Source: Cudoniella acicularis (taxonomy: Eukaryota > Ascomycota > Leotiomycetes > Helotiales > Helotiaceae). Taken from it: 64,000 bases of DNA. A program made the translations under genes and the position numbers. Shown here in pieces: positions 1 to 64,000 of this stretch; within the stretch, counting starts at the first letter, position 1, and each line of letters begins with the position of its first letter. The notes below the pieces were generated by a model that had not been told where the DNA came from, did no database searches, and saw only the letters and a program-made list of their open reading frames with translations. The DNA lies in NCBI GenBank assembly GCA_013054445.1, contig JAAMPI010000060.1:1-64000 (forward strand), written 5' to 3'.

Positions 1-539
1 CAGATGACCTACTGCGCAGCCACAGGTTCAAACCCCCAATCTTTCAACTCTCCGCCAAAACAAATATTCTCGAATTTTTCTCCTTGCTTCAACAATTTGT
101 TTACTACATCCAACACCTCATCACCTTGAATCCACGCAACTTTCAATTTGTCACTCAACCCAGCATCCTTAATCGCCTCTTCCACGGCCTTGGCCAACAT
201 TTCCGTATCGCTAGCTCCAGCATTGACTGCAAGTTTGATGCCCTTCTCGGCCAGCAAGGGCAAAGCTGGAGTGAGATTTGCCCTGAAAGAAGGGTCGTAG
301 AGTCCAGGTCGCTGCTCAGTGTCTCCTTTGGCTAGAATTGCCGATTTCGCGGCGCCATGCCATGACATAGTGCATTCTGACATCCAATCCCCGACAATTA
401 CATCTACATCGCACTGTGCCAGTGAGTGGATGGCGCGCTGTCTATCTGTGAATCCTCCTGATGCACCTGCAACCCGAATCGGGCGTTTGGCGGTGCCATT
501 GCCATTGGTATGACTGTTTGTGTGACCGTTTGTAGCCAT
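1..539 (-). CDS. AtuA/DUF1446-type protein, 5' part only (runs off left edge)
   Basis: The first exon starts at the ATG at 537-539 (MATNGHTNSHTNGNG) and continues to the window edge, about 176 residues. The stretch RPIRVAGASGGFTDRQRAIHS, followed by a VGDWMSE segment, matches the N-terminal part of DUF1446/AtuA proteins, named for acyclic terpene utilisation in Pseudomonas; fungal members are usually about 600 residues. A TAG at 9-11 would end the frame, but it lies inside GTAGGT, a good fungal 5' splice site, so the gene probably splices there and continues outside the window. An in-frame extension upstream to 671 is not conserved-looking and is probably 5' UTR. The exact reaction of this family is not established. 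Confidence 0.72.
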
Positions 540-1093
540 AGTGGATCGCGGTGAGGTTGAAATAGGACAGTGGTGCAAAAAGCTGAATGAAACACAACTA
601 GATCTCAGGAGTTTTCGAGGCCTTGAGCACCCAAGACAATAAATTTCGAAACCGTACAAGCTTAATAGCAATCAACTGCGTGCAGCGCTCCCCGCCAAAA
701 CGCTACTTACCGTTGATGCCGCATTTCGGTGAGCTTCCACTTTGGTCCCAAGAGCTCCCCAGATTCTTTCCGCAAAGTGGGTATGTTGTTGTCGGGAAAG
801 AGAGACCGACGGTTGACTCGGTTTTGGTGGGGTGCTTGACAGGGGCAATACGCTAATTTCCAGGCCGTGCTTTCAGCTGAAACTTGGAGAGCGGGGTAGT
901 TTTTGACGGGGTTCCTCCTGAATCAGTTCGCTAAATGTGAACGGGAATACTCGAGTCAGGCTCTCGATTTTCATTGCAAGTAACAAATTCTTGACGGAAG
1001 TCAGCACGCAGCGCATTTATGATTAGACAACAAATTATTCACATGCAAGCAAAATTGTATTATGCTACAGCCTTCCAACACTCTGAAGCATCG
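540..1093. other. Intergenic, upstream of the AtuA-type gene
   Basis: About 550 bases between the start of the AtuA-type gene and the 3' end of the alpha/beta hydrolase. It should contain the AtuA promoter and 5' UTR. I see no supported coding region, RNA gene or repeat. Confidence 0.5.
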
Positions 1094-2233
1094 TTATATC
1101 TTATTCGATCTCGTTGGCGAAAGAACGAAATCAAACCCTTTCTTCAAGTTTCTATTATACTCCGCAATCGGCTCTTTCAAGTGTTCTGACGGATATGCCC
1201 AAAACCAATGAGGATAACCTAGATATTCATCATATACTGTTGGAACACTAAAGTCGTTAGATTTAGAAGTGAAATAGAGGAGTAGTTTCATACCCGGCGC
1301 TCTCCAAAGCATCTCTCAACAACCTTCCGTCATCCCTCAAGGTATCTTGGCTAGAAACTGCTATATAAACTTTTGGAAGTTCCTTCAACTTTTTGTGAAG
1401 CAATGGCGAAACATATGGATCTTTCCCATCTGCTCCATACGCATCTATGTAGAATTTCGATTAGTTTGATATCCAGGTCCAATGTCCAGCAAAACTTACC
1501 AAAGAACATCTTCATCGCCTTTCCCGTGTTGATTGTGTGCTCATCATGCTCTGCATATGAGGTGTATTTCGACTTCAATTCTGCTGGAACCTCTGCAGGG
1601 TCAATTGTGACAGGGACAACGGCGACAACCCCTTTCAAAGTATCTCCCCTTCCCTCGTCAATCACTTTCAGCGCCACAGCGAGAGCCAAATTTGCTCCAG
1701 CTGAGGTTCCAAAGGTAAAGGCCTGGTTTGGTGTTGTTTTTAAAGATGCCGAGTTTTTGAGTGCCCATTCGTACCCAATGAAACAGTCATCGAAGGGTAT
1801 GGGATATGGATTGGCAGGAGCCAGTCTATAGTCGACTGAAACGACAACCACACCTGCTTCTTTAGAAACATATCGGCACTGACCATCTTCACCCTCCAAA
1901 TCTCCCATTGCCCATCCTCCTCCGTGGAAGAACAAACATACTGGCTTGTTTCCAGAATAATTCGGTGGTGTATAAATCCGAACCTTGAGTCCGGGTGATA
2001 TCTCCTTGTCTTCGGTTTTGACTGATGCATCAGGTGCTGGAAATGTGAGTTTGGAAACTAGAAGGCCTCCAAATTCAAGGTATTGATCATTTGCCTTCTC
2101 AATAGGACCATAAAGAAGGAATCTTTGCCCTATTTGCTTCTCAAACTGTGAAGTGTTAGTTACCAAGTCCATTGATAGATAATTCAACACTTACCGCCAG
2201 CCACGGCTCCGCAAAACCTTCTGAATCACCCAT
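1094..2233 (-). CDS. Alpha/beta hydrolase fold-3 (HSL family) esterase, 4 exons
   Basis: Exons 2195-2233, 1500-2145, 1294-1444 and 1094-1247 sum to 990 nt and give a 329-residue protein; introns are 46-55 nt with canonical ends. It starts MGDSEGFAEPWLA. The HGGG oxyanion-hole motif (in FFHGGGWAMGD) and the nucleophile elbow GTSAG (in FTFGTSAGAN) are typical of the hormone-sensitive-lipase family. The catalytic Asp is probably in SSQDTLRDD and the His in the C-terminal YPHWFW segment. No signal peptide is seen, so it is probably intracellular. It would hydrolyse small esters or lactones; the substrate is unknown. It is divergent from the acyl-CoA dehydrogenase, sharing a 298-bp promoter. Confidence 0.88.
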
Positions 2234-2531
2234 TTTCTAGTAATTTAGAGTTTCAAAAATATGATTTAATGACAATATCTTCCCCGGACTTTTTAAGCAT
2301 GTATAAATCTGTGATTTTACGGGGTGGTCGTCACGTGTTTTTAAGTGGTCCCGGGTAAGGACTCCCGGCCCCGCTTTTCCACCAGACCTTGCTGCTCTGG
2401 ACCTCAACCGCGACCTCGGCCATGCAGAAAACACCACAGCCGATGACCGACGACGAGCACTCAAAATCGTGACTTAAGACAATTAACAATTCACAATTTC
2501 AAACTTTGTACACGACATAAAGCTCTTCAAC
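2234..2531. promoter_or_regulatory. Shared divergent promoter region (hydrolase / acyl-CoA dehydrogenase)
   Basis: 298 bases separate two divergently transcribed start codons, so both promoters must lie here. It includes a CACGTG E-box-like hexamer near 2332 (in gtcacgtgttt). No other element is recognisable. Confidence 0.5.
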
Positions 2532-3945
2532 ATGTCGCAATTAGACGGTCCCGCATTCCACCGGATCCCACCTTGGGTGAAGGCCAAGCTCTCACCAATC
2601 GCAATCGAGAAAATTCAAGCAGTCTATGACTTTGTGGAAACGGAATGTATCCCAGCAGATCCTATAATGAAAGCTCAGATTGCGGAGGTAGGAAAGAGAT
2701 GGACCACTCAACCTTTGATGCATGAGTTGAGGGAGAAGGCGAAGGCCAGAGGGTTATTCAATTTATTTTTACCGAATAATTTCAAGGAGAGTCCGGGTTT
2801 AACGAATTTGGAATATTCTTGCTGTGCAGAAATTATGGGTAGAGTATACTGGGCTCAACAAGTGAGTAAATTGGGATTAGAAATGATCAGATTGCTAATT
2901 CACGTGGCAGACGATGAATTGTCACGCTCCAGAGACTGGAAACATCGAGTTACTAGCAAAATACTGTACCCCAGAACAAAAAAAGAAATGGCTTCAACCG
3001 CTTCTTGATGGAACCGCTTCTTCAGCATATTCCATGACAGAGCCAGATGTGGCTTCTTCAGACGCCACGCAAATTGGTTGCAGAATCACCCGGGAAGGTA
3101 ACGAATATGTCATCAACGGCCGAAAGCTCTACGGCAACTGCATCTGGAACTCTGAAAACAAATTTTACATTCTCATGGGGTGTTCAGATCCGGATAACCC
3201 AAACAAATGGGCTCGCCATTCTACAGTAATTGTTCCAACCAACACCCCAGGCATCACCCAAGTCAGGAATCTCACTATTATGGGTTATGATCATGCTCCG
3301 GAAGGTCACGGAGAGTATATTTACAAGAATGTCAGAGTTCCTGTTGATAATATAATTCTTGGCGAGGGAAGAGCCTTTGAAATTGCTCAAGGACGACTGG
3401 GACCTGGACGAATTCATCATTGCATGAGGTTGATCGGACAATGCGAGCGTGCGTACGAACTCGCTCTCATCCGCTGCATTGACAAGCGCAAGACACCTCG
3501 CGGACGCTCCATTGGATCTTTTGATTCAAATATTGAGCGAATCGCTCAAATGAGACTTGAAATTGATCAAGGACGTCAGGTGGTGCTGAATGCCGCTGAT
3601 ACCATGGATATTCATGGCAACAAAGCGGGTCGATATGCCATTGCTCAGAGCAAGATTTTGATCCCGAATATGGCAACCAGGGTCATTGACGAGTGTATGC
3701 AATTGTATGGTGGACAAGGGTTGACTCAACATACTCCTTTGCCAGAGATGTGGGCATATGCAAGATTTGTGAGAATTGCCGATGGGCCGGATAGTGCACA
3801 CAGACATCAGGTTGGAAGAGATGAATTGAAAACTGCGGAAAAGTATGTGGAAAGGAATAAAGAATATCAGAGGAGGTATAAGGCTCTGGCGGAAAAAATG
3901 GGTCAGGAGTATGTGACTTTCTGGGGCGTCACTCCTGAGATATAG
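2532..3945 (+). CDS. Acyl-CoA dehydrogenase (ACAD10/11-like), 2 exons
   Basis: Exons 2532-2861 and 2911-3945 (intron 49 nt, GTGAGT...GCAG) encode 454 residues. It would carry out FAD-dependent alpha,beta-dehydrogenation of an acyl-CoA, in mitochondria or peroxisomes. The segment SMTEPDVASSDAT is the FAD/substrate-loop signature. QLYGGQGLTQHTPLPEMWAYAR followed by RIADGPDSAH is the C-terminal FAD-binding signature. Length and the N-terminal FVETECIPAD pattern fit the long-chain ACAD10/11-like group common in fungi. A role in degrading branched or cyclic acyl-CoAs is possible given the BVMO, esterase and AtuA-type neighbours, but that is inference. Confidence 0.9.
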
Positions 3946-4458
3946 ATATTGATTCATAGCTCTGTCCTACTGTAAATTCTTCGATTATTTCCCCCCACTT
4001 CTTGTCGCAGTGCTTGTGAAACATAAGCTATTTAATTGTTTAATGAGTTTTGATTCCAAATCTAAAGTGAGATTTAGATAGCTATCTAAGAAAAATATGT
4101 GAATAGTTCTCATTTGCCTTTAACTTTGTGAGCGAAATGTGAAGCGCTTAAAATTCAGGAACGGTTTAGCAATGAAAGCCTAAACTCTAGGCGGTGGCTC
4201 CCTACAATTTAGGGCGCCGACCCTGCAACTTGCTGAAAATTGGCGAATGGTGCCGAAACTTTTCGGCCCGCTAAAACGCCCGGCTCCCTTCCCTATAATT
4301 CAACGCACGAAACCTGTAATTCGCATCATGATAGCGGGCAAATATCAAAGCTTTCCATTGTAGTTTCTGAGCTTTACAATTATGATGGGAAATATACAAT
4401 ACTCAAACGGTTTGTTAAATGATTGAAAACTACAGGCATCCAAATACTCAAAAACCAA
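3946..4458. other. Convergent intergenic spacer
   Basis: About 510 bases between the 3' ends of the acyl-CoA dehydrogenase and the PRISE reductase. It should hold both 3' UTRs. No coding signal, RNA or repeat is seen. Confidence 0.5.
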
Positions 4459-5795
4459 CTATGGAATAATCTTCGCTTTCTTAAACCGATCAAAGGCAGT
4501 CCACCATGCACCCTTCACATCCGTCTCCTCCTTCGCCGATCCCCACGCTTTATGCACTTTATTCATATCCAAATCACGATCAAAATCAAACATTGTCATA
4601 ATGAAATATTGGAACCCGCCAAAACTCCTCTCGTTTCCAACCCTGCCCGTTTGCAATCCCTTTTCTTGCTCAAGCTTCTTCCATTCAGCCAAATGATCTT
4701 CGATGTATTTTCCCGGCTGGGGTCCTGAGCCACCTAGTGGTGGAGGCGTGCCTTTGAGGCCGAAATATTCGCAGATAATGGGCCATTTTAGGGACCAGGA
4801 ACCCGGGATTGCATTATCTGCGGTGTTGAATCGCTCGCCATGTGAGACTTCCGGGTGTAAACTTGCGTGGATGGAGAATTTGGCAACTAGGTCTTGGCTG
4901 GAATCGTTGCTCTTGATTACCCAGCTCTTCTCATTTCCAGGGAAGGCACATCCTGCACCTTTTCCTTCAACTGCGGCGTATAGAGATAGGTAGGTTGCGA
5001 GTGTTTGTGCAAGACAGTAAATGTTGTTGTTTGGGACGAATCCAACAATCATATCAGGCATGACTTCGCAGTATTTCCATGGTTTTCCTTTGCAAGACTT
5101 GGCGAGGTGGTCAACTTGTGCGTAGTAAAATATTTGAGATGCATGTGGCTCTGGTAGGCGCCCAATGGATTCGGCGAGTGGTGGGGTGAAGGGCATATCG
5201 TGAAGAAGGTGAACTCCATATGCCTGGTTTTGTCAGTCATCAAGCATTTTCAGCTACAAGCACTTCCTTACTTTTGTTCCTGTGGGTAAAACAACAAATT
5301 TGAGATTGGGGGCAAGATGTTCTACCGCCTGGACAGCCCGATCTAGAAGCTTGACATTAATCGCGATTTCCTTGTCGGGGTCGAGGTCCATAATGTATGC
5401 TGGAAACTGTTAGATATTATCCTTACTTGAAGCCTCAGCTTCTCACCAAAGAAGTACACATGGGTAACAGTCTCAATTCCTTTCACCTTCTCTTTCATCT
5501 CAGCCTCCAATCCTTCCTGGCCTTTGCTTGTGAGCAAATCCAAGCCGCTCACCACCTGGAGCTTGTCGGATGCGGGCCATAGTGCTGCTTCGGCTGTCAA
5601 TGGACGATTTGTGAGAGCAGTAACTTGTGAAAATGTAGTTTCGTCGGGATAACCACTGATCAGGGCATTCGTAATTGCCCATCCAGTGATTCCACTCGCG
5701 CCTTTAAAGATGTCAGTAAATCCCAGTTTTTCAAAGAGACTGACGAGTCGTGACATACCAAATATCAAGGCGTGATTGCCGCCTATGCTACCCAT
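4459..5795 (-). CDS. PRISE-type NADPH-dependent enone reductase / epimerase-like SDR, 4 exons
   Basis: The start is MGSIGGNHALIFG at 5795; the first intron (GTATGT...AAAG) splits the Rossmann glycine motif, which splices to GASGITGWA. Further introns lie near 5400-5450 and 5230-5275. The protein is about 394 residues, the usual size for progesterone 5-beta-reductase/iridoid-synthase-like (PRISE) enzymes, which reduce 1,4-enones with NADPH. Family marks include VVLPTGTKAYG (catalytic Lys), IFYYAQVDHL (catalytic Tyr), FPGNEKSWVIKSNDSSQDLVA and SWSLKWPIICEYFGLKG. It is cytosolic with no membrane segment. The natural substrate of fungal members is mostly unknown. Confidence 0.85.
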
Positions 5796-7087
5796 TTTCA
5801 AGATATCTAAAACTTTCGGAATTACTCGAATTGTTGGGGCGGATTTCAAAGAATGAGATGTTCCTCCACATGTTCTTTCGACTTGTAGCCTCTTCCTCGA
5901 GGCTGGAATGCGGGGTGAAGGCCCACGTTACCGAATCTGATTCGTGCTTTTTTCGATAGAGGGATTTGTGGTGAACGTTGAAGCCTCAAAATCTGGAGAA
6001 CTTCTCCCGAATGGTCTGAGTCTTCGGGCTTGTTCCCGAAACTTTTCGGATCCACTACCAGCCTCGTGCTAACTGTGCGGAATTATGCACCAGGTGAGAC
6101 TGCACGGGGTCATGAGCAGTTTCAGGAAGGTTGTGCGAGGAAGATTGCTAGCTTCAACTTTGCATGAGAAACGTGGGGAGTCGCTTGATTCAGGGAGACT
6201 TAATAGCGGGGTAACTTTGACTCGCTAACACTTCAAGCCAAGCGAGGCCAAAAATGGGCGTGTTTTAGCGAATTTAGTAGCTGGATGTGCTTCCCGGCGT
6301 TCCGCATTTTCTTTTTATGGGGATCGCCACCTCCACGTCAACCTCACGGCCAAGATGCTGACCCAGTGCTACCCCACCACCAGCACTAGCACCCCGGGTT
6401 GATTCGTGTGGAAACCATTATCCTTTGCTAGCTGTGCAAGCCTCCTGCACCAAGGATAAGCCGTTGGGATATTCCCGGGCCCGTGCCCGTGCCCAAAATG
6501 GACACCGAGGCGTGGCTTGCTGGAAAAGCCAGTGCTGTTGGCAATTCCGCGGCACCCTTCTCAATTGACTCGAGAATTCTTCCATCCAAGACTCAAGCAA
6601 AAGTTTGGGTGTGGACATTCTTATCAACTACTTCGATTCGGCCACGGCAGATTCCCACACTTCCCCAAGGCGGGAAAATTGGAAGAGCGTCGGGTCCGAT
6701 GTTCTTGTTTCCTTTGTTCCCCACGCGAAGCACATGTAAGAATTGACTGCCATGTGCTCACTGCTTACCCCACAATTCCCCAGAAGCCTCAATGCTTTCT
6801 TGACTCCTCTAGTCCGCCCCATACCTGTTGACTGAGTCAAGTAGAGCTCTACCCCAGATCCAGGCCCACCCTGAGCCTTATCTGCGATTCAGATTGGTTC
6901 CAGCCTTCCACTTTCCTGCTCCTGGCAAATAGTATCCGTCAATCTCCAAGGGAGCTTGCGCAAAATGGCCTGACAGCTCCTGAAAATTGTTTTTCTTCAA
7001 GGTCCAGCTTGAAGCTATATCAAACCATCTCGTGCATTTTTTTTTCTCTTCCTCCAACTCTTATTTATTGTTTCTCAGATACCCAAA
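5796..7087. other. Long divergent intergenic region (PRISE reductase / BVMO)
   Basis: About 1.3 kb between two divergent start codons. Open frames here are short, overlapping on both strands and without recognisable domains. A pyrimidine-rich stretch just before 7088 looks like the BVMO 5' leader. No RNA gene or repeat is identified. Confidence 0.45.
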
Positions 7088-8978
7088 ATGGCAGATTTCG
7101 TTATTGGAACCAATACATCCCCAGATGCCCACGCCGAAAGGCGATTGGACGGGCCAATTCATGCCGAGAGGCATATGAACATCATTTGCGTTGGCGCCGG
7201 AGCTTCAGGATTGCTTATGGCCTACAAACTTCAGAAGCATTTCAAGAATTACACTTTGGCTGTGTACGAGAAAAACCCAGAGGTGTCGGGGACGTGGTTT
7301 GAAAACAGATATCCCGGGTAAGTCGAATCCAGCATGCTGCATTACCGCCAACTAATTGATATGACAGGTGCGCTTGTGACGTTCCTTCACACAATTACAC
7401 CTGGAGCTTCGAGCCAAAACTTGATTGGTCAGGAGTTTATGCAAGCAGCAAGGAGATCTACGCCTATTTTGAGGCCTTCACTAAGAAATACCACCTCAAA
7501 GACTACATCAAAACCGAGCATCAAGTTGTGGGAGCGTACTGGGACAATGCGACCTCCGGGTATGATGTGAAGATAAAGGACATCAAAGCGGGGACAGAAA
7601 TCAGCCACCATTGCGATATTCTCATTAACGCATCTGGGATCCTGAACAACTGGAGGTGGCCAGCAATTCCAGGCTTGGACAAGTACAAGGGAACTCTACT
7701 TCACACAGCAAATTGGGATGACAGTGTTGATCTTTCTGGAAAGCACGTGGGTCTGATTGGGAATGGGTACGTATTTTGATCCACAAATTGAACGTGTTCT
7801 GATATTGCAGATCTTCCGGCATCCAAGTGCTTCCGAAAATCCAACCCATCACGAGCAAAGTCACAACCTTTATCCGTGAGCCGACCTGGGTTTCTCCTGT
7901 CCAAGGACTTGAGCAGCACATCTACTCCGAGCAGGAGAAGCGTGAATTCGCAAACAAGCCAGGCGTTTTGACCGAGTACCGAAAGGGCATCGAGCGAGGT
8001 CTAAACGGCCAATTCGGCATTTTCCTTCGAGATACCAAACCCAATAATGATACCCATGACTACATGATGGCCCAAATGAAAGAGAAGCTGCAAAATCAAT
8101 ACCTTGAAGAGAGGTTGATTCCAAAGTGGTCAGTTGGCTGCAGACGTTTAACTCCTGGTGTTGGCTATCTCGAGAGCTTGGGGAAAGACAATGTTGAAGT
8201 CGTCTATGGCGAGATCAACGCAGTGACAGAAAAGGGGTGTCTTTGCGACAATGGAAAAGAATATCCTGTCGATGTTCTGATTTGCGCAACTGGTTTCGAC
8301 ACAACTTTCAAACCTCGTTTCCCTCTTATCGGTCCCAATGGCCAAAATTTGCAAGATCAATGGAAGGAGGAAGCTCAATCATATCTCGGAATGGCTGCGG
8401 ATGGTTTCCCCAACTACCTGATTTTCCTCGGACCTAACTCGCCAATTGGCAATGGTCCCGTACTTTCAGCCATTGAGGCACAGGCAGACTACATGTGCAA
8501 GCTGATTGACCGTTATCAAACACGCAACATTCGCACTTTTTCTCCCAAAAAAGCGGCCATTACCGATTTCATCGCTCACAAAGATCGATTCATGACCAAG
8601 TCAGTGTGGGCCGACCCCTGCCGCTCGTGGTACAAGAATCGACCAGATGGTCCCATTACCGCTCTCTGGCCTGGATCAACACTCCATTACATTGAGGCAC
8701 TCCTTGAGCTGCAAATTGAAGATTGGGCTGTTGAATACAGCGGGAACAGATTCGCGTGGTTAGGAAACGGTTACAGTCAGACAGAGTTGGATCCAACTGC
8801 TGATTGGGGATACTATATTCGAGAGGTGGATGATGATAGGCCTCTATCAACTGGTGGAAAGAGGAAGTTGATAAGCAAGAGTGGAACTATGTCGAGTAAT
8901 GTTGGGATTGATTTTTCAGGGAAGAAGGCAGCGGAAAAAGAGCAGACACCGAGAAAGGAAGAAAGGGCATATTTGTAA
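7088..8978 (+). CDS. Flavin-containing monooxygenase, Baeyer-Villiger type, 3 exons
   Basis: Exons 7088-7317, 7368-7766 and 7811-8978 encode 598 residues. Features in order: FAD-binding GAGASG near residue 37; GTWFENRYPG, the BVMO GTWxxNxYPG signature; a YKGTLLHTANWDD segment in the position of the BVMO fingerprint; NADPH-binding GNGSSG split by the second intron; and ATGFDTTF near the C-terminal third. It would convert a ketone to an ester or lactone with FAD, NADPH and O2. Many fungal homologues act in secondary metabolism, others in catabolism. The next annotated material downstream is a degraded transposon, so this is the last intact gene of the left block. Confidence 0.9.
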
Positions 8979-8989
8979 AGCAGTGAAGC

Positions 8990-10260
8990 TTAGTCTTAGA
9001 GACATGTATATATTTCTATTTAAGTCAAGTTTAAACGCTATCTAATAATTCTTCTTTTAAATCTTAAATAAAACCTATATATAATATAATCAAGGACTTA
9101 TTATATAAATATTTTAATATTATAAAGTTTAAAACTTTATAATTAAATATTATTTTAAATTTTTAAATTTTAAAACTTAATTTTTTTAAAATATAATATT
9201 TTATAATTAGTTTCAAGTTTATTTATAAATAAATAATAATATATTATAGACTTTTATTAGTTATAAGTCTTAAATAAACTAATATATAAACTTATATTTT
9301 TAATATATTATAAAGAGGAGGCGTTAGTAGATAAAAAAGTCACGTGTAAAAGGAAAATATTAAGTTATAGAACTAATCTCTAGCTTCGAGGGGTCTAGAG
9401 AAGCCCTATTTTTATTAGCTATCTGCTACCGATAGGGGTCCGATACTAAGGCCTAATAATAATAGTAATCAATAGTATTATCTAACATCCCGTGCCACGT
9501 ATTAAGTATCTAGAAGTATATAATACCTTTTAAAGCCTTTTATTCTAAATTTATCTAGGAACATATATTCTAGTTAGTCGTTTATTTTAAGAAACCTACT
9601 ATACCTCTTACTTTTAATAATATAATACTCGACTATATCTAGCTCTTCGTTAATAATACTAATATTGTTATCGATCTCTATATATATAATACAAATATTA
9701 TAATAGCGGCTAAAAAGGTTATAAAAGTTATAATATAGAATCTAAGTTTCGAGTTAGATTATATATAAGAGGTTAAGTTAATAGACGATCTAGCTATACG
9801 ATTCTAGCTCCAGGTAGAGATCGAGAAGCGAGCTAAGTAAGAGTTCGTAATTAAGGTTATAGTTAGAACGGACGAGGTATATAATATATAGCCTAGTTCG
9901 CCTCTTAATCGATACTAATAGAGAGCTAGAATAATATACTAGCTATACGCGAAGTTATAATCTAATCTACAAGAGAGTCGATACTATCGAGATAAGTTAT
10001 CCGGAGAAAGATAAATAAGAGCGCTACGATAGTTATAAAGACCTTAAGATCTTTATTATACTTCCAGCCTAGCTAAATAACTATATATTAACCTACTAAA
10101 CGACTATCTAATAAAAAATAATAAACATCTAGCGTCGCTTTTTTATATAAAATAACAAGTTAAGAAACATAGCCTTTAACGGTTAGACTATTTTATTATC
10201 TCTCTCCGATATATATTATACTATTCTATAGATAAGGCTATTAAGTAATAAGATTAAGAT
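8990..10260. mobile_element. RIP-degraded transposon relic, family not assignable
   Basis: About 1.27 kb of very AT-rich sequence dominated by TA-rich words and stops in all frames, starting right after the BVMO stop. Islands of higher complexity (for example 9770-9860 and 9990-10100) read as charged, stop-riddled fragments that could be a decayed gag or transposase. Dense TpA is what RIP (CpA to TpA) leaves behind. It ends near 10260, where base composition changes abruptly and the truncated UstYa-like fragment begins. I could not identify terminal repeats. Confidence 0.65.
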
Positions 10261-10261
10261 T

Positions 10262-10425
10262 ATAGAAAAAGGAACCCCGGCCGAGATTCTTAACAGAAGA
10301 GAGAAGAAGGTATAGTCTATGCTGAATGCAGCTTCATCCTCTATGGAGCTGCGCTCAACGTCCTTTTCATCCTCTCTTGCTTCAGAAGCAACCAGAGAGT
10401 AAGGAGTCTGGAACCCAGGAAGCAT
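10262..10425 (-). pseudogene. Truncated N-terminal fragment, possibly a second UstYa-type protein
   Basis: The minus-strand frame beginning MLPGFQTPYSLV at 10425 gives an acidic segment (EAREDEKDVERSSIEDE) followed by hydrophobic sequence (FFSLLLRISAGVPF). It runs into the AT-rich relic at about 10260 and loses all homologous-looking sequence there. An acidic N-terminus followed by one membrane segment is how UstYa/DUF3328 proteins begin, and a UstYa gene lies 2.7 kb away. No HxxHC motif survives, so family membership is a guess. It could equally be another membrane protein cut by a transposon. Confidence 0.3.
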
Positions 10426-11871
10426 CTTGGTAAGCACTTCAATAATTTGAAAAGATTGACTAGTAGTAATAACTTGATTGAAAGTGATAAAACCCTTTGG
10501 CTTTTTCAAGGGCGTAGGATTAATACAAGACAACAAGCCCAAAATCGGAAGAAGTGGAGCGCCATCCACTCCAAACCAGATTTCATGTTAAATCCGGCTG
10601 ATCATGCTGCATACAGTGATTCTTGGACCCTTAACTCTTTACGTAGTAGAACTCTAGGGTAATGCAACAATCTGCGATTGTGACTCCGTAATGCATAACC
10701 CTCAACTCACTTAAGCGCCTGTAACCTGATCCCCTACCAGTTGCCTTGATAGGCTAGAATGATTGAAGTGAAGATGCAATGTGGTAATGCGGCGGTATCC
10801 CTCGTTGCGGGGCCCTCCTATGCGTTGTTTCTCAGGTTGATTGTCTCTTTTTCTATCTACCTGGAAAGGATTCTTCATGGATAATCAAAAGCGAGAATCT
10901 TCCCACCCTCCTAGTCAATTCTTGCGGTGAAGATCAAGACCAACGGTCACATTGAGATTCAATGTAGTGAGATAAGTTGTTGCCTTGCTGGCACAGTGCT
11001 TTGACCTTTACGAACACGCTATCGTATACGACCAACACCAACTGCATATGGCCCCTGCCTTGATTTGCATATTGCCTTTACAAATCATGGTTATACACTA
11101 TGAATGAATATGCAGGAAGAGTCTGATAAGGTAGAGATAGCAAAGTTTGAATGAAGAAAAGAGGCCAGGGGATCTCTCTGCAGTCATACTTCAAGGTTAT
11201 GATTCCCAGCCCCTCTTCCATGCAGCATGCTACCCTTAGTATATATTACCAATGTAGCAATTGAACGAGCATTGCAAATTCCAATCCTCTTCAGCTTCTA
11301 TTTTTAAGGATAAAGTGCTTGTGTAGAGTTGCAAGCCTTCTTGAGGAGTTGAATAACTCGAATCCTTGTGCTTTGCTTTGAGTCTTTGACTCAAGCGTCC
11401 CGATATAACAATGTTTTAATGCTAGTAAGATTTTCAAACCTAAATCAGAAAGGAGTATAATCATATCTACTTATTCCAAACTTCCAAGCTCTGTTACGTT
11501 ACATCACATGCCCGTTTTCCTCGAATGTTGAGATACTCTATCCTCAGCATACCCTTTACCAGAAGTCACGGACCTTTTCGTAGCATGTGAGATATGCAAA
11601 AGCCAGTTCCAGAGTGTTCAGGGGTAGTTAGTAAGGTTACTGTAAAAATACTCTGCTTACGAAAAAGAAAACGGATTAAAATTCTGATATTACGGAGAGG
11701 GGTTACGGAGAGTTTCGTGAAAGTCCAAATCATTAAGGTCAACGTACTGAATCTATATAGTAGTTCAAGACCCTTTAGTTACAGCTACTTCAATTCATAG
11801 TTTTCGGTTGAACATCATCACCAGCATCGCCTCATCTTAAGAATAGACGGATCTTCGTTTCCATCTTTACC
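10426..11871 (+). promoter_or_regulatory. Region upstream of the RiPP precursor, with TATA-like box
   Basis: About 1.4 kb with no convincing coding frame. A TATATAG sequence at 11754-11760 lies about 112 bases before the precursor ATG. It is followed by a C/A-rich leader (CATCATCACC and similar), a typical fungal promoter-leader arrangement. The rest may include decayed genes, but I could not name any. Confidence 0.4.
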
Positions 11872-12206
11872 ATGACTCGAATCATCAGAGCTGTGTTCAT
11901 CAGCACTCTGCTTGCTTTCTCACCACCGCACCAATTGCACACGGAGATGACCACGGAGTTGACAGATGTTCTTTAACCAATATTCACCCACCTCCCATCA
12001 AGTTCCCTGGAGATACAGACCCGGACGTCATCATCAAAAGGACGAATATCTACCCTCCACCAATCAAGTTTCCAGGCGACACTGATCCAGATGTGATCAC
12101 CAGGAGGACCAACATCTACCCCCCGCCCATCAAGTTCCCAGGCGACACTGACCCGGATGTGATCATGAAGCGGGAAAGCTACCTGCCCGAAGACAGAGGC
12201 CTTTGA
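11872..12206 (+). CDS. Kex2-processed repeat RiPP precursor (UstA/PhomA/GigA-like), with a frameshift
   Basis: The ATG at 11872 opens MTRIIRAVFISTLLAF, a signal-peptide-like start. In that frame translation stops at TAA 11974-11976, but a neighbouring frame carries a secreted-precursor-like stretch and then three tandem 22-residue repeats, each ending in a dibasic pair (KR, RR, KR), a short tail and TGA at 12204-12206. The two parts fit if one base is missing near 11920, so the gene is either recently broken or misassembled; no intron can explain it. Precursors of this layout are cut by Kex2 in the secretory path and cyclised by UstYa oxidases (ustiloxin, phomopsin, epichloecyclin families). 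A UstYa gene lies 0.9 kb downstream. The product is unknown. Confidence 0.72.
11976..12173 (+). repeat. Three tandem 66-bp core-peptide repeats
   Basis: Units are 11976-12041, 12042-12107 and 12108-12173, each 22 codons. Copies 2 and 3 share the 19-residue core TNIYPPPIKFPGDTDPDVI, and copy 1 has His for Tyr at position 4. Residues 20-22 are IKR, TRR and MKR, giving Kex2 sites. Between copies 1 and 2 the first 19 codons differ at 14 synonymous positions and only one amino-acid-changing position. The peptide sequence has therefore been conserved while the DNA drifted. Confidence 0.9.
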
Positions 12207-13110
12207 GTTGCAGAAGTAGTAGAAGAAACTTCTTTGGTCATGAGGTAAGTTGCTTAAATTATCAATGAATCCACGCTCATCAACCTATAGCTACGTCGCT
12301 CTCAGTGAAACAGGATTTGGGATGTCAGATATTTGTAGGGGCTGTTGGTCAGGAAATCATGGGGAATTGTCTTTGCACTTTTTTTTCTGGGGAAGCTTTG
12401 AGGCTGAGAATCAGCTTTTTGGGTGATTTACTTTAGCTGAATTTAGTCACTCTTTATTGCAAAGTTCTTAAATATTCCTGACTATAAAATTGCATAATTT
12501 TAAATTCTCCTAGATGTTACTCAATAACTTTACTAATGCCACCCGGCCCAAAACAGTAATTAAAGTTTGTGTACTCTCGAATATGGATAATATGGTACTG
12601 TTTTCCGTATGCCCACCTAAGGGATCTGTTTGTAGAGGAGACTGGGGAGTGAACGCAGCGGTATTAAATCCCGCAAAAGATCGTCATGCATGCGGCACTG
12701 TTGCCAAGCCTTCCCCGCATAGAAATCTGATGTCAAGAAGAATATAGGTCAGTGCGGGAAGGATGCATGAAAAGGTGAAGAATCGACATATAGCTGCGGT
12801 GACAGCAATCTCACGTCTGACACGCATTGCAGGTAGCCCCACTGGTTCTACGATATATTCCCCAAGAAGAGAAGGTTCCTTGAGCCCAAACACATGAAAT
12901 TGCCCCGGTAGTATTTGGTCCTTAAACCCTTATTAGCACTTTCATTGTGCCGATCTACTTCTCGATAGGGAAAGTCATGTGGTATGCTTTTGCGCTCGTG
13001 AGTAGATTTAGCCGGTCATAAAGTATCTGGGTCTATCTATAAAGGCCACGCACGTAATCTAAACTTTATCTACTTTTCACTTGCCAAATTGCTGCCTCCC
13101 TCTCGAAACC
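12207..13110 (+). promoter_or_regulatory. Spacer between RiPP precursor and UstYa gene, with UstYa promoter
   Basis: About 900 bases. Just after the precursor stop, a GTAAGT at about 12244 and a CTATAG about 50 bases later could bound a 3' UTR intron. Near 13037 a CTATAAAGG sequence lies about 75 bases before the UstYa ATG and is a good TATA box. An open frame at 12514-12747 shows no domain and I do not call it. Confidence 0.4.
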
Positions 13111-13870
13111 ATGGAAAAATCAGGAGAACAGATACCACGTGATTCATTTCAAAATCTAGACTTCGATATGGAAGAGAACAAAGGCACGACAGAGCTGGAA
13201 AATTTACTGGAAGATCATGAAATCTTGGTACTAAAGCGGAAATCGAGAAGAATATTAACCACCCGGAACATTTTTTTGCTGCAAATCATTAAAGTAATAA
13301 AGCTAACCAGTCCCGCCGTTATTTGTAGTTACATATCGCATGATAACTTTCGCCGAGCTCTATGAAAGTGGTGCACCCTTAGACTCGGTGGACTTTTTCG
13401 AAGACGCGTATCCCGCAAACCTGGCTGTATTTCACCAAGTTCATTGCTTTGTGAGTGCTGTCATTTTGTCACACAAAACTCAGGCTTTGCTGATAAGAGA
13501 TCAATGGTAGATGTTCCTTTGGCAGCACACTTGGCAGGATTATTATGGCGAAAATAATAATATTCCCAAAATATTTCAGGTTGAAGCTGATAAGTTGCAT
13601 GATCATCTTGGTGAGTTTCCAATTATCATTTCAAGATGCTGTGAGACCGATATTGTAAATATACTTACACTACAGCTAGATCACTGTGCTGATATGCTGC
13701 GACAAGCTTTCATATGTAATCCTGACACAACATCTCTCGTTTACACCTTTCCAAAAGCAGAGCCGCATCACATACCAGGACAGGGGGCTGTGTTGAACCA
13801 TGGTTTGCCGCGAAGATGCAGGAAGTATGAAGAAATCGTGAAATGGGGGAAGGAGAATGAGTGGAACTAG
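13111..13870 (+). CDS. UstYa-family (DUF3328) oxidase, possibly partly degraded at its 5' end
   Basis: The start MEKSGEQIPRDS leads into an acidic region and RRILTTRNIFLLQI, the usual pre-membrane segment. After an uncertain junction near 13290-13350 the frame gives YPANLAVFHQVHC (13433-13447 encode HQVHC). Intron 13451-13510 leads to WQDYY; intron 13611-13679 splices to HLDHCADMLRQAF, so both UstYa HxxHC copper-binding motifs are present, with intact C-terminal sequence to TAG at 13870. UstYa proteins are membrane-anchored and cyclise or oxidise RiPP cores. The membrane helix and the roughly 80 residues usual before the first HxxHC look shortened, so the 5' third may be damaged. It serves the adjacent precursor by position. 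Confidence 0.7.
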
Positions 13871-14016
13871 GTTACGTGAAAGGGAGTGAAACTTCTTGAA
13901 ATTAATGGGAATAATCATACGATATATTCATTATTTTTGGATTTGATAGCAAAGTCTTTTGTAAAAATTTTAGAGTTGTAATTTATGGCAAGCAATTGAG
14001 GGAGAGGAGCTGAGCT

Positions 14017-14715
14017 TTACTCCTTGGGTTGTCTAACCATATAACGAAACACGTATTTCCCCCACTCCCGCTCCTTACTCAAAGCATTGGGTAGTTGTCT
14101 CGCGTATTCACCCAGATCAACCTCAAGACGCTCAATCTCCTCAAATCCCGCTTTTCCAAAAGCCCATCGACCTGCCTCGGACGAATGAACCCAGCAGAAA
14201 ACTCCTTTCGAGTCTGCCTCACTAGTGCCATAATTGATTAAAGCTGAACCAATACCACGACCTTGGTGTTTGGGGTGAACCGAACTTGCAATGATGTACA
14301 TGCAAGCCGTTCCAGGGGGCATAATTTTATCCATAAAACGTCTCATGTCGGCGTTGGTGAGTATTTCAAGACGTTTAAGAGAGTCCGCTTCGATATCTGT
14401 CGGAACTTCCACTTCAGGGCTAGCAGGTTTCGAGGCCGTTGATGCGTCTGTGCCACGTCGACCCCAACACGTCCATCCTAGAATCTCGCCAGTAGAGTCA
14501 TCGACCGCCTTGATAAGGGAACATTTTGCGGGTTGTTGCAACCAGAAGGAAAGCCCGCCTGCCATACTGTCGGCTTGGTAGTTTGGACTTTTCCCGATAG
14601 ATTTCAGTTGGGTATGAGTGTCGGTTGAGAAGGCGTCTTGGAAGATGCTTGCGAGCACGGGCACATCTGCGCTCGTGGCGTCAGCAATTGAGAAAGGGGG
14701 GGAATTTGACGCCAT
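14017..14715 (-). CDS. GNAT-family N-acetyltransferase
   Basis: Single-exon frame of 232 residues starting MASNSPPFSIADATSADVP. The beta1 segment IADATSADVPVLASIFQDAF and the acetyl-CoA pyrophosphate-binding motif A, SVHPKHQGRGIGSALI, are characteristic, followed by WVHSSEAGRWAFGKAGFEE (motif B). Fungal relatives are small-molecule acetyltransferases of mostly unknown substrate. It lies between the UstYa gene and the Tc1-type element, so a role in modifying the RiPP is possible by position only. No membrane segment or signal peptide is seen. Confidence 0.85.
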   Translation of the reverse strand: MASNSPPFSIADATSADVPVLASIFQDAFSTDTHTQLKSIGKSPNYQADSMAGGLSFWLQQPAKCSLIKAVDDSTGEILGWTCWGRRGTDASTASKPASPEVEVPTDIEADSLKRLEILTNADMRRFMDKIMPPGTACMYIIASSVHPKHQGRGIGSALINYGTSEADSKGVFCWVHSSEAGRWAFGKAGFEEIERLEVDLGEYARQLPNALSKEREWGKYVFRYMVRQPKE

Positions 14716-15000
14716 ATTGCAAATAAATTTCGATGCGAATTTGAATGAAAATCAGGATGTCTTGAGAAAAAGTATAGAGAGCAAATATATGTTTGGTGCT
14801 TTATGTCTCAAAATTCTACCTCATATGTTGTGTTAGTAACGAAGAGAAATGTTGATTTAAGGAGTGGACGGGAGGAGATATATAGGGAGGAAAAAGTGGG
14901 GCCTCAGAGAACCCCTTTATTCAACCGCGACTCATGGTGCCGCGACCCGAAGACTCCAACCAATTAATAGTCGGTTCGACCTTCTATGCTCGCGTAAGTG
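14716..15000. other. Upstream region of the GNAT gene
   Basis: About 285 bases holding the GNAT promoter and leader, ending at the left terminal repeat of the MITE. No further feature is seen. Confidence 0.4.
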
Positions 15001-15160
15001 TACAACCCCCAGGGCGTAATAAATGCTAAATGTGAGGTGATTGGGCCGTGTCTTCAAGGATCGCCAGGCCAATCACCTGTTCGGCTTTCGCAGTATATTG
15101 CTATTTGTAGTTAAATACTAGTCAGTGCTCATTGACATTTATTATGGCTGGTAGGTAGTA
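15001..15160. mobile_element. 160-bp MITE, non-autonomous relative of the adjacent Tc1-type element
   Basis: The left end (TACAACCCCCAGGGCGTAAT, then AAATG) and the reverse complement of the right end (TACTACCTACCAGCCATAAT, then AAATG) are imperfect terminal inverted repeats. Internally it carries TGTGAGGTGATTGG and CCAATCACCTGT, an inverted pair that recurs with few changes at 15190-15242 inside the next element. It abuts that element directly; the junction forms the perfect palindrome GGTAGTATACTACC (15154-15167), with TA at the border. Confidence 0.7.
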
Positions 15161-16872
15161 TACTACCCACAGGGCGTAATAAATGTTGAATGTGAGGTGA
15201 CTGTGGCCGTGTCTCCAAGGGTGGCCAGAACCAATCACCTGTCCAAAAGTCTTGCACATTAGCCTTAGGCCGTAATTCAGGCCGCTAAGGCATAGACCCC
15301 GAGGATCACTATATTTATAGGCACCTCTCCCTGTAGCTTTAGCGCACTGGCTCCCTAAAGACGCTATAGCTACAGGGGGCTTCAGGGGGTGCTTCGACTC
15401 ACTGTTTGAGCTAGGAGGGGGCTAGGAGGGATAATTTAATGAGGACAACACCAAGTAAACCTTTTTTTCACTTGTTTTATAGTATAATTAGCTTAATTAG
15501 AGCATGGATTCAGGCACTTATAATAGTTGATTTACAACTTCACTATACTTAAATTACAGCCTTTACTCACATCTCGTAATCACAACAATCACGACTAAAA
15601 AAAAAAGGCGATAAATAGGGGTTAGAAGCTAGGAAAGCATATAGTTGTAGAGGTGTATCACGTGGACGATACCCCCTGGAAAGGAAGACTAGAAATCAAG
15701 TAGGAAGTAGTCGATCTTATTATTTCTATTGTTACTAAAAACTCAACTACCCGGATATATTTATTAAAGAAGATTATATACGAGGTTTCTTAAGCCCCTG
15801 GAAATCATATAGTTTCTGCTCGGACGGTTAGTCGAACTCTTAAATCAGAAGGCTTTATAAATTATAAGTAAACAATTAAACCAGGACTTACGGACAAGAT
15901 GAAAAAAGCACAGCTAGCTTAGTGTTTAAAATTCAAGTATTAGACGCATAAAGATTAAAAAAACGTGATCTTTTCGGACGAGACGAGCGTATAACTTTTA
16001 GGGATTCGTGGTAAGCGTAGGGTGTGGAGAAAGAAGGGCGAGGCATATCGCACTCATGTAATAAAAGGAGGTAGAAGGGGTTTAAAGGGTTTATGTTTTA
16101 GGGTTGCTTTTCGTATAACAAGAAGGGTCCTTGCTATATCTAGGAAGAAGAGACTACGGCGGAAAAGAAAGCTGCTTAAGTAGATCTTAATCGACGGAAC
16201 GCCGACCGAATCAAGAAGGATATAGCGACGTGGGAGTTAGAAACAGGTATAAGAAGGATAGGGCTCCGTAACCCTAGGGGGCGAAAGCCTACTTTCAAGT
16301 ATACTAAAGAAACCAGTGCTTATATACGAGAGAAGGGAAAGGGGGCTATTGATTAGTACCGTTACTAAAAAGTACTTCTCGAAGGACTCTTACCTCTATT
16401 CGTAAAAGCATGCAAGCTCATAAGGCTTAAAACAGTTATTAGGCAGAGGTTTTTAAGATTTAGGTCATTTTAAAACTTCTTTGGCCAGGTAACTCCCCTA
16501 ACCTTAATGCTGTTGAACCCACTTGTAATTAGATAAAAAGAGAAACAACTAAAAGGGGGGTGCCAGAAAAAACTCAAATAAAGGAAGACTAGATAAAATG
16601 TTAGAAGGAGATGCTATAAAGTAAGATATAGGAGTGGATTAAACGGATTCCGGTTTATATCCAAGAGATAACTAGATTAGAAAGCGGCAATGAGTATAAA
16701 GAGAGCCGTAAAAAGAGTCAACTAAAGCATAAAGTTTATTAAATAATATATCTTATTCTTAGTGGGTTAGTGCCTTACTAAATTTTAGGCTAAAATTAGG
16801 CAGATATGCAAGGACTTTTGGCCCCAATTTTCGTACTGGCCTGTGCTTTTTTAATATTTATTATGGCCTGTA
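15161..16872 (+). mobile_element. Degraded Tc1/mariner-type DNA transposon (about 1.7 kb)
   Basis: The left end, TACTACCCACAGGGCGTAAT then AAATG, is echoed inverted at the right end (16852-16872, reverse complement TACAGGCCATAATAAATA), so the element is about 1,712 bp, the normal Tc1 size. Near 16478-16535 one frame reads WPGNSPNLNAVEP followed by IKRETTKR, the Tc1 transposase C-terminal signature WPxNSPDLNPIENxW. That frame is broken by TAA and TAG codons, many explicable as RIP changes. It is not expected to be active. Confidence 0.75.
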
Positions 16873-17151
16873 CGAAGCAGCCGAAGCCGTGAAACCAACC
16901 GAGCAAGGCCGCTGACTTCCCATGACTTCCCCGCGTAAAGCATGGCTGCCTGGGTTAGCGAGGATGAGAAGAATCACGTAAGCAGCCATTTAAGACAAAG
17001 AAAGCTCCCTTGTCTCCCAATAAAGATAAGCAGCCCCCCCGCATTTATCGTCCGTTAAAAGCCAAGCATAACCTTTTAATTCCACTAACTCCCCCCAATC
17101 AAGACGATCTCAATTTAAGAAACACTTTAATCAACCCTCAATTCAGTCACA

Positions 17152-18198
17152 ATGGCAGCTACTCTCCTGAAGACTACCCCGCCCACTGCAGCTCAGCCTG
17201 CAACCAACTACTCATCGAGTAGGACTCATAATCATCTCCCCACGATCGACTTGACCTTGGACTCAACGAACCAAGCCTTCGAGACCCTCTCTAACGCTGC
17301 ATCCACGACTGGCGCAGCCCTCATCACGAACCTCTCTATCAAACCCCCAATCGCCTCAATCCAACGACTATTCTCAATCCTCTACACAAACCCTACCCTC
17401 GCATCCCGTCTCAACGCAACATACCCCACCCGCGGCGTCTTCAAAGCTGCATGTCTCGACTCCTCCAGCGCCCCGAACATCGACCAGAAAACCACAATCG
17501 ATCTCTCCGTCGCCCGTCTGCAGAAGCTGCGAGAGCTCGATGCCGCACTCGTGGATGATCTTGGTCAAGATTTCGACAATGTGCTGCAATTCTATACGGT
17601 GGTCGAGACGGACATAATGCCTTTGCTGATGCAGGCTACTTCTCGTATCGCGGCCTCAGATCTTGCACCGATGCACGAGAATGGGAATAATAATTTACGG
17701 TTGATTGATTACTTCCCGAGCGCTGAGCCTACGGGACCCCGATGCGGAGAGCACAGAGATTATGGAACATATACTGTGGTATTCCAAGATGGATCGGTTG
17801 GTGGATTGGAGTTTGATGTTGATGGGAAATGGATTCAAGTCCCAGCTAATGTGGATGCGGTTGTGTCCTGGGGTTGGTGCGGTGCTATCCTGAGCAATGA
17901 TCGAGTGAAGGCTGCCAAGCACAGAGTCCTACGAACTCAGCCGGTCCAAAAGCGGAGAACTACCGCGGTAGTCTTCGTGGCTCCAGACCTAGATGCTACA
18001 TTGAAGCCAGTAGAGGGTTCGGTGAAAGAGGATCACCCTAGCATCTGGTCGGAGCAGATCATGGCCGGAAATCTCTCTGTCGGAGAGTTCAAGCAAGTCA
18101 TTTCGAAGAAATGGCGTAGACGAGAGGGGAACGAGGAGGGCGAGGTGATTGAGGGTGCGCAGGATAGAGAGGTGTCCGCATTTGTAAGAGCAGCTTAG
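17152..18198 (+). CDS. 2-oxoglutarate/Fe(II)-dependent dioxygenase (isopenicillin N synthase-like)
   Basis: Single-exon, 348 residues, starting at ATG 17152 in a good context (CACAATGG). Its N-terminal DIOX_N-type segment reads LPTIDLTLDSTNQAFETLSNAASTTGAALITNL. The iron ligands are visible: H and D in GEHRDYGTYT, and the distal H in KAAKHRVL; the Arg of RRTTAVVFVAP would bind 2-oxoglutarate. Such enzymes hydroxylate or desaturate small molecules. The extreme C-terminus is charged and unstructured-looking. It follows the Tc1-type element closely. The substrate is unknown; membership of the RiPP locus is possible but unsupported. Confidence 0.87.
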   Translation: MAATLLKTTPPTAAQPATNYSSSRTHNHLPTIDLTLDSTNQAFETLSNAASTTGAALITNLSIKPPIASIQRLFSILYTNPTLASRLNATYPTRGVFKAACLDSSSAPNIDQKTTIDLSVARLQKLRELDAALVDDLGQDFDNVLQFYTVVETDIMPLLMQATSRIAASDLAPMHENGNNNLRLIDYFPSAEPTGPRCGEHRDYGTYTVVFQDGSVGGLEFDVDGKWIQVPANVDAVVSWGWCGAILSNDRVKAAKHRVLRTQPVQKRRTTAVVFVAPDLDATLKPVEGSVKEDHPSIWSEQIMAGNLSVGEFKQVISKKWRRREGNEEGEVIEGAQDREVSAFVRAA

Positions 18199-19237
18199 GT
18201 AGTGATATTTACAAGTTCAATTTAAATGTTATCTGATTTTCTATTTGCAGCTAGGCTTCACGACATGGGTTCTATTGCTATTACGATATCCCGTCTTCAC
18301 ATCCCTGGGCTCGAGCGAGTCCTACCTTTAAGCCTAATTGCAAGTGAGAACTCTTTCCAAATGAAACTAAAAGCAAGAAAATATCTTGTCAAGTTCGAAT
18401 AAGGTAATTTCAAAAATCTGATTGGTGACTTTCAACCAGTGTGATAAAAAAATAATCAAGAAATTTAAGTATACTCATGAGTAGCTTGAGTTGAGTTGAG
18501 TTGAGTTGATTATGAGTAGCCTATTTGAGTCTACTCATGAGTATGAGTAGTTGAGTATACTCAAACCATCATTCACAAAATTTGGCTATAACTGGAACGG
18601 TGAGAATACTTCAGACGCTGGCTTCGATGTCGGATACTCTCTTAGATATATAGAGCTTTGCCACCGCCTCACACCTTATTCAATCAAGTTCTATCTTGAG
18701 TGGTCACCTCTCGTCGAGTGTAGCGGCTTGATATCGGTCTGTGGATCGACTGCCCAAGGCAGATAGAGAAGTAAGATGGCGTTTACGAGACCACCGACAG
18801 GAGATTACGATATTCGAGATATCTACTGGGCCGTTCCACTAGGAAGCCTTACCCCTGAACGAGACTACAATGGTCAATGCTCTCACTAGCAGTAACTACA
18901 ACGAACCTGTTATATTCATAAAAGCAACAGAGCTTATCCAAAAGCTAGGGTTAAAGGGAGCACTCAAGCCAGTGGCCGAGGGCGGTGCTCAGGACGAATG
19001 GTTTGCGTTAGAATGGGTACTAAAGGACATGGTCACCATGGTAGAATATTGCAACTAGGAGGCGCTGGCAACGTAATAGCGTTGGATTAGGTCAATCAAA
19101 GAAACAACCAGAACCTAAGTCTATAAATTCAATCTAATCTGATCCTCTAAAGGAAATGCGAAATAACACGGAATCAAGGTCGCATTGGATGTCCATCTCA
19201 CTTCGGTCCTGTTCTGATACTGCAGCTAAAAGAACAT
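18199..19237. other. Intergenic region with short decayed-looking coding fragments
   Basis: About 1 kb. Short plus-strand frames (18551-18766 and 18870-19058) read like gene fragments, but I recognise no family and they are not joined by plausible splice sites. The minisatellite at 18474-18567 is listed separately. Confidence 0.35.
18474..18567. repeat. GAGTT/GAGTA pentamer-based simple repeat with palindromes
   Basis: A run of GAGTT units (at 18485-18510) is flanked by related GAGTA words, and the palindrome TACTCATGAGTA occurs at both ends of the tract. It is a short interrupted minisatellite with hairpin potential and is not part of a gene I can define. Confidence 0.7.
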
Positions 19238-19925
19238 CTAGTTCACTTCGACCCGGCCATTAAACTCGGTTATAAACTTCTTGCTCGCGGTGACGGCCTT
19301 TCGAAGGTGAGAGAAGAGCACCGGACTCTTATCCTTTGTGGCCAAGACATCCACTGTGACCATGAAATTCTTGATCTAAAGCAGACTATTAGCCAAGGAG
19401 AATGGAGATTTGCTATAGAAGACCCTTACCTGCCGCCCATTGAGCTTGCTATCAACCAAACTTTTGAGCTCCTCGCTATTTATTCTCGCGGGTCCCTCGG
19501 ACATGCTTGCTCTTTTAATAAACTGTTCCCAGACCTTCTTTCCCGCATCCTTGCTTAAGTCGTCATATCTCAACATAACATGGATCCTGTTGAGAATGGC
19601 TTCATCGAACTCGGTTACTCGGTTTGTCGTGAGGAACATAATCCCCTCGTAATATTACAGTTTACGAAGAAAGACAGAGACAAGGGCGTTCCGATTAAGA
19701 TCTTGGGACGACCATTTTTCGAGAAAGACATCCGCTTCATCTAGTAGAATAATTGCATTCCAATGGCTGGAAGTTTTGAAGATCCGAGAGAGTTGTCCTT
19801 CTAGCTTCGCTGCATTGATAGGCAATTCTCCAGCAGAGATCTGGACAGTTAGACTAAGCCTGGCAAGGTGAAAGACGGAAAACGTACCGAGTAGAGGGAC
19901 CTTTTCAGGCGCTCAGATACTGCCT
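19238..19925 (-). pseudogene. AAA+ ATPase fragment (5'-truncated, with an internal stop)
   Basis: Minus-strand sequence encodes IILLDEADVFLEKWSSQDLNRNALVSVFLRKL (Walker B DEAD), then an in-frame TAA. It continues YYEGIMFLTTNRVTEFDEAILNRIHV (sensor 1 and arginine-finger region). A 3' exon beyond an intron near 19385-19435 ends at 19238. The Walker A region is missing: upstream of about 19925 the sequence turns into an AT-rich relic. The pattern matches the C-terminal AAA domain of large fungal AAA ATPases of unknown function. It is a remnant rather than a working gene. Confidence 0.75.
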
Positions 19926-19934
19926 CACCCGAAA

Positions 19935-20315
19935 ACGGTAGTCAAATCACTAACATTTAATTTATTATAGTTATATTATTATTAAAACTTATAAATAGCT
20001 TTTATATAAACTTATATTATAATAATATCTTTAATAACTAAATCTTTATTAACTTAATATTTTTAGAGTTAAATGTTCTATATTTAGTTATTATTTATAT
20101 AAGAATTATTTATAATATATATTTAATTATTAAGATTCTATATTGTTTAATTAATTAATTATTTCTTTTTCAAACTAGAACATTTTATACTTAATTATAT
20201 TTAAAGAATAATAGAAATAGAGAAATCAGTTGATTATAAATCTTAATATAAAAAGAAAAATTACTAAACTTTAAATATTAAAAAATAGAATAAATTATTC
20301 TACTTCTCTAGAGTC
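19935..20315. repeat. AT-rich RIP-like block
   Basis: About 380 bases of almost pure A+T with TTAATTAAT and ATATTTA words and no open frame. It sits exactly where the AAA ATPase gene is cut off, so it is probably a RIP-mutated transposon remnant. No terminal repeats are seen. Confidence 0.6.
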
Positions 20316-20321
20316 AGGTAC

Positions 20322-21404
20322 TTAATTTCCAGTATACCCGCCATCGACAAGCAGAGAGCTTCCAACCATGAAACTCGCCATTGGACTTGCCAAAAATGCA
20401 ATACAGTCTCCGATTTCTTCAACTTCAGCCATACGACCCATTGGAGTTTTCGCTATTTCTACATCCATCAACCCTGCTTCTGTAGATTCTTGAAGAAGTG
20501 GTGTTCGGACGTATCCCGGGCAAATGGCGTTGATTCTTATGCCCTGGGCAGCATAAGCGTTTGCATCCTGTTTTGGTTAGAATTTCAAATATCAAAGGCA
20601 CAAATTAGAAGTTGAAATGCACAAGGAAAGATTAAATCCAATTACTTACAGCTTTGGTAAGGCCAATAACTCCTGACAAGAGAATTAGTTCCCGTGACTT
20701 GATCCATTCAGGAGAGAAGAAACTTGCCATGCTTCGAAGCAGTATATGGACTTGCAGGAATTTGAAGTGGTGTTCCTACCAGACCGTACATGGAAGCCAC
20801 ATTAATGATGTTTCCTCTTCCTTCTCGAATGCCTAGATTCCTGTCCTCGGGATCAGCTCTTTCCCTCAAAAAAATGAAAATTCCAAATAATAATCAAAAA
20901 GATCCCTGGTCATTCTAAAAGGAAGGAAAACACTTACTCCTGCTTCAACATTGCTCTTATCTGAGCTTTTTGACTTCTCCACACCCCATTCAGGTTCACA
21001 TCAATCACTTTCAACCATCCACTCTCCTCGAGAACATCCGTCGCTTTGCCCGATCCTCCAATCCCAGCAACATTAACTCCAACATCAATTCTTCCAAATA
21101 TCTTCACCGTCTCAACCACACTGCTTTCAATTGCTTGACCATCACAAACATCCAATTGCATGCAGGCGATCTCAAGTTTGGGAAATTTCTCCTTGAGTTC
21201 CTTTGATGTGGAATCCAGATTTTTTTGGCTGACATCTGTGAGTGCTAAACGACTGATACCATTTCTAGCCAATGCGAAAGCTGTTGCTTTTCCAATTCCT
21301 GTTCAATGTCAGCGCTCAGGGGCCTTTCAGGGGAACCTCGGCTATGCTTTCGAACCAGATGCAGCCCCTGTGATGTATGCGGCTCCTTTCAGTATTGATG
21401 CCAT
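20322..21404 (-). CDS. Classical short-chain dehydrogenase/reductase, 5 exons
   Basis: Exons 21356-21404, 20938-21298, 20728-20858, 20650-20672 and 20322-20567 sum to 810 nt, giving 269 residues. The cofactor motif TGAASGIG is assembled across intron 1. NVAGIG corresponds to the NNAG motif, the catalytic Ser is in INVASMYG and YTASK holds the catalytic Tyr and Lys. It ends SSLLVDGGYTGN, typical of classical SDRs. Intron 3 begins GC rather than GT (CATG|GCAAGT), an accepted rare splice class. One exon is only 23 nt. It is divergent from the MFS transporter; the substrate is unknown. Confidence 0.85.
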
Positions 21405-22190
21405 AATGATGGTATGAATCTGATTTGTAAATGAGATGTCGAAGTTCAATCCCAAAGCCAATATTTAGCAGTTCAAAGCCCATTTGAAACTAGAAACATC
21501 GCCAGTCCATGGTGTACCCATCACGTGTTCTAGTCTCAGACATTTCAGGGTCCACTTCCGGGATCTGTCCCCGCCATCGGTGGACCTAAATACCCTAAAA
21601 ATCCATTTCTCGGGGGCTCCACCAGCACCACTCCAACAAAACAGGGTCACGGTCAACCCCGCACAGCCTGGACTTGCGGGGACGCAATATTCCACAGGCC
21701 AACTAATAGCCTCGGAATCCAATATCCTCTTGTCGCTTGACTTTCGAGTCGTCGTTCAACAATTTCATACGGGAGCTGACTCGAAAATCTCCACACTGGC
21801 AGCCACCAAAAACGCTGAGCTCCGAGCTTCCGAAGCCCCTCTCTCATGGGGTTCCCTTGAGTCCTTAACCCCATGGGGTTGGTAGTTGAGGGGTTTGATG
21901 CTGATTTCAGGAAGAAGCCGAATGGCTGGAGAACGATGCTGTGGCGTTCTCTTGCGCGTCTTCGTAATCACGATTTATTTCCACCTTTTTCCATACCCAT
22001 AGCATTCTGGATCAGTTTGCGGGAACTTTCCAAATGAGCGGTTTTGGCTTAAGAAGGCGCGCCTCCTCACGCCTTGATCTTGGACCCGAGTCCGTGCGGA
22101 CTTGGTTATTTTTTTGCCAAAAACGCTGTGCTATCCTCTCTTTCAGATCTTGTATTATTTGCATTTCTCACTTCATCACAGGGGGAAGTT
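21405..22190. promoter_or_regulatory. Divergent promoter region (SDR / MFS transporter)
   Basis: About 790 bases between two divergent starts. Frames within it (for example 21484-21885) lack domains and overlap on both strands. The arrangement allows co-regulation of the SDR and the transporter, but I see no specific site. Confidence 0.4.
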
Positions 22191-24126
22191 ATGTCTGATA
22201 AATCTGGAGACATGAGGGACGTCCAAGATGAACAGATTGAGCAATCAATGCATACTCAGCGAGATGCACACGTTGCAATTCATACGGAGACATATGATAT
22301 TGATGAAGATGCACTTGGAACGAACCTTCCCAAGCATTACTATAGAAGTGCCGGTTTCATTGGTACCGTTATTGTATGTTGAATCTCCTCCCCCATGACT
22401 TCCGCTCACAACCGTCAGGCACTTTGTCTTGGAAACATCAGCAATTACCTTGGATGGGTTATGCCATCAAACTCCTTGACATTAATCAACGAGAATCTTG
22501 GACCCTCACCAAACATCACATGGGTTGCCATTTCCTACACTTTGGGTCTCAGCATTGGGTTCCTGATCGTCGGTCGTCTTTCTGATATTTTTGGCCGTCG
22601 CTGGTTCTTCATTGGAGGAAATTCCTTTGCTCTGATTGGAGCAATCGTCTCAGGCACAGCTACGAGTGTGGAAGCTATCATTGGAGGAGAAGTACTTGGT
22701 GGTTTGGCGGGAGCGGTTCAGATTTCCTTTACGGTGGCTATTGCAGAGCTTGTTCCAAACAAACATCGACCATTGTGGATTTCTGGAATATTTTTCTCCT
22801 CCTTTGAAATAGCCTGTTTTGGGCCGGTGATTGCACAGAAGCTGGTCACGAATACTGCAGCAGGTTGGAGATGGTCATTTTACCTCGATATCATCGTCGC
22901 TGGATTGGCCGTCGTGTTGTTTTATTTTTTCTACCACCCTCCCAATTTCCAGCTTTTGCACAAGAATAGATCTCGGATGGAGCAATTGAAGAGAATGGAC
23001 TTTGTGGGACTTGTTCTGTTCATCGGTGGTTTGGCAGTCTTCCTCATCGGCTTGAATTGGGGAAGTGGCATTTATCCTTGGAAGTCTGCACAGGTTATTT
23101 CAACAATTGTTGTTGGGGCAGTTGCACTTGTCGCTTTCGTCCTTTACGGTCAGTCAATCACCCCACTCTCATCGTGATTCATTGCTAACTTTCACAGATA
23201 CGTATGTTCACCAAGGGGACCCTCTCATGCCAATCCACCTCTTCAAATCTCGAGGATATCTGGCAATGGTCATCACTGCAATGGTCGGATCCTGTGTTTA
23301 TTACAGTATGAACGTCCTCTGGCCACAACAAGTTGCTTACCTCTTCCCTGGATCAACAACTCACAATGGTTGGCTAGCATGCATTGTTGGTTCATCTTGT
23401 CTTCTCGGACAAATCGTTGGCGGTGGCCTCTGCAAATGGATCCCCAAGAGTCGTTATATCCTCATCATTAGCTGCTTGAGCTTGACAGTCTTCTCCGCAG
23501 CAATGGTGTCCCTCACACCTGGTGATGAAACGAAAGGTATTGCACTGATGTTCATGGCTTGCTTCTCTGTTGGTATTATTGAGACATGCTCTCTGTCTCT
23601 TGCACCCCTGGCATGCGCAAGTGAAGACTTAGGAGCAGCTCTTGGGGCACTAGGCAGCATTCGTTCTGCTGGTGCCAGTGTTGCAACTGCGATTTACTCG
23701 ACGATTCTCTCTAACAAACTTGGGAAATTCGTCCCAGAATATGTAACTCCGGCTGCTCTGTCTGCAGGACTGCCAGAATCTTCCTTGGCGGATCTGTATA
23801 CCAATCTTACGGCTGGCACACTTGCCAAAACTCCGGGGATCAACGCTCAGATCATCGCTGCTGTTTCAGCTGCGGATTCGAGTGCGGCTGCTCAAGCTTT
23901 CAAATATGTTTGGTATGCTGTGATCGCGTTTGCGGTGCTGGCACTTGTAGCAGCTTGCTTAACGATCAATTATGGGGAGTATTTGACGGATGAAGTGGCA
24001 AGGAAGATGCATGGAGCGACGGTTGGTGATAAGGAAGGAGATAATGTGGTGAATGAGAAAGTTGCAGACTTTGAGAGCAAAGAAGGAAGTGTTGATGGGA
24101 GACAGGAGATACCCGAGGTGAAATGA
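22191..24126 (+). CDS. MFS transporter, TRI12-like DHA efflux pump, 3 exons
   Basis: Exons 22191-22373, 22419-23148 and 23198-24126 give 613 residues with about 14 hydrophobic segments. ALCLGNISNYLGWVMPSNSL and GRLSDIFGRRWFFIGG (the MFS signature between helices 2 and 3) place it with fungal TRI12-type transporters, named after the trichothecene pump of Fusarium. The N-terminal 60 residues and the C-terminal tail (DKEGDNVVNEKVADFESKEG) are hydrophilic and cytosolic. It probably exports a small molecule across the plasma membrane. It is paired divergently with the SDR; no biosynthetic core gene is next to it. Confidence 0.9.
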
Positions 24127-24507
24127 AACCAATATGAAATGGAGTAAATGAAGGATAAGTTCGGTTTTCAGAATTCGAGTCTAAAGATTGGGAGCGCTGA
24201 AAATGGCTCGGCGAGCAAAGAGATATTAAGATGTAGGTGTAAAGCAAGAAACTATATATCAGAGAGCAGGCCAAGCCTTGGGACGCGGAAAGCAAATAGA
24301 TCGTCATTAGGGGTCTAGAATAGAAAAGCAAGAATTCCACAGCTACCTTTTCCCAAGGAATGTCGTTCCGAACATCCCCAAACTAGTCAAGTTTTTAGAC
24401 TTAAGCCTTCGACCAAAACACCATGCCATGTGCACTTCCAAGATCTCCTCCCGAACATCCCCTCAGCCCCTAAATCCCCAGATTCCGAACCCCTGCAACC
24501 CCGCTTG
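24127..24507. other. Convergent spacer
   Basis: About 380 bases holding the 3' UTRs of the MFS transporter and the RNase H-domain gene. Nothing else is recognised. Confidence 0.5.
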
Positions 24508-25562
24508 CTATGCAATGCTTCCCTTGGCAAGCGTATCGGCCTCTTTATTTTCCTCCCTTGCCACTAGATAATAAGCGACTTGAACTCCAACCATGCTGAG
24601 CTTCTCGACTTCGCTTTTCAATCGCAAGAATGCCTCAGAATTTTCTACAGCCTTTCCAGATTTGTTGACGAGAACACCTTCTTTGTTTTCCTTCCAATTC
24701 GAGAAGTGTCGGCACATGCCTTCGACAATGTAACCTTGGGTTTCGAGGAGTTAGCATCATGGAATTATGAGGTTCAAAGGTAAAGGTGGCCTGGAAGATG
24801 CATACTGGAATCAGTCACAACGATAAGTCTTAGATGCATAACATCAGACACTGCGCGAGGGTCATGGCTACCCTTAGCCTCCTTGACCATAATTCGACGA
24901 GCAGGTAGGATCTTGGACCGAACTGTCTCCAGGGCTCGGGCCACAGCTGCAAGTTCGGCTTTCTGGTTGGTGACAGTCCCTGAACCTGTGAGGAGCTCTC
25001 CAAAATTGAACTTTGAACCGGGACCGAAGAAAACGCCTAAGCCACCACGCGCATTTGGAGTTCCATTACCAGAGCAAGCGCCATCGGTGAAGACAAGTAG
25101 TGTTCGACTTGTGCCGGCGTAGATATGAGACAAGGTATGGTGGGATGGATGGCTTTTGGCTGTTGCTTCGCCTTTCTCTCCAACTAGCCACGTGAGTTGA
25201 CAAGTTAAACAGTAGTAAGTGAGGATACTTGAAAGCGGCAGTGGCTCTGAAAGGTTCTCGTTATCTTTGGTGATTTTGTAGGTATTTTGTGGGCCCAGAA
25301 TTTGTTCATCCCATTGCGGGATGAACCGTGCTGTGCTGCCTCCTAAGACGAACACGCGGTCATCCTCTTCATCCCCCTCGTCACCGTCACCGTCTTCGTC
25401 CTCTTCTTCGTCATCAATTTCGTAGGGCTCATCTTCGTCGGATTCACCATACGTGAAGTCCACACAGCAGATGCCGCATCGACGCAGGTGATGATCGAAG
25501 CAGACAGTCTTGCCATTGGACAGGTAGGCGATCAGCTGATTGGGCGGTTTTGGCAGAGACAT
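24508..25562 (-). CDS. RNase H-domain protein with acidic N-terminal region, 2 exons
   Basis: Exons 24806-25562 and 24508-24734 encode 327 residues. The N-terminal 110 residues include a cysteine cluster (RRCGICCVDF) and a long Asp/Glu tract (about residues 39-68). The RNase HI fold follows: VFTDGAC (first Asp), QKAELAAVARALE (Glu), VVTDSSYIVEG (Asp, assembled across the intron) and NKEADTLAKG (final Asp). All four catalytic acids are present, so it should cleave RNA in RNA-DNA hybrids. Such proteins are common single-copy fungal genes; it is not obviously part of a retroelement because introns and flanks look genic. Confidence 0.87.
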
Positions 25563-26985
25563 TTTGCGACAAGGATGACCTGATATATCAGAATGCGGAT
25601 CACTAGAGATTCAGAAAGGAATGATTGTAGAGAAGTTGAGGAGCATTTGGGAGGAAAGATGTTGCAAGAAACGAAATGATTCTGTTTACAAAAAACGAAA
25701 AATCAAGCTAAACCAAAACCTGAGGCGTTGCCGCTGAATTTGGGCAGCTGCAGCCTCGGCGTGACTAGCAGTATGAGAGATACGCTGAGCAAGGCACCAT
25801 AAAGCACTTCGCATGGAGACAAGAGATAGCACAAACATTTGTTCGCATTTCATTTTTTTCCTTGATGGTGTTTACGAGTCGACGACAAAAACCGGTCAGA
25901 TTTAGGTTTGATGTGCTCGGTGGGATCTGGTAAGTGTGGGGTTAGTTTCAAGGCACTTAAGCCTGGGGGCGGGATAAAATTAGTGCTCGAGGAGAAACTT
26001 TCAGGGGATCCACTATTGAACAGGGAACTATTAACACGACTTTCCAAAAAATAGTAAACCGAGTTAACTTTGATATCTCGAGCAATAATTGTTAGAAGGA
26101 ATTTACTGAAATTTAAAGAGATTGCTAACTGACTGGAATTTCCATAAATTAAATGAGCGATGCTGTTATCGTACACACAAGTTCGTGTGGATTGAAGCGG
26201 CCGCAGGGGTCTCCGCAGCACTTCATTTTATACAGAGAACTATGGAAGAAAATCACACTTCTTTAGCTCAAAAATGATACATGACGTCCTTAAAAGAATA
26301 TTTTGATGTCCTCCAACCCAAAATGCCCTTTGTTGTGGTGAACTTTGAAGTGATAGGAGGAACTCGTAACCCGACTTGCGCCGCGCAATTATTTTAAACC
26401 TAGAGAAATTCATCAACAGATTGTGCTTCACAGTCGCAGCCGATTCTACGATTCGAAGAGCCAGTGAAGCTGCCAATCTTTACTTCAAGTCTACCAGCAT
26501 CCTGGAAAATCTCTGCGACAAGGAACAGATTTTGGAACTCTTTTAGTGTTTGATGTATGTGCCGACGCCGTACATGTGCAGTGCATGATTGCACTTCACG
26601 AGATTTTCTTGGTTTGGGATGGCTTCATGCCGATTCATGGTGCCGAAATTTAAGATTGTGACATGATATTCGGCCAAAAAGCGTGATATTTGATATCATT
26701 GAGTTTTAAAATCTCGAGATAATCCGAACTCCGAGAGCACCAAGAAACATTACATTTAATGTGCAAATCAGTTCCATATCGAGTTTCGCCACTAGGGGAA
26801 CGCTGCGAAGAGTATCGTAGACGTCATTATCCAAACACAATGAAACATACCATGCCATACCTTGGTTTAGCTATTCCCAGACTCCTATTACCTGCTGTAA
26901 GTTTTGGTGTTTTCTCCACCTGAACGCCCGCGCCAGACAAAAAAGCCCAATGGTAAAATCCCGTCTTGATTTCCCAGCCTTATCC
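25563..26985. other. Intergenic region
   Basis: About 1.4 kb with no supported gene. Frames at 25850-26221 and 26240-26594 on the minus strand lack domains and start in AT-rich sequence; a NotI-like GCGGCCGC at about 26200 is probably chance. Confidence 0.4.
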
Positions 26986-28251
26986 TCAATGTCTGTTCGA
27001 AAAGTTTGACCATGAAGACACCTTTTTTCCATCTTCAACCGCAGCAGCCGCCGGTGTCTGCACATCATCCAGAGGCATATAATTTCCATCTTCACCAAAA
27101 TCACCATCCATCCTAGTCGAACTACTGTCATAAATGCGACTCGTACGTCCACCCGACCGACCGCCTTTCATCATTACGCTCTCATTTGTGGGGTTTTTGA
27201 TTGTGTAGCCTGTAATCGCTGGTCCTGATTTGCGGCTGTTAAGGCAGTTGCTAAATAGTTTGTAGAGAACAGGTATAGATGCGGCGGTTATGGTGACATT
27301 CTGTTCGAGAAACGACCAAATGGTGATATCGATGGTTTCAAATAAGATGTCGGAACCAGGCTGGAGGTCTACAAGTTGGGTGCATCGGACTATGCCAAAC
27401 GCAGCCGCTCTGTGGTTCATTAGAATATGTTGAATTAAAATTGAGCTTGGAAGGAACGTACATGAGACCGAGGGAGAGGACAAAACCAATTGCGAATTTT
27501 TTCCTCATGTTCAAATTCAAATCCCAAAGGAAGGTCAACGGAAAAGTGGCAAAGGTGACATCAGCGAGAATAAATATAACTGTTTTTTGTTTGTCAATTA
27601 ATTCAAGTAATCTTACATTAATAGAAGGGGATTGGGAGGAACATACTGGACGTGAATATTCCGAATATAAAACTGATTTTTGGATCCAGGCATTTTCCCA
27701 CCCCAGTCCAAAGAGCTGAAGCAGGTCGGCATTGAGTGAAGACATAAATGCAATTACTGATAACGAGGGCGAAGACTAGGCACCCAACGCTGACTAGAAT
27801 CCGGGCGTATCTCTTTTCCTGATTGATGTGCAGCATGAAAAAGCATATTGATAGTTTGGCGCTCACATTGGACATGAGAGAAAATGGGATAGCAAGGTAG
27901 TTCCATTTTGTCGCCGTTGTTGCTTCAGTGTCTGACAAGTAGAAACCATGGTGACCATAGCCATGTTGAACAGCCAAGGTATCGCAAGCTGCAGCACCTA
28001 TGGCGTTGATCTACACTGACATGTTAGATCCTTTTGGTTTGAAGAATAAACTGGTCTACACGCACAATGCTAAAAACGATCAAGTAATCGTCCCAACCGC
28101 GATATTTGATGATGGCAGACCGAACATACAATCTCGCGACGATGACTAAAAGGGCCACGCTGGTTGTCGCCCACTGAAGCGCAAGTATGAAGGGGCCGCG
28201 GTCGACATTTCCACCAGCGGGCTCAGCCAAGGATTGGCGTCGATGCGGCAT
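26986..28251 (-). CDS. Fungal rhodopsin-domain (PTH11-like) seven-helix membrane protein, 4 exons
   Basis: Exons 28066-28251, 27647-28010, 27462-27579 and 26986-27409 sum to 1,092 nt, 363 residues. Helix 1 is FILALQWATTSVALLVIVARLYVR followed by YRGWDDYLI, the hallmark of the fungal rhodopsin domain. FTQCRPASALWTGVGKCLDPK is its conserved extracellular loop cysteine region, and FEDT-equivalent FETIDITIWSFLEQNVTITAASIP the seventh-helix signature. The C-terminal 90 residues are cytosolic and Ser/Gly-rich. No CFEM domain precedes it. Relatives are putative G-protein-coupled-receptor-like sensors; the ligand is unknown. Confidence 0.85.
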
Positions 28252-28994
28252 CTTGAGGTTCGGAAAGTGGAGTATAGTGGGCTATGGGACGTTGCAATGG
28301 AAGAACGGGACCATGATTCCGACGAGGGCCGGGACGCGACGAAACCTTATAAAGGGGATCACTGCTACGACAGTGTGAGGTCGCCTGCGGTCGCCAGGGA
28401 CCTCTAGGACCTCCAGGGATTGTTCGCATTGTGAAAATGATTTTGAGCGTTACAGTATCGTGGCGTTGAAGCCACAATCAAGCATTTATGCAACCATGCG
28501 GCTTCTTTCAATATTCCTCGACTGCAAGAGCTTAAATCCGGGATGAAAACTTCATTTTCTTTGTAATCCGTCCAAAGCTTCCCGCACGTTGAACCCGGGT
28601 TTCATTTGAAGCTTCCGGTTTTCCCGCTGATGATGTGGAGGAAGCGAATCTGGGTGTTTTGCGGCACGGCACGATCCTGAGACATCCTCTGGATATTGAT
28701 TGGCATTATGGTATGCGGAGCGTGCTGAAATTACGCTGCGGCGAGGTAAGGCGCGATGGGAGACATCCTATACGCTGAAGAATTTTAAATCATGCCTCGA
28801 AACATGGATATTGGTTTGTTTACGAGTCCCCAGAGTTTGAGGTTTTTCTGGGGAAGCCTCCCTCCTGTTCACCCTAGTCTTTGAGAAGACTTAAACTTTC
28901 CTAGAACGAATATTGATAAAGAATTCCCACTGTGTACGGCGAAAGCCTCAAAGTCGAGGTCTGAATCATTCCAGTTGCGTCTGTCAGCCACCCT
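28252..28994. other. Intergenic region
   Basis: About 740 bases upstream of the rhodopsin-domain gene and downstream of the O-methyltransferase relic. No coding sequence, RNA gene or repeat recognised. Confidence 0.4.
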
Positions 28995-30239
28995 TCATTG
29001 TAACACCAACTCAAAGATACTGTCCGTTCCCACGGCAGGCCATATCTTCGCAACTTCGAGACCAACCGACTCGAAGATTTCTCTCCACATTCTTTCCTTC
29101 CTTCCACTTCCACCATACTTCATCATCTGGATGTCCATCAAGGACCCAAAAGCCGATGTATTCATGTCTGGAAGTATCACCTCAGCGATCAGAATCCTTG
29201 ATTTTCCTTTCACAAGTGCCGGAATAGTGTTGAGCAAGATCTGGCGACAGGCATGGAAAGGCCAATCGTGAAGGACGTGACGGAGAAGATAGGCTCGAGC
29301 ACCTTTGACGGGTTGTTCCGTAGTGAAAAAATTATAAGGTATAATTTCGGTCTTCTTGAGTGGAGCATGGTTTTCCACCGTTTTTGCTAAGTCTTCCAAG
29401 ACCATTTTGCCTGTGAGTGTAGGTATTTGCGTTTAAATATCGTAAAGTGCGTGCCCGTAACCGCCTCCGACATCAACGAGGACGACCTCGTCTGGTGATG
29501 AGAGGCTTTCTCCAAGACTCCCGAATGGATAAAAATCTGCAAGTACTTTTCCTGTTCGTGCTCGTTCTGCTGGAATAATTTTTGACCTCTTTTCATTGAA
29601 CGTGTTTAAAGCATATGGTTGTGTCTGCATCCACTCGAAAAATTCCAGGTTTGTGTTGTTTGTGTACTGAAAAAGCGACTGGGCTGATGGATCATCACCC
29701 GGGTTCCGAAAAGAGTGCTTTGAAAAGTATTCAAGGAGTTTTGAGACGCTATTGACGGAACTTGCCGCCAAGGGAAGGGCGCTGAGCTGAGTTGAGGGTT
29801 GGGAAAGCTTTGATGAAAACCGACTATGCTCGTATGTTTCCTCTTCTACTTCCGTAAAGACTCCGTACAGCGTCAAGGCTCTCATAATTCGGACTGGCAA
29901 AAAAATTAGAAAGTTACATATATTGCATCAAGGCTTTGCTCACCTAAAAGTTTGGGATCGGCATTGGCCAAGGATGCCAACTCATTTACATTCATTCGAA
30001 CTTTAGGCCATTGCGTGAGAGTTCCACACTTCCAAACAGTGTAAAGACAAGCATGTGCATTCGGTTGTAACAAAATCGCCATACTTCATCATCGATGTCT
30101 TCGAGAGCAGCTGCCAAGGCTTTCGCGGCACTTAATAATTACGTTGACTGGTGGATGATTTCTGGGTCTCTGGGGAGAAGGAAGGCGCTGCTGAATTGAT
30201 CTTCGCGACGAGGGTGGTGATTTCATCTGAAAAGGCCAT
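28995..30239 (-). pseudogene. Fungal O-methyltransferase pseudogene
   Basis: Conserved pieces of a SAM-dependent O-methyltransferase appear in order on the minus strand: an N-terminal helical region beginning at 30239, a dimerisation-domain stretch with LTQWPKVRMNVNELASLANADPKLL, then RIMRALTLYGVFTEV. Next come the SAM motif VDVGGGYGHAL, then RAYLLRHVLHDWPFHACRQIL with the catalytic-His region, and ending in the normal C-terminus at 28995. The frame changes at least twice in the first exon (near 30139 and 30080), and a TAA at about 29433 follows VDVGGGYGHALYDI. With three independent breaks a single sequencing error is unlikely. The gene lies alone, with no intact biosynthetic partner nearby. 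Confidence 0.8.
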
Positions 30240-31149
30240 AGTTCAGAAGATAAAGCTGTTTGGTTGAGCTATTCGCTTTCGGATTTCTCACAATTGTACA
30301 AATATATCAAAAAGCTTCAAACTTTCAGAGATGGGTGATTCTTAAAAGTTTCTGAGGGGCAATTTTATATAATTTTATGGAGATACGGAAGTATAGTATC
30401 ATGCAAGAGGCAACTGCCGTTCCTTGAGAGAGCTACCGTCAGCTCATTAAGATCATCGCTATCCTACGAAATATTCCATAATAAATATATTCTGAAAACC
30501 CTCTAAAATCTCATCAAGAGTGCGCTTCCGACATGAATATCCGATGTCTGTTCTGTCAGACGATGACCCGGTGATTGGGACGTTAATATTGCAGAGATGT
30601 TACACAACTTTCTGCAGTGCGACATCATAATCTCGCTAACCAGAGCGATTCGTTATCAGATGTATTATCGGTGACAGAGATAGCGAAGTGGGGATTGCAG
30701 ACGATTGGGTGATCTGTGAAAACGTGTTTATATCCCGAGTCCCGACTTTGACATGCATATGAATTTCGGCTGTGGCAGAGGGGTCTGGAGAGCGGGGTAA
30801 ACTCTTATATTGCTATTCTAGGAATGGTAGCTCTTAATTTTAGCCAAACAACAAATCAAACAGATATTCGGACGTTTCAATCACTCAGGGGTGATGGCGG
30901 ATTAATTTATAACAGCTGCTTTAAGCTGCCGCGAATTTTATAAAGATCACTTCCCGCATTAAAAGGGACTCGCTTAGGATAGGGACATATGAACAACCCG
31001 CAACTAATTCTACACGATGGGCGAAAACTAAAATCACAATGATAGGATCATTTTCGAAAGATGTAACTTTAGAGTTTCGACACGCGTTGCCAGCAGTATT
31101 CCCCTTCCATTAAATTTTAGATAAGAGTTTTTCCCCCCCTCCGCACACC
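30240..31149. other. Intergenic region, no gene seen
   Basis: About 900 bases, fairly AT-rich, without an open frame above 60 codons. It could include decayed flank of the methyltransferase relic. Nothing is recognised. Confidence 0.4.
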
Positions 31150-31189
31150 TCACAATGCGAAGAGCAAAGGCGGGTTTGGGATTAGGAAA

Positions 31190-31521
31190 AATAGAAGGAT
31201 TATATTTGTTAGAATGGAACGCAATTGGCTAGATATAATATCGTCCTTGTCCCCGAACATATCGTAGAAGAGTTTGTTACCGCTTCGTATTTCGGCAAGA
31301 CTACAAGCAAGAGCCCACATATCTGTTGGGACCCCAGCTAGTTCAGAAAACAAGATCTCTGGCGAGCTATAGGCTGGTGCGATGCCTAGGCGCTGTGGGG
31401 GTGCGGAAATGTCATATGACTCGCCGAAGTCAACAATACATTTATGAGTTGCAACGCAAAGCCAGAAGCCTCTTTCCTCAACATAACTTTTTCCTTCCCT
31501 AGCCTTTGCATATTTTTTCAA
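31190..31521 (-). pseudogene. Protein-kinase C-lobe fragment (SRPK-like)
   Basis: A minus-strand frame reads CIVDFGESYDISAPPQRLGIAPAYSSPEILFSELAGVPTDMWALACSLAEIRSGNKLFY. It contains the kinase DFG motif, an SPE in the place of the APE motif, and the conserved DxWxLxC helix-F motif (here DMWALAC). The spacing resembles SRPK-type kinases. The N-lobe and catalytic loop are absent upstream, and the frame decays into hydrophobic sequence downstream (LTNIILLFFLIPN). It is therefore a gene fragment of about 100 residues. Confidence 0.7.
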
Positions 31522-32354
31522 CTACCTTCGAATGCGCTTCTAAATTTCTTGATCTAGATTTATTGGATTCTCCCCCTCCCCACCAAAACACCTGGCAAGA
31601 CTGAGGCTTGTAATAATATCGCCCGGCAAGCCGGACGAGTGATGGGAGTCACCCATGTATGGATGCGGTATGTGTGAACTGTTTGTTTTAATTTCGAATC
31701 AGGGTCTAACTTTGCTCAAAAGACAAGTAGATCACGCTACAAGAGAATGGATCAATGGCGAATTTGTTTACAAAGCCCATAGCATGCACACTACTGTGGA
31801 CATGACCTTTTGTAAGGGCCAAGTTAACCTGGCCTGAGGAGAGCTAGGACACCAAACACCCAAATGACTGATGGGGAATGAGCGGAAAACTCCAGTGAAT
31901 GGACCGGTTATAGATCTGCATCAGTGTTGAACTAAGGATATAAGTAAGGTGAATATTGTAGGGGCGGTCCTTGGCGTCAGTGGTGGATTGTTTTTTCTTT
32001 TTTTTCTTTGAGGGATACGTGAGAGTTTTAAGCAAAGTGTTGAACTATACATTAAAACAATACTAAGTGATATTTCCACTCGATGAAGACAGGTTTGAGA
32101 AAAACAAACAGCTATTCTGGCAATCTCTATCAATTGAACTTTTTATGATATAAGCATTGCTTTCAGACTCGGCATAATCGACCATCCTGACCGATAGCCA
32201 GCCTTCTCTAGGGGGCGACAGCCTGGTCAGACAGAGGTTAAAGAAGTCATAAATCAGTTAAGATCCTTCAGCCAATCCAAATTCAATCCAGCTCAACTTA
32301 TAACCTTCCGCTTTAATAAACGTCCTATGAAGCCACAAACAACCGAAGCGCATC
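31522..32354. other. Intergenic region, no gene seen
   Basis: About 830 bases between the kinase fragment and the PD-(D/E)XK-like gene. Short frames on both strands only; nothing recognisable. Confidence 0.4.
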
Positions 32355-34085
32355 CTAAGTTGTTACATCCGAAGATTCCGAGGGGTGCCATAAACAATTC
32401 TTCGTCAGCCACAGCATGTACTCGTCCCGACTATACCGTATAAGTTCCCGGAGTCCGGTGAGGATACAATATGTACCCAGTAGCGTTTGCGTTGTGCCGA
32501 GTTCAAAGGGACCGTAGATAATCTGGAGAGAAATGTAAGCTACTAAACATAAAACTACATAGATTTAAATGTAAATGGATTTCTTAAAAAAGGGGAATAG
32601 CTTACCATCTCCCCTTCCTCAAGTGCGCAACACCAGTACATTTTCCATTCGAACCCTTGGATTTTCACACACGGCATAGGTATAAAAACCCTTGGCGGGT
32701 TACCTTCCTTGCGCGGTGCCAAAAGATTCTCGAGTCTGTTCTTGAAGCCTGCCATCCAAATACCCAATTGAGCTTCTGCACTCACGCCATTTGATTCATT
32801 TGTCTTTGTCTCAATCGGAAGAAGCTGCGGAAGCCACCGGATATATTCTGCATAGACGGGGGTTTGATTGACGCAGAGATCTTCCGGTGCCATCATGCGG
32901 GCCTCGAGGGAGCTACGAAGGGAATTTCGTTGTTTGTCGCTCTGTGAGAGGAAAATACCGTAATCAACTTGTTTGGCTTGGAGAGGAACATCGTACATGC
33001 CAAGAGGGAGGAATTGAGCAGCGACAGGAATTGTGGTTCTATAGGGAATATTAGCGAGGTGCTATGTATAATAGATTTGAGTCGTTAGAAGGTGTGAGAA
33101 GACATACATATCCTCAACCTGGACCATCTGTTCAGCAGTTTTGTTCTCTAACTTGACTGCGTAGTCTAGTAGAAGTTTATAGACCTCCCCACCCCAAGAA
33201 GGTTCTGGCTTGGCTAGACGACTACACTCCCATGAATTATTTCGAATCTTAGTCAACTTCCTCAACGTTTGAGACTCCTGGTTTGTAGAAGGGAGAGGGT
33301 TATAGTCAAACTCGTCATCTGTTTCGTACATCTGATCGGGTTCAAGAGTTCGAATCTGATCCTGTAAAGGAAAATAAAAAGGTTAGCAAGGACCTCAATA
33401 ACCAATGGCTGTAGATAACTTCCCTGCTTACCTTTAAACATCGCGGGAGCACATGTTTCCGTTTTACCACGCGCTGAAAACGCTTCAAGATCCCTACAAC
33501 TTCTGGCGACGCCGTCCCCGGGTGGTACCTAATAGTCGGTCGCGCAGCACTGAGATCCACTACTTTTTTGACCGGACTACGTGATCGTCCTCCTTTCGCA
33601 AACGACGCACGACTGCGACTGACACTCGTAGATTGTGTAGATACGACTGTTGCTGTTTCCGATCGCGTATCGATTTCGAGGTTCACCGTCGAAGAAAGGC
33701 CTCCTATCGACTCCGCAGAAGGCGGGTCAAGATGGGGCTGTTGTGCGAGTTGGGGGACAATGCTGAAAGGCTCTGTAGATGGCTTTCGAGCTTCGGAATA
33801 GTTGAGTGTTTCTTTCTTCGAGGTTGATTTCGTATTTGTGCGACGGCTTCTACGTGGTTCAAGCTCGTCGGTCAGAGCAGATTTAGCAGGATATGACATT
33901 TTACAACGGTATCTAACTGGTAGTGACCGTGCACCAGCTTTTCTGTTCCTGTAATAAATTCCAGAAGAGTCACAGTCGAACTGAGGGTCGTCAATGAAGG
34001 CATTTGGAGTTGCGGGGAAGAGTGGTGGTTGGGCGATGTGGGCTTCAGAGTTGCATGTTTGCAACCAATCAAGGATCGCATCCAT
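32355..34085 (-). CDS. PD-(D/E)XK nuclease-like domain protein, fungal accessory family, 4 exons
   Basis: Exons 33432-34085, 33108-33361, 32606-33038 and 32355-32522 sum to 1,509 nt, 502 residues. It opens MDAILDWLQTCNSEAH, then has a 150-residue basic, Ser-rich disordered region (RRSRRTNTKSTSKKE, SRSRASFAKGGRSRSPVKK). The C-terminal half carries SWGGEVYKLLLDYAV, ITTIPVAAQFLPLG, KQVDYGIFL and LGIWMAGFKNRLENL, the pattern of the fungal PD-(D/E)XK nuclease-like domain (Pfam PF20516), in which the Glu, Asp and core Gly/Lys residues are variably kept. Such genes are expanded in leotiomycetes and other ascomycetes and are of unknown role. All exon phases match, so it looks intact. Confidence 0.75.
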
Positions 34086-34896
34086 TGCAAATAATTAAGA
34101 TAAGAGCAGAACGGACGCCAAGAGACCCAAGCGCAGATGGTGTGGAGAGGAGCAGAGGCGCATGAGTGCGGGCAGGAAAGTTGTTGGAATTATAATATTT
34201 TTGGATAAGAAATTGTAGTGTTGTGGGCGAAGCGGATGGCCCAGCAACCAGAAATTCAACTCGCTTATCTTCTTGCCCAGGGAAGTAGGAAGTTTCATCG
34301 TTGATTACTTGACTATAATCTCTATATCGGGAGTATCGATTGTCCTTGTTGATGTCTTCATTCCTGTCTTACTGTCTTGCTTTAACAAATATTATATTTG
34401 ACTATTTTATTAATAGTTTATATAGTATTTTAAATATTTTTTTATAGTTAAATTTAATTTAATTAATTTAATTAGCTAATTAAATTCAAATAATAAATTT
34501 TAACTAGTTTTTTTATTTTATTAGAGTTTTATAATACTTATTATTATTTATTTGGTTTTATTATTTTTAATATTAATTATTTTTATATTAATTTTTTTTG
34601 AAAAAAAAGAATTATTACTACTACTATTATTTTTAAAATATAACTAATTTTAGTGCTATCTCTGTACTTAGCCTCCCCCCCCCTCGGCCTTAAATAGAAG
34701 GCTCTGAAAAGTAAAATATAGATATCAGCTACTATAATTTGCCTTCTTTCCGTGATGAATCGGCCTATAGGGTTGAAGAAAGGGCAACTTGCACGATTGT
34801 ATCCATTTTCCCCAATAGATAGGAGGCTGAATCGAGAAGCGTAGATAGTCTTCACAGCTCTCTCGTTGACTCTAAGGCCCCGCTGAGGGTCTGCAT
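34086..34896. repeat. Intergenic region with AT-rich RIP-like block (34385-34660)
   Basis: The first 300 bases are promoter of the PD-(D/E)XK-like gene. From 34385 to 34660 the sequence is almost all A+T (TTTAATTTAATTAATTTAATTAGC-like words kept short here), then a C-tract, then an abrupt return to GC-balanced coding sequence at the truncated HET gene. It is probably a mutated transposon remnant that replaced the HET 5' end. Confidence 0.55.
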
Positions 34897-36288
34897 ATGC
34901 AGGAGCGGGGGACCTGGCTCGGAGAAGCGACAGAAGATTCGAACGAAGCAATGGACTTCATCAAAGAGCTAGAGCAAATCTTTGTCAACACACCTAACTT
35001 CCTCCGACCCCAAAACACTATTTTCCGACTACTCGAGCGGACCAATGAATGGCGGACCTTTAGGAGACTGGTTGAACGGCCATGGTTCAGTCGCATCTGG
35101 GTCGTGCAGGAAGTTGCCCTTGCTTCGAAGGCTTCTATTCTCTGTGACGGGGAGCAGATGGATTGGCACCGTTTCGCACGTGTTATGGAGGAGCTGGATC
35201 GACAGTCACTTGGGGCCCTGCTACTCCCTCAGGATGGTGTTGGGGTCCTACAAACGACAGTTATGCCTATCGGATGGCCATCTATTCGGAAAATTCAGGC
35301 TGCGAGAAACACTACTACGAGAAAGGAGCTCTTGAGTTTGGAAAAGACGATCAACCTCTTTGTCGGGTTCAATGCGACGGATCCGCGTGATAAAGTTTTC
35401 GCTATATTGGGTATTGTGGAGGACAGGGATGATGAAGCATGGCAGCCAGATTATCGAAAGCCGGTTGAGAAATTGTATGAAGAAGTAACAGAAAATATGA
35501 TGTGGAAGGAAGAAAGCCTGGGGTTGTTGTCTAGTGCGGGAATCGGAGGTAACAGAGCAATCGAAGGCTTGCCGAGTTGGGTTCCGGATTATTATGTCAC
35601 AACCGGTGCTGTACCATTCCGAGGGGGTGCTGCTGGAGGTCAGAGTTCCCTATGTTCGTTCAGTTTTCATCTTAGTCTACAAGGGCCGAAAGAGCTCCAT
35701 GTCAGAGGCCGCGTCCTGTCTCCACTGCTCGAACTTGGACCCCTTCACGAAGTTTCACGAGTCAGCACTACTGGAACAAAACGAACTGATTTCTTCACCT
35801 GGTATCTCGACACTGCTAAAATCTTCTGTAAGCCTGAGGCTGAGACGCAATTTTGGCGCGCTCTTGTAGCGAATCAGTTCCGAGCCCCTGAAAATATTGA
35901 CCCTTATCCAGACGAGGATTGGTTTTTATCGTGTTTCGAATCTTTCAAAGACATCTTTCAGCAAGTTTATAACAGCACACTCCCAGCCATGGAACAGTTG
36001 TATAATGCAAGAGAAGTTGGTAAAGCTCAAGCGTTTCGAAATCCGATGATAGTTGGGACTCTTGGGCGGCGAATGTGCCGCACTGAACTTGATTTCGGTA
36101 ATAAGAGTGAAGGAAGATTGGGACTTGTTCCTCGCGGTGCTGAAGCTGGTGACCTCGTTTGTGTCATCAATGGAGTAAACGTACCATTCATTGTTAGACG
36201 GATGGGACTGCATGAAAATGCTGGAAATGAGGAGTATAAGGTTGTTGGCGAATGCTATATTCATGGGTTGGCGGAAGGAGAGGCTTGA
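34897..36288 (+). CDS. HET-type heterokaryon-incompatibility protein, 5'-truncated
   Basis: An open frame of 463 residues corresponds to the middle and C-terminal part of HET proteins. It starts at WLGEATEDSNEAMDFI, continues with the strongly conserved ERPWFSRIWVVQEVALASKASILCDGEQMDW, then NATDPRDKVFAILGI and PDYRKPVEKLYEEV, and ends with the usual C-terminal RRMCRTELDFGNKSEGRLGLVPRGAEAGDLVCVINGVNVPFIVRR. The family's N-terminal HET core (YxxLSYxWG and WIDAICINQ) should precede this and is missing; the sequence upstream is an AT-rich relic. The ATG at 34897 is therefore just the first Met in a remnant. It is otherwise free of stops. Confidence 0.8.
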   Translation: MQERGTWLGEATEDSNEAMDFIKELEQIFVNTPNFLRPQNTIFRLLERTNEWRTFRRLVERPWFSRIWVVQEVALASKASILCDGEQMDWHRFARVMEELDRQSLGALLLPQDGVGVLQTTVMPIGWPSIRKIQAARNTTTRKELLSLEKTINLFVGFNATDPRDKVFAILGIVEDRDDEAWQPDYRKPVEKLYEEVTENMMWKEESLGLLSSAGIGGNRAIEGLPSWVPDYYVTTGAVPFRGGAAGGQSSLCSFSFHLSLQGPKELHVRGRVLSPLLELGPLHEVSRVSTTGTKRTDFFTWYLDTAKIFCKPEAETQFWRALVANQFRAPENIDPYPDEDWFLSCFESFKDIFQQVYNSTLPAMEQLYNAREVGKAQAFRNPMIVGTLGRRMCRTELDFGNKSEGRLGLVPRGAEAGDLVCVINGVNVPFIVRRMGLHENAGNEEYKVVGECYIHGLAEGEA

Positions 36289-36470
36289 GGAGAAAGACAT
36301 TGCTCTAGTCTAATAAACAGAAAAAACTACATTGACACTCTCTTGCATGGCTCTTTGGGTTCCTCGTCCCAATGTCCTAGTCCAAGGCTGTGGATGAAAA
36401 TCATGAATGGGTATTAAAAAATAAAAAAGCCAAAAACAGAGGCAGCCACCACCAACTAATTATTGACGAT
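36289..36470. other. Short spacer 3' of the HET gene
   Basis: About 180 bases of 3' flank; nothing recognised. Confidence 0.3.
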
Positions 36471-36885
36471 GAAAGTCCGCGGAGATAAATTTGCCAGCGA
36501 TCTGAAAGAGATAAGCAGAAAAGAGCTCGAATAGACTAGAATAAAGCTGCTGCTACGACTAAAAAGGCAAAGAAGGAGGCAGAGAAGGCAGAGAAGGTCC
36601 TACAAGCCTCGGTATAGCAGGCTAATAAGGACGAGATCGAAGCCCAGGTAAAGACCGAAAAGCAGGCTTAAAAAAAAGAAGGAAGATCAAGCTAAAAAGG
36701 CTTTAAACAATACTCTTGTATAAACTAGGTCTCCTGCAAAGTCTAGAAAGGCATTAGTTAGTAAAAAGAAGGCAGTGCGATTTATTAGTGTTGGTGTTGA
36801 GGAGGGGGGTCCTATTAAGCCGGAACAACGTACGAAGACGGGCCGGGTAATAAAAGCACCACATATATTTGAGCAAGATGCTTAA
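36471..36885 (+). mobile_element. C-terminal remnant of a Fot1/pogo-type DDE transposase
   Basis: Stop-interrupted frames give a Lys/Glu/Ala-rich coiled-coil segment (KKAKKEAEKAEKVLQ, DEIEAQVKTEKQ). They are followed by SPAKSRKALVSKKKAVRFISVGVEEGG and TKTGRVIKAPHIFEQDA before TAA at 36883. Fot1-like fungal transposases end with just such a charged tail and a TRSGRxxKxP-type motif. No DDE catalytic core is present, so only the 3' part survives. One frameshift and several TAG/TAA codons are present. Confidence 0.6.
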
Positions 36886-37435
36886 AAATTATATATTCTT
36901 ATATATTAAACTTTAATCTATTTATATCTTTAATAGTAAATTATTATCTTACGTGGTTATTTAATTATTGATTTTTAGAGTGGGTGGTAGGTTTGGTTAC
37001 ATAAGCGGGAACTTAACCGGGGTGGGAATTCAAGCGGGAACTCGAGTAGATTGAGCGAGTATTGGCGTTGGCTTGGCAAATCCTGGCACCTTTTTGGCAA
37101 ATCAGGCTTAGCGCGCTCAACACGTGAAGCGACGACATGTCCTTGGGAGTGGGGCTCCCTTTAACATCCTTCAAAGTCGGAGACGCTCTATACTAGAGGA
37201 GTAACTTATCGATCTAGATCTTCTTATTCTTCCCTCGAGCCCACATATCGATAGGGATATATACGGACTAGTAATAGAATAAATAGAATTTACGGAACCC
37301 CTATTATACTTTTATATCCTTCTCTTCCTAAGGTCTTCCTTTCTCGCTAGATATAATAATCTCTAGCGTATTAAGATTATTTCTACCAAAGAGACATCCC
37401 GCCACAATAACAACGTAAGGAATCATTATCTACTA
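36886..37435. other. Intergenic, AT-rich flank of repeats
   Basis: About 550 bases between the transposase tail and the hairpin MITE, with RIP-like TA-rich words at 37200-37380. No gene seen. Confidence 0.35.
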
Positions 37436-37788
37436 AGTCCGTGCCCCCCTATTTCGCCCACCCTTTTACACTAAAAATAGCGATTTTAAGATATTTATAA
37501 CTTTACGGAAGCTAAATATAATTATTTAAAATTTAAAATATAAGATATTTATATATAGCTTACTTAATATAAAAAAATATAAATTTTTTTTTTAAAGTTT
37601 AAAGGTTAATTTAAGGGTATTAATAATCTTTATAATTTTTTTTATATTTTTTTATATTAAGTAAGCTATATATAAATATCTCATATTTTAAATTTTAATT
37701 AATTATATTAGGCTTTTATAAAGTTATAAATACCTTAAAATCGCTATTTTTAGTGTAAAAGGGTAGGCGAAATAGGGGGGCACGGACT
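37436..37788. mobile_element. 353-bp hairpin MITE with TA target-site duplication
   Basis: The two arms form a long near-perfect inverted repeat. The left end begins AGTCCGTGCCCCCCTATTTC and the right end is its reverse complement. The match continues with few changes for about 80 bases and, more loosely, through most of the AT-rich interior. It is flanked on both sides by TA (37434-37435 and 37789-37790), the target duplication of the Tc1/mariner superfamily. No coding capacity. The small number of arm differences suggests a fairly recent insertion. Confidence 0.88.
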
Positions 37789-38209
37789 TACGCTATAACT
37801 AATACTGTACAAGAAGTGATAAAAAAGCCTTAATATAAGTCAACGTAATACGGGGGTATACTATTTACTACACTGGTAACAGTAGCGGAGATGTTGGGCA
37901 GATTGATGAATCAAGGAGGTGGAAGGAGATCGCGGTATTGACATGGTTCAGGTATTGTGCATGTTTGACGAAGCGAATTGGATTCCCCTTCTTGAGCTAT
38001 TTCTTTCAAGGTTTCAAATAGTTCCCTGGATCGGTTAGTACCTCACCAATGGAGAAGGAAGTATTTGTCTACACCCAACAGATAATTTTATGGGACAATC
38101 TGAAGATTATCAGATTACTTACTAAACCTCTGAAACTCTGCAAAGACACACCGAACAGGGTGTTTTTCATAGGTTACGTGTGAAAGACGGTTTCACCTAG
38201 CGAATTATA
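37789..38209. other. Intergenic region
   Basis: About 420 bases between the hairpin MITE and the HET relic. No gene, RNA or repeat recognised. Confidence 0.35.
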
Positions 38210-40022
38210 AATGTCCTCTGCCGAGTCTTCTCACATGCTTGCAGTGGACGAAACTACCAGCGGCGTCCATCATGCCCGACCATACAACCGTGCATATATA
38301 CGTAGCCTCGAAAAACCCAATCCCCACGGTCAGCATGCGGCAATAGGACGATAGGCAATCGGGCGCCGTAAAGATGGACAACACAATCACCTTTTTTAAT
38401 ACCTGCGGGAGCCACACTAGGCATGCTACGTTCTGTCATGAAAATATTCCCCGATCCGGACATTATGTTGCCCTAGAGCGAAAGGCGATTGTGCCAGTCC
38501 CACATACCTCTCCCAAGATGATCTAGAGTAGTCTTATCGAAACCCGCACTCTCTTCCCAGAGGAAAAGGCCTTGACCAAGGCAATCAAAATAGAGCTGGT
38601 TCCATTTCTTCTTGTCGTTTAATTTGACTATACCACTCTGTCCAGGTTATCTGTGGTTGTATGATTTTCTTTTCCTTGCTCTTGAGCACAAATAATTCCT
38701 TTGGATTATTTTGGCTGGCTAAATTAGTAGCCTGAGCCAAAAATTCGCACACAGCCGCTTGTTCCTCCTTAGTCGGTGCCCAGCCTTTTTGTTCAAACTG
38801 TTTGGTGTACTTGATGCAGTCCAGTGAGTAGCCGATCACTAGCAATCTTCCGTTGTTTAGATATCTCGCTTGTTTGGGGCTTGTGCGAGTTTTAACCCAA
38901 AAATTTAGCATGAAGTCCCGAACCCGTATATCGAAGAGACCGTAGTCCACATCTGTAAGATCTACCACCCAAGAGAGCAGATCTGGATTTCGTTTAGGTC
39001 TCTGGTCCAAACTCGTTATGCCGTCACCTGGAAGTTTCACCCACCCCAAAAGATCCAATTTGCCATCTAAAGCGATTGCGGCATATGTGGCCTTTGTAAA
39101 AGTCTCCACGATCGATTCGTTATAGCCAGGCGTTATCAATTCTTTTGCATTCCCGGGCATCAAAACCAAGAAACTGTAAACTTTATCGTGAAGATCTGTA
39201 GCCGCAGAATGACTGACTAACCACATAGACTTGGCCACCGACTCTCGGTTGCGTAAGTGTTTTGTCCTAATTTGGGCGATGCCGTCCATGCCATTGGAAG
39301 CGCCAATAACAAGCTCATTGAATGTTTCATTTTCAAAAGTACACTCGTCCCTGATGCCCATTACAACGTTCTCGAAGCAGTGCTAGCTCATACTACAAGG
39401 CCCGAAGAGCACTGTGGTTCTTCTCGCGCAAGAAGCTTCTTGGATTACCCAAGCACGATTTCACCAGAGGCGTGGTGTTTCGTATGGCTGTCTTCAAGTG
39501 CTTTGTACGGCTTGTGAACATTATAGGGTTGGGCTGTGCGAACAGAGCCCGAAAGGGCACTTTCACAGCACCCAAGCCGTTACCACCGGCAACAATCCCT
39601 TTCTCGGACTCACCAATTCAGACCAGCACGCGCCTAACCTTCGAGTAGATGTCTCCCATCGGTGTCACCTGTTGGCTTCGTTCTGTAAGATTCTCTTGGT
39701 TAATGCAAATCGCATCAATCTAAAGAATTCTCTCGGCTTGTCGGTGCCGTATTCGCCGCAAGGCATAGTATAGATTGTCCGTCACAGGATGCCCTGCTTG
39801 ACTATTGAGTCGAATGCTATACTGCTCGGTGCTCGGGCCCCATGTGTATGACAAAGCCTCGTATTTCAGACCCGCATCATTGAGTGAGGCGGTGGTCAGA
39901 GCCACGTAGATCTCATTGTCCATATGAGGAGCTGGCAAGAGGCGGAGCAAACGGATATCTTTTTTGGTGATATCAAGGCCTATATAAGGCTGCATCGCAT
40001 GGTCTGGGTTTTCGTTTTGCAT
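38210..40022 (-). pseudogene. HET-domain pseudogene
   Basis: Starting at 40022, MQNENPDHAMQPY leads into LTTASLNDAGLKYEALSYTWG, the HET N-terminal motif, and then IDAICINQENLTERSQQV. The tryptophan codons expected before IDAICINQ and before IGESE are TAG and TGA, so the frame is closed twice. The VIQEA region near 39400-39440 is in another frame. The C-terminal half is open again (38585-39361, with DLHDKVYSFLVLMPGN), and the family's terminal segment (GDCVVHLYGARLPIVLL) lies at 38254-38463 in yet another frame. TGG to TAG is the change RIP makes on the opposite strand. It is non-functional as assembled. Confidence 0.85.
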
Positions 40023-40156
40023 TTTGGACTGAAGGTAACTAATACGACTCGCGGGCTAACTTTGTAATAGCAGTGTGGTTATGTGGGTGAGGAATTTAGA
40101 TGGGATTGTGGTTCGTGTCGAGCGCCTACGATGAAGATAACGCCCCCGCTTTACAG
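40023..40156 (-). promoter_or_regulatory. Former promoter of the HET pseudogene
   Basis: 134 bases between the pseudogene start and the next TIR element. No specific element recognised. Confidence 0.25.
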
Positions 40157-40434
40157 TAACGAGCCTACTGATAAAAGTCTGGGTTTTTAGGGTATTTTAC
40201 TAGAAAATCAAAATNAAAAANTCATAAANTTTNNAAAGNTAGTAAATAGAAAGTATCCTTGACTATTTTAAATCNTAATTCCTGNAGTTTATATAATAAA
40301 TAGTACTNGTTATTTTATANTANTCAAGTGATCGCGATNAGTTTGATTTTTAGAAGCCTAAGGGCGGGGTCGCGAANCCTNAAAATNGCTTAATANNCCC
40401 CAGAAAACCCAGACTTTTGTCAGCAGGCTCGTTA
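40157..40434. mobile_element. 278-bp TIR element (MITE) containing scattered ambiguous bases
   Basis: The left end TAACGAGCCTACTGATAAAA and the right end (reverse complement TAACGAGCCTGCTGACAAAA) are terminal inverted repeats that continue through GTCTGGGTTTT. The outermost TA on each side fits a Tc1/mariner target duplication. The interior is AT-rich, and all N characters noticed in the window fall between 40215 and 40397. That pattern suggests a foldback structure that was hard to sequence, or reads from several copies merged into one consensus. Confidence 0.82.
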
Positions 40435-41005
40435 GCCGAAGATTTTGCTTACACCGACTAAGACGCGAATACGTCGAAGAAGGCCCACCTAAGCAAGCCG
40501 ACAATTAGTTGTGGGGGCAGATCTGTAGGAGAATCTCCGGGATCTCCGGTGTCTCTAGGAGGGCTTGGACAGTGATGACGCTGATACTCTTGGATAACAA
40601 GCGATACGAGTAGCATCCTTAAGCCTCGACAATTGTGGAGCAAAAGCCTAGACGAGATATTCGGCTGAATAGTACCTAATAGATGACCAGTTCAAGCCTA
40701 CCCACCTAGATACGATCTCGAGCTGGTGGTAAAGAAACACAGCGTATAAGTTATCGATGTTAGATAAATAGTCAAATGATCATATTCAGGAGGCAATCGA
40801 ATGTATTAAGATGTCTAAAGAAGAGAGAGAAGCTAGAAGAACGGAGGGTTTATATAACCCATACAATAGAGCTAGTCCCTATTGAGCATGTAGTCCAAAC
40901 ACCAGAGGAAACACGTGATATCCATCTGAGAGTCGAAGTGAACTTAGGCTTCTCGGTGGGTATTGTGACTTTCAGATCGACTCTTCCAGGGTCCGGAGTG
41001 CCTAG
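40435..41005. other. Intergenic region
   Basis: About 570 bases 3' of the cell-surface protein gene. Short frames only (40458-40643 on the minus strand); nothing recognised. Confidence 0.35.
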
Positions 41006-41981
41006 TTATACTACGAGAAGAGCTCCGAGAGCGAGGGCTAGGCAGCATACGGTGGCTACAACACCCAGTCCATTCTCATTGCCTCTCACGCGCACGGCTG
41101 AATTCGTCTTGGAAGTGCTGGATGCTGTCGAAGCCATTGCGGTATCAGAAGCTTGGTGGACTAGGATGAACATGTCATTAACCGCCACCCCGATATACGA
41201 AGTCGCGTCCGAGGGCGCAAATGACGTCGTTACTGTTGATAGCGGTGACGTTGCCGTGATCGTTTCTAGGCCCCCAGTGATCGTCTGTCCACCGATAGTC
41301 CACGTGCCGTATACGGTGCCCACGTCGCCGTCAGGTAAGATGTGCTCGCAGCCACCGGTCGGAGTGAAGACCGAGCTCGGGAGCGTAGAGTAGCAGGCAC
41401 CACCGATGGTCGTGTAAGAACTAGAGAATAATGTTAGCTCCCGCGCCATTGACAGAGATGAGCATGAGCCGATTGGTTGAAGACAAAGGTGCGAACCTAG
41501 GGCAGCACGCGACGGCAGTCTCGCCAGGGTCAAGAGCTGCCAGGAAGACGTCTAGCTCTGGCTCGAAGAAGCCAAGAGAGGAACCGAGGATCGCATCAGA
41601 CTGGTTGAAGGCCCCGGAGATGCTGGTCGACGTCGGGTTGGGCTTGGCCGCCGCACCAACGGTAGCCCAGCCGTAGGGGCAGACAAGTCCCGGTGAGTGA
41701 TACACGATGATCATGCCGGCAGTCGGGTTGCCTCCCTCTGCGGAAGAGTCAATAGACTGAATGACGGAGCCGGAAGGGTTGCAGTCCGCCGGTGGCTGCC
41801 ATTCGCATTGAGCTCCCCATTGGATTAAACTCGGGTCTGTCGCGACGCCGAGCATGGTCTCATAGGCAGTGGAGCATGACGCCGGCGCGGTGAACGTTGT
41901 GGTTAGCGGGCCGTTGTTTGTTAGGCTAAAGCCTGAGAGGGAAGTCGCTGTCGGCATGATGTTTACGTGCAAGGACTTCAA
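41006..41981 (-). CDS. Putative fungal cell-surface glycoprotein with C-terminal membrane anchor, 2 exons
   Basis: Exons 41497-41981 and 41006-41420 encode 299 residues, or 291 if the second Met (MPTATSLSGFSL) is used. A conserved ectodomain with paired cysteines (CSTAYE, CEWQPPADC, CPYGW) leads to AVACCPSSYTTIGGACYS, where the intron falls inside the CCPSxY motif common to a family of uncharacterised ascomycete surface proteins. A Ser/Thr-rich stretch (STASSTSKTNS) follows. A hydrophobic C-terminal helix (LGVVATVCCLALALGALLVV) ends the protein without a cytosolic tail, as expected for a membrane or GPI anchor. No classical N-terminal signal peptide is evident. Function unknown. Confidence 0.72.
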
Positions 41982-43590
41982 AACAGAGAATCAACAAGGC
42001 ACATTCGAGAACCTGTCCGCCTGCCAAGATTGACCGACTTAAATAATAAGGTTCCCAAGGCCGACAGGGGTATCCTGGTCGGGGTGTGAGGGGTTAGCTG
42101 TGCTGCGCCGTAGTTGTTTTCTAGGTAAGCTCGGAGAAATTCTAGTCCACCTCATTCACGTAGTTTGTTTCCCGAGGTAGATCGTTTAGACGAGGGGGAG
42201 ACTAGTCCCTCTTTGTGAAATACTCGATCACGAAGAGAGAAAATCAGAGTTGTTAGACGTTTCGTTTGCCTTTTTTGAAAAGTTCTACACATTCCACTCG
42301 TCGAAAAGAAAAGGAGGGGCAGGAGGTCGATACGAAGGATAAGGTTGGCCGGACGACGCTACTGTGTGCCCCCGGAATGGGTACGCTTATCATGGCATTA
42401 GGCAACAAGGTATCAGCAGAAACACATACAAGTTCAACAACGCTGCTTTATTTCACGAAAAAGATCACTTAGAAGTATTTTCTATCATGAATAAGTCCTA
42501 ATTATAACATAACTAATTAACGTAAATTTATAATTTTAAAAACACCTAAATTATTATAATTACTAAATTGTTAAGAATAGGTTATAGTATATTTTATAGC
42601 TATTAATTTAAAGGGGTTATTTGTCTAAGACAGCTAAGAGTATCGTAGGGTAGTATCTCGCTTGTTAAAAAGGCAAGAAAGCATAATGATGCCTTGCACA
42701 CCCTCGCTCAACTACCTGAACATTGTAATTCCTGCCTTGTTGCCTGATGCTAAAATAAGCGTACCCCATTTCTTCCTCGACGCCCCTCCCGATGCAGAGA
42801 CCAGCGTGGGTACGGCGGGCGGGCCCCCGCGCTGCGCTAACCGCGCGCAGCAGCACGATGACGGTGTGCTCTCAACGGCGCAAGTCCCACTAACCATTCC
42901 GCTCTACAAGGCTGCCGCGAACAAGGACGTCCCAGAGTTCCAGTGCTTGAGTCCGGAGGCGGTCGGGTCGTACCTAGCCAGTCAGCTGAGCTGGATTGCG
43001 GTGTCAGTACATTGATCCCCGAACATGCTACCCAAGACCAAGATCTTCGTGCTCAAGGGCAAGGCCAAGCACTACCGCTATGACGCGAAACTGTCCGACT
43101 ACTCCAGTTACAATCCAACCACGAACCGGAGAAATGGCTTTCAAAGACGACTAATCCACATCTCATTACTCTTTTCATTGAATTTATCGCGAAGATCAGC
43201 CAAGTAGTCAGTCTAGAGGGGGATTCGATATATTCTATAAGGTTTTCAGGGGAAGTTCTTATGACTACATTAGCTAGTTACTACTATTATCTCATCTAAT
43301 CCTAATTCTATTCTTTCTTATAAGACTTCTCTTTTCTAGGTTATAGTAAAAGAGAGAATTAATAAAGTAAAATACTAATCTTATTTTAAAATCTAAAATA
43401 TACATTTAACTTCTTTTAAAATAGACTTTTGTTTTATAAATAAATTTTATTCTCTATATTGTTTTAATGCGATTCTCCATATTAAAGAGTATGTTTTGTA
43501 AAGAAGATTTAGAGTTTTCGGTATTTTCACTTAATTACTCCTAGTTCTTATTATCTACTACGATACAGGTAGCATGCAACCTTTCCTTTC
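41982..43590. other. Intergenic region with AT-rich blocks around a GC-rich coding-like fragment (42690-43130)
   Basis: About 1.6 kb. AT-rich blocks at 42480-42610 and 43290-43560 look like RIP-mutated repeats. Between them, 42690-43130 is distinctly GC-richer with a plus-strand frame (42662-43015). It stops once, then continues in the same frame with LPKTKIFVLKGKAKHYRYDAKLSDYSSYNP. It looks like part of a real gene stranded between repeats, but I recognise no family. It marks the left border of the meroterpenoid cluster. Confidence 0.4.
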
Positions 43591-45575
43591 TTATTCCCTC
43601 GAGAAAAGAAACCCCGCGTTCTGCAATCTCTGCATCACCCCCGCCGGATCATACTTCGCAGCAATCGACTCAATATACGCAAAGCTCCCCGGGCCGTACC
43701 CTCGCAGCACCTCATCACCCACACCTGCGTCGTTGCCCAAGAGGAAAGGAAGTAGGAGGCCTTGTTTCTGAGCGCTGGCCTTTGCGGTGTTGACGAAGTC
43801 GTCGACTTTGGAGGTCGCCAAAGTGGTATTTTCTGGGCTTAGGTAGTCCATGACGATGTTGATCCCTGAGAATAGGTAGGCGTCAGTATGTATCTTCTCT
43901 GATCTTACCTCTTACATTAAAGGCGTTTGGGTACAGAGTGCAGGGGAGAGGCGGACGCCGTGCTGTTAAATTGAGAGGGGTAGGAAACAAGAATGACATA
44001 CACATTTGTGGCACGGGCTCGAGATTGAAGAGGTTCCCGCCGTAGTGAGCGTTGCTTTGCGTCACCAAGTTAGGCAGGACGGCTTGCGGGTCGAAGCTGT
44101 AGAGCATGTTGGGCGGCAGGTTAGCCGAAAGGTTCAGGTACAACTGGTATTGCTCGAGTAGGAACTTATCGTTCGGGATGGTGTGGACGAAAGGTTTGCT
44201 GATGGTGTTTCCCGGGTTAGGCGCGTTTGCAGCTGGGCTGGCAACAACGTCTAGAAGCGTCCCATTGGTTGGACCGGACTCCGTCGACAACACGGGGATT
44301 TTGTAGAACTCGTTGAAGACGGCCGGTCTGAAGGTTGGTTCGCTGTATCCAAGGAAGGCAAGCGTTTGGGTGTTTTGGACTCGTATTTCGATGTTGCTTT
44401 TGATGTCGGTGTTGGGGTTGCTAGTCCAGTTGGCAAACGCGGAGAGGACAGCAGGCGTGTTTTCTGGAGTATAAAGGTAAATTTCGAAGTAGATGTTATT
44501 AGAATTAGGAATTGTGTCCAAATCAAATTCTGTGACGATACCTGTATCAAATATTAGGGAAATGCCTGACGTCAAAGATTCCAACGAAAGGGCGAAGGAA
44601 TCGACTCTACGCACCAAAATTTGTAATGCCGCCCTTTAGAGCATGGAAAAGATCCGAGTTTTCAGTACTTGTTGCGTTTAATATCCTGCCATTTGGGAGA
44701 ACAACCTGGGAAGAAAAGTCAGCAAATTCGCATATCCAAAGGTAGGAACTAGGGAACATACGCCGTATCTTGATATACGGCTCATAGACGTTCCGTATGT
44801 GTTGTAGAATAAACTCAGACCGCCTATATGCCACAAATTAGGATTTCTATTTTGCCCATTCGATCTTGGAAGGGATCGAGAATTTAAACGAACCGAGGAG
44901 AAGAAGGCCGCCAACACCGACCGTAGGTTCTCTTCCACCTAGAACAGTAACATTGTAAGTACTCGCGAAATTATACACAGGACCCCATCTCTGTCCGGGC
45001 CCCACTGTCAGTGTCTTCGTATCTGCGCTCATCGCTAGCCTGTTGAGATTCTGCAACGCAATGAGAACCCCGTCACTCCCCACGCCATTGTAACCGGGGG
45101 CCACAAGATGCCCGCCACTTCTGACGGCAAATTTGGTTTGAAGTATGGAAATGACGATCATGATCAACGAGACATCCTTCTCATTTCTTGGAGTCACGAT
45201 GCAAGCCGGTTCCAGCCAACATGTCTCCGACCTGGGAATTCCATCAGAAATGATATTCAAGAGTAATTCAAGGGGTCTTTTAAAACTGAAAAGGGAAAAT
45301 TACCAAGGAATTTCAAAAAGGGGAGTATAGAATGGGGAACTGGAGCTGAAGGTCTCATTGTCGGAGAACAGCTTCGAGAGCACCTGGCAAGTAAAAGCTG
45401 CATTGCTGGTTGGAATTGGCCCTGGGAACGAGAGGTTCAGGCCGGAAAGAACTTGGGCCGGGGATTGGGTGCTGAGGTCGTTAGAAACTGCGGGCAAGGA
45501 GACAGCAATGCTGCTCAGGGAGAGAAGAGCTAGAAGGCGAGCTGAAAATAACATCGTGGTTGGTTCTGCCAGCAA
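43591..45575 (-). CDS. Secreted-type FAD-linked oxidase (BBE/PCMH family), about 6 exons
   Basis: The start is MLAEPTTMLF at 45575, or the inner Met at 45554, which opens a signal peptide (MLFSARLLALLSLSSIAVSLP). The FAD-binding PCMH region is spread over four exons: SETCWLEPACIVTPRNEKDVS, then FAVRSGGHLVAPGYN (His for covalent flavin) and TVGPGQRWGPVY. It continues with GREPTVGVGG then GLSLFYNTYG, and VVLPNGRILNATSTENSDLFHALKGG. The C-terminal BBE-type segment is YDPAGVMQRLQNAGFLFS. VGVGG replaces the cysteine-containing CxVGG motif, so the flavin link is probably through His only. One junction near 43.88-44.00 kb is unresolved. It is comparable to YanF of the yanuthone cluster, an oxidase acting after prenylation. 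Confidence 0.82.
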
Positions 45576-46403
45576 AAGGCGTGAAACTCTTTGGGGGATG
45601 TTGGAGAGAAGACGGCAAAGAAGTGAAGACGGCTGTTGATTTAGCTACCAAGGCTGGGCCGCTGGAGTTTAAGTATAAAATCCACCTGGAGTATAGGACG
45701 TAATCCCCGGTGAGGCGTGAGACATTTTCATTCCATCCCGCTCAGCCTACTCAGATAGTTAGGCTGTCTCGTTGTAGTGGCCTCATAACGCTGAGCCCCT
45801 CCATCGCATTTCCATCACGATGGGCACCATTTCGGGAGCCCGGGTGGCATAAGTTTGGACTCCACCATAGAGAAATCCTTCACTTTCCGTCCAAATGCAG
45901 CAATTATTAGCCATTGTGGCGTCTGATGCCTCGTCACCAGGTTGGTATTCAAGAAGAACTGTGCCTTTGGCTGGCTTGGTGGCTGTCGAGTGAAGGATTC
46001 TGGCCCGCAACACCGCCCGTGTCAGCGTAACATCCATGTGGTCTTTATGGGTTATTATTCTTAGCAACTACCGAGGTAATTAGTACTTGAATAAAAAACG
46101 TATTGCTTGAATTCAATTTCAAAAAGAATCACCTGTCTTTAAAGCTATGTACTCAAGTTTGAGATCATTTGGAGGGTTCACTGCAGGCCATCGTTCCTGC
46201 ATATACTAGGCCTCCTTCATTATATTTTTGGGACCTTGCAATGTATCATTGGCCGGGGAGAAAAACGTGTCACACGTGGTAATCCCCGTCAAACCACGAG
46301 TTCGCAATGCAATATTTTGTCATGCATTTCCCAGGTAATTACCCAGTTTTGGGGTAGGGTTCTCATCCGAGTTGTTGGAGTTAACCCTTGTCAATCAGCC
46401 TTA

Positions 46404-46411
46404 TCGGCCGA
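46404..46411. promoter_or_regulatory. TCGGCCGA palindrome (candidate cluster regulator site)
   Basis: Located 264 bases before the prenyltransferase ATG and 829 bases before the FAD-oxidase ATG. CGG and CCG half-sites facing each other are what Zn2Cys6 regulators bind. The same octamer recurs in the other upstream regions of the cluster. Confidence 0.5.
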
Positions 46412-46473
46412 GATGGGCGGTTCCCGAAAAGCGCTTCGGTCCAGATCTCAAGTGCATACTAGATGCGCAACAA

Positions 46474-46489
46474 TGTCGGGAATCCGACA
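46474..46489. promoter_or_regulatory. Inverted repeat TGTCGG N4 CCGACA upstream of the prenyltransferase
   Basis: Perfect 6-bp arms around GAAT, 186 bases before the UbiA ATG. It is another possible Zn2Cys6-type site (CGG N4 CCG). Binding is not shown. Confidence 0.35.
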
Positions 46490-46674
46490 CATTGGTGCCT
46501 GGATTTCAACACATGCAAATCCTTGTTATCTGTCAGTCAGCTCTGAAAGGGAAGGATCAATGATAACTTTAAATAGCTTTGCGATGCCAGCATAGTTCAT
46601 ATCTAGCACTCAGTAGTTCTGCTGTATAGAACCCACATCCCAGATTTGACAAATTTAACAACAAAAACTTCAAA

Positions 46675-47923
46675 ATGGAGAAGAAGAGCTCTCAATATCA
46701 GGAAAAGACTTCAAGTCCGGAGAAAAATTCCTCTAGGGATGTATTTCGTGGGGTTTGGGAGCTGGCTCGCCTCCACACGCGAGAGGCCTGGTTATGTTGG
46801 TATCCAGCAGGTGGGTCGTCACATTATCCAGCTTGCTAGAAATTTTATTTCGGTGTAGCTAATTCATGTTAGTCTGGGGAGCCTGTCTCTCAGCAGGAAC
46901 ACAAAATGCATCGCTCGACGTGATGTCTTTTCTGCGAATCCTATTTGGAATCATAACCAGCATCACTGCTTCTCACTGCATCATGTGTACTTTTAAGTGA
47001 GTAAACTCCTGCTCTTTAGTTTTAAAAGTCTCTTCAGAGGCGCTGGTTATTTCTGTTGATCTTTCATTTGACGCATTGCTAATGCAATCACCACCAATTA
47101 GTGACATATGCGACCGCAACCTTGATCTCCATGTCGAGCGATGCAAGACTCGGCCTCTACCTGCTGGAATGCTTACCACGACTGAAGCTATTCTGGCTTT
47201 TATAGCTTGGATCCCTATAACTATTGGCATCACATGGATCTCTCTCGGTGATGTGGGTGTGATGACATTTGCTCCAATTTGGGTCCTCAGCTTGATATAC
47301 CCCTTCATGAAGAGAATAATACCATTCCCTCAGGTGGTCCTTGGTGCCGTTATTGGAGGTGCGGTCTTCCCCGGTTGGGCATCAATCACGAACAGCCTTG
47401 AAGGACTTGATCAAGCATTGCCACTGTTTGCAGCTGTCTTTTTCTGGGTTGTGTACTTTGACGTTTTCTATGCGACTCAGGTACGTGCTAAAATAAAAAC
47501 TCTCATTAAGCCAGGGAAATGCCACTTAACCAGAAGAACCAACACTAAACTGAAAAATAGGATACCCCCGATGACAAAAAAGTCGGTGTCAAGTCACTTG
47601 CCGTTCTCCTAGGCTCCAAAGCCTGGATCTTCCTCGCATTTCTCGGTTTGCTACAAATCACCTTCTTCGTCGTCACGGCTTTCAAAGCAAAAATGTCGCT
47701 CATCTTTTGGGTCTTTGGTGTGGGTGTCTGGGCCGGCAACATCCCTTGGCATGTGCTCTCGCTGGATGTTTCGGACCGAAATTCGGGCGGGAGGATCTTC
47801 AAAGCCAATATTATTCTAGGGCTTTACATGACCGCGGTTGCGCTAGTGGAGTTGGTTGTCACCCACGTCAATATTCCCAGCTTGCAGCATCTTTTCAAGT
47901 TGCAAGTTAATGAACTTCGCTGA
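46675..47923 (+). CDS. UbiA-family aromatic prenyltransferase, 4 exons
   Basis: Exons 46675-46810, 46873-46996, 47102-47480 and 47561-47923 sum to 1,002 nt, 333 residues. The first Asp-rich motif, NDICDRNLD (NDxxDxxxD, assembled across intron 2), and the second, in YATQDTPDDKKVGVKSLAVLLGS, bind Mg-diphosphate and are both complete. Seven to nine hydrophobic helices follow the family layout, with SLIYPFMKRIIPFPQVVLG in the middle. It is an integral membrane enzyme that would attach an isoprenoid chain (farnesyl in the yanuthone pathway, enzyme YanG) to the polyketide-derived phenol or hydroquinone. This step makes the product a meroterpenoid. The gene lies divergent to the FAD oxidase. Confidence 0.93.
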
Positions 47924-48621
47924 TTAATGTCATGGCATTGAGTTGGAATTACTGGACGCTGATTAAAAATACTGAAGCGACACTCTTGCACGAAGCAAGA
48001 AATATCAAGAGCAATTAAAAACATAGCACCTAGATTTATAAATTGGAGTTTGAGATGGATTTTTTTTAAGATTTAGAAGCCAATATCAATGGCATTTGAA
48101 AAGAACGCATTTAGACTTACACGTTTAAATTTGAGATGAAACTGTTTTTTTTTTACAAGATTTAGAGTCATGAAATTTGATTTGTAAAGGAATCTCCTTT
48201 TCTTAACATTACCGAAAGAACCACTAAAAAACTCCAATACCAATTTTTCTTCTTCTACATTCTCTGTTCGTTGTACTTCTGAAGGGGTCAATTGAGTTTG
48301 AATTTTACATGTTGAATACTAATGTTCTGCCTTGCCTTCTGGAACGGCGAGTTGGGCCGGCCCCCCTTTAATTTACAATCAGCACTTCGCCTAACTAGTG
48401 CCTTAGATTTCAGACTTTGAGAACATGAAGTGGAGTTGCGCATGGTAAGCAGGAATTATGAATGATTCATCCTCTACGGCGTAGCGACCGTCATAAAAAA
48501 TAAGGTAAATAGCTTTGCACTTGCACTGCACGCCCAATTCTGAGTCATGTACGCATTGTTTGGGGGCTGAGGTGGGGTTTAAGCGATTGCCCTGGAAAAG
48601 GGGGAGTTCTCTTACGTAAGT

Positions 48622-48633
48622 TCTCGGCCGAGA
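48622..48633. promoter_or_regulatory. TCTCGGCCGAGA palindrome (contains TCGGCCGA)
   Basis: Perfect 12-bp palindrome 348 bases before the MFS ATG. It is the longest version of the shared octamer and lies one base after another perfect palindrome, CTTACGTAAG. Confidence 0.5.
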
Positions 48634-48818
48634 GTCTCGGGTGGAATATTGTTGGGCTTGAGAGCTGAACATGTGGCTTACAGATTTATCAATTAAATAA
48701 TCCCGACACCCAACAACTGTGACCGCCTGAAAGCTACGAGTACAATTGCTTACGAGGAATGTTCAGTTAATTGAAAGTGATTTCACATGAACATGAAATC
48801 TTTAGTAAATAGACTTGT

Positions 48819-48865
48819 GTTCGGTTACACCGAACTTTTGTAATGTGATCGGTACGACACCGATC
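48819..48865. promoter_or_regulatory. Pair of CGGT/ACCG inverted repeats before the MFS gene
   Basis: GTTCGGT-TAC-ACCGAAC (48819-48835) and GATCGGT-ACGAC-ACCGATC (48847-48865) have perfect 7-bp arms, are 11 bases apart and end about 115 bases before the ATG. They read as CGG N5 CCG and CGG N7 CCG. Tandem perfect dyads this close to a start suggest an operator for a dimeric Zn2Cys6 regulator. Confidence 0.5.
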
Positions 48866-48980
48866 GATTTCTATACATAGTTCATGCTTCTAGTAAAAGT
48901 GGAGCTTTATTCACTGTTTCCTAATTATTTTCTTTTCCCTCACAAACGCAACCACTGAAGCAAGACTGCAGCGTGAAAAG

Positions 48981-50789
48981 ATGTCCGCTGGTGAGACAAC
49001 TTTCGCCAGTGATGAATTATCAACGCCATCAACGGAGGATCTCTCCTCGCAACCCAATCCCGAGAAGAACAAAAGCCCTGACGGTTCACTACAAGCTCTA
49101 CAGAGCGGTGGGTTTGAAGTCGGTGAAGAAGAAGCCGTCTACCCTGGAACTCTGACCCGCAGCCTTCTCATTCTCGGCATCTCCTGCTCAGCATTTCTCG
49201 TGGCCTTGGATCGAACCATCGTCGCCAGCGCAATCCCACACATCACGGATGACTTCAAATCACCTAGTGATGCTGGATGGTATGGAAGTGCCTATCTTCT
49301 TACGTAAGTCATTACCTTCGCCCATCGTGAAGCAGGCCCGTACATTCTAACAGATGCTGCTGCCAACAGATCGTGCGCTTTTCAGCCGACATTTGGTCGC
49401 GTCTTTACAAACTTCAATGTGCGATGGAGCTTCTTGGCCGCCTTGGGGGTATTCGAACTCGGATCCTTGTTATGTGGCGCTGCTCCCAACTCTGATACTC
49501 TGATTGTGGGGCGTGCTATCGCTGGCATCGGCTGTGCTGGTGTCTTTGCAGGATGTCTACTCATCATCACTCTTTGTATTCCATTGGCCAAAAGACCAGT
49601 GTACATGGCGGGTGTTGGTGGAATGTAAGTCTTTGAATAGTTTTCATCTCTACGAACCTTTGCTAATGGGGCTTGGGAAAACAGTTTCGGACTTGGTTCC
49701 ATAGCAGGGCCTGTCATCGGCGGTGCCTTTACAGAGAACATCTCTTGGCGTTGGTGTTTCTACATCAATCTCCCCATTGGCGCCGTAACTACCTTGATCG
49801 TCCTTTTCTTCTTCCACCCAGCGCAGAAGACGAATGCCGGAACATTCCTCGAAAGAATTGTCAAGCTCGATCTCGTCGGGAATTTCCTGCTGATTAGTGC
49901 CATCGTGATGCTGCTCTTGGCTCTGCAGTGGGGTGGCGACGAGTATGCTTGGAATAGCGCTACAACCATCGGCTTGATTGTTGGCGCAGTAATCGAGTTA
50001 TGCATTTTCATCGCATGGCAAATTTACCGTGGCCCCGAAGCTCTTGTGCGTCCGGAGATTGTTTCTCAGAGAACTGTGGCCGCGAGCTTGGTGTTCGGCT
50101 TCTTTCTCTCCGGCGCCCTGCTGGTGCACACTTACTACATCCCATATTGGTTTCAAGCTATCGAGAATGCATCGGCAGAGAAATCTGGAATCAACATGAT
50201 TCCTTATTTGCTCAGTAATTTTGTCTTTTCTATCATAGCCGGTATCACCGTTCAAAGAACCGGCTATGTTCTTCCAGCTGCGATCCTTTCTCCTCTGGTT
50301 GCGGTTGTAGGAAGTGGCCTCATCATTACATTTTCGGAGACCATCTCAACTGCTCGGTGGGCAGGATATACCGTGTTGGCAGGAGCAGGAGTTGGAATTG
50401 GCATGCAGCAAGGAGTTGTGGCCGTGCAGTCGGTATTACCTCGAGATTCGGTCGCCATCGGGACTGCTCTTGTCCTCTTTGTACAAAGTCTTTCTGGTGC
50501 AATATTTGTGTCAGTGGGTAATTCGATTCTTCGGAATGAACTATCCATGGGTCTTGATACAGCCAAACTACCAGGCGTTGACATTCCAAAGGTTCTGTCA
50601 GCGGGAGCGACGGCTGTAAGGCAGCTGGTTCCGGATGCTGAACTGGGTGCCTTCCTTTCGATTTACAACAGTGCACTTCAAAAGGTATTCATAGTGGCGG
50701 TCCCTTTAGCTGGAGTATCTTTACTTGGAGCAGTTTTCATAGAGTGGAAGAGCATCAAGGACAAAGAAATAATGATAGGAGGGGAGTAA
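48981..50789 (+). CDS. MFS drug/metabolite efflux transporter (DHA2-like, 14 helices), 3 exons
   Basis: Exons 48981-49303, 49370-49624 and 49685-50789 encode 560 residues. After a 50-residue hydrophilic N-terminus comes [31 protein letters not shown], the fungal DHA2 motif with the conserved LDxTIVxx[15 protein letters not shown] replaces the helix 2-3 loop, and [32 protein letters not shown] is motif C plus the family's [10 protein letters not shown] segment. It resembles AflT-type pumps and would export the meroterpenoid, giving self-protection. It sits between the prenyltransferase and the decarboxylase and carries the strongest putative regulator sites of the cluster. Confidence 0.92.
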
Positions 50790-51319
50790 ATGGATGGCAG
50801 TTGTGTATTAGTCCGATTTCTTGCTATTGTTCCTATGACGTTGTCAACTCCAAAGCATGTTAATTTATCTGAACGTTTGAAATACGAGTGAACAAATCAA
50901 ATTGCTCGGCGTAGAAACCACCTAACTAGCTGGCTATTTCACGCATGGTAAGCTGACGTATAAGTGAAACCCCACAAAAAATCCTCAAAATAATAAAATA
51001 ATTTCGAATAATTAATTTCGTTAAAAATAGCTAGACCTATATTGGGGCTTTTTAAGAACTTGAATATTTAAACATTATGCGCTAGCTCATCTCAAAGAGG
51101 TTAAACACTTGAAGTGTTTTTCTCACGAACCTACGTGAAACACCGAGTAGGCGGAATGAAATTCAAGCGAAGGCGCAGCAGGCGAGGAACAGAATTTTAA
51201 AATCCGTCGGCCGATAACAAATGTAAGATATAAGTTTCCATGTAGATCACTGCGTCACCCTGCTCTTAAAAAGTCGCGAATCCCCGTACCCTTCGCTCGT
51301 CTAAGCAAGCAACCCCAAC
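50790..51319 (+). promoter_or_regulatory. Promoter region of the decarboxylase gene
   Basis: 530 bases. TCGGCCGA lies at 51207-51214, 106 bases before the ATG. A GAGTAGGCGG word precedes it. Otherwise no recognisable element. Confidence 0.45.
51207..51214. promoter_or_regulatory. TCGGCCGA palindrome upstream of the decarboxylase
   Basis: The shared octamer in the context CCGTCGGCCGATAA, 106 bases before the ATG, the closest of all copies to its gene. Confidence 0.5.
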
Positions 51320-52364
51320 ATGACTTCTAGTACTCCCAACCAGAAAATTGATGTTCATCATCATTTCGTTCCGAAATGCTATGCAGATGGTTTGTCACCC
51401 ACTACGTAAAAAGTCACTCTACTGACAAAATGCTCAATCAGCATTCAGCCGCGACCCCTCGGGCTGGAAACTGCCCTCATGGGACGTCGAATCAAGCAAA
51501 TCCCTAATGCGCGACCTCAACATCGGCACTTCGATACTCTCCCTCACCGCACCCGGGTGTGCGGTTCTCTCAGGCCCCGCAGCTGCGTCTCTCGCCCGCG
51601 AAGTCAACGAGTCCGCGGCCGAGATTCGCAATGCTGACCCCGCGCATTTTGGCTTCTTCGCAGCGCTCCCGCCCCTTTTAGATGATATCCCCGCTACGCT
51701 AGCAGAGATAGCATACGCGCTCGATGTCCTCAAGGCGGATGGCGTAACGCTGTATACACGGACCGGGCCGGGCCACACTTACCTGGGCAACCCGGCATTG
51801 GTGCCGATCTGGGAGGAGTTGAACCGGCGACATGCCGTAGTGTTTGTGCACCCAACACACATGGTAGATACACAGCTTGTGAACCCGCAACTACCGCAGC
51901 CGATGATTGATTATCCGCACGAGACGACGCGGGCAGCCGTGGATCTCATCGTGAATAACCGCGTTCGCGAATATCCGCACTGCAAGATTATTCTCAGCCA
52001 TGCGGGCGGCACTTTCCCATACCTGGCGACCCGGGCCGCGGAGATGCTACCAGATTACGGGCTTAGTACGAAGCTAGCGGAGGAGTTCATGCAGGATGCG
52101 AGGGAGCTGTATTATGATTTGGCGTTGTCTGGGAATGAGTATACGCTTGGGTTGTTGACTAAGTTCGCGAGAGAAGATCATATTTTGTTTGGTTCAGATT
52201 TTCCTTATGCGCCGGAGAAGACGATCCGGACACATACAAAGAATTTTGAGGTGTTTGAGATAGGTGATATGTCCAGGTATGAGATTGACAGGGGGAATGC
52301 CTTGAAACTTTTTCCGAGGTTGAAGGACGCGTTGCGACCGGGCCAGACAGAAAATGAGCACTAA
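51320..52364 (+). CDS. Amidohydrolase-family 6-methylsalicylic acid decarboxylase, 2 exons
   Basis: Exons 51320-51389 and 51442-52364 encode 330 residues. The start ATG is split from the longer second exon by a 52-nt intron; without it the N-terminal metal site would be lost. Metal ligands of the ACMSD-like amidohydrolase fold are visible: DVHHHF near the N-terminus, VFVHPTH, ILSHAGG and the Asp in LFGSDFPY. Among fungal homologues are YanB (yanuthone) and PatG (patulin), which convert 6-MSA to m-cresol. The gene lies next to a 6-MSA synthase, which supports that reaction. It is cytosolic with no signal peptide. Confidence 0.9.
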
Positions 52365-52855
52365 AACAGTTTTGTTTTGTCAATTGTAACCTGATGCAAT
52401 TCGCGAAATAAATTTATTGCTCTTTTGATTCAATTCACGAACTGAAACTTGCTCCTTTCGTTCGATTCAGGAAATAACTTTATTGTTCTTTTCTGTGTGC
52501 AGAGTCTCCAACTGCCTCCGGGCGGCCCCTTTCTTGCTGTCTGAATATTCCTCCTGCTGTGAGTGTTTCGTATGTAAACCGGTGGATGTTGTGACATATC
52601 ATATATGGCGGTCAAAACCGTCAAATTTGAATTTCCCGAAAGGGGTGTAGAAAGTATATGAATCAAAAAAGACACATTGAGAGACCGAGGTATAAAGTCT
52701 CGAATTTAATTGTCTAAAATAACAGTAACACCTCTATATTGGATCCATAATTTAAAAATATGGCCCCGTGGAATCAATCTATAAAGAATCCTCCCCTCCC
52801 GTGTCTATCCCTGCCTCTAACCATTGGTATATGAAATCCTCCAAAAGAAAACCAA
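52365..52855. other. Convergent spacer between decarboxylase and PKS
   Basis: About 490 bases holding two 3' UTRs. No other feature recognised. Confidence 0.5.
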
Positions 52856-55800
52856 CTACACACTCCCCCCCATCTCCTTAACGAAATGTTGAACGAGATG
52901 CATCACCGTCGGGCAATTCCAAACCAGTGTCGGCCCAACCTTCACCTTTAGCGCATTCTGCAACTTCATCCTTAACCCCACCGTCATCACACTATCCATC
53001 CCCAACTCCACCAACGCCACGTTCGCATCCACGTTCTCGACAGGCAATGACAACGTCGCAGCAACACATTCCACGACCGTCTTTGTCAACGCAGCTTTCA
53101 GCTCTTCACCCGTCAGAGATTTGATGTCCACAACTTCACTTCCAACGGTCTTATTGCTCTGGCCAACACCAACATCTTTCTCTCTGCGTCGAATGATATC
53201 ACTCAAAATCGGATGCGGCAACGGCTCATTCGCCTCTAGCACGCGCGCATGCAAAACAACCGCAAGATCACTCTTCGTCTTGAAGATCCTTTCCCACGCA
53301 ACAAAGGCCTCGTCACGCGTGATATCCGTGATGCCACGAGCATGGAGCTCTGCATCAATATACCGCGTGCTAGCCGCCATGCCTAGAGCGCGCCAGCTCG
53401 TCCACAGCATGCTCACTGTGTTATCGCCCAAGGATCGGCGATGTGCCGCCATGCTGTCTAGGAATGCATTTCCAGAGGCGTAGGCTGCTTGGCCTGGGAA
53501 ACCGAGTAACTGTCCACAGGACGAGAACAAAACCATGAAGTCGAGGCTTTTGGCGGGGAAGAGGTGGTGCAGGGCCATAGCTCCCTTGATTTTGGGAGAG
53601 ATGACTGAGTTAAACGCGGTATCTGTGGTTTCGAGAACGGGTTCGTTGGCGAGGGTTCCTGCTGCGTGAACTACTCCGAGGACAGGTGGCAGGTGAAGGG
53701 TATCGAGAGCTTCTTGGAGTTTGGTGTGGGAATCTGAGGAACACATGTCGACCGAAACCGGATAGACGGATACACCGAGATCTTCTAGGGCTCGAACTTT
53801 CGCAACCACAGAGGTAGTCTCCGCATCATGGTCATTATTGAGCCAATTTCGTCGCCGGGGAAGTTGTCGTCGGGAGATGAGAACGAGTCGTTTGGCTCCT
53901 TGAGAGGCAAGATAAGTGGCAACTTCCAAGCCGAGTGCTCCGAGCCCGCCAGTGATGAGATATGTACCGCTCGGGCGGATGCAAAAGGAAGAGGATGAAG
54001 AGCGCTCTGAAGATTCTGACTCCTTAGGAAATTGTCGGAGGCGTGCATGACGCGCAATTGAATCTTGGATCCTGACTACATCCACGCCTTGAACGTACCG
54101 GAGAGCTTGCAATGGGAAGCGTTCATCTTCCACATCGATCAAACCTTTGAAAGTGTCTCCCTCTTCGGATTGCATAATGCGAGCCAAGCCGTGGAGAGCA
54201 GATTGAGAAACGGCTGGATAATCCATGGCCCCGGCAACATTACTAGTTATGCAAAATAAGCTGGCATGACTTTGCCCATTGTTCGCCGCGAGATACTTCA
54301 CTGCTGTGAGCAATCTCTGGCAGTTTCGCTCAGAAATGGCATAAACATCATCTGCACCCGTTGAAGCATTTGCAATCATCACAACCGCCGCCCCCTTTTT
54401 GACTTGATATCCGGTGTCAAATTCAGTGAAGGTTTCATGCTCAAGTCCTACTTTGTCCAACTGGGTTCGATAACCTTTGAGAATTGAGGATTCTTCTGCG
54501 AGAAATATGATCTTGGAAAAGCTGAATGGCTCTTCTGCCAACTGAGCAGGTGGCCAGACCATTCTGTAAACCAAATCTGCATCACCATTTGACTGGCCAG
54601 CAGTGCCTTCAATCCCAGCAAATTTGAGACTTTGAATTTCTACAACAACGTTTCCGGCTCCATCGAGAATCAGGATATCAGCAGCGAACTCCTCATCGCA
54701 CTTCTGAACATAGATGTGGACTTCCTTCGGAGGTGCTTTGGTAGATACAGTGACACTCCCAATTGCCGTTGGCATGCGGAGCAATGGGTTCTTATAGAAG
54801 ATGGTCGAACTGACAGATGTTGCAGCATCGAGCATGGACGCCCAAGATGCGGGGTTGAGCTGTTTCGATGCCTCTACTTGGTCGCGGTCCGGATCAGTGT
54901 GCACCACTGCCAGCATGGCATTGTCACTTTCCCAATGCTCAACTACCTTCCAAGGGAACCCCATCTCGGAGACACCAACGTCGGCAAGATAATCGATTGA
55001 AAAGGTATCGCTGAGACGTCTAGTGCAGCGTTGTTTGAGCTCACAGAGATGCACCTTGCCAAATGATGTGAGATCGGCGGCTGGCGTAAGTTGCGTTTTG
55101 GTGTTTGTGACCCAGGACTTCTCAGTACTTGCAGCAGCATCGACTAAGCGAGATGAAATCATCATCTGATTGTTATCTAACAAGACTTGGACCTCACGTG
55201 GAGGTTCGATGACGACAGGCACGCGGAGCGAGACATCTTTCAATGCGAAACCGGGAGAAGCAGAGAGGAAAGTGTTGAGGAGGACCGCAGCAGGTACGAT
55301 TTCGGATCCATGGAGGGGATGGTTCCCTGGGAAGGGTTTCGATTGTGAGTTAAGGTGAGTTTGCCAGACAGTGCCGCTTGTGCCATTGATCTGAGTGCGG
55401 CCACCCAAAAGAACGTGTTCTCGAACATTGTGGCCAACACTCCTCCCAGCAGCGGCGTTGGTGACCTTCCGCCAATATGGTTGGTGATTCCATTTCGTGC
55501 CAGGGAGATGTCGGAGCCAATCTCCTGCCAAGAAATCTTGAAAGTTGACTTGTTCACCAGAGCAGTAAAGCTTCCCAAGTGTATTCAAGAGGCATTTTTG
55601 AACGTCTTTATTTCGAAGCATGGTTGGGATGACAGTTGCATCGGTGATTTCCGCTTGGAGCATCGTTTCGTTAATAGAATGTGTGACAATTGGATGAGTC
55701 GAAACTTCCAAGAAGGTTCGATAACCGTCTGCTGCAGCGGCAAGGATGGTCGATGTGAGACGAACCGGTTTGATCATGTTGTCCACCCAGTAGTCGATAT

Positions 55801-58225
55801 CCCTTTGGGCAGCACATCTGGAGTCCTCGAGAGATGTTGAATAGAGAGGTATCGTAGGCTGAACAGGAGCAATACGGTCTTTCAAATCTTGTCGCAACGG
55901 GGCTTCTAGAGGAGCAAGTAATGGACTGTGAAAAGCCACGTCCGACTTCACGCGCAAAAGATTGTATCCTTCTTCTTTCCATTGAGTTGCAATGGTTTCA
56001 ACGGATTCCACTGCTCCTGAGATAACGCATGAACTGGACGAGGAGTCGATAGCAACCACTACGTCATGATGCGCTTCAAGTCGTTTGGAGGCTTCCTCCA
56101 TTGACATATTGACTAAGTACATGGCACCTTGGCCAGCAACCTTTCTGTAAAGACGAGCTCGAATGCAACAAACCAGCGCTCCTTCAACCGCAGTAATAGC
56201 ACCAGCAACCACAGCAGCGGCAATTTCGCCAAGGGAATGGCCGACAATGGCTCTTGGAGTAATGCCTTTGGCCTTGAGGATGGCAGCAAGGCCAACCTGC
56301 ATGACGTATGTTAAAACCTGGATTTCATCCACGGCTTCGAAATGGCCGTTTTTCAGCGCTGAAATGGCCGAGAAGCCCATCTCAGATTGAATCACGGGTT
56401 CGAGCTCGTTGACTGTGTCTTGGAAGACTGGCTCGAGCTCGAGAAGTGAGAGGCCCATTTCCCTCCATTGGGCACCGTGTCCAGAAAATACCCAAACTGC
56501 ACCACGACTGGTGTCTTTGGCAGAGGCACGGCCGGTAGAGCTCATGTTGGTAGATTTGCCCTCAGCTAGATCAGTGAGAAGTTGGATCGCGTTGGCTTTA
56601 TCTTCGGCGACAATGGCGGCTCGGAATTTGTGTTGGTGTCGCTTCACGGCAAGCGTGTAAGCAACAGAATCCAGATTGGTGTCTTCCTCGCTAACTGATA
56701 ACCAGCTTGCAAGGTCCTTTGCCACGTCTTTGATGCGTGATTCTTGGGGGGCCGAAATAATTAGAACAGTGGGGGCACCAGTCGAGATTCTCAAGTTTCG
56801 TCTCATAGGTGTGCCGGGAGCAGGTGCTTCCTCGATCACGGCATGTGAAACCGTACCTCCGTAACCGTATGAAGCAATCGCTGCCCTCCGTGGCTGGACA
56901 AAAGATTTCCACGGCGTGGCAACTGTAACCGGCTTGAGCATCGATTGCTCCCAATTGATCTTTGTGTTTGGTGTGTATAAATTGGCCTGTGGTGGTATAA
57001 TTCTATTTTGGATTGTCATTATGGCTTTAATGAAACCCATGACGCCAGCTCCTGCTTCTAAATGGCCAATGTTGGACTTGATGGATCCAATATGGCATGG
57101 TTGTGAGTTGAGAGAACGTGCCCCAAAGCCATAAACGGATGCCATCGCATCACATTCTATTGGGTCGCCAACTGGAGTGGAGGTCGCATGTGCTTCGACA
57201 TAACCAATAGTTGCTGCTGGAATTCCAGCCTCTTTGAGAGCTTGACGTGCAACTTTCTCTTGAGCATCTTTATTTGGTGCCATAATTCCATTCGTCCTCC
57301 CATCAGCGCCAACCGCGGAGCCTTTGAGTACAGCTAAGATATGATCTTCGTCGTTGATAGCATCTGCGAGTCGTTTCAGGATCACAACACCAGCTCCTTC
57401 TCCACGTCCATACCCCGCAGCCGAATCATCAAACGATCGACAGCGCCCATCTTTGGCAATGGCACCAGCCTTGTCGAGAACTCTGGTAAGGCCTGGCCCT
57501 GCCAAAGCGTTGACACCACCAGCTATGACAAGGTTTGTCTCTCTAGCGAGTAAGGCTTGTCTACCTTGGTGAATGGCTACCAGTGAAGAAGCACATGCAG
57601 CATCGACGGCAACACTGGGACCCATAAGATCCAACAAATAAGATATCCGATTTGGAACACCACAAAACGCTGTACCAACACCCATCCAAGCCTCAATGTT
57701 TGGCAAATCTTCAAGGAGCAAGCGAGAATAATCATCTGACCCGACACCCATGATGACGGCAGTGTTGGAGCCAGCAAGGTTATGTGCCGGAATACCTGCA
57801 TTTTCGAGAGCTTCCCAAGCAACTTCGACTGCTATCCGTTGCTGGGGATCGATTAGTTCCGCTTCTCGAGGAGAGATGCCAAAAAAAGAAGCATCGAAAT
57901 CTTCCAATTTGTCAAGGAAATAGCCCCTCGATGTCGTGTCTGCGAGAATCTCTGCATTTCCCGGTTGACGCTGGTTATAGGGCTCCCATCTCATTTCTGG
58001 GACATCTCCACAGGCATCGCCCTTCCGCAAGAGGTAGTCCCATAATTGTGACGGGGAGTTGTTCCCACCGGGAACACGGCAGGCAGTTCCAATGATAGCA
58101 ATATCGTTGTCTCGGAAGTCATTTTCATCGTACGAGATGGAGGTTTTCGAAGTAGAGGTGGTTTCTTGTTCATCTGATACGCTGGAAGTTGGGGTGTCTG
58201 GTGGGGGACCTCGGGGAGGAAACAT
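52856..58225 (-). CDS. 6-methylsalicylic acid synthase (partially reducing type I PKS)
   Basis: From MFPPRGPPPD at 58225 the protein is 1,789 residues, the family norm; a frame extension to 58393 is unlike any MSAS N-terminus. Ketosynthase: DAACASS with Cys211, EAHATST His346, SNIGHLE His388. Acyltransferase: GHSLGE with Ser664. Thioester-hydrolase/DH-like domain: HPLHGSEIVP with His969. Ketoreductase: GGLGALG, FSSCGQLLGFPGQAAYASGN. ACP: LGMDSV with Ser1745 and no terminal thioesterase. KS-AT-TH-KR-ACP is the architecture of 6-MSA synthases, which condense one acetyl and three malonyl units with a single ketoreduction. The first committed intermediate would be 6-MSA, the substrate of the neighbouring decarboxylase. 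No internal stop or intron is seen. Confidence 0.95.
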   Translation of the reverse strand: MFPPRGPPPDTPTSSVSDEQETTSTSKTSISYDENDFRDNDIAIIGTACRVPGGNNSPSQLWDYLLRKGDACGDVPEMRWEPYNQRQPGNAEILADTTSRGYFLDKLEDFDASFFGISPREAELIDPQQRIAVEVAWEALENAGIPAHNLAGSNTAVIMGVGSDDYSRLLLEDLPNIEAWMGVGTAFCGVPNRISYLLDLMGPSVAVDAACASSLVAIHQGRQALLARETNLVIAGGVNALAGPGLTRVLDKAGAIAKDGRCRSFDDSAAGYGRGEGAGVVILKRLADAINDEDHILAVLKGSAVGADGRTNGIMAPNKDAQEKVARQALKEAGIPAATIGYVEAHATSTPVGDPIECDAMASVYGFGARSLNSQPCHIGSIKSNIGHLEAGAGVMGFIKAIMTIQNRIIPPQANLYTPNTKINWEQSMLKPVTVATPWKSFVQPRRAAIASYGYGGTVSHAVIEEAPAPGTPMRRNLRISTGAPTVLIISAPQESRIKDVAKDLASWLSVSEEDTNLDSVAYTLAVKRHQHKFRAAIVAEDKANAIQLLTDLAEGKSTNMSSTGRASAKDTSRGAVWVFSGHGAQWREMGLSLLELEPVFQDTVNELEPVIQSEMGFSAISALKNGHFEAVDEIQVLTYVMQVGLAAILKAKGITPRAIVGHSLGEIAAAVVAGAITAVEGALVCCIRARLYRKVAGQGAMYLVNMSMEEASKRLEAHHDVVVAIDSSSSSCVISGAVESVETIATQWKEEGYNLLRVKSDVAFHSPLLAPLEAPLRQDLKDRIAPVQPTIPLYSTSLEDSRCAAQRDIDYWVDNMIKPVRLTSTILAAAADGYRTFLEVSTHPIVTHSINETMLQAEITDATVIPTMLRNKDVQKCLLNTLGKLYCSGEQVNFQDFLAGDWLRHLPGTKWNHQPYWRKVTNAAAGRSVGHNVREHVLLGGRTQINGTSGTVWQTHLNSQSKPFPGNHPLHGSEIVPAAVLLNTFLSASPGFALKDVSLRVPVVIEPPREVQVLLDNNQMMISSRLVDAAASTEKSWVTNTKTQLTPAADLTSFGKVHLCELKQRCTRRLSDTFSIDYLADVGVSEMGFPWKVVEHWESDNAMLAVVHTDPDRDQVEASKQLNPASWASMLDAATSVSSTIFYKNPLLRMPTAIGSVTVSTKAPPKEVHIYVQKCDEEFAADILILDGAGNVVVEIQSLKFAGIEGTAGQSNGDADLVYRMVWPPAQLAEEPFSFSKIIFLAEESSILKGYRTQLDKVGLEHETFTEFDTGYQVKKGAAVVMIANASTGADDVYAISERNCQRLLTAVKYLAANNGQSHASLFCITSNVAGAMDYPAVSQSALHGLARIMQSEEGDTFKGLIDVEDERFPLQALRYVQGVDVVRIQDSIARHARLRQFPKESESSERSSSSSFCIRPSGTYLITGGLGALGLEVATYLASQGAKRLVLISRRQLPRRRNWLNNDHDAETTSVVAKVRALEDLGVSVYPVSVDMCSSDSHTKLQEALDTLHLPPVLGVVHAAGTLANEPVLETTDTAFNSVISPKIKGAMALHHLFPAKSLDFMVLFSSCGQLLGFPGQAAYASGNAFLDSMAAHRRSLGDNTVSMLWTSWRALGMAASTRYIDAELHARGITDITRDEAFVAWERIFKTKSDLAVVLHARVLEANEPLPHPILSDIIRRREKDVGVGQSNKTVGSEVVDIKSLTGEELKAALTKTVVECVAATLSLPVENVDANVALVELGMDSVMTVGLRMKLQNALKVKVGPTLVWNCPTVMHLVQHFVKEMGGSV

Positions 58226-58723
58226 GGTTGGAATTTGAAGAGGTCGTTGACTTAAATCAAAAGAACCACCTATAAAAAGAGGGGTAAAAAGGTGGTCTAG
58301 AAACTTCAAACTCGAAGCAAGAAGGCATAAAGGACGAGATGAATTTCTGATAAACTGAAGCCAAGAATGGACCTGCAGCGGATTTGGAGACATAGAACTA
58401 GGAAATTTAATATTCTATTAATCTTTGACCAACTCGGCATTCCCGATCCCCGAAGAGGGAGAAGTGTTTCCAAAATGTGGCGTATCTTTGCATAGCAGAT
58501 ACACGTAAGATCACATGCTTACTGATCGAAAATTGAATATATATTCTAAGGGCCATCTCGGCCGATACGAAGCATGAAATCACATCCGACGGCTTCCCAC
58601 TTTCTTGACGAAATGAAACAAAATCAACTCTTGAAGGCATATAAAATAGAAAACACGACTCACCGAAAAAAAAAGCCATCCCTTCTCAGCGTGCTCCCCT
58701 CGTCATAATATCTTCTCGTTGAA
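58226..58723. promoter_or_regulatory. Bidirectional promoter between PKS and terpene cyclase
   Basis: 498 bases separate the two divergent start codons. It contains TCGGCCGA at 58558-58565 and TCGG-CATTC-CCGA (CGG N5 CCG) at 58434-58446. One regulator could therefore control the first and a late pathway step together. Confidence 0.6.
58558..58565. promoter_or_regulatory. TCGGCCGA palindrome in the PKS/cyclase promoter
   Basis: The shared octamer, 159 bases before the cyclase ATG and 333 bases before the PKS ATG. Confidence 0.5.
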
Positions 58724-59595
58724 ATGACATTCTTCAAACTTGCCGAGTGGGCTGCGGCCAACGCGGACTACGATGCCGATATCCCACCATACTGGCATGC
58801 CAAAATGGTCCCCGACGCCTTCACAGCCGCGGGCGGGATCCTCTGGTCCATCTCTTACATTTTGATGGCGCGGAAAGCTTTCAAAGACAAGTCGTACGCC
58901 ATGCCCATCCACTGTCTGTGCCTCAACATCACATGGGAAGCTGTGTACGGCTTTGTTTACGGCCCGGGTCTCGTCAATCAGATCGTCTTCGCCCAATGGG
59001 TCATAGTGGATATGGTCCTCTTTTATGCAATTGTCAAGTCTGCTCCTCACCAATGGCCGAACTCGCCTCTTGTCGCGAAAAACCTCACCTGGATCATTCT
59101 CGCTGGTTGCGTTTTTTGTATGTGGATGCAGCTTGTTGTGGCCTCAACCTTCATCCCGGTCATCGGCCGACAGGTATGCTTCTTCTCGGCTTGGCCCATG
59201 CAGCTGGCCATATCAATCGGGTCTATCGCTCAGCTGCTTTCGCGCGGACATGTCAAGGGGCATTCGATGGGGATTTGGTAAGATTGTGAAGTTTTTCATT
59301 TTGGCCCGAAAAAAAAGAGGAGTCGTCTTGTCAGCTGCTGACTCATCATTTCTCCTATAGGTGGACAAGGATGTTGGGGACATTCCTAAATGGATGTTGC
59401 TTCTACTGGAGGATTTACTACTGGCCAGAGCGGTTTGGTTATGCTTGGACCTCATATGGGGCTTCTCTCATGCTCCTGAGTACTGGGTTCGACTTGCTTT
59501 ACCCGTTTGCCTTCTACTATGTTCAGAAGTACGAAGCTGTTTCGGGATCCGGGCTTGGCACGATCAGTGGCACAAAGGACAAGAAGCGGAGGTAA
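58724..59595 (+). CDS. Integral membrane meroterpenoid cyclase (Pyr4/MacJ family), 2 exons
   Basis: Exons 58724-59277 and 59361-59595 give 262 residues with about seven hydrophobic helices. The family's two acidic positions (Glu63 and Asp218 of Pyr4) appear as Glu72 in CLNITWEAVYGF and Asp229 in LLSTGFDLLYPFAFYY; the QW-poor, helix-rich layout also matches. Pyr4-type enzymes cyclise epoxidised farnesyl chains, whereas MacJ of the macrophorin pathway protonates a terminal olefin directly. No epoxidase-type FMO lies in the cluster as seen, so the MacJ mode is the more likely. The gene shares a promoter region with the PKS. Start chosen because it is the first Met before helix-forming sequence. 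Confidence 0.88.
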
Positions 59596-60180
59596 TTAGT
59601 GGTAAAAATTATGGTCCGGTGAATTTTTTTTACCTCATGGGCATATAGATCTTGTATGTACAAAATAGAAATAAAAGGGGGGGGGTTTTTTTTTTGAGAA
59701 GCCACTCTATACTGACACTGCACCCCTTGACCTGAAAGCTCGTAATGATAACTTCAGTAACATCCAAATTATCTCATTCGCCAAGAGCCAAAAAAGGATT
59801 AAAAAGATTGCATATTAACCCAACCTTGGTCCGTGGCTTTGGGACCGTTTCTACGATCCCCGAACGGCTCTGACCCAGGCAAGTTACATCGATTAGTCAA
59901 CTCCAGCCAGCCATCCCCGAACCGCCCCTTCAAATTCAAAACCGGGCTTTCAAAAGCTACTCTTCCTTTCGGCCGAAGCGTACAAAGCAAGCCAGTTCCA
60001 CTTTGTGTAGCGGCACGGTTTCAGCCCCGAAGACCACATGGCAAAATAAACTTCTCACCATCTTAAAATCTTAAAATTCCACCTTATGATGCCCCGATGC
60101 AATAGTTCACCAGCAGAAATCACTGTTGATCAAGTTTCATTGTTGCTTGCCAAGTTTTCTTCAACAAAACGACTGGGAAA
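59596..60180 (+). promoter_or_regulatory. Promoter region of the cluster P450
   Basis: 585 bases, containing TCGGCCGA at 59969-59976, 205 bases before the ATG, and the 3' flank of the cyclase with poly-G/poly-T tracts near 59680. No coding sequence is recognised. Confidence 0.45.
59969..59976. promoter_or_regulatory. TCGGCCGA palindrome upstream of the P450
   Basis: The shared octamer, extended here to the 10-bp palindrome TTCGGCCGAA. Confidence 0.5.
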
Positions 60181-62072
60181 ATGACTTCAGCAGCTCTGTA
60201 CTTGGCAGCAGCTGTTTCAGCGCTTGCTTATCTTTTCATTTTTTCAGGTCGAAGAGGACGAAAGTTCCCGCCAGGTGCGCACGTGGTTTATGCATTTACC
60301 ATTTAAGAAATGCTGCAACTACAGTTGGAAATGACGTAACTAACCGTTGTTATGCAGGGCCCTCTACTTTACCCGTCATTGGAAACTTGCATCAGATTCC
60401 CAAAAGCGGAGTTCATTACAAGTGAGTACTTCCTCTCACTCACCATCTAATACTTTCTTTTTGATAAGTCTCACTTCACTGACCACTCACCCAGATTCAC
60501 ACAATGGGCTCAAGAATTCGGCGAAATCTTCTCCCTAAAACTCGGACCCGCAACCGCAATCGTGATCAGCTCCCCACGCGCCGTAAAAGAACTCATCGAC
60601 CGCAAATCCTCCATCTACAGCAACCGTCCACCCTCCTACGTTTCCCATGATCTCATCACCCGTGGCGAGCACCTGCTGGTGATGGAGCAGGGTTCCAAGT
60701 GGAAGCTTTTTCGCAAGCTGTTGCATCAACAGTTCAATGAGGGGAGGTGCGAGCGCGATCATATCGCGTTGCAGGATGCTGAGGCCGTGCAGATGTTGAG
60801 GGACTTTTGTGTGTTGCCGGAACAGTTTATGAGTCATCCGAAGAGGTTTAGTAATAGTATTATTATGTCTTTGAGTAAGTGGAACGTACCTCTATCTCAA
60901 GAGTTTCAAGCAAAGAGAAGCACTTGCTGACATATCCGGCGCTTTCTAGTTCTCGGAATTCGCAGCCCAACTCCCCAGACACCACATCTCGTAGAACTAT
61001 ACGAGCTAATGGACGAATGGTCCAAAGTCATGGAAACGGGCGCTACACCACCAGTCGACATTTTCCCCTTCTTAAAATGGGTCCCGGAATCCCTCTTCGG
61101 GAACTGGATTACCCGCTCCCGGTCCGTTGGCAAGGCCATGGACACGCTGTACGGGCGAATGGTATCCCGTGTGCTCAAGCGTCGTGAAGCACTTGGAAGC
61201 AAAGGAAGTTTCCTCGATGGAGTCCTGGATCAGAACGAATCTCTGAACTTGACAAGAGATCAGCTGAATTTTCTGTGCGGTGTTTTGATGGAGGGGGGTT
61301 CTGATACCTCATCTAGTATCATCCTAGCTTTTATGCACGCCATGATTAAATACCCCGAGGTGCAAAAGAGGGCGCAGATGGAGATAGACGGTGTGGTGGG
61401 AGCGGATTGCTCGCCGAGATGGGAGCACTATGCTCAATTGCCGTATGTGGCTATGACCGTCAAGGAGACCATGCGATGGCGACCTGTCACGCCTCTTGCG
61501 TTCCCTCATGCTACCAGCGAAGGTACGTTGAAAATTTCTCTTCAAATCCCGCAGCTTTTCATGAACGCAAAGCTGATAAGAAAATACCTATAGCGGACAC
61601 CATCGACGGAATGACCATCCCCAAAGGTGCAACTGTCCTTATCAATGTCTGGGGTCTCCACCACGACCCAACCCGCTTCCCCAACCCCGATACCTTCAAC
61701 CCCACGCGTTTCCAAGGCCGCACCGCCCTCGCAGCCGAATACGCCGCTTCAGCCGACTACCAAAACCGCGACCACTACGGCTACGGCTCAGGTCGACGAA
61801 TATGTCCTGGCATCCATCTTGCGGATCGAAATCTCTTTCTAGCTATGGCGAAGTTACTGTGGGCTTTTAGCTTTTCGCCAAAGTTGGATGCGAATGGGAA
61901 CCCGATTGAGATTGATGTGGATTCGAAAACGGGGTATTCCGAAGGATTTTTGCACTGTCCGAAGCCATTTCAGGCGAGTATTGTACCGAGGTCGGAGGAG
62001 AGGGTGCAGACTATTTTTAGGGAGTTGGAGAAGGCGGAGAGGGAGGTGTTTTCGAAATTCGAGTCTGGGTAG
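60181..62072 (+). CDS. Cytochrome P450, CYP619-like m-cresol/phenol hydroxylase, 5 exons
   Basis: Exons 60181-60274, 60358-60421, 60495-60874, 60950-61522 and 61594-62072 sum to 1,590 nt, 529 residues. An N-terminal membrane anchor (ALYLAAAVSALAYLFIFSG) is followed by the Pro-rich hinge FPPGPSTLPVIGN. The I-helix is EGGSDTSSS, ExxR is KETMRW, and the heme loop YGYGSGRRICPG holds the Cys ligand. It is ER-bound. The sequence has the look of the patulin/yanuthone P450s (PatH, PatI, YanC), which hydroxylate m-cresol or its derivatives. The likely step here is m-cresol to toluquinol before prenylation. Only one P450 is present, whereas yanuthone has two. Confidence 0.9.
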
Positions 62073-62666
62073 GAAAAGCGGTTAAGAAGTCATTTGTTTC
62101 GGGTTTACTAGATACCAGGAAAGGAGAATAGGCAGCCGGTTTTTTGAAGACATGTTAGGTGTGAAAGTTTGTTTTCGATAAATGAGAAGTGAGAAGTGAA
62201 TAAGTGTTTTAGTACAGAGCGGAAAGGGAACTGAACCCAAAGTATACAACGTATGAGCATCTTGACAGCTCTTCATCATTTTTGCATCCAAGAACAACAT
62301 ATGAGAACTTTGATGAATATATATTTCTGCGCTCAACCTGAGCTGTGTTCACATATTAATTGGAGAATAAGGGCTTGGGAACGTGGAGACCGACAGAATG
62401 ACGGAAAACTCAAATCAAAACCAATAAAAAATTGTTCAAGCTTTCACTTTGTGACAATTGTTTTTCTTGGACATATGCCTTCTTCGACTTGGAAGCAATC
62501 ATGATTCAACAGGAGTATACATTTAACTTCGACGTGCAATGTGTATTATTCGTGACAAAAGCAAAAGCTATCTTCTAGTGTCCAGCTAGTAACAGGGGAT
62601 ATCGTCCGAAAACATAACACTGATGAGTCAAAGCTCCATCCCGATCAATTCGCCAACCCAAACCTA
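62073..62666. other. Convergent spacer between P450 and SDR
   Basis: About 590 bases of 3' flanks. No coding, RNA or repeat feature recognised. Confidence 0.5.
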
Positions 62667-63728
62667 TTAAGCCTTCTTTGCGAAAACCGGTGGCAAAGCC
62701 ACATACGGTTTGATGTCCTCCATAGTCTCATTCCACAGTTTTTTCTGGAACTCCAGTCCCGCGGGCGAAGCCAGATATGGAGCTTTGCTAAATTGCATGT
62801 TAGCACATCTGAAAGTTATCATTGAAGGTATTACAGCTTACTCGCAGACGTCCTTGTCCACCAAAAATTTACCATGAGAAGATGAGTCGGCAACTAATGC
62901 AGAATGCAAGACAACCCAGGATCCCTCCTCCGGCGTACGACCCTTGATGGCTCGGATGATGCCAATTACAACGCGAATGTAAATCGGCATATCGGAGCCC
63001 ATAGCCGTAGTGACCGTTCCGGGGCACATCATATTGAGGATAATCTTGTTGGTGTTGAGTCTTGGCGCCAGCTCATACATGAAAAGTGTGCACAGCGTCT
63101 TGGTATCGCCATATTTGGTTATGTAGTCAAAGTTCTTTGGGTTGTCCATGTACTTGAAGATGTTCTCGTCCTTCTTGACGGGTTTCTTGGTCTTTGGACC
63201 CCAGCTCGGAGCAACGTGGCGGCGACTTCCAACCCAGGCAATGCGAACAGGTCGGCCTGTCTTGTCGGCGCTAGCTTCAAGGTGTGGGAGGAGCGCGGCG
63301 AGGAGGACAACGTTGGCGAGGTAGTTGACTTGCATGATACTTTCGTGGCCGCTGGCGCTTGTACCAAACTTCAACGCAGCAATTCCAGCATTGAGAATGA
63401 GATAGTCAACGATTGGAACCTCTGCTTCCACCGCCTCTGCAAACTTAACCACGCTGTGTGGATCTTCCATATCGACCCTCATAATCTTGACCACCGCCTT
63501 GGGGTTGTTCTTTTTGACGCTGGCATCGGCGAGGAGCTCGGCTTTGCATGCTTCCGCTTTGGAGGGGTTTCGAACGGCGAGGATAACGGTAGCTCTGAGG
63601 ACTAGAAGCTGGCGTGCAGTTTCCAAGCCCAAGCCAGAACTAGCACCTGTGACAATGGCGGTTCTTCCAGTAAGATCGATGCCCGTGGGCAGAGGATAGA
63701 GCTTCGGCTGCGAGAGCGCGGAAAGCAT
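62667..63728 (-). CDS. Short-chain dehydrogenase/reductase of the meroterpenoid cluster, 2 exons
   Basis: Exons 62842-63728 and 62667-62787 give 335 residues from MLSALSQPKLYP; an in-frame Met 14 codons earlier (63770) is an alternative. NAD(P) motif TGASSGLG, LILNAGIAALKF for the NNAG region, WVGSRRH with the catalytic Ser, and YGDTKTL with Tyr and Lys of YxxxK. This fungal subgroup resembles WWOX/retinol-dehydrogenase-like SDRs and includes pathway enzymes such as YanD. It probably works on the quinone/epoxyquinone stage, but that is inference. It ends the cluster as seen; further genes may lie beyond 64000. Confidence 0.85.
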
Positions 63729-64000
63729 AGTGTCGCCTTTGGTAGGATGGACGATTAGCAGGGTTTCCAAAAGAGTGAGTGAAGGCGGAAGAGGAAGACG
63801 TAGGGGAAGTTTTAAGGAGGTGTGGAAAATTGGAAATACATACGAGGTGGCTCAGGCATGGAAGAAAAGTCGGCTTGAAGTGGAGATGCTGGTATGTAAC
63901 ACTGCGTGTGGTGCTACGTTGATTGAAAGCCACCTGGAGGGGGTTTACCTACATATCAATAAAGGCAGATTATACTTGCAATGCAATTGGCTTACATGGT
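63729..64000 (-). promoter_or_regulatory. Upstream region of the SDR to the window edge
   Basis: 272 bases, including a GA-rich leader. No TCGGCCGA is found here, but the region is cut by the window end, so its absence means little. Confidence 0.35.

What the first reader, a model, noticed from the sequence alone, without database searches (positions are those of the whole stretch)
11872..12206. A candidate new RiPP precursor with three Kex2-bounded repeats
The sequence shows a signal-peptide-like start and three tandem 22-residue units ending KR, RR and KR. This is the layout of ustiloxin, phomopsin and epichloecyclin precursors. The core TNIYPPPIKFPGDTDPDVI is unusually long, proline-rich and acidic, and I do not recognise it from known cores, so the product class may be undescribed. 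Family assignment follows from architecture plus the nearby UstYa gene.
Basis: partly seen in the sequence, partly recalled or inferred. Interest (0 to 1): 0.88.

Follow-up and report, generated by a model that had tools for sequence, protein, structure and literature searches.

The report
Fungal repeat-peptide precursor, possibly damaged copy
A fungus carries a gene with three near-identical peptide units flanked by protease cut sites, beside an enzyme gene of the kind that cross-links such peptides; it is one of several such genes in this fungus, and both genes look incomplete in this assembly.

Summary
The array is real. Three tandem 22-residue units (11976-12173, +) end in KR, RR and KR. 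Pairs differ at 12-18 of 66 bases but only 2-3 of 22 residues, and only in this frame: it is protein-coding and was kept by selection. A UstYa (PF11807) gene starts about 0.9 kb downstream on the same strand.

The ATG with the signal-like stretch (11872) is in a different frame from the repeats, and no well-formed intron joins it to all three units. The UstYa gene keeps both HxxHC copper motifs and a possible membrane helix, but the luminal part between them was not found. Both genes look damaged as assembled; sequencing error is not excluded.

In-genome controls make the layout ordinary: about 89 UstYa gene-like groups, and Kex2-type repeat arrays beside UstYa on 8 of 22 other UstYa contigs examined.

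Best reading: a UstYa-linked Kex2-processed repeat protein (dikaritin-type RiPP precursor) with its own proline-rich core, perhaps inactive. New member of a known kind. Other fungi could not be searched.

The parts
11754..11760 (+). TATA-like box about 115 nt before ATG 11872
   Evidence: which found three TATA-like sites in 11501-13200 and ran no chance control
11872..11976 (+). ATG with hydrophobic, signal-peptide-like stretch; own frame, 34 codons plus stop; out of frame with the repeats
   Evidence: best 11-residue hydropathy 2.17
11847..12206 (+). stop-to-stop frame holding the repeats (119 codons plus stop TGA); no ATG ahead of the repeats; holds a T-A-P-I-A-H segment just before the array
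11976..12041 (+). unit 1, TNIHPPPIKFPGDTDPDVIIKR
12042..12107 (+). unit 2, TNIYPPPIKFPGDTDPDVITRR
12108..12173 (+). unit 3, TNIYPPPIKFPGDTDPDVIMKR
12174..12206 (+). C-terminal tail of ten residues and stop
13111..13870 (+). UstYa (PF11807/DUF3328) gene, probable start ATG 13111, stop 13868-13870; profile positions 1-118 of 220 not recognised
13270..13326 (+). possible membrane helix of UstYa (19-residue hydropathy 1.84; control helices in two sisters 1.57 and 1.68)
13433..13447 (+). first HxxHC motif, HQVHC
13451..13510 (+). intron, GTGAGT donor, TGGTAG acceptor with branch-like CTGAT
13611..13679 (+). intron, GTGAGT donor, AGCTAG acceptor (no good branch-site match in my scan)
13604..13687 (+). 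second HxxHC motif, HLDHC, formed across the second intron

Best explanation
The locus is a UstYa-linked Kex2-processed repeat protein (KEP) gene, i.e. a dikaritin-type RiPP precursor, with its tailoring-enzyme gene next door. Proposed working: a signal peptide sends the precursor into the ER; Kex2 in the Golgi cuts after KR, RR and KR and frees up to three near-identical peptides; carboxypeptidases trim the basic ends; the neighbouring UstYa copper enzyme oxidatively cross-links the core, most likely at the Tyr of units 2 and 3. Shown here: the coding array, its dibasic sites, the adjacent UstYa gene with both HxxHC motifs, a kexin-type P domain elsewhere in the genome. Inferred: secretion, cleavage, trimming, cross-linking, product. 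As assembled, the signal-like start and the repeats are in different frames and the luminal N-terminal part of UstYa is not recognisable, so this copy is either recently damaged or mis-sequenced; I would not call it active.
For: Coding frame of the array: 7 of 66 residues differ across unit pairs against 14-38 of 63-66 in the five other frames. Kex2-type repeats absent from simulated sequence (0 of 60). UstYa at 13394-13858, 63.7 bits, both HxxHC motifs. Same layout on 8 of 22 other UstYa contigs, with similar silent divergence between units in the 7 measured. Kexin P domain once in the genome. Published surveys: UstYa genes peak next to KEP genes (PMC7329392 section 7).
Against: No continuous signal-plus-array frame. 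UstYa matches only profile positions 119-220. Unit 1 lacks Tyr. No tyrosinase match on the contig, though asperipin-type clusters need none (recalled). UstYa genes also occur in non-RiPP pathways (PMC12048977 section 22). In 14 of 22 other UstYa contigs examined no array was found. No relatives or transcripts could be tested.
Confidence: 0.75

Rival explanations
1. Relic: the same kind of locus, but truly dead in this strain. The precursor lost its frame within the signal peptide and UstYa lost its luminal part. (A state of the best explanation, not exclusive with it.)
For: Two independent defects in adjacent genes. The closest UstYa paralogue in the genome (C1370) has a segment ahead of the first motif with no counterpart here.
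Against: The array itself shows no lesion: open frame, all dibasic sites kept, strong silent-site bias, so any loss is recent. UstYa keeps both copper motifs. A draft assembly of 1836 contigs can hold errors.
Confidence: 0.4
2. Intact and active: the frame break is an assembly error, or an intron that my rules miss joins leader and array; the UstYa N-terminal part is merely diverged or split by further introns.
For: Introns near the signal peptide are found in sister arrays: a convincing one in 3 of 5 out-of-frame sister leaders (L023, L041, L042), and for L039 my procedure found none, so it can miss them. For the window, one search also lists weak joins that keep the signal-like stretch: a 38-nt GC-AG join (11928-11965) to all three units, and an 83-nt GT-AG join (11958-12040) that swallows unit 1 and leaves units 2 and 3, the two with Tyr.
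Against: Those joins have poor splice sites. The 83-nt one would make unit 1 non-coding, yet unit 1 is conserved as protein (15 of 18 and 12 of 14 differences at third positions). The highest 11-residue hydropathy among all 56 GT-AG joins is 1.66, against 2.17 for the unspliced start. In sisters the signal stretch runs straight into A-[A/T]-P; here these two pieces lie in different frames next to each other.
Confidence: 0.4
3. A KEP that releases linear signalling or pheromone-like peptides; the UstYa gene next door is a coincidence or serves something else.
For: 78% of surveyed KEPs have no UstYa gene near (PMC7329392 abstract). UstYa genes are numerous here (about 89 groups). Aromatic residue placement differs from 7 of 8 sisters.
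Against: By my estimate 89 groups in 53.2 Mb put one within a given 3 kb about 0.5% of the time. Surveyed pheromone KEPs almost never have UstYa beside them (three exceptions; PMC7329392 abstract).
Confidence: 0.12
4. The repeat is not a sense-strand protein at all: chance repeat, or an antisense gene.
For: An antisense ORF of 103 codons also covers the repeats.
Against: The frame of that antisense ORF changes 37 of 66 residues among unit pairs against 7 of 66 in the sense frame; the most conserved antisense frame (14 of 63) has a stop in every unit.
Confidence: 0.02

Closest known systems
Dikaritins / ustiloxin-type RiPPs (ustiloxin, phomopsin, asperipin-2a)
   Same: Repeat units bounded by Kex2 sites, UstYa/DUF3328 gene next door with both HxxHC motifs.
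   Different: Unit of 22 residues against typically 13, 14 and 8 (PMC7329392 passages). Tyr at position 4 of a proline-rich unit, absent in unit 1. No tyrosinase match on the contig. Leader and array in different frames; UstYa incomplete.
KEPs in general (Kex2-processed repeat proteins)
   Same: Three or more near-identical units separated by KR/RR; unit size in the commonest class (PMC6339444 section 6).
   Different: A signal peptide in the same frame is not shown.
The eight other UstYa-linked arrays of this genome (L023, L029, L032, L036, L039, L040, L041, L042)
   Same: UstYa neighbour, units bounded by [KR]R, high silent divergence (7 measured), hydrophobic start followed by A-[A/T]-P (A-A-P in frame in 6 of 8).
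   Different: No core sequence shared; tblastn with the window array finds only itself in 53.2 Mb, though only one candidate passed the first look. Tyr/Trp late in the unit in 7 of 8, early here.
CctR and other DUF3328 copper enzymes
   Same: Both HxxHC motifs, possible single membrane helix.
   Different: Luminal segment between helix and first motif not recognised here; CctR facts from passages of PMC12435403.

Membership tests
Kex2-processed repeat protein (KEP) | At least three similar units separated by KR/RR sites (criterion of PMC6339444, section 24) | tested here: met
   Three units, KR, RR, KR. That pipeline also asks for at least four cleavage fragments; the array gives four counting the tail.
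Kex2-processed repeat protein (KEP) | N-terminal signal peptide on the same protein | tested here: not met
   Signal-like stretch present but in another frame as assembled; no signal-peptide predictor was available.
Dikaritin / UstYa-linked RiPP | UstYa (DUF3328) gene close by | tested here: met
   PF11807 at 13394-13858, 63.7 bits, same strand.
Dikaritin / UstYa-linked RiPP | Complete UstYa protein with helix, luminal domain and two HxxHC motifs | tested here: inconclusive
   Both motifs and a possible helix present; profile positions 1-118 not recognised.
Dikaritin / UstYa-linked RiPP | Tyr (or another aromatic) in the core as cross-link site | tested here: inconclusive
   Tyr in units 2 and 3, His in unit 1; 65.6% of repeated sequences of UstYa-linked KEPs contain Tyr (PMC7329392 section 7).
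Dikaritin / UstYa-linked RiPP | Cross-linked (cyclic) peptide product | not testable with these tools
   Needs LC-MS.
Dikaritin / UstYa-linked RiPP | Conserved linkage of array and UstYa in related fungi | not testable with these tools
   Protein database switched off; no other fungal genome held.

The most novel reading that the evidence does not exclude
The array encodes a distinct UstYa-linked peptide type: the cross-linked core is a proline-rich N-terminal segment (TNIYPPPIKFP) followed by the acidic part, with the aromatic residue early in the unit, unlike 7 of the 8 other UstYa-linked units seen in this genome. Ring and cross-link would then differ from known dikaritins, and the frame break would be an assembly error or private to this strain.
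Probability: 0.15. Interest if true: 0.55.

Novelty: new member of a known kind. Interest (0 to 1): 0.35.

Why it matters
If intact copies exist in relatives, it adds a proline-rich core to what UstYa copper enzymes may accept. If the lesions are real, it is a snapshot of a RiPP locus being lost in a genome rich in UstYa genes: about 89 gene-like groups in a six-frame search here, against 9399 profile counts in 1461 strains in a survey of annotated proteins, about 6 per strain (PMC7329392 section 7; the two measures are not identical). The genome, with at least nine array loci (the window plus eight), is a better object of study than this one array.

Tried and rejected
Considered and rejected: chance repeat; antisense gene; a well-formed intron between leader and array; a second copy in the genome (the 26-nt pattern also hit once). 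Pfam and NCBIfam gave nothing for the array. No solved structure resembles a sister UstYa by sequence (0 of 177635 at E up to 1). Five fragments of the core gave 0 papers in the held library; supplements and sequence databases were not covered. A search aimed at dikaritin pseudogenes listed ten papers, all with 0 occurrences of 'dikaritin'. Searches listed many unrelated papers. Five papers were opened and read in part (abstract, sections or passages), none whole.

Led nowhere or mended: the first substitution script stopped on a zero division and was redone in all six frames. In one search the frames cut from L002, L010 and L017 are wrong-strand or wrong-frame, so their rows mean nothing; L003, L004, L006 and L016 carry that result. 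An earlier count said that no join starts at ATG 11872; that is wrong: one search shows one GT-AG join to unit 1 (71 nt), which removes most of the hydrophobic stretch. The C1370 locus (L028) holds the nearest UstYa relative (41% identity, query residues 52-116) and a tyrosinase, but the scan saw no array in its first 6.5 kb.

Limits of the controls: the 22 UstYa contigs were the 19 with the best profile scores plus three of my choice (C1580, C931, C1607), of 61 other contigs with a match; regions were at most 10 kb each and some were cut at contig ends; the array of L029 runs off its contig end. The scanner sees only [KR]R sites, and the eight hits are those with at least 12 matched residues. 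Units were located by peptide motifs, which favours conserved units and lowers pN for the sisters; L029 was not measured. Fifteen control regions away from UstYa could not be fetched, so real-DNA controls are only the rest of the window and the short kexin locus L046. The intron test was convincing for 3 of 5 sister leaders (L023, L041, L042), weak for L040, and found none for L039. One search found 56 joins and printed the 25 best by hydropathy and 15 best by splice score; the remaining rows were not printed. In one search only single GT-AG introns of 40 nt or more were tried for the UstYa start (52 models). Only 30 selected ORFs of the window were put to Pfam (plus pieces), so the gene list of the window is partial.

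Full report
WHAT IS THERE. The window is the first 64 kb of a 78-kb contig in a 53.2-Mb genome of 1836 contigs. UstYa genes, short introns and a Pyr4-type cyclase mark it as a filamentous fungus (inference); no name is given. At 11976-12173 (+) three 66-nt units stand head to tail. They translate to TNI[H/Y]PPPIKFPGDTDPDVI[I/T/M][K/R]R, each ending in KR or RR. Ten more residues follow, then a stop at 12204-12206.

MORE THAN CHANCE. Pairs of units differ at 18, 14 and 12 of 66 bases but at only 3, 2 and 2 of 22 residues; for each pair, 0 of 20000 random placements of those differences changed so few residues. The sense frame has pS 0.80 and pN 0.049. The other five frames change 14 to 38 of 63 to 66 residues, and the most conserved of them has a stop in every unit. 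A scan for repeats ending in [KR]R found nothing else in the window and nothing in 60 Markov-simulated 64-kb sequences. The array is a protein-coding repeat kept by selection.

NOT ONE OPEN FRAME. ATG 11872 does begin a hydrophobic, signal-like stretch (best 11-residue mean 2.17), but that frame stops at 11974-11976. The repeats lie in another frame that has no ATG ahead of them. In the repeat frame a T-A-P-I-A-H segment lies just before the array. In the sister precursors of this genome the hydrophobic stretch runs into such a segment: A-A-P is visible in frame in 6 of 8, L039 has A-A-T-P, and L023 shows it only in a modelled splice. In the window the signal-like part is thus split over two frames within the leader.

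INTRONS TESTED. Among 56 GT-AG joins into the repeat frame the highest 11-residue hydropathy is 1.66. From ATG 11872 one GT-AG join (71 nt) reaches unit 1, and it removes most of the hydrophobic stretch. With looser rules (GC donors, 30 nt or more, acceptors inside unit 1) 16 joins exist; two kinds keep the hydrophobic stretch with usable units, a 38-nt GC-AG join to all three units and an 83-nt GT-AG join that swallows unit 1. Their splice sites are poor, and unit 1 is conserved as protein, which speaks against its being intron. The procedure itself is imperfect: it gave a convincing intron for 3 of 5 sister leaders that are out of frame with, or cut off from, their arrays. Whether the break is real or a sequencing error cannot be decided here. 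No N lies near it; all 17 N lie at 40215-40397.

THE NEIGHBOURING ENZYME. PF11807 (UstYa/DUF3328) matches at 13394-13858 with 63.7 bits, over profile positions 119-220 of 220. The gene probably starts at ATG 13111, with a TATAAA at 13038, and ends at 13868-13870. Two introns with GTGAGT donors, 13451-13510 and 13611-13679, leave HQVHC and HLDHC, the two HxxHC motifs. In CctR these motifs form a binuclear copper site needed for activity, in a dimer behind one membrane helix (PMC12435403, passages). A possible membrane helix is present in the 13111 frame, and its surroundings align weakly with the N-terminal tail and helix of L016 (E 0.23). The luminal part between helix and first motif was not found: no match by tblastn with sister proteins or by Pfam. 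In 52 single-intron models at most 94 residues precede the motif, against about 190 in L003 and L016. The closest paralogue, on C1370, keeps a segment ahead of the motif with no counterpart here. So UstYa is also incomplete, or that part has diverged or lies in exons I did not model.

IN-GENOME CONTROLS. The genome holds 121 PF11807 stretches at E up to 0.001, 120 of them over the cut-off, which group into 88-89 gene-like sets on 62 contigs. I examined up to 10 kb around UstYa on 22 of the 61 other contigs. Eight carry an array of units bounded by [KR]R (L023, L029, L032, L036, L039, L040, L041, L042); fourteen do not. In the seven measured, unit pairs show pS 0.58-1.03 and pN 0-0.137, like the window (motif-located units, so pN is biased low). 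No core is shared; the window array matches only itself in the genome. A kexin-type P domain occurs once. No tyrosinase match lies on this contig.

HOW IT WOULD WORK. By analogy with ustiloxin-type pathways (PMC7329392, passages and section 7): ER entry, Kex2 cleavage, trimming, oxidative cross-linking by UstYa. Shown here: array, sites, enzyme motifs, kexin domain. Inferred: everything biochemical. Tyr sits at position 4 of the unit, whereas Tyr/Trp sits late in seven of eight sister units (one representative unit each); acids sit late here and also in L032. If real, the early aromatic in a proline-rich unit is the one structural oddity. Unit 1 has His there.

COMPARISON. KEPs are common: 7878 in 1345 of 1461 strains, 22% UstYa-linked, 2560 without any homologue (PMC7329392 abstract). 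Units of 9-24 residues are the commonest class in Dikarya, save in yeast-like Basidiomycota (PMC6339444 section 6). Nine dikaritin clusters were listed in Venturia inaequalis (PMC9632046, passages). UstYa genes also serve non-RiPP pathways (PMC12048977 section 22), so a UstYa neighbour alone is not proof. An unfamiliar core is expected, not a sign of a new class.

VERDICT. Repeats and UstYa neighbour are real; the single ORF is not. It is a new member of a known kind, possibly a relic. The claim of a new product class is not supported, though not excluded.

Noticed in passing
window 43594-63851: Genes that look like a polyketide-terpenoid (meroterpenoid) cluster: FAD-binding oxidase, UbiA prenyltransferase, MFS transporter, amidohydrolase, one 1852-codon PKS frame (KS-AT-DH-KR-ACP), Pyr4-type terpene cyclase, P450, SDR.
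   Followed up: partly
L023, L029, L032, L036, L039, L040, L041, L042: Eight further UstYa-linked Kex2-type repeat arrays with unrelated cores, e.g. NEADVDSIQWKR and STDGPSIAIPWTKNYGEYEEKR.
   Followed up: partly
genome G000: UstYa expansion: 121 PF11807 stretches, 88-89 gene-like groups on 62 contigs.
   Followed up: partly
window 9000-10499: AT-rich island (GC 0.21-0.34) with dinucleotide ratios of the kind left by repeat-induced point mutation (TpA/ApT 1.29-1.49; (CpA+TpG)/(ApC+GpT) 0.12-0.81; thresholds recalled), 1.4 kb before the precursor.
   Followed up: partly
L028 (C1370:1-6500): The closest UstYa paralogue of the window's gene lies about 2 kb from a tyrosinase (C1370:3370-4025), as in ustiloxin-type clusters; no array seen by the scan there.
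   Followed up: partly
L023, L032, L036, L039, L042 and the window array: Units within one array are nearly identical in protein yet strongly diverged at silent sites (pS 0.63-1.03 in these); possibly a way to avoid DNA-level repeat silencing (speculation).
   Followed up: no
window 1-9000: AtuA-like, alpha/beta hydrolase, acyl-CoA dehydrogenase, PRISE-type reductase and FMO-type monooxygenase genes side by side: possibly a degradation or tailoring cluster.
   Followed up: no
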